From contig CAMZEU010000004.1 in assembly GCA_947305865.1 (NCBI GenBank), forward strand, positions 1-47,357: DNA of 47,357 nt, written 5' to 3'. A program made the position numbers and the translations under genes. Source of the stretch: an uncultured Clostridia bacterium (GTDB lineage Bacteria; Bacillota; Clostridia; Christensenellales; CAG-917). The notes beneath the pieces were generated by a model. It ran no database searches. It saw only the letters and a list, made by a program, of their open reading frames with translations, and was not told the DNA's origin. This document shows, one piece after another, positions 1 through 47,357 of the stretch; position 1 is the stretch's first letter, and every line of letters begins with the position of its first letter.

Positions 1-2
1 CT

Positions 3-2537
3 GTAGACTATGATGTTGAAGAGGCTTATGTTTATCTAACACCAATTAGTGTTGTATATGACGAAGATTTATCTTTTGAAAGAAGATTAATAAAGACTAT
101 AAGCAACGAAGCATTTGTTCAATATGCAGGATTTGTTATGAGACCAGGTAAAGATTTCATCTTTACAACTAGGATGTCTCCATTAATAATGCAAGAATCT
201 TTAATTTGTAGTTATTCAATCGGAGAGGCTTCTCCAATAGAAACCGCTTTAGAAGATGGCCAAGTTGAAATCTTTGGCAATTCAGCAACTCAAACAGCTA
301 TTATGTTCCAAATCGTAGATAGCACAGGAAGAATTGCAGGAAGAAAGATAATAGACCTTACACAAACATCCTCATTTGAAGTATCCTTCCATACAAACGG
401 AGATTACAATTTAACAGAGGGTTATACTATTGAAACAACATTAGATGCAACTCCAACACTTGGAGAGGGTGAAGGATATAGACTTATAGTAAGAGATGAA
501 AACGATAAGTTCCTTGGTATGGGTTCGACCATAACAGACGTTCTTGAAAACCAATCTCTAGTAATTCCAGATTTAACACCAACATTCTATAATGCAGCTC
601 TTGCATGTGCAAAGACTGTTAATGGTGTTGAATATATATTTGAAAACTCCGCAAACACAGATGGATGTGAACACGCATTTTCTCCATTTGAAGAAGGACT
701 ATTAAATTTTGATGCTGAAAGTAGCACTGTTACATTTGGTGTTTCTGTTGGAGACATTTATTCCACAAATGAAATAGACATAAAGGCCACTATAACAAAT
801 AGTTATCAAAGTGGAGACCCAGATATATTCTATCTAAACGTTCCATCTGGATTAACAGAGAGTAATACATCCAATGCATTAACTTCAGCAAAATGGACTA
901 ATTTAACCGGCACAGAAATTATTATTACAAATTCTGCCGGAACAATTACATATGGAAGATATACGTATTCTAAGGCTACCACACAAGTTAATGTTGCAAC
1001 TCCAGATGTTAAGAATAGAGAATTAGTATTAAGTGCAACAATTCTAGATTGTCCAGATGAAGGATCTATAAACCATGTTGGATTTAATAGTGGATTTGGT
1101 TCTTCTGGTGGTGCAATTATAAGTGATATTATTCCATATACGGCTGTACAAGATGGAGATAATTGGGTTGTTACTATAGATGAACTTAAGGATACAACAC
1201 TCGTTGGAGGATGGGAATATTCATTCTTGTTGGGTGATTTAGAAATCATGGTTACAAACTTCGTTGGAACTAATGAGGATTTAAATATTTCAGCAAAGGT
1301 AAATTATTATTTAGATGGCGAATCTGCTCATGCTTCAGAAGATGCTATTAAAGTTTATGTAGATGGTTATCCATCTCTTAACGGAAAAGAAATCAACCTG
1401 CAAAACTGGTCTTTAGCATTCTATTCAGATAGTAATTATTCATCTGTTCTTACATTGTCTAATGAAGAAAATAGTATTGGACAAACAAACATGACAGACT
1501 GTGCTTTGTTATATTTACAAAACCCACTTTCAAGTGCTTTCTATTATAAGATGACATATGGCGCAGAAAATGATGTATTAGGTAGTAGTGTAATTAACTT
1601 GCCAACAGCAGCATATGATGAGACAGCTAATGCGGAAGATACGGATGCTCCAACTTGTTATGGTACATTTGTAGCTAATGCTGTCACATTCAATTTAAGT
1701 GGAACAGAAATTGTTTCTACTAATATGTATAACACATATAACATCACAACAAATCTTACAGGAATACATTATCAAAGCAGAGTTGCACGTTTGGCATCTT
1801 CTAACTATGAAATTTATAGAACAGACTTTGATTCAACTAAACCATATATGGCTGTAGAAGATATCCCATATGAAAGCAGTTATGAATATGATATTTATAC
1901 ATTCAGAACTGTTGAAATAGGTGGAGTGGAATACGAGATATATCTTGGAAAAGCATTAGATAACTATACTGTAAGCACAATGATAGTAGATGGTTCATAT
2001 AATGCTGCACATGGTGTCGTATCCGGACCAACATTAACAGATAATGGCTCAGATCAACAATACATAGATATGGAAGTAGTTGCAGATTATCTGGTATCTG
2101 GTACTTCTATAGAAATTCACTGGGGCAACAATGACACAATTGAGATTAATCCTCAAACTGTAATGGGACTAGAATATGCCGCACATGATTATGATCAAAG
2201 TGTAGATGGTTTATGCTCTGTAATTATTAATAACCACCAAGCAAAACCAATAGAGAGTTGTCAAGTAGGAATTCAAGTTATATTCTCAAATTATTTGTCA
2301 GATAAGACGGGAAGCAAGGTAGTAGTTAAACACCAAGTAAGAACTGGTGCTACAGAAATGGCAGCATACAATTTAACCACAAAGGGTTGTGTATTTGCAT
2401 TAGAAGATTCAAATTTAAGAGATGCTAATGGCGATACAGTTCAATTCACGGAATATCAATTAGGTGTATTAGGAACAGCAAATTTATATGCGGTAGATAG
2501 TGATGTAATTTTAATTACAGAACATGATATTGCATAA
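3..2537 (+). CDS. Hypothetical large protein, 5'-truncated by window edge
   Basis: Reading frame of ORF 138..2537 stays open to base 3 (VDYDVEEAYVYLTPISVVYDEDLSFERR...); Ser/Thr/Asp/Tyr-rich, few Lys/Arg; no recognised domain. Confidence 0.75.
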   Translation, partial: VDYDVEEAYVYLTPISVVYDEDLSFERRLIKTISNEAFVQYAGFVMRPGKDFIFTTRMSPLIMQESLICSYSIGEASPIETALEDGQVEIFGNSATQTAIMFQIVDSTGRIAGRKIIDLTQTSSFEVSFHTNGDYNLTEGYTIETTLDATPTLGEGEGYRLIVRDENDKFLGMGSTITDVLENQSLVIPDLTPTFYNAALACAKTVNGVEYIFENSANTDGCEHAFSPFEEGLLNFDAESSTVTFGVSVGDIYSTNEIDIKATITNSYQSGDPDIFYLNVPSGLTESNTSNALTSAKWTNLTGTEIIITNSAGTITYGRYTYSKATTQVNVATPDVKNRELVLSATILDCPDEGSINHVGFNSGFGSSGGAIISDIIPYTAVQDGDNWVVTIDELKDTTLVGGWEYSFLLGDLEIMVTNFVGTNEDLNISAKVNYYLDGESAHASEDAIKVYVDGYPSLNGKEINLQNWSLAFYSDSNYSSVLTLSNEENSIGQTNMTDCALLYLQNPLSSAFYYKMTYGAENDVLGSSVINLPTAAYDETANAEDTDAPTCYGTFVANAVTFNLSGTEIVSTNMYNTYNITTNLTGIHYQSRVARLASSNYEIYRTDFDSTKPYMAVEDIPYESSYEYDIYTFRTVEIGGVEYEIYLGKALDNYTVSTMIVDGSYNAAHGVVSGPTLTDNGSDQQYIDMEVVADYLVSGTSIEIHWGNNDTIEINPQTVMGLEYAAHDYDQSVDGLCSVIINNHQAKPIESCQVGIQVIFSNYLSDKTGSKVVVKHQVRTGATEMAAYNLTTKGCVFALEDSNLRDANGDTVQFTEYQLGVLGTANLYAVDSDVILITEHDIA

Positions 2538-2560
2538 AATATAAAAATAACAAAAAAAGG

Positions 2561-3667
2561 ATGAATGAAAAAATGGAAGAAATCGTAAAAGAAGTTAACG
2601 CAGAACAAGACGTTAAAGCAGAGAAGAAAAAGAAGAACAAAAAGATAGCAATTATCGTTGAAGCTTGCGTTTGTGCAGTATTAATATTGGCTTTCGTAGC
2701 TTTAATAGTCATTGAAGTAGTTGCACCAACTACAGCAGCAGGCACATGGATCCAAGAAAACATTTGGAACACAAGTGAAGCTGGTGCTAAGTTCATGACA
2801 CATCTACCAGTCTTAATTAAGAGTGTCATTTACATCGTTATAGTTTTAGTTGTATGTATCTTAGTAAGATTAATCTTCAAGAAGATTATGGAGAAATCTC
2901 ACAGAGCACAAACAGTTTTAACTTTAATAGATGGATTAGTAAAGTATGCAGCTGCATTAGCTATTATCATATTGGTACTACAAGCCATTGGAGTAAATGC
3001 TATGGCAATATTCGCTTCAGTTGGAATTCTCACCTTAGTTATAGGTTTAGGATGCCAGAGCCTCATTGCAGACATCGTAGCAGGTATGTTCTTAGTATTT
3101 GAAAACGAATACAATGTTGGTGAAATCATTACAGTTGGAGATTTCAGAGGAACAGTTACAGAAATCGGTATTCGTTCTACAAAAATCTTAGACGCAGCTG
3201 GAAACATTAAGATTATCAACAACTCAGATATTTCTAATGTTATTAATATGTCCAGAGAATTATCTCTTGCTATTGTAGACTGTGAGTTCCCATATGATGT
3301 ACCAATCGAAGTTATAGAAGGATTACTCAAAGACAACTTTGAAGACTTCAAGAATAAGATTCCAGCAATCATGGAAGGACCATATTACAAAGGCGTTTCT
3401 GGATATGGAGATTCCAACGTTGCAGTTAAGATAGTTGCAAAGTGTAACGAAGAAGACAGATACCAAGTACAAAGAGACTTGTTAAGAGAATATCGTAGAG
3501 TATTCAGAGAAGCAGGTATAGACCTCTCCTTCAACCAAGTTGTTATTTCTCAATTCAAGCCAACAGAATATAAGGCAACACATCAAATTAAGAAAGAAGC
3601 AGAACAATTCGTTGCAGAACAAAAAGAATTATCCAAAGATATGGATCAATCTAACCAAACTTTATAA
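2561..3667 (+). CDS. MscS family small-conductance mechanosensitive ion channel
   Basis: TM helices followed by MscS core (AIFASVGILTLVIGLGCQSLIADIVAGMFLVFENEYNVGEIITVGDFRGTVTEIGIRSTKI). Confidence 0.93.
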   Translation: MNEKMEEIVKEVNAEQDVKAEKKKKNKKIAIIVEACVCAVLILAFVALIVIEVVAPTTAAGTWIQENIWNTSEAGAKFMTHLPVLIKSVIYIVIVLVVCILVRLIFKKIMEKSHRAQTVLTLIDGLVKYAAALAIIILVLQAIGVNAMAIFASVGILTLVIGLGCQSLIADIVAGMFLVFENEYNVGEIITVGDFRGTVTEIGIRSTKILDAAGNIKIINNSDISNVINMSRELSLAIVDCEFPYDVPIEVIEGLLKDNFEDFKNKIPAIMEGPYYKGVSGYGDSNVAVKIVAKCNEEDRYQVQRDLLREYRRVFREAGIDLSFNQVVISQFKPTEYKATHQIKKEAEQFVAEQKELSKDMDQSNQTL

Positions 3668-3705
3668 TCTTTAGTTAGTCATTCATCCATATAACATAGT
3701 TATAT

Positions 3706-3739
3706 AACCATCAGTGTTATGCTGGTGGTTATTTTATTT
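3706..3739 (+). terminator. Intrinsic terminator after mscS-like gene
   Basis: AACCATCAG-TGTTATG-CTGGTGGTT followed by ATTTTATTT. Confidence 0.75.
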
Positions 3740-3807
3740 AAAAAAATGATAGTTATTTCACATTATTCTTATTATAATATTATACGAAAACAAAAAGGGA
3801 GCATTTC

Positions 3808-4608
3808 ATGAGCGCAACAGGAAGTGCAATTTTAGGAATATCTTTAATATTTGCTTGTACTATTATAGGTGCTGCTTTAGTATTCTTCTTTAAGGGAAAA
3901 GAAATCAGTCCTAAATTAAATCAAGTATTTACAGGTCTTGCAGCTGGCATTATGCTTTCAGCAGCATTCTTTTCATTAATGCTTCCAGCAATTGAATCCG
4001 AGATATCATATATGCCTGTTTGGGCAGTTGTAGGTATTTCAATATCAATTGGTGCTGTATTCCTTTGGGGAATAGATAAGATAGTCCCACACTTCCATGC
4101 TGGAGATAATAAAGAAGAAGGTATAAAGACTTTGTCTTTAAGTAGAACCTCAAAAATGTTTCTTGCTGTTACTATTCATAATATTCCAGAAGGTTTAGCA
4201 GTTGGTATTGCATATAGCGCAGCCCTTGCTGCATGGACTGACGCTTCATCTAACGCACTTTGGGGAGCATTAATATTAGCAATCGGTATTGGTGTTCAAA
4301 ACATCCCAGAGGGCGCTGTAGTGGCTCTAGCAATAAAAGGTGAGACTGGTTCAAGTGTTAAAGGCTTCTTGCTAGGTGTTTGTTCTGGTGTAGTAGAACC
4401 AATTGCAGCTGTTATAGGTTTATTCCTTGCAATGCAAATTCAAGTTGTAATGCCTTGGGCATTAGCATTCGCTGCTGGTTGTATGTTATACGTTATTGTT
4501 GAAGAAATGATTCCAGAAATGAAAAGTGATACCGTACACCATCATGGTGTTTGGGCATTCATTATTAGTTTCATTGGAATGACAATAATGGAAATTGCAC
4601 TAGGTTAA
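3808..4608 (+). CDS. ZIP family metal transporter
   Basis: HNIPEGLAVGIAYS and QNIPEGAVVALAI ZIP motifs, multiple TM helices. Confidence 0.93.
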   Translation: MSATGSAILGISLIFACTIIGAALVFFFKGKEISPKLNQVFTGLAAGIMLSAAFFSLMLPAIESEISYMPVWAVVGISISIGAVFLWGIDKIVPHFHAGDNKEEGIKTLSLSRTSKMFLAVTIHNIPEGLAVGIAYSAALAAWTDASSNALWGALILAIGIGVQNIPEGAVVALAIKGETGSSVKGFLLGVCSGVVEPIAAVIGLFLAMQIQVVMPWALAFAAGCMLYVIVEEMIPEMKSDTVHHHGVWAFIISFIGMTIMEIALG

Positions 4609-5765
4609 TAATCGTAGTCTATATTTACAATATAGTTATAATCCGGATATTTTTCTCTTAAAGCATTTTTTACACTATCACAAGTTCCATGTGGGTCTTT
4701 ATCATCGAAGTCTATAACTAAATCAAAGAACACGATTTTTTCTTCTTCGTTTACATAGAAACCATGAGTTTGAAGAATATGTGGTTTATCTTTTGTAAGT
4801 TCGTCTAAATCTGCCTTATTATCTCTAGAAATTTCTGTGCTTGTATTATCTGCATATACTCCAACTGTCATTATCATGTTGTATTTGAAATACATATGTC
4901 CTGCAATTTGCTTCTCAAGAGCCATCATTTCTTGGGCATTCATATCATCTCGTACAGCAATATGAACAGAACCAATGTATTTATTTGTTCCATAGTTATT
5001 TAGAATCAAATCATAAACGCCTTTAACTTCCTCAAATTGGGCTATATCTTCTTTTACTTTTCTTGTGGTTTCATCATCTATACGAATACCAATGATTAAA
5101 GAGAGGGATTCTTTTATAATTCCAAAACCGGATTTAAGAATGAATAAGCCAATGATTATACCTACATAACCTTCTATGTAGAAGTGTCCGTATAGTGCAA
5201 CTATTGCAGAAATTAATGTGCCGGTGGAGAGGATTGCATCAAATAAAGCATCCATACCACTTGCTTTTAGTGTATCACTGTTGAGTTTCTTCGCTTGAAT
5301 TCTATAGAATATGCCAAGTCCAAGTTTTATAAAAATAGCAACACCAATAATTACAAGGGATATAACTGTATAGGATGGCAATACTTTAGTATTGAAGTAT
5401 TCTATTATGGATACTATAGATTCATAAATAGCCATACCACCAGCAAATAAAATGATAGCACCAATAATAGTGGAAGTGAGGTATTCAATTCTTCCATGTC
5501 CATAAGGGTGCTTTCTGTCTGGTTTTTTATTTGAAAGTTTTGTTCCAATGATGGTAATAATGGATGAGAGGGCATCTGTTAAGTTGTTTAAAGCATCCAT
5601 GATAATTGCAACGGATCCTGCCAAGAAACCAATTACAGCCTTTATAGCAACTAAGACAACGTTGCCACCTATACCAACGATACTTGTTCCAACAATACCT
5701 TTTTCTCTAGCTTTAATGACTTTGTCTAAATCGACATTTTTGTTCTCTAAATCTAATTTTTCCAT
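4605..5765 (-). CDS. Cation diffusion facilitator (CDF) family transporter
   Basis: SVAIIMDALNNLTDALSSIITIIG, KKPDRKHPYGHGRIEYL; start chosen at the ATG with AGAGGTAA SD (MEKLDLEN). Confidence 0.92.
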   Translation of the reverse strand: MEKLDLENKNVDLDKVIKAREKGIVGTSIVGIGGNVVLVAIKAVIGFLAGSVAIIMDALNNLTDALSSIITIIGTKLSNKKPDRKHPYGHGRIEYLTSTIIGAIILFAGGMAIYESIVSIIEYFNTKVLPSYTVISLVIIGVAIFIKLGLGIFYRIQAKKLNSDTLKASGMDALFDAILSTGTLISAIVALYGHFYIEGYVGIIIGLFILKSGFGIIKESLSLIIGIRIDDETTRKVKEDIAQFEEVKGVYDLILNNYGTNKYIGSVHIAVRDDMNAQEMMALEKQIAGHMYFKYNMIMTVGVYADNTSTEISRDNKADLDELTKDKPHILQTHGFYVNEEEKIVFFDLVIDFDDKDPHGTCDSVKNALREKYPDYNYIVNIDYDY

Positions 5766-5795
5766 AATTACCTCTAATAACAAATTGTATTATCA

Positions 5796-7466
5796 TTAAG
5801 ATAATAATGCAACGGCTATTGTGCAATAAATTATTAATGAGAGAGCATCTACTATAGTTGTAATGAATGGACTTGCAACTACAGCAGGGTCTAACTTGCA
5901 TTTCTTTGCAAGCAATGGGAGTAAACAGCCAACCATCTTCGCAATAACTACTGTGATGAATAATGCAAGGGATACTATAGCACAACGAATAGGAGTGTAG
6001 TCATGGTATCCAAAAGCAAGATTATCTAATAACATAAGTTTTCCGAAGCAAGCAACTGCTAGGGTGGCGCCAAGCAACATAGAAACACGTATTTCTTTCC
6101 ATAGGACTCTAAATACATCTTTCGTTTCAACTTCACCAAGAGCTAAGGAACGAATAACTGTAACGGAAGCTTGTGAACCAGCATTACCACCCGTATCCAT
6201 AATCATAGGAACACAAGCAAACAATACAGCACTAATTGCACTTAATTTTGCTTCATACTTATTTATAATAAGTCCTGTGAAGGTTGCACTAACTAAGAGA
6301 ACAAGCAACCAAGGAATTCTGTTCTTCCAAATGCCAAATACACTTGTTTTAAGGTATGGTTTATCACTTGGACGGATAGCGTTCATCTTTGCGATATCTT
6401 CCGTGTTCTCTTCTTGCAAAACATCAATAGCATCGTCAACTGTAACAATACCAACTAATCTGTTTTCATCATCTACAACTGGTATTGCAAGGAAGCCATA
6501 TTCTGCAAGTTTTCTAGAAACATCTTCTTGGTCGTCTGTGGTATGTGCATAAATAACGTTTTCTTCCATGATATCTTCAATAAGGGTATCTGGGGAGGCG
6601 AGCATCAAGTCTTTTGCAGATACAAGACCAATAAGTTTATTTGTTCTATCTACAACATAACATGTGTAAATTGTTTCCTTGTTAATAGCATTTTTTCTAA
6701 TCTTTTCAAATGCATGTTCAACTGTGATATCTGGATAGAAGTACATGTACTCAACAGTCATGATAGAGCCAGCGCTATCTTCTGGGTACTTAAGAATTTG
6801 GTTTAAGTATTTTCTCTTTGCTGGATCTATTTTTGCAAGAAGTCTTTTTACAACATTGGATGGCATTTCTTCCACGATATCTGCCATATCGTCAACGAAC
6901 ATCTCGTCTGTAACTTCTTTCAATTCCTGGTCTGTTAATCTATTAAGTAATTCTTCTTGTGTATCTGAATCCATTTCTACGAAAGCCTCAGCAGCTGCAT
7001 CCTTTGGAAGAAGTCTAAAGAGGATAGGCATATCTTCTGGAGGAGTATTTTCGAAAATATCTGCCAAGTCGTTTTCGTTCATAGATGCGAGTAATGGCTT
7101 AAGAGTAGTGAAGTTCTTTTCTTTAAGGAGGAGGTTAATTTCTTCATAGTCTACAATCTTAAGAGCGGTTTTTTCTGGCAAGTCTTCAATGATGTCAACT
7201 TTGTCTTCTGCATCTACTTCTTCTAGGAATTCATCCAATTCTTCAGTATTCAAGCTGTCAATAATTTTTTGCTTGGTATCTGGTTCCAATTCAATAAGTA
7301 CATCAGCAAGGAAGTCGCTTTCAAGTTCCTTACAGATATGGATTAAAGTAGCATCATCTAATTCTTCTAGAATAGATGCGGCAAATCTTGCATTTAATTG
7401 AGAAAGTTCTTCTGCAGCAAGAGAATAATTGCCTTCTTTCAAAAGTTCAAGAATTCTTTCCTTCAT
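5796..7466 (-). CDS. mgtE: Magnesium transporter MgtE
   Basis: N domain helical repeats, CBS pair (AGSIMTVEYMYFYPD..., LIEDIMEENVIYAHTTDDQEDVSRK), TM domain PMIMDTGGNAGSQASVTVIRSLALGE. Confidence 0.97.
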   Translation of the reverse strand: MKERILELLKEGNYSLAAEELSQLNARFAASILEELDDATLIHICKELESDFLADVLIELEPDTKQKIIDSLNTEELDEFLEEVDAEDKVDIIEDLPEKTALKIVDYEEINLLLKEKNFTTLKPLLASMNENDLADIFENTPPEDMPILFRLLPKDAAAEAFVEMDSDTQEELLNRLTDQELKEVTDEMFVDDMADIVEEMPSNVVKRLLAKIDPAKRKYLNQILKYPEDSAGSIMTVEYMYFYPDITVEHAFEKIRKNAINKETIYTCYVVDRTNKLIGLVSAKDLMLASPDTLIEDIMEENVIYAHTTDDQEDVSRKLAEYGFLAIPVVDDENRLVGIVTVDDAIDVLQEENTEDIAKMNAIRPSDKPYLKTSVFGIWKNRIPWLLVLLVSATFTGLIINKYEAKLSAISAVLFACVPMIMDTGGNAGSQASVTVIRSLALGEVETKDVFRVLWKEIRVSMLLGATLAVACFGKLMLLDNLAFGYHDYTPIRCAIVSLALFITVVIAKMVGCLLPLLAKKCKLDPAVVASPFITTIVDALSLIIYCTIAVALLS

Positions 7467-7507
7467 AATTAAAGTAAGTCAGAGATTATCTACAAAGAAA
7501 ATATAGA

Positions 7508-7576
7508 TTAAAAGTTATTGGAACAAGCCAAACAACTTCGATAAGGTACATCTTCTTCACATAAGTGATAGTTCAT
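7508..7576 (-). CDS. Putative 22-codon leader peptide upstream of mgtE (MNYHLCEEDVPYRSCLACSNNF)
   Basis: ATG at 7576-7574, stop TAA 7510-7508; SD AAAGGAGG at 7592-7585 with 8-nt spacing; good promoter just upstream; mgtE itself has no visible SD. Confidence 0.6.
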   Translation of the reverse strand: MNYHLCEEDVPYRSCLACSNNF

Positions 7577-7619
7577 GACTCGTTCCTCCTTTAAGAATTA
7601 CACTACTGTGTTTTTGCCT

Positions 7620-7648
7620 ATTCTAACACCTTAATTTTTTTATGGCAA
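7620..7648 (-). promoter_or_regulatory. Sigma-A-type promoter for leader ORF/mgtE
   Basis: TTGCCA (7648-7643), 17-nt spacer, TAGAAT (7625-7620) on minus strand. Confidence 0.7.
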
Positions 7649-7655
7649 CCATTTT

Positions 7656-7693
7656 TATAAAATAAAAAACTCCCATCTTTTAAGACAGGAGTT
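7656..7693 (-). terminator. Intrinsic terminator of aminotransferase gene
   Basis: Minus strand AACTCCTGTCTTAAAAGATGGGAGTT followed by TTTTATTTTAT. Confidence 0.75.
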
Positions 7694-7715
7694 AGTGTAT
7701 AGATAATATTATATA

Positions 7716-8909
7716 TTATTTGTAAGACTCAATAAGTTCCTTAAATGCAGGAAGGGAACGCTTAATCATAGCGTTGCTTACACAATATGCTGCTCTTACA
7801 TATCCCTTTGCTCCGAAGTCATCTCCTGGAACTAGTAATAATCCATAGTTCTTTGCACGGTTAGAGAATGCTCTGGCATCTGGCTCTGGTGTTTTAATGA
7901 ATAAATAGAATGCACCATCTGGTCTTACACAAGTGTAACCCATTTCTGTCAGAGAATTATAAAGAAGGTTTCTATTTTCTTCATATGCCTTTACATTTGG
8001 AAGATCATTTACACAGTCCATAATAACATTTTGCCAAATGGATGGAGCACAAACATAACCCATTGCTCTTCCAGCACCACAAACAGCTGCATATAGTTCA
8101 TCTGCACCTTCTGCTTTTGGAGAAACTGCAACGTAACCAATTCTTTCACCAGGGAGAGAAAGGGATTTGGAGTAACTATAACAAACAACTGTATTGTCAT
8201 AGTAGTTCATAATATATGGAACCTTTACATCTCCATAAACAATTTCTCTATATGGTTCATCTGCAATAATATAAATAGGATTTCCAAATTCTTTAGATTT
8301 CTTGTTTAGGAGTGTAACAATTTTCTTTATTGTTTCTTCACTAAATACAGCACCACTTGGATTATTTGGACTATTAACAATTATTGCTTTTGTATTCTTG
8401 TTAATTGCTTCTTCGAGGGCATCAAAATCCGGACCAAAATCTGGTTCGCTATATGGTACAACTACAGGTTTTCCACCGGCAGATAAAGTAAATACTTTAT
8501 ATTCAGGGAAGAATGGAGCAAGAATAATAAATTCATTATTGCCAGAGTTTAATCCTCTTAATGAAATACAAAGGGAAGCAGCTGCACCACAAGTCATGTA
8601 AATATAATCTTCATTAATATCTACACCGAATCTTGTTTTAATGTTATTTGCAACAGCTTTTCTAACTCTTAAATCTCCTGGAGCAGAAGTATATCCATGA
8701 ACTAGAGTAGTGTCTGGGATAGCCACTATTCTTTCTAAAGACTTTCTTACACTTTCTGGAGCAGGAACATTTGGATTGCCTAGAGAATAATCATAAACCT
8801 TATCTGCACCAACTTCTAAGGCTCTTTTCTTTCCGAATTCAAATAATTCTCTAATGGAACTTCTATTTGTTCCGTAGTTTACCATATCTTGGTTGAATAA
8901 ATTGCTCAT
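7716..8909 (-). CDS. PLP-dependent class I/II aminotransferase
   Basis: KAIIVNSPNNPSGAVFSEE, YIIADEPYREIVYG, VCYSYSKSLSLPGERIGYV; SD AGAGGTG before ATG 8909. Confidence 0.93.
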   Translation of the reverse strand: MSNLFNQDMVNYGTNRSSIRELFEFGKKRALEVGADKVYDYSLGNPNVPAPESVRKSLERIVAIPDTTLVHGYTSAPGDLRVRKAVANNIKTRFGVDINEDYIYMTCGAAASLCISLRGLNSGNNEFIILAPFFPEYKVFTLSAGGKPVVVPYSEPDFGPDFDALEEAINKNTKAIIVNSPNNPSGAVFSEETIKKIVTLLNKKSKEFGNPIYIIADEPYREIVYGDVKVPYIMNYYDNTVVCYSYSKSLSLPGERIGYVAVSPKAEGADELYAAVCGAGRAMGYVCAPSIWQNVIMDCVNDLPNVKAYEENRNLLYNSLTEMGYTCVRPDGAFYLFIKTPEPDARAFSNRAKNYGLLLVPGDDFGAKGYVRAAYCVSNAMIKRSLPAFKELIESYK

Positions 8910-8932
8910 ATGCACCTCTTTTAATTGTTATT

Positions 8933-8961
8933 ATAATAACACTTGAATTATTAAGTATCAA
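8933..8961 (-). promoter_or_regulatory. Promoter of aminotransferase gene
   Basis: Minus strand TTGATA-N17-TATTAT. Confidence 0.6.
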
Positions 8962-8989
8962 AGATTATTTTTCTAAATAGTTTTGTTTG

Positions 8990-9018
8990 TTGAAAATAAA
9001 GCACAAATTAAGTATAAT
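8990..9018 (+). promoter_or_regulatory. Promoter of M32 peptidase gene
   Basis: TTGAAA-N17-TATAAT. Confidence 0.7.
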
Positions 9019-9048
9019 TTTTGAGGAATTAAATATAAGAGGTGAAAT

Positions 9049-10545
9049 ATGGCAAAGATTGATTTGTTAAAAGAAAAACTAGCATTAATTAAAAAATATT
9101 ATCATACTTGCACAATTATGTATTTTGACTTGTATACAGTATGCCCAGAAGATGCAAGAGAGGAAGAAGGAGATACACTTAATTACTTCCAAAATGAAGC
9201 ATTTAAACTCGAAACCAGTGATGAAATGAAGCAACTCATCGTAGATTTACATAATGAGATAGACACATTGGAAGATCCATTGGATAGAAGACTTGTAGAA
9301 ATTTCATATGATGGTTATGAAAAGACCAAGAATATTACACCAGAAATGGCTATGAAACTTTCTCAAGCACAATCCAAGGCTTATATCACTTGGCTTAAGG
9401 CAAAAGAAAATGCAGACTACTCCATGTTTAAAGAAGCATTTGGGGAACTTATAAACACAATGAAAGAAACCATAAAAACAAGAGATAAGGTTTTACCAAA
9501 TTTCTATGACAACTATCTAAATGATCACGAAGAGGATATGCTAACAAAAGATTTAGATCCATTCTTCGAAGAATTAAAGGTAGGTCTTATTGATTTAATC
9601 AATAAAATTAAGAATTCAAAGCATGTAATTAGAAGAGATTTCTTATCTAGAAACGTTCCTATTTATAAGCAAGAAGAGTTCTCAAAATACTTACTCAACT
9701 TAAATGGATATGATTTCAAGAGAGGAGCATTAACTACAACAGAACATCCTTTCACAATTCCAGTAGCACAAAAGGACGCAAGAGTTACAACACATTATTA
9801 TGAAGATATGTTCTTATCTAACATATTCTCAATTATTCATGAAGGTGGACATGCTATCTTTATGCAAAATGAAAAGCCTGAAGACTATGAGCACTTCCTA
9901 GAAGACAATATCACAAATGGAATGCACGAATCTGTATCTAGATTCTATGAAAACGTTATTGGAAGAAGTAAAGAATATATACATCTCATATATCCTAAAT
10001 TCAAAGAAATATTTGGAGAAGAATTCCCAGATGTTTCAGAACAAGAATTATATGAGGGTGCAAATATCGTAGAGCCATCTCTATTAAGAACTGAGGCAGA
10101 TGAAGTTACATATGGCTTACACGTTATTATTAGATATGAAATGGAGAAGTTAATTTGTAACGGAGAAATATCTTTAGACGAAATCCCAGCAAAATGGAAC
10201 GCATTATATAAAGAATATTTAGGAATAGATGTTCCATCTGATAAAGAAGGCGTATTACAAGATGTACACTGGACAGAAAACTTTGGATACTTCCCATCTT
10301 ATCAAATTGGGAACTGTTACAATGCAATGTATGTCTTAAAGATGAGAGAAGAATTTGATTTGGATAAAGCTGTTGCATCAGGAGACTTCAAGACCATTAA
10401 CAATTGGATGAAAGAGCATGTTTTCAAACGTTCCAATGAGTTAGAACCAAAAGAATGGATAAGAGAAATAACAGGACAAGACCTTACACCAAAGCCATTC
10501 CTTGAATACCTCAATAAGAAGTACAAAGACATATATAAGTTCTAA
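9049..10545 (+). CDS. M32 family metallocarboxypeptidase (carboxypeptidase Taq type)
   Basis: HPF, DARVTTHY, HEGGH, HESVSRFYEN, LRTEADEVTYGLHVIIRYE, GVLQDVHWTENFGYFPSYQIGN motifs. Confidence 0.94.
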   Translation: MAKIDLLKEKLALIKKYYHTCTIMYFDLYTVCPEDAREEEGDTLNYFQNEAFKLETSDEMKQLIVDLHNEIDTLEDPLDRRLVEISYDGYEKTKNITPEMAMKLSQAQSKAYITWLKAKENADYSMFKEAFGELINTMKETIKTRDKVLPNFYDNYLNDHEEDMLTKDLDPFFEELKVGLIDLINKIKNSKHVIRRDFLSRNVPIYKQEEFSKYLLNLNGYDFKRGALTTTEHPFTIPVAQKDARVTTHYYEDMFLSNIFSIIHEGGHAIFMQNEKPEDYEHFLEDNITNGMHESVSRFYENVIGRSKEYIHLIYPKFKEIFGEEFPDVSEQELYEGANIVEPSLLRTEADEVTYGLHVIIRYEMEKLICNGEISLDEIPAKWNALYKEYLGIDVPSDKEGVLQDVHWTENFGYFPSYQIGNCYNAMYVLKMREEFDLDKAVASGDFKTINNWMKEHVFKRSNELEPKEWIREITGQDLTPKPFLEYLNKKYKDIYKF

Positions 10546-10570
10546 GATTTAATATCAATATTTACAACAT

Positions 10571-10618
10571 ATAGGGGACTATTCTATGTGCATAACAACA
10601 TATAGTTTAGTCCTTTAA
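10571..10618 (+). terminator. Putative long terminator hairpin after M32 gene
   Basis: AGGGGACTATTCTATGTG pairs with CATATAGTTTAGTCCTTT (small internal loop); only a weak T tract follows. Confidence 0.45.
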
Positions 10619-10650
10619 TTAATTCAAAAAATGACATATCTGTCGTTTGG

Positions 10651-10680
10651 TTGCCATATTGTGAACATATTTGGTATAAT
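10651..10680 (+). promoter_or_regulatory. Promoter of ABC transporter gene
   Basis: TTGCCA-N18-TATAAT. Confidence 0.65.
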
Positions 10681-10727
10681 GTACAAGTCTTTTTGAGATA
10701 TAAGAGACAATAATAAATGAGGAAATT

Positions 10728-13487
10728 ATGTTAGAACTACACAATATAAAGAAGGATTATGTAGTTGAAAAAATGACTACACAAGCCTTAAAGGGAATAA
10801 CCTTAAGCTTTAGAAAACAAGAATTTGTAGCAATCTTAGGGCCATCTGGTTGTGGTAAGACAACACTTCTTAATATTATTGGCGGACTAGACCATTATAC
10901 CAGTGGAGACCTTATAATAGACGGCACCTCTACTAAACAATATAAAGATAGAGACTGGGATACATATAGAAATCATAAAATTGGATTCGTTTTCCAAACA
11001 TATAATTTAATTCAACACCAAAGAGTTGGATCCAACGTTGAACTTGCTTTAACCATTTCAGGTGTACCAAAAGAAGAAAGAAAAGAAAGAGTTAAACATG
11101 CTTTAGCTCAAGTTGGTTTATTAAGCCAAATCAGAAAACGTCCAAATACATTATCTGGTGGACAAATGCAAAGAGTTGCTATTGCAAGAGCTTTGGTTAA
11201 CAACCCAGACATTATTCTTGCAGACGAACCAACTGGTGCTCTAGATTCAGAAGCTAGTGTTATGGTTATGGATATCCTAAAGGATATTTCTAAGGAACAC
11301 TTAGTAATTATGGTTACACACAATCCAGATTTGGCATACAAGTACGCAACAAGAATTATTGAGATTAAAGATGGTGAAATTCAATCAGACTCAAACCCAG
11401 TTGAAGAAGGCGAACAACTAGATATAGTTGAGCAAATTGAAAAGATAGATGAACTTGAAGCACATGGAGTAGATGTAAGCCAAGTTGAAGATATTTCAAA
11501 CGCTGAAATTCCAGAAGAACCAGCTGTTGAAGAACAACCAGTTGAAAAGCCAAAAGAAAGAAAGGCTAAGATGAAATGGAAGTCTGGCTTTATGCTTTCT
11601 CTTGCAAACCTTTATACAAAGAAGATGAGAACTCTTGCAACAACATTTGCTGGTTCCATCGGTATTATTGGTATGACATTGGTTCTTGCTTTATCAACAG
11701 GTGCAAAGGCATATGTTGTACAAGTTGAAGAAAATGCTCTTGCAGACTATCCAATGATTATTGAAGAAACAACCATAGATATGTCTAAGATGTTTGATTT
11801 GCTTGCAGAAAGTGGTAATAAAGGTGAAGAACATCAAGCAAACGATACAGAGGTCTACGAAAGAGAGCTTCTAGGTAATATGTTTGAATACTTTACAGAA
11901 ACAGCAGGCCAAAAGAATGACTTGAAAGATATTAAGAATTATTTTGATAATCATTTTGATGACAAAGATGGTTTGTTAAGATACAGCTATGGCGAGAGAA
12001 TGAATATATTCTCAGACTATGACCAAGTAAAAGATGAGAATGGTAATATCATAGAAACATTGGCTCATACTGGAACATACTTCCATATAAACCCATTCAC
12101 AGACCAAGTTAATGGTATGTTGGATTCAATGGGCGCAGGATTTAAAGATCAAGTTGTAGGTATGATTTCAAGTGTTGGTTTAAGTTTTGACTCAATGATT
12201 CCTTGGGATGAGTTAATGGATAACCAAGAATTGTTAAATAGACAATATGATATTGTTGCAGGACGTTGGCCAGATGATAAGAATGCAGATGGATCAGCAA
12301 GCAAACCATTCGAAGTCATTATGGTTATTAGTGAAAACAATGAAATAGATGATATCGTAGCACTTGCTGCAGGTTTAAGAAGTGCAAAACGTTTAGGAGA
12401 GGCTTTCAGTGGTCAAACAGTTTCATATCAAATCGAAGATTTGTTAAAGATGAATTATAAAGTAATGCCACAAAGTTCTTTCTTCTATGAAAAAGATGGC
12501 AAGTATTATAGTTATTATGCAGATACGGCATATTACACAAGTGAAAATGGTTCTTCTGCAGAGTTTGCTCAAATCATTAATGATATTGGATTAAATGTTA
12601 ATATAGTTGGTGTTGTAAGACCAAAACCAGGTGTAACCAATGCGGTTCTTAAAAAGCCAATGTGCTATACAAAGAACTTAACAAACTTTGTAAATAAAGC
12701 AAATGTAAATAGTGCAGTTGTTCAATATCAAACAAAGAATATTAAAGTCGATGAAAAAACAGGTCATGTATATGGAAACGTTGGTGAAATTTACATTGGT
12801 TCAACACAATATTCTGCTGGACAAGCTGTAGACTTCGATTCATACCTTGAGTTTGCACAATATTATTTAGGTGATGATAAAGAAACAGGAGACAAGAGTG
12901 GTGGCTTAGGCTGGGTAGACGTTGAAACTCCAAAGAAGATATATATCTATGCTTCATCCTTAGATGGGAAGGCAAACATCTTGAAACTCTTTGACGCTTA
13001 TGAAAATAGTGGGGCAGATAAACACCTTTCATACCAAGATACTATTAGTGTATTAATGAGTGCAATTAAGCAAATTATTAATGCTATTACATATGTATTA
13101 GTTGGATTCTCAGCAATTTCATTAGTTGTTTCATCTATCATGATAGCAATTATTACATATACATCTGTTGTAGAAAGAACAAGAGAAATTGGTGTACTTC
13201 GTGCAATCGGTGCAAGAAAGAGAGATATTGCAAGTATTTTCAATAGTGAGACATTAATAGAAGGTACATTGTCTGGAATTGTGGGTGTATTTCTGGCGTG
13301 GATTATTACGTTGCCAATTAATGTGGTGGTATACCAGAGATTCCAGATCATGAATATTGCAGACCTAGAATGGTGGCATGTACTCGCAATGTTTGGATTG
13401 TCTATTGGACTCAGCATGCTCTCAGGTTTAATTCCATCACAGCTCGCTGCAAAGAAAGACCCAGTATACGCACTACGATCAGAATAG
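10728..13487 (+). CDS. ABC transporter, fused ATP-binding and FtsX/MacB-like permease
   Basis: Walker A GPSGCGKTT, LSGGQMQRVAIARAL, ILADEPTGALD; C-terminal FtsX-type TM region (VVERTREIGVLRAIGARKRDI). Confidence 0.94.
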   Translation: MLELHNIKKDYVVEKMTTQALKGITLSFRKQEFVAILGPSGCGKTTLLNIIGGLDHYTSGDLIIDGTSTKQYKDRDWDTYRNHKIGFVFQTYNLIQHQRVGSNVELALTISGVPKEERKERVKHALAQVGLLSQIRKRPNTLSGGQMQRVAIARALVNNPDIILADEPTGALDSEASVMVMDILKDISKEHLVIMVTHNPDLAYKYATRIIEIKDGEIQSDSNPVEEGEQLDIVEQIEKIDELEAHGVDVSQVEDISNAEIPEEPAVEEQPVEKPKERKAKMKWKSGFMLSLANLYTKKMRTLATTFAGSIGIIGMTLVLALSTGAKAYVVQVEENALADYPMIIEETTIDMSKMFDLLAESGNKGEEHQANDTEVYERELLGNMFEYFTETAGQKNDLKDIKNYFDNHFDDKDGLLRYSYGERMNIFSDYDQVKDENGNIIETLAHTGTYFHINPFTDQVNGMLDSMGAGFKDQVVGMISSVGLSFDSMIPWDELMDNQELLNRQYDIVAGRWPDDKNADGSASKPFEVIMVISENNEIDDIVALAAGLRSAKRLGEAFSGQTVSYQIEDLLKMNYKVMPQSSFFYEKDGKYYSYYADTAYYTSENGSSAEFAQIINDIGLNVNIVGVVRPKPGVTNAVLKKPMCYTKNLTNFVNKANVNSAVVQYQTKNIKVDEKTGHVYGNVGEIYIGSTQYSAGQAVDFDSYLEFAQYYLGDDKETGDKSGGLGWVDVETPKKIYIYASSLDGKANILKLFDAYENSGADKHLSYQDTISVLMSAIKQIINAITYVLVGFSAISLVVSSIMIAIITYTSVVERTREIGVLRAIGARKRDIASIFNSETLIEGTLSGIVGVFLAWIITLPINVVVYQRFQIMNIADLEWWHVLAMFGLSIGLSMLSGLIPSQLAAKKDPVYALRSE

Positions 13488-13507
13488 CAATTATAAACTT
13501 AGATATT

Positions 13508-13537
13508 ATGCCAGGATTAAATGTCCTGGCATTTTTC
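13508..13537 (+). terminator. Intrinsic terminator
   Basis: ATGCCAGGA-TTAAATG-TCCTGGCAT then TTTTTCT. Confidence 0.88.
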
Positions 13538-13576
13538 TATATTGAAAAAATCAATCTTAAATATTAAGATATTTAC

Positions 13577-14317
13577 ATGGATACTCAAATAGAAAAATTA
13601 CAAGAAATAATTAATGAATCAAAAAACATTGTTCTATTTACCGGGGCAGGTATAAGTGTTCCAAGTGGAATACCAGATTTTAGAAGTGCAACAGGACTGT
13701 ACAGTGCGCCATCTGGAATTGGTAACTTTAGCGCAGAGGAAGTAATATCCCATTCATTCTTTTTAAGATATACAGAGGACTTCTATGACTTTTATAAAAA
13801 GAAGATGTGCTTCAAAGAAGCAAAACCGAACGCAGCTCACCTATACTTTGCCGAATTAGAGAAGGCAGGAAGGCTTAAGGGAACAGTTACACAGAATATT
13901 GATGGATTACACCAAATGGCTGGTTCCAAGCTTGTATACGAATTACACGGCTCCATACATAGAAATTATTGTATGAAGTGCGGTGCATCTTTTTCTTTAG
14001 ATTATGTTTTAGAACATAATGGTGTGCCAAAGTGTGATAAATGTGGTGGCAAGATTAAACCAGATGTAGTCCTTTACGAAGAGGGATTAGATATGGATGT
14101 TATCACTGGTGCTGTAAATGCTATTTCAAGAGCAGACACATTAATTATCATAGGAACATCTCTTGTGGTATATCCAGCAGCAGGATTTATAAATTATTTT
14201 AGAGGTAAGAATTTGGTTCTTATAAATAAGAGCGAAACTAGTGCGGACTATAGAGCAAATTTAGTTATTCACGAAGATTGTGCTAAGGTTTGTGAGAAAT
14301 TGGAAGTGCCTAAATAG
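13577..14317 (+). CDS. Sir2 family NAD-dependent protein deacylase/deacetylase
   Basis: GAGISVPSGIPDFR, TQNIDGLHQMAG, HGS, zinc CxxC pairs (CMKCGA...CDKCGG), GTSLVVYPAA. Confidence 0.95.
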   Translation: MDTQIEKLQEIINESKNIVLFTGAGISVPSGIPDFRSATGLYSAPSGIGNFSAEEVISHSFFLRYTEDFYDFYKKKMCFKEAKPNAAHLYFAELEKAGRLKGTVTQNIDGLHQMAGSKLVYELHGSIHRNYCMKCGASFSLDYVLEHNGVPKCDKCGGKIKPDVVLYEEGLDMDVITGAVNAISRADTLIIIGTSLVVYPAAGFINYFRGKNLVLINKSETSADYRANLVIHEDCAKVCEKLEVPK

Positions 14318-14323
14318 TAAGGT

Positions 14324-14352
14324 TTGACAGTCCATAGAGTATAATATAAAAT
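14324..14352 (+). promoter_or_regulatory. Promoter of XRE-cupin gene
   Basis: TTGACA-N17-TAAAAT. Confidence 0.55.
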
Positions 14353-14382
14353 ATTATCAACAATTAAAAAGGAAGAAAAATT

Positions 14383-14949
14383 ATGTCTTTAAGTTGTGTA
14401 GAAATAGCTGAACGTTTGAAGGGCTTAAGAGAAATGATGGAGATTACTCCTGAGGAAATGGCAGAAGTAACCCATATGTCAGTAGAGCAATATTTAGAGT
14501 ATGAATCTGGAAAGAAAGATTTTTCTGTCACAATGCTTTATAACTGTGCTCAAAGATTTGGTGTAGATGTAACTGAAATCATGATAGGATCAGCACCAAG
14601 ACTATCTAGTTATTCTTTAGTTCGTGCTGGAGAAGGTGAGAAAGTTGAAAGAAGACATAACTTTAGTTATGAACATTTGGCAATGAACTTCAAAGATAGA
14701 ATTGCAGAACCATTCCTAGTACATGCTCCATATATTCCAGGATCTGAAGAACAACCAATTTCTTTAAGTGTACATAAGGGACAAGAAATGGATTATATTT
14801 TATCTGGAGAATTAACATGCTCTATAGATGGACATATCACAGTTGTACATGAAGGAGACACACTTTATTATGATTCTTCACAACCACATGGAATGATTGC
14901 AACAGGCGGTAAGGAGTGTGTATTCCTTGCAATAGTTTTGAAAGGTTAA
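14383..14949 (+). CDS. XRE family transcriptional regulator with C-terminal cupin domain
   Basis: N-terminal HTH (GLREMMEITPEEMAEVTHMSVEQYLEYESGKKDFS) and cupin (GQEMDYILSGELTCSIDGHITVVHEGDTLYYDSSQPHGM). Confidence 0.92.
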   Translation: MSLSCVEIAERLKGLREMMEITPEEMAEVTHMSVEQYLEYESGKKDFSVTMLYNCAQRFGVDVTEIMIGSAPRLSSYSLVRAGEGEKVERRHNFSYEHLAMNFKDRIAEPFLVHAPYIPGSEEQPISLSVHKGQEMDYILSGELTCSIDGHITVVHEGDTLYYDSSQPHGMIATGGKECVFLAIVLKG

Positions 14950-14971
14950 TATAAAATATTAAAAGGTAGGT

Positions 14972-14996
14972 GGGGGAGATTTTCTCCCCTTTATTT
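14972..14996 (+). terminator. Terminator-like hairpin directly before the GH31 start codon
   Basis: GGGGGAGA-TTT-TCTCCCC then TTTATTT; next bases are ATG. Confidence 0.65.
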
Positions 14997-17033
14997 ATGG
15001 GTAGATTCAGTGTAGAAACAGACAAGATATTGGATGAAAATGTTATCCTAGATGGACAATATAGATTCTCTGTAATAACAGATAGAATTATTCGTATTGA
15101 GAAATCCAAGAGTGGTGCATTTGTAGACTTGCCAACACAAGTTGTAATGCACAGAAATATAGGTAGTCCTTTATTCAAGTTTGAGATAAAAGAAGACAAA
15201 GTAATAATTGTCACAAGATGCACTGAGTTTATCTATGATAAAAAGAAAGACAAAGAATATGTAGTTGTAAACGGTGAAGGAGTAGATGCATCTAGAAATC
15301 TTAGAAACCTAAAAGGCACAGTTAGAACACTGGATTTTAGACTAGGAAGCGTAAGATTGAACAATGGTATTTTCTCTAAATCTGGCGTAGCTGAAATAGA
15401 TGATTCTAAGTCCTATATCATAGACGAAGAAGGCAATGTAAAAGAAAGAGAATTTCCAGAAAAAGATGTCTATGTTTTTAATTTTGGAGAAGATTATTTA
15501 GGAGGAATTAAAGAGTTTTATAACCTAACAGGTTATACACCATTACTTCCTAAGTATGTTTTGGGCAATTGGTGGTCTAGATATTATGCATATAAACAAG
15601 ATGAATATATCGCCCTCATGGACAAGTTTAAGGAAAAAGAAGTACCAATAACTGTTGCAACAATAGATATGGATTGGCACCTAGTTAAAGATGCTCCTAA
15701 AGATAAATATACTAAATCTTATGGTATTACACTTAATGGTTGGACAGGTTATACTTGGAACACAAAATTATTCCCGGATTACAAACAATTCTTCAAAGAC
15801 TTGCAAGAAAGAAAACTTGCTATAACTCTTAACTTGCATCCTTGTGATGGTGTTAGATACTTTGAGGCACAATACGAGGATATGGCTAAAGAGTGTGGTG
15901 TAGATCCAACAACAAAGCAAAGAGTAGTGTTTAATCTAGAAGATCCAACATTTAGAAATGCATATTTTGATATACTTCATCATCCATACGAAAAAGATGG
16001 TGTAAACTTCTGGTGGATAGATTGGCAACAAGGAAAGAGAACAAAACTAAGTAAGTTAGACCCACTTTGGTTGCTAAACCATTATCACACATTGGACATA
16101 GACCGAGATGGAAATAAAGGCTTAATATTATCTAGATATTGTGGACCAGGTTCACATAGATATCCTTTAGGTTTTTCTGGAGATAGTATAGTTGCATGGC
16201 CATCCTTAAAGTTCCAACCATATATGACAGCCACAGCTTCAAATATAGGTTATTCTTGGTGGTCTCATGACATAGGAGGACATCAATTTAACAGAGGAAA
16301 TCCAGATATTTATGTTAGATGGGTTCAGTTCGGTGTATTCTCTCCAATTAACAGATTACATTCTTCGAATGTATCTTTGAGCAAAGAGCCTTGGAATTAT
16401 CCAGATTGGGCAGAAGAAATTGCAATAGATTATTTAAGATTGCGTCATAAATTAGTACCATATCTTTACACTGCAAATATGCTTACTGCAAAGGAAGGAA
16501 TTCCTCTCATGATGCCAATGTACTGGAAGGAACAAAGTCCATCCGCATATAGTGCAAAATACCAATACTATTTCGGTAGTGAAATGATAGTTGCTCCAGT
16601 AGTAAGCAGACCAACAAAAACCGAAAACAGAATGTCCCCGGTAACGTTCTATATCCCAGAAGGAACCTGGACAGATTTCTTCACAGGCAAGAAGTATACA
16701 AACGGTTGGTATACGGAATCTAAACCAATGAATTTGCTTCCAGTTCTCGTAAAAGAGGGTGGAATTATTCCTATGTTGGTGGAAGAAAAGAAGAACGATT
16801 TATCCTTTGAAAACCTTGAAGTTAGAGTGTATGCAGGAAAGAATGAATACACAATGTATGATGAACAGGGAAACATAACATTTACTCTCAAAGATAATGA
16901 ACTAGACATTGTTAAATCCTCAGACTCAATTACTAAGTCAATCTTGGTAACATTTATGGATTTAGACAGTGGAGTGGTTAAGGTAAATGGCAAGACGCTT
17001 GCAAATGGTAAAAAAGTTAAAGTTCGTTTCTAA
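14997..17033 (+). CDS. Glycoside hydrolase family 31 (alpha-glucosidase/alpha-xylosidase-like)
   Basis: TIDMDWHLV, NFWWIDWQQG, LILSRYCGPGSHRYPLGFSGDSIVAWPSL, IGYSWWSHDIGGH; start assigned to ATG 14997, ORF track uses GTG 14970. Confidence 0.9.
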   Translation: MGRFSVETDKILDENVILDGQYRFSVITDRIIRIEKSKSGAFVDLPTQVVMHRNIGSPLFKFEIKEDKVIIVTRCTEFIYDKKKDKEYVVVNGEGVDASRNLRNLKGTVRTLDFRLGSVRLNNGIFSKSGVAEIDDSKSYIIDEEGNVKEREFPEKDVYVFNFGEDYLGGIKEFYNLTGYTPLLPKYVLGNWWSRYYAYKQDEYIALMDKFKEKEVPITVATIDMDWHLVKDAPKDKYTKSYGITLNGWTGYTWNTKLFPDYKQFFKDLQERKLAITLNLHPCDGVRYFEAQYEDMAKECGVDPTTKQRVVFNLEDPTFRNAYFDILHHPYEKDGVNFWWIDWQQGKRTKLSKLDPLWLLNHYHTLDIDRDGNKGLILSRYCGPGSHRYPLGFSGDSIVAWPSLKFQPYMTATASNIGYSWWSHDIGGHQFNRGNPDIYVRWVQFGVFSPINRLHSSNVSLSKEPWNYPDWAEEIAIDYLRLRHKLVPYLYTANMLTAKEGIPLMMPMYWKEQSPSAYSAKYQYYFGSEMIVAPVVSRPTKTENRMSPVTFYIPEGTWTDFFTGKKYTNGWYTESKPMNLLPVLVKEGGIIPMLVEEKKNDLSFENLEVRVYAGKNEYTMYDEQGNITFTLKDNELDIVKSSDSITKSILVTFMDLDSGVVKVNGKTLANGKKVKVRF

Positions 17034-17040
17034 ATTTTGC

Positions 17041-17070
17041 TTGACAACCACCTTTATATTTAATTATTAT
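17041..17070 (+). promoter_or_regulatory. rplM promoter
   Basis: TTGACA-N18-TATTAT. Confidence 0.7.
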
Positions 17071-17077
17071 ATCAAAG

Positions 17078-17174
17078 CATATTAAAAATATAGTATCCAT
17101 TTGGAAGTTAGCCCCTCCCTATTGGATGTGCAGATAGATAGTAAAAAATTAGAAAATTAGTAAGGAGAATTACA
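17078..17174 (+). promoter_or_regulatory. Probable L13 (rplM) mRNA leader region
   Basis: ~100-nt untranslated leader upstream of rplM (ggaagttagcccctccctattggatgtg); position fits the known Firmicutes L13 leader; structure not computed. Confidence 0.4.
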
Positions 17175-17639
17175 ATGGCTATCAATAATAGAAGCTACAT
17201 GGCAAAAGCTGGTGAAGTTGAAAGCAAGTGGTATATCGTTGACGCAACAGATATGATACTTGGTAGACTCGCATCTCAAGTTGCTATGATTTTAAAAGGC
17301 AAGAATAAGCCTACATATACACCTAACGTTCTTACAGGAGATCATGTTATCATCATCAACTGTGCAAAAGTTCGTTTAACAGGTAAGAAATTAGAAAAGA
17401 AATATTATCGTTATCACACAGGTTTCATTGGCGGATTAAAAGAAATCCAATATAAGAAACTCTTAGCAGAAAAGCCTGAAAAGGCAGTTTACATTGCAGT
17501 AAGAGGAATGCTCCCAAGCAATAGATTAGGTTCAGACATGTTAAAGATGCTCCGTGTATATCCAGGTGCAGAATATGACAACCAAGCTCAAAAACCAGAA
17601 GAGTTAAAGTTGACAGGACATGTTTATGATGAAGAATAA
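17175..17639 (+). CDS. rplM: 50S ribosomal protein L13
   Basis: Characteristic L13 sequence ([33 protein letters not shown]). Confidence 0.98.
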
Positions 17640-17654
17640 TTGTGAGGTATGAAT

Positions 17655-18074
17655 ATGGCTACTAAGAAAGCAGATAAACAAAAGAAAGTTCAATTTTGTG
17701 GAACAGGAAGACGTAAAACAGCAGTTGCAAGAGTACGTTTAATCCCAGGTGGAGAAGGTGCTATTGAAATCAACGGCAAGAAATTAGAAGAATATTTCAC
17801 AACAGGTATTCAACAAATCATCGTTAACCAACCATTAGAATTAGTAAGTGCAACAGATAAATTTGACATTTATGTAAACGTATACGGTGGAGGTATCACA
17901 GGACAAGCTGGTGCAATCCGTCATGGTATTGCAAGAGCTCTCTGTTTAGCAGATCCAGAATATCGTGCAGCATTAAAGAAAGCAGGATATTTAACAAGAG
18001 ATGCACGTATGAAAGAACGTAAGAAATACGGTCTTCATAAAGCTCGTAAAGCACCTCAATTCAGCAAACGTTAA
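17655..18074 (+). CDS. rpsI: 30S ribosomal protein S9
   Basis: [14 protein letters not shown] ... [18 protein letters not shown]; start moved to second ATG because TGAGGT SD abuts the first ATG. Confidence 0.98.
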
Positions 18075-18099
18075 TCGTTTACATTTGTTGAACAACAAC

Positions 18100-18135
18100 A
18101 AGGGGTTTGGCTTCGGTCAGATCCCTTTATTTTTG
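18100..18135 (+). terminator. Intrinsic terminator of rplM-rpsI
   Basis: AAGGGGTTTGGC-TTCG-GTCAGATCCCTT then TATTTTTG; cUUCGg loop. Confidence 0.88.
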
Positions 18136-18204
18136 CAGTCTTGTACTTGATTTGGGACATAGAAGCATTTATACTTTAATTATTGATATAATTGGAGTTT
18201 GGAA

Positions 18205-19188
18205 ATGGATAAGATTGCTTCTATAGTTTGTGTTCTTGAGATTTTAAAGAAATATACAGACGAATCACATCCTATAAAACAGGAAGAGATCGTACACTAT
18301 CTAGATGCGGATTACGGCATGGAAGTGGAGAGAAAAACTGTTGGAAGAAATTTGGCTAACCTAAAAGAATTAGGTTATGATATCCAATCTTCTGGTAAAG
18401 GTTCTTATCTTGGAGAAAGAGAATTCCAAAGTTCAGAGATTAGGGTTTTAATAGATGCTGTATTAAGTAATAAGTCTTTAAATGATACACACTCTAGAGA
18501 ACTATTAGACAAGATTATTAAGATGGGTGGTAGAAACTTTGATTCTCACACTAATCATATACTCTCTGTAATGGGCTGGAACAAGACAGACAATAAATCT
18601 GTATTCTATCATCTAGATGCATTGGATGAGGCTATAGAGAAGAAACAGGCGCTTCAAATAGACTATGGCAAGTATGGTGTAGACAAGATACTACATAAGG
18701 AACATACATTTGAAATATCCCCATATCAATTTATTATACATAATCAAAGATATTATTTAATGTGTAAGATATCAAAATATAATACTATGTCTTTCTTGAA
18801 GGTAGACAGGATTATGGCTATTAGAAAGAAGAAGTTGGGTTATGTAGATATTACCAAGGTTGAAGGATACGAACACGGCATAGATTATCATGAACTTAAT
18901 TCAGCCAGACCATATATGTTCTCAGATAGGGTAGAGACAATCATTATAAGATGTAGAAGAACTATGGTAGATGAAATTATAGAGTGGTTCGGGAAAGATG
19001 TAGGTTTTTATGAAGATAATACAAGCAAAAATGGTAAATATATAATTGCATATATTACATCATCTCCAAAGGCATTTAAATACTGGGCACTTCAGTTTGG
19101 AGAAATGGTAGAAGTAGTAGAGCCTTTATTCCTTAGAGAAGAAATAAAGAAGGCAATAGATTCAATGGCTAAAAAGTATAAGGATTAA
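18205..19188 (+). CDS. WYL domain-containing transcriptional regulator
   Basis: N-terminal HTH (TVGRNLANLKELGYDI) and WYL region (EISPYQFIIHNQRYYLMC); ATG 18205 has GGAG SD. Confidence 0.88.
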   Translation: MDKIASIVCVLEILKKYTDESHPIKQEEIVHYLDADYGMEVERKTVGRNLANLKELGYDIQSSGKGSYLGEREFQSSEIRVLIDAVLSNKSLNDTHSRELLDKIIKMGGRNFDSHTNHILSVMGWNKTDNKSVFYHLDALDEAIEKKQALQIDYGKYGVDKILHKEHTFEISPYQFIIHNQRYYLMCKISKYNTMSFLKVDRIMAIRKKKLGYVDITKVEGYEHGIDYHELNSARPYMFSDRVETIIIRCRRTMVDEIIEWFGKDVGFYEDNTSKNGKYIIAYITSSPKAFKYWALQFGEMVEVVEPLFLREEIKKAIDSMAKKYKD

Positions 19189-20303
19189 TATAAGGAAACG
19201 TTAGCTAGGGCTGCTATAGCGTCGCCTGAGCCAACCAAACCAGATCCTTCATTAGTTGTTGCAGTAATTCCAATAGATGTCTTATCAAGGCTTAAGTGAG
19301 CTGATAGGACATTTTTCATTTCATCAATATATTCTGCAATCTTTGGCTTTTCTAAAATAATTGCAATACTTACATTATTTATAATGTATCCTTTCTTTTT
19401 AACTAGGTCCATAACAGAGTCTAGAAGAACAAGAGAGGATATATCTTTATACTTGTCATCATTAATTGGGAACATATGTCCAATATCTTTTTCACCAATT
19501 GCAGAGAGTATTGCATCCATTAAAGCATGAAGAGGAACATCTCCATCTGAATGTGCAATTGCTTTCTTATTTGCTGGTACTTGGACACCACAAAGTGGGA
19601 TTGAATTATTTGGTACTTTATCATAGTTGTGGATATCGTAACCAATGCCAGTTAATACTTTGTTTAAGTCTTGTCTATATGTAATTTTAACGTTATTTGC
19701 ATCTCCTTTTACATTAGTAAAAGTTGCATATCTTCTATAGTGTTGTACTAGTGAGAAATCATCTGTAAATGGCTTCTTTTCTTCAAACCAATCGTCATAT
19801 GCATCACAAAGTAATTGTGCAGGGAAGCCTTGTGGAGTTTGTGCTAGAACATAGTCATTTCTATCTTTTAAAGATAGATCTTTTGTGTAGAGTGTATCTG
19901 CAAGGTCTACAGTTGGAATAACACAAACATTTTCATCCAACTTTGCAATAACCCTTTTAATGAGATCAACGGAAACATTTGGTCTTGCACCATCATGGAT
20001 AAGGACATAGTTGGCATTATCTGTAAGATAATCAAGAGCATTATAGACACTTTCAGTTCTTGTCTCTCCACCTGTACAAAATGCTATTCTGTAGTCTGTA
20101 GGGAAGCCTTGTTTTTGAAGTGTTTTTTCATATAATTCTATGTCATCTTCGTTGGCAGAAACTATGATTTTTTCTACATCATCAATTTCTAAAAATGGAC
20201 GAATTGACTCGGTTAGAACCACGCTTTTGCCATATTTTTCAAGAAGTTTATTTGCTCCAAATCTATTGGAAATTCCAGCTGCACAAATAATAACGTTAAT
20301 CAT
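19185..20303 (-). CDS. ispDF: Bifunctional IspD/IspF (MEP cytidylyltransferase / MEcPP synthase)
   Basis: IspD (ICAAGISNRFGANKLLEKYG, VLIHDGARPNVS) fused to IspF (GIGYDIHNY, AHSDGDVPLHALMDAILSAIGEKDIGHMFP, TTNEGSGLVGSGDAIAA). Confidence 0.95.
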   Translation of the reverse strand: MINVIICAAGISNRFGANKLLEKYGKSVVLTESIRPFLEIDDVEKIIVSANEDDIELYEKTLQKQGFPTDYRIAFCTGGETRTESVYNALDYLTDNANYVLIHDGARPNVSVDLIKRVIAKLDENVCVIPTVDLADTLYTKDLSLKDRNDYVLAQTPQGFPAQLLCDAYDDWFEEKKPFTDDFSLVQHYRRYATFTNVKGDANNVKITYRQDLNKVLTGIGYDIHNYDKVPNNSIPLCGVQVPANKKAIAHSDGDVPLHALMDAILSAIGEKDIGHMFPINDDKYKDISSLVLLDSVMDLVKKKGYIINNVSIAIILEKPKIAEYIDEMKNVLSAHLSLDKTSIGITATTNEGSGLVGSGDAIAALANVSLY

Positions 20304-20564
20304 TTATTTCTCCTCAGTTGTGTTTGAGATAATCTCGTACATTTCAGTTGCAGATTGCTTGGTTTGTCTTTCGTCTATGGAAAGAATTCTAAAGGTAATT
20401 TCTCTATCTCCAAAAGATACAGTAACAACATCTCCAACCTTTACATCCTTAGATGGTTTTGCTTGTTTTTCATTAATAAAAATACGTCCAGAGTCGCATG
20501 CATCAGACGCAACGCTTCTACGTTTAATTATCCTAGAAAGTTTAAGAAATTTGTCTATTCTCAT
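20304..20564 (-). CDS. rqcP: S4-domain RNA-binding protein, RqcP/YabO-like
   Basis: MRIDKFLKLSRIIKRRSVASDACDSGRIFINEKQAKPSKDVKVGDVVTVSF. Confidence 0.85.
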   Translation of the reverse strand: MRIDKFLKLSRIIKRRSVASDACDSGRIFINEKQAKPSKDVKVGDVVTVSFGDREITFRILSIDERQTKQSATEMYEIISNTTEEK

Positions 20565-20604
20565 ATTACTCCATAAAAATATTTATATTTCTATTAAAAA
20601 GTAG

Positions 20605-20633
20605 TTGACACTATTGACTTATCGTAGTAAACT
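20605..20633 (+). promoter_or_regulatory. rpoB promoter
   Basis: TTGACA-N17-TAAACT; implies ~170-nt 5'UTR. Confidence 0.65.
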
Positions 20634-20814
20634 CTAAAACTGCGATATTTTCACATTTCGACTTTATATAAATATTATATATATAAAATTCGGGTTTGTG
20701 TCGCAAGTTAGTATAAACTACGAACAACAAAAAAACAAGAGCTTTAGAAATTTTTGAAAAAACCAAAATTTTCGGGCCGAACCAAATGTAAATTTATTTC
20801 AAGGAGCGTAAATA

Positions 20815-23800
20815 ATGTCTGAAGAAACAAAGTTTGATATGGCCAAAAGAATTCATTTAGAAAAATTTGGAAACACAGAACGCTATTCATTCTCAAAAAT
20901 CAAGAATGTTTTAGAGATTCCTAACCTTATTTCAATTCAAAAGAATTCTTACAATGACTTCATTCAAAACGGTATCAACGAAGTTCTCCAATACTATTCA
21001 CCAATAGTTTCACAAAATGGAAAACTCAAACTCACATTCTTAAGCCACGAATTATCGGACAAACCAAAGAATCCTATCCAATACTGCAAAGACAATGCTT
21101 TGAACTACGAAGCATCTTTACATGTTTTATGCCAATTGGAAAATACGGAAACAGGTGAATTCCAAAAGCCAGAGAGTGTTTATCTTGGAGATATCCCTCT
21201 CATGACAGATAGTGGTTCATTCATTATTAATGGTGCAGAACGTGTTGTAGTATCACAATTAATCAGAAGCCCTGGTGTATATTGCGAATACGAAACAGAT
21301 AAGAGAACAGGTGCAAAGCGTTACCAAACTCGTCTCTCTCCAGAAAGAGGAGACTGGCTTGAATTTGAACAAGACCAAAATGGTATTAGCTGGGTTCACA
21401 TTAACAAGAAGCGTAAGATTTTAACATCTATTCTTATTCGTTCTCTCGCATTAGTAGAAGGAATGGATCCAACACCAGCAAATGGTTTCCAAAAGTATGG
21501 ATTAAGACTTGGCCTCGGTGGCGGTACAAACGAAGAAATCGAAGCATTCTTTGGCAATGATCCAATGATTAAAGAAACTTTAAAGAAAGATGGATTAAAC
21601 AAGAATGCAGCAAGAGGTCTCCAAGATCTCTATAGCAAGATGAAAGATAATGATGGATTCACTATCGCTGGTGGTCTTGATATTATCAATTCAACATTCT
21701 TCGAAGAAAGAAAGTATGACTTAACAAGAGTTGGTCGTTACAAAGTAAACAAGAAGTTAAACTTCGCAACTCGTATCGCAGGACAAAAATTGTTTAAGGA
21801 AATCAAAGTTGAATCAGAAGGTCTTTCTTTTGATAAAGGAACAGTTTTAACTTTTGAACAAGCAAATTTACTTCAAAATTTGGGTATTAATGAAGCTTGG
21901 GTTACATATGAAGATGAAGAAGGAAACGAAAAGGGTTACAAGATTATGGGTAACAACCATGTAGACCTTGAAGCATTCGTTCCAACATATGCAGATGGCA
22001 CACCATTAAATCCAAAAGACATTGGAATTCTTGAAAAGGTATATTATCCAGAACTCATGGAGATGATGGAAAAATATGAAGATAGAACAGAATTAATTGA
22101 AGCTATTAAAGGAAATGTAGGTAAGTTAGTTAGAAAGACAGCAACTGCAGATGATATCTTAGCTACAATTAACTATGACTTCGGTCTTACCCATGGATTT
22201 GGAAAGACAGATGATATAGACCACTTATCTAACCGTCGTGTAAGAGCAATTGGTGAGTTGCTCCAAAACCAATTCAGAATTGGTATCAGCCGTTTAGAAA
22301 AGGGCGTAAGAGAAAAGATGCAATCAACAGCTGAAGGTACAGAGATTAGACCAAAGACTTTAATCAATACCAAACCAGTTGAAACAGCATTAAGAACATT
22401 CTTTGGTTCATCACAATTGAGCCAATTTATGGATCAACCAAACCCAATCGCAGAATTAACTCATAAGAGAAAACTTTCCGCATTAGGTCCTGGTGGTTTG
22501 AACAGAGAACGTGCAACAATGGCAGTTCGTGACGTTCACCACTCACACTATGGAAGAATTTGTCCTATTGAAACTCCAGAAGGACAAAACATTGGTTTGA
22601 TTTCATCACTCGCAACATATGCAAGAATTAACGAATATGGTTATATTGAATCTCCATATCGCAAGATTGATAAGGCAACTGGTGTTATCACAGACGAAGT
22701 TGTTTACATGACAGCTGAAGAAGAAGATAAATACATCATTGCACAAGCAAACGAACCATTAGATGAAAACAGCCGTTTCGTAAACGAACGTGTAACATGT
22801 AGAGAAATGGAAAAGATCCGTGAGTATCCAAAAGAAAAGGTAGACTTCATGGACGTAAATCCAAAGCAATTAGTTTCTGTTGCAACAGCATTAATCCCAT
22901 TCCTTGAAAACGACGACTTGAACCGTGCTTTGATGGGATCTAACATGCAACGTCAAGCAGTTCCACTTCTCAAGCCAGAAGCACCTATCGTAGCAACTGG
23001 TGTTGAATATCGTATTGCACATGACTCCGGTGTTGTTATTATTGCAAAGAATGCTGGTGTAGTTAAGTATGTAGATGCAAACACAATCGTTATTACAACA
23101 GACGATGGTCAAGAAGATACATATCAACTCGCAAAGTTCCAACGTAGTAACCAAAACACATGTATTAACCAACATCCAATCGTAAGCAAAGGACAAAGAG
23201 TTAATGCAGACGAAGTTATCGCAGATGGCCCAGCAACAGACAATGGTGAACTTTCATTAGGTAGAAACATTCTTATCGGATTTATGGAATGGGAAGGTTA
23301 CAACTACGAAGACGCAGTTCTTATTAGTGAAGACCTCTTAAAGAATGATGCATTCACATCAATCCATATCCAAAGCTTCGAATGTGAATCTAGAGAAACA
23401 AAACTTGGACCAGAAGAAATCACAAGAGATATCGCAGGTCTCTCTGCAAATGCAAAGAAGAACTTAGACGAAAATGGTATCGTTCGTGTTGGTACAGAAG
23501 TTAAGCCAGGAGACATCTTAGTTGGTAAGATTACAAAGAAAGGTGAAACAGAACCTACAGCAGAACAAAGATTATTACATGCTATCTTCCAAGAGAAGTC
23601 TGGCGATGTAAGAGATACATCTCTTAAGGTTAAGAATGGTGAAGGTGGTATCGTTGTAGCAGTTCAAGTCTTCAAAGCAGAAGACCATGCAGAACTTGCA
23701 AACGGCGTATTAGAGAAGGTAAAAGTATTCATCGCACAAAAGAGAAAGATTGGTGTTGGTGATAAGATGGCTGGACGTCACGGAAACAAAGGTGTTGTAT

Positions 23801-24792
23801 CCAGAGTATTACCAAGAGAAGATATGCCATTCTTAGAAGATGGTACACCACTTCAAATCGTATTAAATCCATTAGGTGTTCCTTCTCGTATGAATATCGG
23901 ACAGGTTCTTGAAGTGCACTTAGGACTTGTTGCGCATTCATTAGGATGGAAGATTTGCACACCAGTATTTGATGGCGCAAACGAAAAAGATATCAAGCAA
24001 TTATTAAGAGACAACGGCTTTGTATCTCCAGTATACAATGCAGATGGCACTCCAAAACTTGATGAAAATGGACAACCAATAACAAAAGTTGATGGAAAGA
24101 TTAGAGTATTTGATGGACGTACTGGTGAAGAATTTGAAAACCCAGTAACAGTTGGTTACATGTACTACCTCAAGTTACATCACCTCGTTGATGACAAGAT
24201 TCACGCAAGAAGTATTGGACCATATTCACTCGTTACACAACAACCTCTTGGTGGCAAAGCACAATTTGGTGGACAACGTTTCGGTGAAATGGAAGTTTGG
24301 GCACTTGAAGCTTATGGTGCTGCACACACATTACAAGAAATACTTACAGTTAAGTCAGACGACGTTGAAGGACGTAACAGAACATATCAAAGCATCATTA
24401 ACGGAACAAATCAATCCGATCCAGGAATTCCAGAAGCATTCAATGTTCTTATTAAGGAATTAAATGCACTTGCATTAAATATTGAAATGCTCACAGAAGA
24501 CGGAACTAAGATTACTCCAAAGAGTATCTCAAGCGAAGAAATCGAATTTGATTTAGCACAACGTAAGAATGAAGAAGAGAAGCAAGAAGTCGATGTAACA
24601 GGCGACTTAGACTTGGATGACTTATTCAACGAAGGTTCAGAGAACGATGACGACACATACGCAGGCGACAATAATGAATTAGAAATAGACGACATGTTCA
24701 AAGACCTTGGCACCTTTGATTTAGGTGATGACGATGGACTTCCAGGTGTAATCGATGTGCTTGAAGACCACGACAATGATGATGATAAATAA
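20815..24792 (+). CDS. rpoB: DNA-directed RNA polymerase subunit beta
   Basis: [69 protein letters not shown]. Confidence 0.99.
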
Positions 24793-24806
24793 GGAGATTT
24801 AAGATT

Positions 24807-27800
24807 ATGTATGAATTAAGTAATTTTGATGCAATAAAAATAAGTCTCGCTTCCCCAGAGCAAATTAGAGAATGGTCTCATGGTGAAGTAACTAAATCAG
24901 AAACAATTAACTATCGTACACAAAAGCCAGATAAGGGAGGATTATTCTGTGAAAGAATTTTCGGACCTGTAAAGGATTGGGAATGTAGTTGTGGAAGATA
25001 TAGAAAGATTAAATACAAAGGTGTAGTTTGTGAAAAGTGTGGTGTTGAGGTCACAAAGTCCAAAGTTCGTCGTGAACGTATGGGACACATTGAACTCGCA
25101 ACTCCAGTAGCACACATCTGGTATTCAAAGGGATTTGGTTCTCCAATAGGATTATTACTTGGATTATCTCCAAAGGAATTAGAATCTGTTTTATACTATA
25201 ATGCATTTATAGTATTAGACCCAGGTGTATGCGCAGAAATCCAAAAGAAAGACGTTATCTGTGTTGAAGATTGTGAAAACCTTTGGGAAAAATATGATAG
25301 AGATGCATTCAGAGTTGGAATGGGCGCAGAAGCTATTAAAGAACTCTTAATGGAAATCGATATCGAGAAAGAAAGCGAAAGACTCAAAGACGTTATAGCA
25401 ACAAGAACTGGCCAAGAAAGAGCAAAAGCAATCAAACAATTCGAAGTTGTTGAAGCTTTCAGAATTAGCGGAAATAAACCAGAATGGATGATTCTCGATG
25501 TACTTCCAGTATTCCCACCAGATTTAAGACCAATGGTTCAATTAGATGGTGGCAGATTCGCTACAACAGACTTAAACGATTTATATCGTAGAGTTATTGG
25601 TAGAAACAACCGTTTAAAGAAATTAAAGTCTCAACCAACACCAGAGCTTATTCTCCGTAACGAAAAACGTATGGTGCAAGAAATCGTAGATGCACTCATC
25701 GCAAACGGTCGTAGAGGAAAGGCAATCACAGGTGCAGGTGGAAGAGAATTAAAGTCTTTATCAAGATATTTACAAGGTAAGCAAGGACGTTTCCGTCAAA
25801 ACTTACTTGGTAAACGTGTAGACTACTCAGGACGTTCAGTTATCGTTATTGGACCAGAACTCAAGCTTTATCAATGTGGTCTTCCAAAAGAAATGGCTCT
25901 TGAATTATTCAAGCCTTTCGTAATCAGAAGATTAATGCAAGAAGGTGCTTGCTCCACAATTAAGAAAGCAAAGGAAATCATTGCAGAAGCAAGTGGTCAA
26001 ATCTATGGATATCTTGAAGAAATCATTAAAGACCATCCAGTATTATTGAACCGTGCTCCTACATTACACCGTCTTGGTATTCAAGCATTCGAACCAGTAC
26101 TAGTTGAAGGTAGAGCAATTAAACTCCATCCATTAGCATGTACCGCATTCAACGCTGACTTCGACGGAGACCAAATGGCAGTTCACGTACCAATCTCTAT
26201 TGAAGCACAAGCCGAAGCACGTATCTTAATGCTCTGTACAAATAATATTCTTAAGTTGAGTGATGGTAAGTCTATCGTTTCTCCAGGACAAGATATTATT
26301 CTTGGTTCATACTATTTAACAATAGTAAAACCAGGTGCAAAGGGTGAAGGTAAGATATTCGCATCTGAAGAAGAAGCATTCCACGCATATCAAGAGAAAG
26401 AGATTACTCTTCAAACATTATGCTGGATTAGAGTTAAGGGCGAAGATGAAAATGGTAAGCCAATTTCAAGAATGCTCCATACAACAATCGGTCGTTGCAT
26501 CTTCAACAAGACATTACCACAAGACTTACACTTTGTAGATAGAACAAAGCCAGAAAACAGATTAATGATCGAAGTTGCTGGTTTATTAGGACCAAACTCA
26601 TGTATTGAAAACAAACAATTACAAGCAATTTGGGACGCAGCAAAAGGTAAGGACGCAAATGCAGCTCTTGTTAAAGAAATCAGAGGCATTTTACATCTTG
26701 ATGTAAAAGATGATGTTATTAAGAACATTATTGATATAGTCAATAAAGATTATGAAAAGGGTGATTTCGAATTATTCGCAGACGAAAACGAGAAACGTAC
26801 TCATGCATTAAGAATGAACATTCAAAAAGCTCTCGGATTCAAAGAACTTGCAGTTGGTAAGAAACAACTTGGTAACATCGTAGATAGCTGCTTCAAATAT
26901 CATGAAGCTACAAAGACATCTATGGTATTGGACGATATCAAGGCATTAGGTTATAAGTACTCAACAATTGGTGCTATCACAACATCAGTTTTCGATATGC
27001 ATATCCCAGATGCAAAGAGAAGAATCGTTGAAGAAACAGATGCTTTAGTATTAAAGACAGAAAAGAGTTATCAAAGAGGTCTCTTAACAGAGAAGGAAAG
27101 ATATTCAAGAATCGTTGCTATTTGGTCACAAGCATTCAAGAATCTCGAACAAGAGATGAAAGACAATGCAGATGACTTCAACCCAATCATGATGATGGCA
27201 ACATCTGGTGCTCGTGCAAGTATGAAACAGATCATGCAACTTTCTGGTATGCGTGGCTTGGTTGTTGATACAGCAGGTAAAGAAATTGAATTACCAGTTA
27301 AAGCTAACTATCGTGAAGGTTTGTCAGTTCTTGATTACTTCAACTCATCACATGGTGGCCGTAAGTCAATGGCTGATACAGCATTAAAGACATCAGACTC
27401 TGGTTACTTAACACGTCGTCTTGTTGACGTATCACACGGTGTTATCGTTATGGAACAAGACTGCGGAGATACAAAAGGTATCGAAGTAAGCCCAATCATG
27501 GATGAAGACCGTGTCATGGAATCTATTAAAGAAAGAATAGAAGGTAGATATTCAATTAAGGATATCATCAATCCAAAGACTGGCGAAGTTATTACACCAG
27601 CAGACACAATGATTACACAAGACCAAGCAGAAGAAATAGACAAAGTCTATATGGATATTTGGTATGACAATGGAAAGAAGCCAAACGAAGTACCAAAGAT
27701 CTTAGTTCGTTCAGTTCTTGCATGTAAGACAAAGACAGGTGTTTGTTCTAAGTGTTATGGAAAGAACATGGCAAGTGGTAGATCAGTTAAGATTGGTGAA

Positions 27801-28676
27801 GCTGTTGGTATTATTGCTGCACAATCAATTGGTGAACCAGGAACTCAGTTAACAATGAGAAACTTCCATACCGGTGGTGTTGCATCTGGCGATGATATTA
27901 CACAAGGTTTGCCACGTGTCGTAGAATTGTTCGAAGCAAGACGTCCAAAGGGCTTAGCAGTTATCTCTGAAAAAGCCGGTAGAGTAATTATCAATGAATC
28001 AGACAACTCAATTACAGTTGTAAGCGATAATGATTCAAAGACATACCCACTTTCATACGATGCTGAAATTAAAGTACATGATGGAGATATCGTTGAAGCT
28101 GGCCAACCTCTTACAAGAGGTAATATCTATCCACAAGACTTGTTCAGAGCATGTGGACCAAAGGGTGTTCAAGACTACATTACAAAAGAAGTTCAAGCTT
28201 CATATCGTAGTGCATCTGTTAACATCAATGATAAACACATTGAAATTATCGTACGTCAAATGTTAAGAAAGGTTAAGATTGAAGACCAAGGAGGTTCAAA
28301 TCTTATTCCTGGAACATTAGTAGATAGTTACAGAGTAGACGAAGAAAACCCACAATTAATCGCAGAAGGTAAATCACCTATCATTGCAAAGCGTATGTTA
28401 CTTGGTATCACAAAGGCTGCTCTTGCAACAGAATCATTCTTATCAGCTGCATCATTCCAAGAAACAACAACAGTTCTTGCAGATGCTGCAATTAAGAACA
28501 AGAAGGATCCTTTAATTGGATTAAAGGAAAACGTAATTATCGGTAAGCTCATCCCAGCAGGTACAGGTATGAAGTGCTATAAAGACATTTCTACAACTGC
28601 AGCTAAGGACGCAGATGGTGTACAAGAAGAAAGCATCATTACACCAATCAATGAAATTGAGCAAGACGAAGAATAA
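24807..28676 (+). CDS. rpoC: DNA-directed RNA polymerase subunit beta'
   Basis: N-terminal zinc cluster [34 protein letters not shown] catalytic motif. Confidence 0.99.
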
Positions 28677-28691
28677 TTAAGAGGCAATAAA

Positions 28692-29867
28692 ATGGATAGA
28701 AGACTCTTTACATCTGAAAGTGTTACAGAAGGACATCCAGATAAGGTTTGCGACCAAATCGCAGACTCTATCTTGGACGATGTCTTGTCTAAAGACAATA
28801 AAGCCCGTTGTGCAATAGAAGTCTGTTGTACAACAGGTATGGTCTTTGTCTTTGGAGAGATGACAACTTCACATTATAGCGATATTCCAAAAATCGTTAG
28901 AGGTGTTATAAAGGATATAGGTTATAACTCAAGCGATATGGGCTTTGATAGCCAAACTTGTGCAGTTATTACATCTATAGATGAGCAATCTCCAGATATT
29001 TGTCATGGTGTAGATAATGCATCAGACAAAGCCAACAACGATGAGGAAGAAGGATTGGGTGCAGGAGACCAAGGAATGATGTTTGGCTATGCATGTAGAG
29101 AAACAGAGTCCCTAATGCCTCTACCAATCACTTTAGCTCACGCTGTAACACAAAGATTAACATATGTTAGAAAGAACGGTATAATCCCTTACATTAGACC
29201 AGATGGCAAATCCCAAGTTACAGTTGAATATGTAGATGGAAAGCCAGTTAGAGTAGATGCAGTAGTTGTATCAACACAACATGATCCACATGATTTAGAA
29301 GAACTCAGAAAGGATATAGAAGAAAAGGTTATTAGACAAGCAATTCCAAAGGAATTGTTAGATGAAAATACCAAGTTCTTTATTAATCCTGCAGGCAACT
29401 TCGTATTAGGTGGACCAGCTGCAGATAGTGGTTTAACAGGAAGAAAGATTATAGTAGACACCTACGGTGGATATTGTCCACATGGTGGCGGAGCATTCTC
29501 CGGCAAAGATCCAACAAAGGTAGATAGAAGTGCAGCATATATGGCAAGATATATTTGCAAGAATTTAGTTGCTGCTGGTGCTGCAGATAGAGTTCAAATC
29601 CAAGTTGCATATGCAATAGGGAAAGCTCATCCAGTATCTATCTTAGTTGATTCCTTTGGAACAGGTGTTGTTTCCGATGACAAACTTTCTGAGATTGTTA
29701 GAAAGGTGTTCGATTTACGTCCAAAGGCAATTATTAAGACTTTAGGCTTAGATGCTCCAGTATATAGAATGTCTAGCAACTATGGTCACTTCGGTAGAGA
29801 AGGATTGCCTTGGGAAAAGACAGACAAAGTAGAAGAGATTAAAGGTTTATTACAATCTAATCTTTGA
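28692..29867 (+). CDS. metK: S-adenosylmethionine synthase
   Basis: [52 protein letters not shown]. Confidence 0.98.
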
Positions 29868-29881
29868 AAATGAAAGATAAT

Positions 29882-29920
29882 TATAGGGGGCTTATGTACT
29901 AAAGGCCCTCTATATTTTTA
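29882..29920 (+). terminator. Intrinsic terminator after metK
   Basis: TATAGGGGGC ... GCCCTCTATA then TTTTTATT. Confidence 0.8.
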
Positions 29921-29936
29921 TTCAAAAAGAGGAAAA

Positions 29937-32174
29937 ATGAAGAAAGATGATTCTTTAGACACATTTATCGGGGAAGTCATTGGGGTTATATACCGCAATG
30001 AAGAAACTGGTTATACGGTAATGAAAATACGAACAACAGAGGGATTAAGAATTACTGTTGTTGGTACTTGTATTCCTGTGTCCGAAGGACATCAAGTAAG
30101 GGTTGAGGGAGTCGTAAGAAATAATAAAACGTACGGAGACCAAATTGTTGCAGAAGACATTTGCATCCTTCCTCCATCCAAAATAGACGGTATTATTAAG
30201 TTCTTGTCTAGTGGTCTTATAAAAGGATTAGGACCAAGCACAGCAGAAGCAATAGTTGAAATGTATGGCAAAGATGCTCTAGATATTATGGAGTATCCAA
30301 TTAAGCTTGCAAAGGTCAGAGGCATTTCTCTTTCTAAAGCAATGAATTTCGCAAGAGAGTATATGAACCTTAAGAAGTTGCAAGATACCATGATGTTCCT
30401 CCAAGAACTAGGAATATCTGTAAATATGTCATTAAGAATATATAACCATTACTTTGAAAATAGTATAGAAGTAGTAAGAATGAATCCATATAGATTAGTA
30501 GATGACATAGATGGTATAGGTTTTGCAACTGCAGACAGAATAGGACAAAACTTAGGAATAGAAAAGGATAGTGAATTTAGAATTGAAGCAGCCATTTCAT
30601 ATTGTTTAAAGAAAGCAGCAAATATGAGTGGTAATGCATTCTTATACGAAGCAGACCTATATCGTGAGACTTTAGATGTCTTAAATGTTAATAGTGAAGA
30701 CATCGGAGAAAAGATTAGAGATGTTTTAGGAGATTTAATCGTTCTTGGAACAGTTATTAGATACGAAACAAAGAATGGCGCTGCAATTATGCATAAGTCC
30801 ATATATAACATAGAAAAGAAGATAGCTGCAAAACTTGCAGACTTAAGAGATAGAGCAAGATTAATCAACGTAGATCCAACTGAGGCCATAAGATTATACG
30901 AATCTAGAAATAAGATAACACTCCATGACAAACAAGTTGAAGCAATAGATGATACATTTGAGCATGGTGTACATATCATAACTGGTGGTCCAGGAACAGG
31001 TAAAACAACAATTATTAAGTGTATCATTTCTATTTTTGAAGACTTAGGAATGGATGTTGCACTTTGTGCACCTACTGGAAGAGCTGCAAAGAGAATGGCT
31101 CAAGCAACAGAAAGAGATGCAAGTACAATTCATAGATTACTTGGATATAGTGTAGATGCAGGTGGAACAATGAGGTTTGTATATAATGACAAGAGACCTC
31201 TTCCATATGATGTTGTTATTGTGGACGAAGTATCTATGTTAGATGAACCAATTCTATATCATTTAATTAGTGCTTTAGAAGATGGTACTAGATTAGTACT
31301 CGTTGGAGATAAAGACCAGCTTCCATCTGTTGGTATAGGTTGTGTTCTCCATGATTTAATTGAAAGTGGATACTTTGGTGTTTCATTCTTAACACAGATT
31401 TACCGTCAAGCAGAGTCTAGTGCAATTGTTGTTAATGCACACAGAATTAATAATGGACAAATGCCAAACTTAGATAATAAGAGCACAGACTTCTTCTATG
31501 ATGAAAAGAATAATTCTGTAGACATTGCAAATACAGTCATGGATTTAGTCTTAAATAGACTACCAGACTTCTTACATGTATCTCCAAGAGATATTAATGT
31601 ACTTTGTCCAATGAAGAGAGGAACAGCTGGTATTACTGCATTAAATGCAAGATTACAAAAAGCACTCAATCCATATTCAAGAGAAAAGAAAGAATTTAAG
31701 CATGGCGAAGTTATCTACAGAGAAGGCGACAAAGTTATGCAAATCGTAAACGACTACGAAATGACTTGGTTTGTTGCTCATGAACATTATGTTGAGAATG
31801 GATGTGGTGTATTTAACGGAGATGTTGGAGTAATTGAAAAGGTGAATTATACAACCAATGAATTTACAATTCATTTTGATGATGACAAGATATCCAATTA
31901 CTCATTCTCACAAGCAGACGAAATAACTCTTGCATATGCTGTAACTATACATAAATCACAAGGTAGTGAGTTTGATAATGTTGTATTAGCATTAGATGCA
32001 AGTTACCTTATGCAAACAAGAAACTTATTATACACGGGTGTTACACGTGCGAAAAATATAGTTGTATTAGTAGGAGCAATTCCAACTATACAAAAGATGA
32101 TAGCAAATAACGAAACAATGAAACGAAATTCTTTATTAACACAATTGTTAATAGAAGAGTTTGGCAATATATAA
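29937..32174 (+). CDS. recD2: RecD2 family ATP-dependent DNA helicase
   Basis: GGPGTGKTTIIKCI, CAPTGRAAKRMAQAT, VIVDEVSMLD, LVGDKDQLPSVGIG, YAVTIHKSQGSEFDNV. Confidence 0.95.
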   Translation: MKKDDSLDTFIGEVIGVIYRNEETGYTVMKIRTTEGLRITVVGTCIPVSEGHQVRVEGVVRNNKTYGDQIVAEDICILPPSKIDGIIKFLSSGLIKGLGPSTAEAIVEMYGKDALDIMEYPIKLAKVRGISLSKAMNFAREYMNLKKLQDTMMFLQELGISVNMSLRIYNHYFENSIEVVRMNPYRLVDDIDGIGFATADRIGQNLGIEKDSEFRIEAAISYCLKKAANMSGNAFLYEADLYRETLDVLNVNSEDIGEKIRDVLGDLIVLGTVIRYETKNGAAIMHKSIYNIEKKIAAKLADLRDRARLINVDPTEAIRLYESRNKITLHDKQVEAIDDTFEHGVHIITGGPGTGKTTIIKCIISIFEDLGMDVALCAPTGRAAKRMAQATERDASTIHRLLGYSVDAGGTMRFVYNDKRPLPYDVVIVDEVSMLDEPILYHLISALEDGTRLVLVGDKDQLPSVGIGCVLHDLIESGYFGVSFLTQIYRQAESSAIVVNAHRINNGQMPNLDNKSTDFFYDEKNNSVDIANTVMDLVLNRLPDFLHVSPRDINVLCPMKRGTAGITALNARLQKALNPYSREKKEFKHGEVIYREGDKVMQIVNDYEMTWFVAHEHYVENGCGVFNGDVGVIEKVNYTTNEFTIHFDDDKISNYSFSQADEITLAYAVTIHKSQGSEFDNVVLALDASYLMQTRNLLYTGVTRAKNIVVLVGAIPTIQKMIANNETMKRNSLLTQLLIEEFGNI

Positions 32175-32184
32175 GGAGGGCAGT

Positions 32185-35043
32185 ATGAGTTCAGAAACAC
32201 TTAATTGGAGAGAACTATACAGGTCTTATTATCCTGGATTAAAAGGATTTTTAAATGATAATGCAAGAAGTGTTAAAGCACTTTGCAAAAGAGCAGTTAA
32301 AATTTGCGCATTAAAGAGCAAATATGAACCAATGACAAATGAGGAATTGCAAGCTCAAACAGGAATATTAAAAGAACGTCTTAAAAATGGCGAAAAGTTA
32401 AACGATATTCTTAATGATGCATTTGCAGTTATTAGAGAAGCAGGTAGAAGAGTATTGAATATGGAACACTTCCCAGTTCAATTAATGGGTGGTATTGCTA
32501 TATTCCAAGGCAGAATTGCTGAAATGGGAACTGGTGAAGGTAAAACATTAGTTGCAACTCTTCCAGCATACCTTGAGGCACTTTCAGGTGAAGGCGTTCA
32601 CGTTGTTACAGTTAACGATTACCTTGCATCTCGTGACGCAGCATGGATGGGTAAGATCTACAATTTCTTAGGAGTAAGTGTTGGTGTTATCGTTCACGAA
32701 ATGGACAACGATGCAAAGAAGGCTGCATATAATGCAGATATTACATATTGTACAAATAGTGAACTTGGTTTCGACTTCTTAAGAGATAATATGGTTGTAT
32801 ATAAGAAAGACAAAGTACAACGTGTTCTTAATTTTGCAATCGTAGACGAAGTAGACTCAATTTTAATAGATGAAGCAAGAACTCCTTTAATTATTTCTGG
32901 CAGAGGAGACAAGAGTGGTGAATTATACCTTAAGGCAGATTCATTTGCTAGAACTCTTTCTGGAGATACAGACTACACCATAGAAGAAAAAGAAAGAACA
33001 ATTATGCTTACCGAAGAAGGTGTAGAAAAGGCAGAGAAATACTTCAAGGTTGAAAATCTTACAGATTTAGAGAACTCAGATTTATATCATCATATTCAAA
33101 ACGCTCTAAAGGCCCACGAATTGATGAAGAAAGATAGAGACTACATTGTTTCAGACGGTGAGATTCTTATCGTAGACGAGTTTACAGGCCGTGTAATGAT
33201 AGGTAGACGTTACTCAGATGGATTGCATCAAGCTATTGAAGCAAAAGAAAGAGTAATGATTAAGAATGAGAACAAGACTCTTGCTACTATTACATACCAA
33301 AACTTCTTCAGAATGTATAAGAAATTATCTGGTATGACAGGTACAGCAAAGACAGAAGAAGAGGAATTCAGAGATATTTATTCTTTAGACGTTGTAACAA
33401 TTCCACCAAACAAGCCATCTCAAAGATTAGATGAACATGATGTTATTTACAAGACAAGAGATGCTAAGTTAAAGGCAATTGTAGAAGAAATTGAGAAGAG
33501 ACACGAAATAGGACAACCAATTCTAGTTGGTACTGTTTCTGTTGAGAAATCTGAAGAACTCTCAACTATGTTGAGAAACAAACATATACCACACAATGTT
33601 TTGAATGCTAAGAACCATAAGATGGAAGCAGAAATCGTTGCACAAGCTGGTAAGTATGGTCAAGTAACAATTGCAACAAATATGGCTGGTCGTGGTACCG
33701 ATATCGTTTTAGGTGGTAACCCAGAATTCGCTGCAAAGGCAAGAATGGAAGCTAACGGTTATTCAAAGGAAATTATCGAAGCAGCAACTTCCTTCGTTCC
33801 TACAACCAATACAGACGTTTTAGCAGCTAAAGAATACTTCAATAGACAATACGAAGAATTCAAAAAGCAAACAGATGCCGAAAAACAACAAGTATTAGCA
33901 GTTGGTGGACTTAGAATTATTGGTACAGAAAGACATGACTCACGTCGTATAGATAACCAGTTAAGAGGTAGATCTGGACGTCAAGGAGACCCAGGTAGCA
34001 CACAATTCTTCATTTCTTGTGATGATGACGTAGCAAGAATCTTCGGTGGGGATAGATTAAAGATGATTATGAGCACAATGAATATCCCAGAAGACCAACC
34101 AATTGTTTCAAAGACATTAACAAGACTTATTGAAAGTGCACAAAGAAGAGTTGAGGGTAGAAACTACTCCATCAGAAAACAAGTTCTCTCTTATGATGAT
34201 GTAATGAATGCACAAAGAGAAATTATCTACAAGCAAAGGGGACAAGTCTTGGATGGCATGGATGTACATGACCAAATTCTCGATATGATGGATTCATTAT
34301 CAGAAGAAATCATTGGATACTATGCAGACTATAAGCAAGACTACACAGAATGGGATTACAAAGCATTCAACGATTCTCTTGAAAATAAGATGGTTCCAAA
34401 GGATTCCAACTTGATGACTCCAGAGCTTGCAGAATGTTTCGATATCTACAAACTTAAAGATGTTGTTATGAAGGCTGCAAATGCTGCTTATGAGAAGCTC
34501 ATCAATGATACAAAAGAACAACTTGCTTTAATATATAAAGCAGTTGCAGACCAAGGACACGGAGATGACGAAAAACTCGCATGGCTTAAACAAGTTGCAA
34601 CAACTGGTGAAGGCTATGATTTCGGCGATGTAGAAAGAGTTGTATTATTAACATCTGTAGATAGAAAGTGGATGACACATATCGATGATATGGACACTCT
34701 TAGACATGGTATTGGACTTCGTGGTTACGGACAAAGAGACCCAGTTATCTCATATAGAGAAGAAGGTTGGGGAATGTTCGATGATATGGTAGAAGGAATC
34801 CATTCTCAAACAGCAAGCACACTCTTAAAGATGACTCCATTTGGTGCAGCAATGACAATGCTCTCGCTACACGGAATTAGAATTAGAGTAGATAGACCAA
34901 AAGAAGAAGAACATGCTGGCGTAAAACAAGCAAGAAGAAGTGTAACAAAAGAAATCGGAAGAAATGATCCATGTCCATGTGGAAGCGGATTAAAATTCAA
35001 GAACTGTAAGTGTAAGGAATATCATCCAGATTTATACAAATAA
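32185..35043 (+). CDS. secA: Preprotein translocase ATPase SecA
   Basis: EMGTGEGKTLVATLPAYL, IVDEVDSILIDEARTPLIISG, C-terminal SEC-C motif CPCGSGLKFKNCKC; ATG 32185 preceded by AAGGAGGG. Confidence 0.98.
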   Translation: MSSETLNWRELYRSYYPGLKGFLNDNARSVKALCKRAVKICALKSKYEPMTNEELQAQTGILKERLKNGEKLNDILNDAFAVIREAGRRVLNMEHFPVQLMGGIAIFQGRIAEMGTGEGKTLVATLPAYLEALSGEGVHVVTVNDYLASRDAAWMGKIYNFLGVSVGVIVHEMDNDAKKAAYNADITYCTNSELGFDFLRDNMVVYKKDKVQRVLNFAIVDEVDSILIDEARTPLIISGRGDKSGELYLKADSFARTLSGDTDYTIEEKERTIMLTEEGVEKAEKYFKVENLTDLENSDLYHHIQNALKAHELMKKDRDYIVSDGEILIVDEFTGRVMIGRRYSDGLHQAIEAKERVMIKNENKTLATITYQNFFRMYKKLSGMTGTAKTEEEEFRDIYSLDVVTIPPNKPSQRLDEHDVIYKTRDAKLKAIVEEIEKRHEIGQPILVGTVSVEKSEELSTMLRNKHIPHNVLNAKNHKMEAEIVAQAGKYGQVTIATNMAGRGTDIVLGGNPEFAAKARMEANGYSKEIIEAATSFVPTTNTDVLAAKEYFNRQYEEFKKQTDAEKQQVLAVGGLRIIGTERHDSRRIDNQLRGRSGRQGDPGSTQFFISCDDDVARIFGGDRLKMIMSTMNIPEDQPIVSKTLTRLIESAQRRVEGRNYSIRKQVLSYDDVMNAQREIIYKQRGQVLDGMDVHDQILDMMDSLSEEIIGYYADYKQDYTEWDYKAFNDSLENKMVPKDSNLMTPELAECFDIYKLKDVVMKAANAAYEKLINDTKEQLALIYKAVADQGHGDDEKLAWLKQVATTGEGYDFGDVERVVLLTSVDRKWMTHIDDMDTLRHGIGLRGYGQRDPVISYREEGWGMFDDMVEGIHSQTASTLLKMTPFGAAMTMLSLHGIRIRVDRPKEEEHAGVKQARRSVTKEIGRNDPCPCGSGLKFKNCKCKEYHPDLYK

Positions 35044-35045
35044 TT

Positions 35046-36152
35046 ATGGACTTTTATAATATAAAAAATGATTTAAAAGAGATAAGAACTGAACTAGCAC
35101 ATGCATATGCTGGTATTAATCCAGATAAGAAAAGAGAAAGGATTAAAGAACTAGAAGCAATGCAAAATGCAGAAGGGTTTTGGAATGATGCTCAAAATGC
35201 TGCAAAAGTAACAAAAGAGCAAAACCAACTCCAAGCAAAACTAGCTAAGTTTGAAAGCACACTAAAAGACTTAGACTCCACAATAGAAATGGTGGATATG
35301 TTATCTCTTGAAGAAGATCCAGAAAGTGAGGCAGAAGTTGAGACTCATATTAAGGAATTAAAGAAGAAATGTGAAGCTCTTTCTTTAGAAACACTTCTCT
35401 CTGGCAAGTATGATTCTCTAAACGCCATTTTAACCCTTCATGCTGGCGCAGGTGGCACGGAAGCTATGGACTGGACGCAGATGTTGTTCAGGATGTATGC
35501 AAGGTATGTAGAGCGTTGTGGCTGGTCTCTAACAGTATTGGATCAACTAGATGGTGAAGAAGCAGGTCTAAAAAGTATAACCTTTTTAGTTGAAGGCGAA
35601 AATGCATATGGATACCTTAAATCTGAGAAGGGAGTACATAGACTTGTTCGTATCTCTCCTTTTGATGCCAATAAGAGAAGACATACATCTTTTGCTTCTT
35701 TAGAAGTAATGCCTCAAATCATAGATGATTCAGATATAGTTATTCGTCCAGAAGAATTAAAGATAGATACATATAGAAGTTCTGGTGCTGGCGGACAACA
35801 TGTTAACAAGACTGAATCTGCAGTTCGTATTACACACTTGCCAACAGGCATTATAGTTGCTTGCCAAGTAGAAAGAAGCCAAATGCAAAATAAAGAAATG
35901 GCAATGAATATGCTTAAGTCTAAACTTGCAGAGAAGAGAGAAGCAGAAAGACAAGCAGAAGCATCTAATATTTCTGGACAATTAAAAAAGATTGAATTCG
36001 GTAGCCAAATAAGAAGTTATGTATTCTGTCCATATACTCTTGTAAAAGACCATAGAACAGATTATGAAAACGGAAATATCCAAGCAGTTATGGATGGAGA
36101 TTTAGATGGTTTCATAAACGAATACCTTAAGAAATCTGCAATAGAAGAATAA
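35046..36152 (+). CDS. prfB: Peptide chain release factor 2 (single reading frame)
   Basis: GAGGTEAMDWTQML, SSGAGGQHVNKTESAVRITHLPTGI; SPF-type tripeptide region LEVMPQI preserved; no in-frame TGA. Confidence 0.96.
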   Translation: MDFYNIKNDLKEIRTELAHAYAGINPDKKRERIKELEAMQNAEGFWNDAQNAAKVTKEQNQLQAKLAKFESTLKDLDSTIEMVDMLSLEEDPESEAEVETHIKELKKKCEALSLETLLSGKYDSLNAILTLHAGAGGTEAMDWTQMLFRMYARYVERCGWSLTVLDQLDGEEAGLKSITFLVEGENAYGYLKSEKGVHRLVRISPFDANKRRHTSFASLEVMPQIIDDSDIVIRPEELKIDTYRSSGAGGQHVNKTESAVRITHLPTGIIVACQVERSQMQNKEMAMNMLKSKLAEKREAERQAEASNISGQLKKIEFGSQIRSYVFCPYTLVKDHRTDYENGNIQAVMDGDLDGFINEYLKKSAIEE

Positions 36153-36153
36153 T

Positions 36154-37191
36154 ATGTATAATCCAACGAACCCAAAAGATAAAGAGAATATAATTGTGCT
36201 AGCAATTGAATCTAGTTGCGATGAAACAGCTTGTGCTATTGTTAAAAATGGCAGAGAAGTTTTAGCATCTACAATTGCAACACAAATAGAGATTCATAAG
36301 AGATTCGGAGGAGTTGTTCCAGAGATAGCAAGTAGAAACCATACAATGGCAATTGAAACAGTAGTTAATGATACAATCATTAAATCCGGTCTAAAAATAG
36401 AAGATATAGATGCAATTGCTGTTACATATGGTGCAGGTTTATTAGGGGCTCTTTTGGTTGGTGTTAACTATGCTAAAGGCCTTGCATATGCATATAACAA
36501 ACCTCTATATGGTATTTCACATATTAGAGGACATATAGCAGCAAATTATATAGGAACCAATCTTAAACCACCATACCTTTGCTTACTTGCAAGTGGTGGA
36601 CATACAGCAGTTCTCAATGTTAAGAGTTATACAGAAATAGAAGCATTAGCATCTTCAAAAGATGATGCAGCAGGGGAAGCTTTTGATAAGGTCGCAAGAG
36701 TATTGTCACTTCCATATCCAGGTGGACCAGAAATAGAAAAGCTTGCAAAGCAAGGAAATGCAAACATTGAAATGCCATGTCCAACATTTAATGACAAAGA
36801 TGAGTTATGGTTCTCATTCTCTGGTATTAAGACATTCGTTATAAATTATGCTCATAAACTAGAACAAAAAGGTGAGAAGATGATAGATGCAGATGTTGCA
36901 GCATCCTTCCAAGAAGCAGCCGTAACACAACTTTTCAATACGACTTTAAATGCTGCAAAGAGAACAGGAATGAAGAATATTGCAATTGCTGGTGGTGTAT
37001 CTGCAAACCAATGCCTAAGAGAGAGATTTGATAGCTTAAAAGACAAGGGATACAACATCTATTATCCACAACTTAAGTATTGTACAGATAATGCTGCAAT
37101 GATTGGTGCAGAGGCTTTCTATGCTATTAAGAGTGGTATGGAAATGAGCCCATTATCATTGGATGCAAAGGCAACAGTCGCACTAAAATAA
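36154..37191 (+). CDS. tsaD: tRNA N6-adenosine threonylcarbamoyltransferase TsaD
   Basis: AIESSCDETACAIV, GLLGALLVGVNYAKGLAYA, SHIRGHIAANY, GGVSANQCLRERF. Confidence 0.97.
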   Translation: MYNPTNPKDKENIIVLAIESSCDETACAIVKNGREVLASTIATQIEIHKRFGGVVPEIASRNHTMAIETVVNDTIIKSGLKIEDIDAIAVTYGAGLLGALLVGVNYAKGLAYAYNKPLYGISHIRGHIAANYIGTNLKPPYLCLLASGGHTAVLNVKSYTEIEALASSKDDAAGEAFDKVARVLSLPYPGGPEIEKLAKQGNANIEMPCPTFNDKDELWFSFSGIKTFVINYAHKLEQKGEKMIDADVAASFQEAAVTQLFNTTLNAAKRTGMKNIAIAGGVSANQCLRERFDSLKDKGYNIYYPQLKYCTDNAAMIGAEAFYAIKSGMEMSPLSLDAKATVALK

Positions 37192-37218
37192 TTAAAAATT
37201 TTAGCATATAAAAAGTAT

Positions 37219-37256
37219 AAATATTCGCTATTCTAAGCGGGTATTTTTTATTTTTC
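37219..37256 (+). terminator. Intrinsic terminator after tsaD
   Basis: AAATATTCGCT-ATTCTA-AGCGGGTATTT then TTTATTTTT. Confidence 0.8.
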
Positions 37257-37283
37257 TAGGGTAGTTTGTAAAGCCAATTAAAA

Positions 37284-37312
37284 TTGACTTTTACAAAAGA
37301 AAAGAGTAATAT
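37284..37312 (+). promoter_or_regulatory. Promoter of M28 peptidase gene
   Basis: TTGACT-N17-TAATAT. Confidence 0.55.
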
Positions 37313-37341
37313 TATTTCTAGTTTATTTTAGAGGTAGAAAG

Positions 37342-38601
37342 ATGGATTTAAGTAATGTTAAAAACACATCTAGCAAACAAGCAGACTTCATAAGCACTGA
37401 GATTGGAACAGTATGTAAGAAGTTTGGTGCAAGAGATTCTGGTGGCAAAGGCGAAAAGAAAGCCATGGAATATATGGCTGAAACAGTTGGCAAATATGCA
37501 GATGACGTAAAGACAGAGAGTTATGATGTACATCCGGGTGCATTTATGGGCTGGATTTATATCACAGTTTCATTAGTTCTTGCTGCATTAGTATGCTCAT
37601 TCTTCCTTCCAATAATTTCAATAATATTCATCGTTATTGGAATGCTTGTAATGATTTTGGAATTTGTTTGCTACTTCCAAGTCGTAGACTTTATGTGGCC
37701 AAAGAAACAATCTCAAGTTATTACAGCCATTAAGAAACCAACAGGCGAAGTGAAGAGAAGAATATACTTCACAGGACATACAGATGCTGCTTATGAATGG
37801 ACAGTAAATTCATTCTTAGGTGGAAAGTGGTTTATCGCACATTTCTTAATCTCAATAGTTGGTGTTTTATATCTCTTCGGAGTATCCATTGCAACCACTA
37901 TTATTTGGGCAAAAGGCGGTACTTTTGCTGGTATTATGACAGTAGGAAGCACAACATTTATTCCATCTGTAATTAGCTTATTATTCTTCCCACTTTGGGT
38001 GCTCTTATATGATCTTTCTAACCCTAAAGTTGTAGCTCCTGGTGCAAACGATAATTTAACAGGAACATACCTCTCAATCAGCATTCTAAAGGCATTAAAA
38101 GAGGCAAAAGTTGATTTAGAAAACACAGAAGTTGGCATTATTTTAGCAGGCTCAGAAGAGTGTGGATTACGTGGTTCAAAAGCATGGGCAAAAATGCATG
38201 CAAAAGAACTCCTTGAAGATGAGAAAAATGGTATTCCAACAAAGATTGTTGTATTCGATACAATTTGTGAAGATGACTACTTCATGACAAACGTAAAGGA
38301 TCTAAATGGTTTTGTTAAATCAGATGATGTAGTTGCAAAGATGGTTAATGATGCATTTGATGAATTAGAAATCAAACATACACCAAATGGTTCCGTACCA
38401 CTTGGAGCAACAGATAGTGCAGCATTCTCACAAGCAGGATTAGATGCAGTTGCTGTTACAGCAATGAATCATGACTTACCAATTTACTATCATACAAGAC
38501 ACGACAAACCAGAACTTGTAAATCCAGTATGTCTTGAGAAAGGATTCAAAGTTGCAGTTCAAATTATACAGAACTACGACGATGCAAAATATGATAAATA
38601 A
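37342..38601 (+). CDS. M28 family zinc peptidase with central TM segments
   Basis: YFTGHTDAAYEW, APGANDNLTGTYLSI, ILAGSEECGLRGSKAWA, GATDSAAFSQAGLDAVAV. Confidence 0.88.
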   Translation: MDLSNVKNTSSKQADFISTEIGTVCKKFGARDSGGKGEKKAMEYMAETVGKYADDVKTESYDVHPGAFMGWIYITVSLVLAALVCSFFLPIISIIFIVIGMLVMILEFVCYFQVVDFMWPKKQSQVITAIKKPTGEVKRRIYFTGHTDAAYEWTVNSFLGGKWFIAHFLISIVGVLYLFGVSIATTIIWAKGGTFAGIMTVGSTTFIPSVISLLFFPLWVLLYDLSNPKVVAPGANDNLTGTYLSISILKALKEAKVDLENTEVGIILAGSEECGLRGSKAWAKMHAKELLEDEKNGIPTKIVVFDTICEDDYFMTNVKDLNGFVKSDDVVAKMVNDAFDELEIKHTPNGSVPLGATDSAAFSQAGLDAVAVTAMNHDLPIYYHTRHDKPELVNPVCLEKGFKVAVQIIQNYDDAKYDK

Positions 38602-38609
38602 GAATTTAT

Positions 38610-38637
38610 CCCGTAGCCAAAAGCTGCGGGTTTTTCT
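38610..38637 (+). terminator. Intrinsic terminator after M28 gene
   Basis: CCCGTAGC-CAAAA-GCTGCGGG then TTTTTCTT. Confidence 0.88.
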
Positions 38638-38726
38638 TACATAGTGTTTTAAATTGAAAAAACACCACAATATCTTGGGGATTACCTCTTAATATAAATA
38701 TTATTAAATATTTTTGTATTTTTCGT

Positions 38727-38755
38727 TTGACTTATACTGTATTCTCTTGTTATTA
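38727..38755 (+). promoter_or_regulatory. rpsL (str operon) promoter
   Basis: TTGACT-N17-TTATTA, upstream of the ~340-nt leader. Confidence 0.55.
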
Positions 38756-38774
38756 TTATCACGCCTGCAGAAAT

Positions 38775-39090
38775 GTGGGTCGTTTTTAAATTAGAATAAT
38801 TTATAAAAGCCTGATTTGAAAACGAAGTAGCAAGACTGAAAGGGTTCTGATACTAAGTTAAATTCCAAACATAGTAAAAGAACGTGTTCATAGAAATGGG
38901 ATAAGGTGTGAAGTCTTTATTTCCATGAACGTGGAAACTGGATGGCGAACATAATCACTCTTAACAGAAAGCAGAAACTCAATTGAGCTGTATCGAAATG
39001 CCGGAGTTATGAGAGAGGAAAGCAGGAAAGCGGAAGCACAGCAACAAAAATAGTGCGACGTGTAGGGTTGCATATCGCATTCGAAATCTT
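38775..39090 (+). ncRNA. Structured rpsL leader resembling a truncated group II intron domain I
   Basis: Noncoding purine-rich segment; hairpins TAAATTA-GAA-TAATTTA and TTTCCA-TGAACG-TGGAAA; group-II-like strings GATAAGGTGTGAAGTC, GTGGAAACTGGATGGCGAAC, GAGGAAAGCAGGAAAGC, GTGCGACGTGTAGGG; no domain V seen. Confidence 0.5.
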
Positions 39091-39105
39091 ATAGGAGGAT
39101 CAATA

Positions 39106-39480
39106 ATGCCAACCATCAATCAATTGATAAAGAATGGTAGAAAACAACAGGCTAAGAAATCTATGACACCTATCATGGATCAATGCCCACAAAAGAGAGG
39201 TATTTGTGTATCTGTTACAACAACTACCCCAAAGAAGCCTAACTCAGCTCTTCGTAAAATCGCAAGAGTACGTTTGGTAAATGGACAAGAAGGTACTGTT
39301 TATATCCCAGGCATCGGACACAACTTACAAGAGCATAGTGTTGTTCTCATAAGAGGCGGCCGTGTTAAGGACTTACCAGGTGTACGTTATCATATCATAC
39401 GTGGTGCTTTGGATGCTGCAGGTGTTGCAAAACGCTGCCAATCTAGAAGCAAGTATGGTGCGAAACGCCCAAAACAATAA
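39106..39480 (+). CDS. rpsL: 30S ribosomal protein S12
   Basis: [12 protein letters not shown]-like N-term, [39 protein letters not shown]. Confidence 0.99.
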
Positions 39481-39534
39481 TCAAAAATAAAAATTTTCGA
39501 ATGTTCGTAATGTAACATTTTTAGGAGGATAAAA

Positions 39535-40005
39535 ATGCCAAGAAGAAGTGGTGTACCTAAAAGACAAGTTCTTCCAGATTCCAAATACAATAGCGTATTG
39601 GTTACAAAAATCATTAACCAAGTTATGTTAGATGGCAAGAAAGGAACAGCAGAAGAAATCGTATACGGTGCAATAGATATAGCAACAGCCAAACTCTCTA
39701 TGGAGCCAATGGATCTCTTAGAGAAAGTTATGGAAAATGTTAAACCTAATTTAGAGGTTAAGGCTAGACGTGTAGGTGGTGCTACATACCAAGTACCAAT
39801 GGAAATCAGACCAGAACGTCGCCAAACATTAGCAATTCGTTGGTTAGTATTATTTGCTAGACAACGTTCAGAAAGAACAATGCAAGAAAGACTTGCAGGA
39901 GAATTAGTAGATGCATGCAACCTCACAGGTGGCGCAGTCAAGAGAAAAGACGAAATGCATCGTGCTGCAGAAGCAAACAAAGCATTCGCACATTTCAGAT
40001 GGTAA
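39535..40005 (+). CDS. rpsG: 30S ribosomal protein S7
   Basis: [40 protein letters not shown]. Confidence 0.99.
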
Positions 40006-40020
40006 TATAAAAGGAGTCCT

Positions 40021-42090
40021 ATGGGAAACGTTGCTCTCGATAAATTAAGAAATATCGGAATAATGGCTCACATCGACGCTGGCAAGACTACCACAACAGA
40101 ACGTATCTTGTTCTACAGTGGAAAGATAAGAAGAATTGGCAACGTAGACTCAGGCAACACTGTAACGGATTCCATGGACCAAGAAAGAGAAAGAGGAATT
40201 ACCATTGCATCAGCTGCAGTTACTACATCATGGAAAGGTCATGAAATAACAATCATTGATACTCCAGGACACGTAGACTTCACAGTAGAAGTAGAAAGAA
40301 GTTTAAGAGTTTTAGATGGTGCTGTAGCAGTGTTCTGTGCAAGAGGAGGAGTTGAACCTCAATCTGAAAACGTATGGAGACAAGCTAATACTTATAATGT
40401 ACCACGCATCGCATACGTAAATAAGATGGATATAAATGGAGCGGACTTCAAAAATGTCTTAACCATGATGAGAGAAAGACTCAACGCAAATCCAGTTGCA
40501 ATAGAACTACCAATAGGTAAAGAAGCAGACTTCCAAGGTGTAATAGACCTCATCGAGATGAAGGCAATCTACTTCGCAAATGAAGACCTCGGTGTCAACC
40601 TAGACATTAGAGACATCCCAGATGAGTTATTACCAGATGCAATAGCAACAAGAGAAGTAATGCTAGATGCAATATCTGAATTTAGCGATGAAATAACCGA
40701 GAAACTAATCGAGGGAGATACAGATAGTATTTCTACAGCAGAAATAAGGACTGCTCTTCGTAAGGGAACAATAGGAATGAAACTCAATCCAGTTCTTTGC
40801 GGAAGCTCCTTCAAAAACAAAGGAATACAAGAACTATTAGACGCTATTGTAGACTTCCTTCCATCACCTCTAGATGTTCCAGCAGTAGTTGGAAAGAATC
40901 CAAGAGTAGATAAAGAAGAAGTAAGAAAAGCAGATGATAAAGAACCTTTCTGTGGATTAGTATTCAAGGTTAATACAGACCAATTCATCGGAAAACTTGA
41001 ATTTGTCAGAATATATTCAGGCAGAGTAAAAGTTGGAGATTTGGTATACAATGTTGAAAAAGGAGAGAACGAGCGAATCTCAAGAATCGTTAGAATGTTC
41101 TCAGACGAAAGAATCGACATTGAAGAAGCAGGAGCAGGTGAGATTATCGCAATAGTAGGATTGAAGAAATCCACAACAGGCGACACACTTTGTGACAGGT
41201 CACACCAAATAATGCTTGAGAACATTGAGTTCCCAGAGCCAGTCATCAAAGTCGCAATCGAACCTAAATCCAAAGCCTCAGAAGAACGTATGGCAGTAGC
41301 AATACAACGTTTAGGTGAGGAAGACCCAACATTCAAGTCTTATACAGACAAAGAAACAGGGCAAGTTATTATTGCTGGAATGGGTGAACTTCACTTAGAA
41401 ATTATTGTAGACCGTATGTTCCGTGAGTTCAGGGTTGAAGCTAATGTAGGTAAACCACAGGTAAGTTACCGTGAGACAATAACTGCAAAAGCGACAGCCG
41501 AAGAAAGGTTCGTTCGCCAAAATGGAGGCAAAGGACAATATGCACATTGTGTTATTTCCATTGAACCACATAAAGGCGGATACGTATTTGAAGACCATAC
41601 TAAAGGTGGTGTAATTCCAAAAGAATTTATGAAAGCTTTAGATATTGGTATTCAAGAGGCAGCAAAATCTGGTATAATAGCAGGATATGAAGCTGTAGAC
41701 TTTAAAGTGGAAGTGCTTGATGGTAGCACACACGAGGTAGACTCTTCAGAAACTGCATTCGAAGTTTGCGGTTCACTAGCATTCAAAAAAGCAGCAGAAC
41801 TTGCAAAGCCAGTATTGCTTGAACCTATTATGCATGTAGAGATATTTACTCCAGGCGAATATGTTGGATCAATTATGAGCCACATGGTTAGCAAGAGAGG
41901 TGTCGTAAAAGGTCAAGAGATCAGAAACGGTACAAATGTCATAGATGCATACGCACCACTTGGGGAAATGTTCGGATACTCAAAGGATCTAAGAACAATA
42001 ACCCAAGGCAGGGGAACCTTCACAATGCTCTTTGATCATTATGAACAAGTACCAAAAGCAATTGCAGATAAAATAACTGCATCATACTAA
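40021..42090 (+). CDS. fusA: Elongation factor G
   Basis: [40 protein letters not shown]; str operon position. Confidence 0.95.
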
Positions 42091-42184
42091 GTCGCATATG
42101 CGCAAACAATAAAGATATACATGCACACGCATATATATAAATAAAAAAACAAAAAAATATTTCAATTTAAAGGAGTTGAAAATT

Positions 42185-43390
42185 ATGGCAAAAGCTAAGT
42201 TTGAAAGAAACAAAACACACATCAACATCGGTACAATCGGCCACGTTGACCATGGTAAGACAACACTTACAGCAGCTATCACAATGTATTCTGCTCACAA
42301 GGGTTTAGCACAAACCATGAAGTATGATGAAATCGACAAAGCCCCAGAAGAAAAGGCAAGAGGAATCACAATCAACACAGCACACGTTGAGTACCAAACA
42401 GAAAATCGTCACTACGCACACGTAGACTGCCCAGGACACGCTGACTATGTTAAGAACATGATTACAGGTGCAGCACAAATGGACGGCGCTATCCTCGTAG
42501 TAGCAGCAACAGATGGTCCAATGCCACAAACACGTGAGCATATCCTTCTCGCTCGTCAAGTAGGTGTTCCATACATCATCGTCTTCTTAAACAAGACAGA
42601 CCAAGTTGATGACGAAGAACTTCTCGATTTAGTAGAAGAAGAAGTAAGAGACCTCCTCAAGGAATATCAATTCCCAGGCGACACAACACCTATCATCCGT
42701 GGTTCTGCATTAAAGGCTATGGAAGCAGGTTTAGCAGGAGATTGGGACAGCCCAGCATTCAAGCCAATCCAAGAATTACTTGATGCATGTGACTCATACT
42801 TCCCAGATCCAGTTCGTGACACAGATAAGCCATTCTTAATGCCAGTTGAAGACGTATTCACAATCACAGGTCGTGGTACAGTTGCAACAGGTAGAGTAGA
42901 AAGAGGTATCTTAAAGCTCAACGACAAGGTTGAAATCGTTGGATTATCCGATGAAAAGAAAGAAACAGTAGCAACAGGTATCGAAATGTTCCGTAAGCTC
43001 CTTGACTTCGCACAAGGCGGCGACAACATCGGTGTTCTCTTAAGAGGTATTAACCGTGACGAAATCGAACGTGGTCAAGTTCTTGCAAAACCAGGTTCAA
43101 TTCACCCACACACACATTTCGAAGGACAAGTTTACGTTCTTAAGAAAGAAGAAGGTGGCCGTCATACTCCATTCTTCAATGGATACAGACCACAATTCTA
43201 CTTCAGAACAACAGACGTTACAGGTACACTTTCATTACCAGACGGCGTTGAAATGGTAGTACCAGGCGACAACATCAAGATGACAATTAAGTTAATCACA
43301 CCTATCGCTATCGAAGAAGGACTTCGTTTCGCTATTCGTGAAGGTGGAAGAACAGTTGGTTCTGGTGTTGTAACAAAAATTATTGAATAA
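42185..43390 (+). CDS. tuf: Elongation factor Tu
   Basis: [51 protein letters not shown] 42185 after AAAGGAG. Confidence 0.98.
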
Positions 43391-43392
43391 TT

Positions 43393-43469
43393 AGTGTTCT
43401 TTCAAAAAATATAAGGCTCGGTGCGGTGGATTTTATACCATCGCACTAGGGCTACGTATGGAAAACACT
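43393..43469 (+). promoter_or_regulatory. Structured RNA element between tuf and rpmG
   Basis: Hairpin GTGCGGTGG-ATTTTATA-CCATCGCAC (43421-43446) enclosed by AGTGTT (43393-98)/AACACT (43464-69); no poly-U follows. Confidence 0.5.
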
Positions 43470-43492
43470 GTAACAAAAAGGGAGGTGCTGAA

Positions 43493-43663
43493 ATGGCAAC
43501 CAAATCCAAGGAAACAAGAATAAAGATTACTCTTGCATGTCAAGAATGCAAGCAACGTAATTATATGTCTTCAAAGAACAAGCAGAAGAATACAGACCGT
43601 ATTGAAATCAAGAAATATTGTCCTTTCTGCAAGAAGCATACTATACACAAGGAAACTAAATAA
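43493..43663 (+). CDS. rpmG: 50S ribosomal protein L33 (zinc-binding C+ form)
   Basis: [69 protein letters not shown]-track start 43421 is an upstream extension. Confidence 0.96.
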
Positions 43664-43686
43664 TTAGTATCCAGCAGGAGATAATT

Positions 43687-44088
43687 ATGTCAAAGAAAAA
43701 GACCACAAATGTCAATGAAGCAGAAGTAAAGCCAGTTGAAACAGAGCAAGAAGAAGTACAACAAGAGCCTGTTCAAACTGAAGTTGCTGCAGTTAATGTA
43801 GAAGACAGTACTAATGCTCCAAAGGCAAAAGGAAAGAAGACACCTTCTAAGTCCGATCAAGGAAAGAAGAAAGAAAGTTTCTTCAAGAGACTCGGCGCAT
43901 GGTTCAGAAGTTTATTCTCTGAATTAAAGAAGGTTACTTGGCCAACACCAAAAGATGTTGCCAAAAACACATCTGTGGTAGTCGTTGTTGTAGTAGTATT
44001 CTTCATATTATTATTCGCCATAGACTATGTACTCGCAGGCTTACTTAGCTTGTTAGTTAACGGTTCATGGGCAACATTATTTATCTAA
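43687..44088 (+). CDS. secE: Preprotein translocase subunit SecE
   Basis: FFKRLGAWFRSLFSELKKVTWPTPKDVAKNT plus single TM; long charged N-terminal extension. Confidence 0.93.
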   Translation: MSKKKTTNVNEAEVKPVETEQEEVQQEPVQTEVAAVNVEDSTNAPKAKGKKTPSKSDQGKKKESFFKRLGAWFRSLFSELKKVTWPTPKDVAKNTSVVVVVVVVFFILLFAIDYVLAGLLSLLVNGSWATLFI

Positions 44089-44107
44089 TTAATCGGAGGA
44101 TCAAGTA

Positions 44108-44647
44108 ATGAATCAAGATCAACAACCAAGATGGTATATAATTCATACATATTCCGGCTATGAGAATAGTGTTGAGAAGAGTATTCGCAACAAGGTAGAC
44201 AACAATGGTTTACAAGATCAAATCTTCGATATCAAAGTTCTTACAGAGACAGAAATAGTTGAAGATAAGAATGGAAAACGCAAAGAAGTTATCAAAAAGC
44301 TTTTCCCATCCTATGTTTTCATCAAGATGATCTATAGTAACCAAATTTGGTACTTGGTCACACAAACAGAAGGAGTAACAGGTTTCGTAGGTCCACAAGG
44401 TAGACCACTACCATTAACACCAGAAGAAGTTAAGAGAAACGGACTCGAAACTATCAAAATTGAAGACTTTAATATTAAAGTCGGAGACAACGTTGAAATC
44501 ATTTCTGGAGCACTCACAGGATTCATTGGTAGCGTACAAAGTATTGACATGGAACATGAAAAACTTAAGGTTATCGTATCAATGTTTGGTCGTGAGACAC
44601 CAGTAGAAATTGATTTTTCAAGTGTAGAAAAGAAAATCAACAAATAA
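44108..44647 (+). CDS. nusG: Transcription termination/antitermination protein NusG
   Basis: PRWYIIHTYSGYENSVEKSI, FPSYVFIKM, VTGFVG; KOW domain. Confidence 0.97.
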   Translation: MNQDQQPRWYIIHTYSGYENSVEKSIRNKVDNNGLQDQIFDIKVLTETEIVEDKNGKRKEVIKKLFPSYVFIKMIYSNQIWYLVTQTEGVTGFVGPQGRPLPLTPEEVKRNGLETIKIEDFNIKVGDNVEIISGALTGFIGSVQSIDMEHEKLKVIVSMFGRETPVEIDFSSVEKKINK

Positions 44648-44650
44648 CAA

Positions 44651-44684
44651 GCGGGAGAGTGCACATTTGTGCTCAACAGACCGC
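44651..44684 (+). promoter_or_regulatory. Hairpin element upstream of rplK
   Basis: GCGG-GAGAGTGCACATTTGTGCTCAACAGA-CCGC; inner GCAC/GTGC stem. Confidence 0.5.
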
Positions 44685-44706
44685 CGTTAGTCATTAGGAG
44701 GATAGT

Positions 44707-45132
44707 ATGGCTAAAAAGATTAATGCTGTAGTTAAATTACAGTTACCTGCGGGTAAAGCTACCCCAGGACCACCAGTTGGCTCTTCATTAGGACCACAAG
44801 GTATTAATATCGCTGCTTTCGTTAAAGACTTTAACGCAAAGACAGAGAAGCAAGCAGGAATGATTATTCCAGTTATCATTACTATTTATGCAGACCGTTC
44901 CTTCACATTCATCATGAAGACACCACCTGCGCCAGTTCTTATTTTAAAGGCAGCAGGATTAGAGAAGGCATCCGGTGTACCAAACAAGCAAAAAGTTGGT
45001 AAGATAACAAAAGAACAATGCAAAGAAATAGCAACAATTAAAATGCCAGACCTCAACGCAGGTTCATTAGAAGCTGCAATGAGCATGATAGCAGGAACAG
45101 CTCGTAGTATGGGCATAACAGTGGAGGATTAA
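44707..45132 (+). CDS. rplK: 50S ribosomal protein L11
   Basis: [28 protein letters not shown]. Confidence 0.99.
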
Positions 45133-45136
45133 TAAG

Positions 45137-45829
45137 ATGAAGAGAGGAAAGAATTATATCGAATCAGCTAAGTTGATCGAATCTGGAAAAACATACGAAG
45201 TAGCAGACGCTCTTGCACTTGTATTACAAACAGCAAAGGCAAAATTTGATGAAACAATCGAAATCCATGCACGTCTTGGTGTTGACCCACGTCACGCAGA
45301 CCAACAAGTTCGTGGTGTTGTAGTATTACCAAACGGAACAGGTCGTTCAGTTAGAGTTTTAGCAATCGTTAAGGCAGACAAAGTTGACGCAGCAAAAGCA
45401 GCTGGCGCAGACTTCGTAGGTTCTGAAGAAATGGTTCAAAAGATTCAATCTGAGAACTGGTTCGATTACGATGTAATCGTAACAACCCCAGATATGATGG
45501 GACAAGTTGGTAGATTAGGTAAAGTTTTAGGACCAAAGGGCTTAATGCCAAGTCCAAAGAGCGGAACCGTATCTATGGATATAGAAAAAGCAATCAAAGA
45601 AATTAAAGCTGGTAAAGTTGAATATAGAGTAGACAAACAAGCTATCGTTCACTGTATCATCGGAAAGAAATCTTTCGGTGCAGAGAAGTTAGTTGAAAAC
45701 TACAACACACTTATCGATGCTTTAATTAAAGCAAAGCCAACAGCAGCAAAAGGAACATATTTGAAGAGCATTTATGTAACTTCAACAATGGGCCCAAGTG
45801 TTAGAGTAACCACAAAGGTACAACAATAA
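45137..45829 (+). CDS. rplA: 50S ribosomal protein L1
   Basis: [43 protein letters not shown]. Confidence 0.99.
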
Positions 45830-45860
45830 TAAAAATGTTTTGTCAATCAAGCTTTTTTGG

Positions 45861-45889
45861 TTGACAAACACTTAGTGGTTAATTAAAAT
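45861..45889 (+). promoter_or_regulatory. Dedicated rplJL promoter
   Basis: TTGACA-N17-TAAAAT directly upstream of the L10 leader. Confidence 0.65.
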
Positions 45890-45895
45890 AACCAC

Positions 45896-46026
45896 ACAAA
45901 TATTCCGAAGACAGCAAGTGTTGCAAAACATAATTCGAAAGAGCTTGCCGAGGATAGACACTTAATCATGATATTATAGGATTGACGTCTTTTCTCGTGT
46001 TTTCGGAAGAAGGCGTCAAATTTTAT
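45896..46026 (+). promoter_or_regulatory. L10 (rplJ) leader with intrinsic attenuator
   Basis: Conserved CCGAAGACAGCAAGTG...GAGCTTGCCGAGG; then GACGTCTT...AAGAAGGCGTC plus TTTTATT (45982-46026). Confidence 0.88.
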
Positions 46027-46040
46027 TAAGGAGGCAAAAA

Positions 46041-46574
46041 ATGGCATCTAAAAATCAAGAAATATTAAAGCAGAAAGCCGAACAAGTCGAAGAGATTAAA
46101 TCTAAGATTAGTAATGCTAAGAGCTTAGTGCTTATTAACTATGTTGGATTAGACGTTGCTCAAGATACATCTTTAAGAAAAGCAATGCGTGAAGCTGGTG
46201 TAGATTACAAAGTATATAAGAATCGTTTAGCAAAACGTGCTTTCAATGAGCTTGGATATACTGATTTTGATGAAGCTCTCAATGGCCCTACAGCAATAGC
46301 ATTCTCAGATAAGGATCCAGTAGCACCTGCAAAAATCTTACAAGCTAAAATTAAAGAGTTAAATAAGATGGAAGTAAAGTGCGGATTATTAGAAGGAAGC
46401 TTTATTAATGTTGAAGGTGTAAAACAATTAGCAGACTTACCATCAAGAGAAGTTATACTTGCTACATTACTTGGTGCATTACAAGCACCTATCACAGGAC
46501 TCGCAGGATCTCTTAACCAGATCATCTCAGGTCTAGCAATCGCACTTAACAAAGTCGCAGAACAAAAAGCCTAA
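46041..46574 (+). CDS. rplJ: 50S ribosomal protein L10
   Basis: SLVLINYVGLDVAQDTSLRKAMREAGVDYKVYKNRLAKRA. Confidence 0.98.
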   Translation: MASKNQEILKQKAEQVEEIKSKISNAKSLVLINYVGLDVAQDTSLRKAMREAGVDYKVYKNRLAKRAFNELGYTDFDEALNGPTAIAFSDKDPVAPAKILQAKIKELNKMEVKCGLLEGSFINVEGVKQLADLPSREVILATLLGALQAPITGLAGSLNQIISGLAIALNKVAEQKA

Positions 46575-46607
46575 ATTAAATTAAAAAATTATTTGGAGGA
46601 AAGAACC

Positions 46608-47000
46608 ATGGCAGATATCAACAAATTATTAGAAGAAATTAAGGGTATGACAGTTGTCGAACTCAATCAATTAGTAAAAGCAATCGAAGAAGAATTCGGT
46701 GTAAGCGCAGCAGCTCCAGTAGCAGTAGCAGCAGCTCCAGCAGCAGGCGGTGCAGCAGCTCCAGCAGCAGCAGCTGAAGAAAAGACAGAATTTGACGTAG
46801 TTTTAACAGGACTCGCAGATGCATCAAAGAAAGTTGCAGTTATCAAAGTTGTTAAAGCAGCAACAGAATTATCACTTATGGATGCAAAAGCACTTGTTGA
46901 AGGTGCACCAAAGGCAGTTAAAGAAGGAATTGCTAAGGCAGATGCAGACAAGCTCGCAGCAGAACTCAAAGAAGCTGGCGCAACAGTCGAAGTTAAATAA
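46608..47000 (+). CDS. rplL: 50S ribosomal protein L7/L12
   Basis: [37 protein letters not shown], Ala-rich hinge, [22 protein letters not shown] before ATG 46608. Confidence 0.99.
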
Positions 47001-47024
47001 TTTAGCTAACTTAATGAAATTAAC

Positions 47025-47057
47025 AAAAAGGTGGTTGGATTTCCAGCCACTTTTTTT
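47025..47057 (+). terminator. Intrinsic terminator after rplL
   Basis: AAAAAGGTGGTTGG-ATTT-CCAGCCAC-TTTTTTT. Confidence 0.92.
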
Positions 47058-47134
47058 ATGCTCTCAAAAATCACTCTTTAATTATTAATTAAAATGGGTT
47101 AATATTATAATGAACTCTACAAAAGGAGGCATTT

Positions 47135-47357
47135 ATGAATTTACTATTTAAAATCACTTACGGATTATTCTTAGTATGTGCAAAGGATGGAGCAAAAGAC
47201 AATCTTTGTGTTTGTAATACATTAATGCAGCAATCTTCAAATCCAGAAAGATTTAGTATTACTTTAAATAAAGGTAATCTCACAACACAGATGATTTCCA
47301 AGACAAAGAAGTGTTGTGTTGCAATTTTATCTCAAGAAACACCTTTTGACGTCTTTA
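47135..47357 (+). CDS. Flavin reductase-like protein, possibly high-molecular-weight rubredoxin N-terminus (3'-truncated)
   Basis: MNLLFKITYGLFLVCAKDGAKDNLCVCNTLMQQSSNPERFSITLNKGNLTTQMISKTKKCCVAILSQETPFDVF; SD AAAGGAGG; open to window end. Confidence 0.75.
   Translation, partial: MNLLFKITYGLFLVCAKDGAKDNLCVCNTLMQQSSNPERFSITLNKGNLTTQMISKTKKCCVAILSQETPFDVF

Follow-up and report, generated by a model that had tools for sequence, protein, structure and literature searches.

MgtE is a main route of Mg2+ entry in many bacteria, and in Firmicutes the textbook control is the M-box riboswitch. In the window analyzed here, a 47,357-nucleotide stretch of DNA from an uncultured Clostridia bacterium, mgtE has no Shine-Dalgarno (SD) sequence of its own and is preceded on the same strand by a 22-codon open reading frame (ORF) that has a strong one. 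Does this small ORF control mgtE, and if so, how? The original prediction had proposed leader-peptide control, and the promoter, SD, ORF and SD-less mgtE that it described were all found, correct to the base. The parts of the locus, including the helices discussed below, are as follows.

7620-7648, minus strand: sigma-70-type promoter TTGCCA-N17-TAGAAT of the leader-mgtE transcript (TTGCCA at 7648-7643, TAGAAT at 7625-7620), arranged alike in the congeners L002 and L003
7585-7592, minus strand: SD of the leader ORF, AAAGGAGG, with an 8-nt spacer to the ATG at 7576
7508-7576, minus strand: leader ORF of 22 codons, MNYHLCEEDVPYRSCLACSNNF, from ATG 7576 to TAA 7510-7508, with CGA-AGT as the codons of its RS core
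7576-7586, minus strand: 5' arm of helix P1, GGAACGAGTCA, from the SD end to the A of the AUG; supported by covariation
7520-7530, minus strand: 3' arm of helix P1, TGGCTTGTTCC, ORF codons 16-19; supported by covariation
7547-7558, minus strand: 5' arm of helix P2, GAAGAAGATGTA, the EEDV codons; supported by ORF middle-intergenic covariation, with a weaker extension at 7565-7570
7494-7505, minus strand: 3' arm of helix P2, TATATTTTCTTT, intergenic; supported by covariation, with a weaker extension at 7487-7493
7486-7501, minus strand: 5' arm of predicted helix P3 (anti-mgtE-start), with 13 nt in common with the P2 arm
7457-7472, minus strand: 3' arm of predicted helix P3, over the mgtE AUG and AAGGAAA
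7476-7480, minus strand: GACTT (GRCTY block), complementary to RAGTC at the leader start
5796-7466, minus strand: mgtE, encoding a 556-aa Mg2+ channel/transporter, without its own SD (Pfam PF03448, PF00571, PF01769)

The leader stop lies 41 nt from the mgtE ATG at 7466, with no SD-like sequence between them, and the Pfam domains MgtE_N, CBS and MgtE confirmed the identity of the gene product. Transcription of mgtE appears to start from a promoter of its own, since the aminotransferase gene upstream stops at 7716 and is followed, at about 7693-7660, by what reads in the window sequence as a terminator-like hairpin and T-run. The genome is incomplete (1.3 Mb), and its relatives are metagenome-assembled Clostridia from rumen and gut, one of them labelled Christensenella. 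The window MgtE is a long form containing two stretches of MgtE_N, whereas in most other MgtE proteins of the order, short forms of about 450 aa, the match begins only near residue 108. Next to mgtE, positions 3808-5783 hold further genes of a metal-transport cluster: a cation-efflux (CDF) gene lies about 12 nt after mgtE on the same strand and converges, with a 4-nt overlap, on a ZIP-family transporter gene. Elsewhere, positions 138-2537 encode a 799-aa protein without any Pfam match, and an ordinary ribosomal protein L10 leader (RF00557, L10_leader; 45887-46032) was the sole Rfam match in the window at the gathering threshold.

Comparison of mgtE upstream regions among relatives, a check proposed with the original prediction, showed that the ORF is conserved in both congeners and in dozens of other genera. 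Both congeners carry the SD-ORF unit upstream of mgtE; the L003 peptide is identical to that of the window despite three synonymous differences, and the L002 peptide differs at two residues. In the 72 non-redundant leaders collected, the ORF has 17-40 codons, and in 56 of them a promoter-like site lies at most 95 nt upstream, compared with 3.5 expected from shuffled sequences. Shared features of the peptides are a start of the M-D-x-[G/H] type, acidic residues in the early part and a core resembling [V/I]-[P/G]-x-R-S, which reads EEDVPYRS in the window and EGVPRS, DDIPRS, GDEVPRS or DNIGRS in relatives. We divided them into subclasses (or classes) under names of our own, of which the following are examples.

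Subclass III, that of the window: MDVHLCDGDNIGRSSMAWYLA, MDNHRCEEDSVGRSCLALSGKLHFI, MNYHLCEEDVPYRSC
Subclass II: VKGRSS...AD
Subclass I: MDAGSSSTG
More distant leaders: MDDGARCQAKEGVPRSRR, MGDGVRCKTKDDIPRSRR, MDAGERWHETDDAVPRSR
Leaders from other orders of the class: MDTGGSSAVPGRSS, MDNIPGRSSLI, MDAGSSSGTNPDGR

Asp and Glu make up 16% of residues 2-14 but 5% of later residues, a threefold enrichment, and an acidic residue shortly precedes a Pro in 39 of the 72 leaders. Because this trend runs through the family together with the recurring [V/I]-[P/G]-x-R-S core, the EEDVP segment singled out in the original prediction is not an accident of the window genome, although in some members the early part holds a single acidic residue, as in MDKPRSSFGINKLARPF. 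The further suggestion that the Cys and His residues might report another metal was not supported, since the conserved half of the peptides shows no enrichment of Cys (3.1% versus 4.2%). A literature search of open-access journal articles found no paper on an mgtE leader peptide. The window ORF belongs to an apparently undescribed family of leader ORFs that precede mgtE in many gut Clostridia.

Several features of these ORFs suggest that they are coding. The annotated frame is open in all 72 leaders as against 25 and 5 for the other two frames, a comparison that is somewhat favourable because the presence of an ORF was part of the choice of loci. Two further signs are independent of that choice. 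Where Asp2 and Gly4 occur, in 33 leaders, the third codon positions vary almost freely. The codons of the R-S core are CGA-AGT in 27 cases and CGA-TCG in 7, which means that Ser is kept across unrelated codons. CGA accounts for 62 of 116 Arg codons in leader codons 2-17, 6 of 67 later in the leaders and 58 of 853 in mgtE; this preference for one particular rare codon is compatible with either a programmed pause or a nucleotide constraint. A conserved start codon, SD and in-frame stop stand upstream of one and the same gene, and we infer that the leader ORF is translated.

We next consider RNA structure, which the original prediction had left to be checked by folding. In a permutation test, the duplex energy of each segment pair from the same locus was compared with that of pairs using segments of other lineages (5000 permutations), in an exploratory set of 34 lineages and in a hold-out set of 34 loci collected later, 16 of them from other orders. 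Pairing of the leader SD/start with the ORF end (P1) gave z=-10.7 in the exploratory and z=-11.7 in the hold-out set, and pairing of the ORF middle with the intergenic region (P2) gave z=-9.1 and z=-7.3, each with 0/5000 permutations as extreme. For pairing of the intergenic region with the mgtE ribosome-binding site (RBS; P3), the values were z=-8.1 (0/5000) and z=-3.6 (1/5000). Control pairings ranged from -1.4 to +2.4 in the exploratory set. In the hold-out set, two of the pairings that served as controls had negative values, one between the ORF end and the RBS (z=-4.3, significant) and one between the ORF middle and the ORF end (z=-2.7), which suggests that several partners can probably sequester the mgtE start. 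Examined column by column, P1 had 79.7% of its cells paired compared with 71.7% after shuffling (0/500) and 42-55% when the arms were slid.

These helices are the strongest evidence for control by the leader, and they were absent from the original prediction. P1 and P2 cross and have no bases in common, and their mutual exclusion is our assumption. In 41 of 43 loci the two helices P2 and P3 overlap by 3 nt or more within the intergenic region, and where mgtE has an SD (20 loci), P3 covers it in 19. P3 covaries in classes I and II; in the window's own subclass the permutation test was not significant (z=-0.2), and because mgtE there also lacks an SD, P3 at the window locus is a prediction only, in which the helix would hide the mgtE AUG and AAGGAAA, and the final step of the model below is at its weakest here. 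Folding of the window leader gave P1 in the minimum free energy (MFE) fold and P3 in a suboptimal fold within 0.3 kcal/mol of it. With the reservation on P3 in the window subclass, alternative structures over the ORF that reach downstream signals were therefore present. An intrinsic terminator formed by P1 and a U-run was seen only in L005, L006 and L012, and because it is not general, we did not adopt transcription attenuation.

Could the RNA act by itself, with P1, P2 and P3 forming a translational riboswitch or a Mg2+-stabilized switch and the ORF being incidental? The strong covariation would fit such an element, as would the nucleotide-specific choice of Arg and Ser codons, and P1 pairing accounts for much of the C-terminal ORF sequence. 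However, the start codon, strong SD and open frame are kept in 72 of 72 leaders, Asp2 and Gly4 are conserved with free third positions, and RS is retained with two unrelated Ser codon families. We therefore regard an RNA-only element as improbable.

The missing SD of mgtE suggests two other explanations. Ribosomes might terminate 25-45 nt upstream and reinitiate at the SD-less mgtE, with P1 only setting the level of leader translation. Such simple coupling fits class III, in which mgtE lacks an SD in 11 of 11 lineages while the leader ORF has a strong one in all relatives, and it fits the leader-mgtE gaps, which are mostly 25-44 nt. Yet one class III gap is 86 nt, and outside this class most members have a strong mgtE SD and gaps reaching beyond 100 nt but keep the leader, P1 and P2, which makes coupling as the whole explanation unlikely. 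Alternatively, in the window subclass, RAGUC after the leader SD might pair with GRCUY before the mgtE AUG, looping out the leader and bringing its SD beside mgtE, as SD sharing by looping out is known from phage T4 genes 25 and 38. GRCTY does occur 8-14 nt upstream of mgtE in 11 of 11 class III lineages and can always pair with the leader RAGTC. This pairing of the leader start with the pre-mgtE block, suggested by reading the sequence, was not supported by permutation (z=-1.0), although the blocks are nearly invariant and so offer little covariation by which to judge it, and they are absent from the other subclasses. We retain it only as a rival and consider it very unlikely.

If the leader controls mgtE, how does it relate to the M-box? 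As the original prediction had argued, the 5' leader of the window is too short for an M-box, and it is also coding. RF00380 had no match in the window, nor in the scanned leader loci with the exception of L096; that it did match at other mgtE loci confirms that the model can recognize an M-box in this position. No convincing Rfam match to any known RNA family was found on the leaders, at the gathering threshold or at a relaxed E-value. Among 115 mgtE loci of the same GTDB order with usable upstream sequence, 63 had the leader only and 21 the M-box only, the M-box having been recognized by its core pattern in 17 of these and by Rfam in the other 4. One locus had both and 30 had neither; some of these 30 show leader-like fragments that the SD filter missed, so the leader count may be low. 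With totals of 64 leaders and 22 M-boxes, about 12 loci would be expected to have both if the two were independent. The single such locus, L096, carries an Rfam-confirmed M-box (444-602, minus strand) in tandem with the leader ORF. Thus, the leader ORF mostly substitutes for the M-box before mgtE.

The association with mgtE is also specific. We searched 297 genomes of the order with a covariance model derived from 19 leaders. It gave 16 matches with E<1e-4, one per genome, and every one of them lay directly upstream of mgtE. Weaker matches, inspected as possible leader copies before other genes, were ordinary gene starts. Related leaders are also present in other orders of the class. A search over the class for the MDAGSS start gave zero matches with a pattern that required a GGAGG SD, which is not evidence of absence because other orders use a GAGGTG SD and do have the leader.

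Taken together, conservation, the frame open in all 72 leaders, the codon-level features, the covarying helices and the near mutual exclusion with the M-box strongly support leader-peptide control of mgtE, and we consider it fairly probable that the leader is a uORF-dependent, cis-acting translational attenuator. Ribosome movement on the leader ORF, acting through overlapping hairpins, would then probably set the amount of MgtE. Judged from the promoter position, transcription would start just upstream of the leader ORF, making the leader the first element met by a ribosome. With no ribosome present, P1 would fold the leader start onto the leader 3' end, and the free intergenic arm could pair with the mgtE start region (P3), keeping mgtE low. 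Initiation at the leader start, or a ribosome positioned over the stop region and P1 3' arm, would open P1, upon which P2 would form, take the arm that P3 needs and free mgtE. Ribosomes over the ORF middle would block P2, so that ribosomes slowed or lost in the segment containing acidic, Pro/Gly and CGA-encoded Arg residues could set the frequencies of P1, P2 and P3. Because mgtE in the window subclass lacks an SD, coupling to the leader probably contributes to its translation there as well. The direction of switching is the one that this model proposes. In footprint-masked folding, mean accessibility of the mgtE start was 0.37 with no ribosome, 0.40 with one at the start, 0.34 at codons 10-14 and 0.41 at the stop; these average shifts across loci were small, and the window showed no shift in the expected sense.

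The signal is likely to be Mg2+, because the gene is mgtE and an M-box often occupies the same place in relatives. The strictest form of this idea is a sensor based on ribosome destabilization, in which low Mg2+ would cause drop-off in the acidic/Pro segment, refolding of the RNA and expression of mgtE. The early acidic enrichment and the acidic residues before Pro would suit such a sensor, as would control of a Mg2+ importer by a leader that takes the place of the M-box, and there are precedents in the EPDP of MgtL (PMC11282234) and in Asp2 and Glu5 of MgtQ (PMC8092293). On the other hand, the acidic/Pro segment is absent or minimal in several leaders, such as L005 and several of the KGRSS class, and the acidic codons of the window fall on the purine-rich arm of P2, where RNA pairing could have produced them as a by-product. 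It is plausible that EEDVP serves to sense Mg2+, and we hold the strict destabilization sensor as a tentative possibility. It overlaps with the attenuator, which it refines; our grading of both reflects footprint shifts that run in the direction of the model on average but are small and do not extend to the window. More doubtful still is the fullest version, a lineage-wide Clostridia family of Mg2+-responsive leader peptides replacing the M-box, in which the ribosome would act as sensor by pausing or drop-off at an acidic-(Pro/Gly)-CGA(Arg)-Ser core and the crossing of P1 and P2 would provide the readout.

Many gut Clostridia appear to control mgtE by a leader ORF in place of the M-box, which would explain mgtE genes without a recognized riboswitch in many Clostridia. 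If so, ribosome-based Mg2+ control, described for enterobacteria in the papers found, would have arisen independently in another phylum. Whether the ribosome is a common Mg2+ sensor becomes a testable question. The element is short, single-copy and easily placed in reporters.

Four known systems invite comparison. The "mgtE motif" is a riboswitch candidate found only in Thioalkalivibrio, for which no leader ORF is described (PMC11109978); it too is a structured element upstream of mgtE that encloses the RBS, and it is separate from the clostridial leader. The M-box (ykoK, RF00380) occupies the same position before the same gene in related genomes and presumably does the same physiological job, but the leader has no aptamer match and is too short and coding. 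MgtL, the leader of enterobacterial mgtA, responds to low Mg2+ by drop-off at EPDP, which relieves Rho-dependent termination (PMC11282234). Like it, the clostridial leader is an ORF before a Mg2+ importer gene with early acidic/Pro residues, enriched over the family though minimal in some members. However, MgtL acts through Rho-dependent transcription termination, whereas the covarying clostridial structures point at the mgtE start site, and the peptides are unrelated. The gene downstream encodes MgtE by Pfam and not a P-type ATPase importer, MgtA or MgtB, and by eye neither MgtL nor MgtQ shares recognizable sequence with the leader, which, as far as can be told, is not of mgtL or mgtQ descent.

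In its way of working, the clostridial leader is most likely closest to Salmonella mgtQ, an 8-codon ORF in the mgtC-mgtB intergenic region whose acidic codons and mutually exclusive stems open the RBS hairpin of mgtB (PMC8092293). The two differ in that the clostridial leader is unrelated in sequence, has 17-40 codons, comes first on its transcript, precedes mgtE rather than mgtB and, unlike mgtQ, has a preferred CGA-Arg codon and an R-S core. The stems of mgtQ are 1:2, 2:3 and 3:4, whereas those of the clostridial leader cross, start with end (P1) and middle with intergenic (P2). Common to both is a tiny ORF, with acidic codons early on, that overlaps stems excluding one another. One of these stems hides the RBS of the gene for a Mg2+ transporter, and the RBS is freed, in the clostridial case by our proposal, through the action of the ribosome on the ORF.
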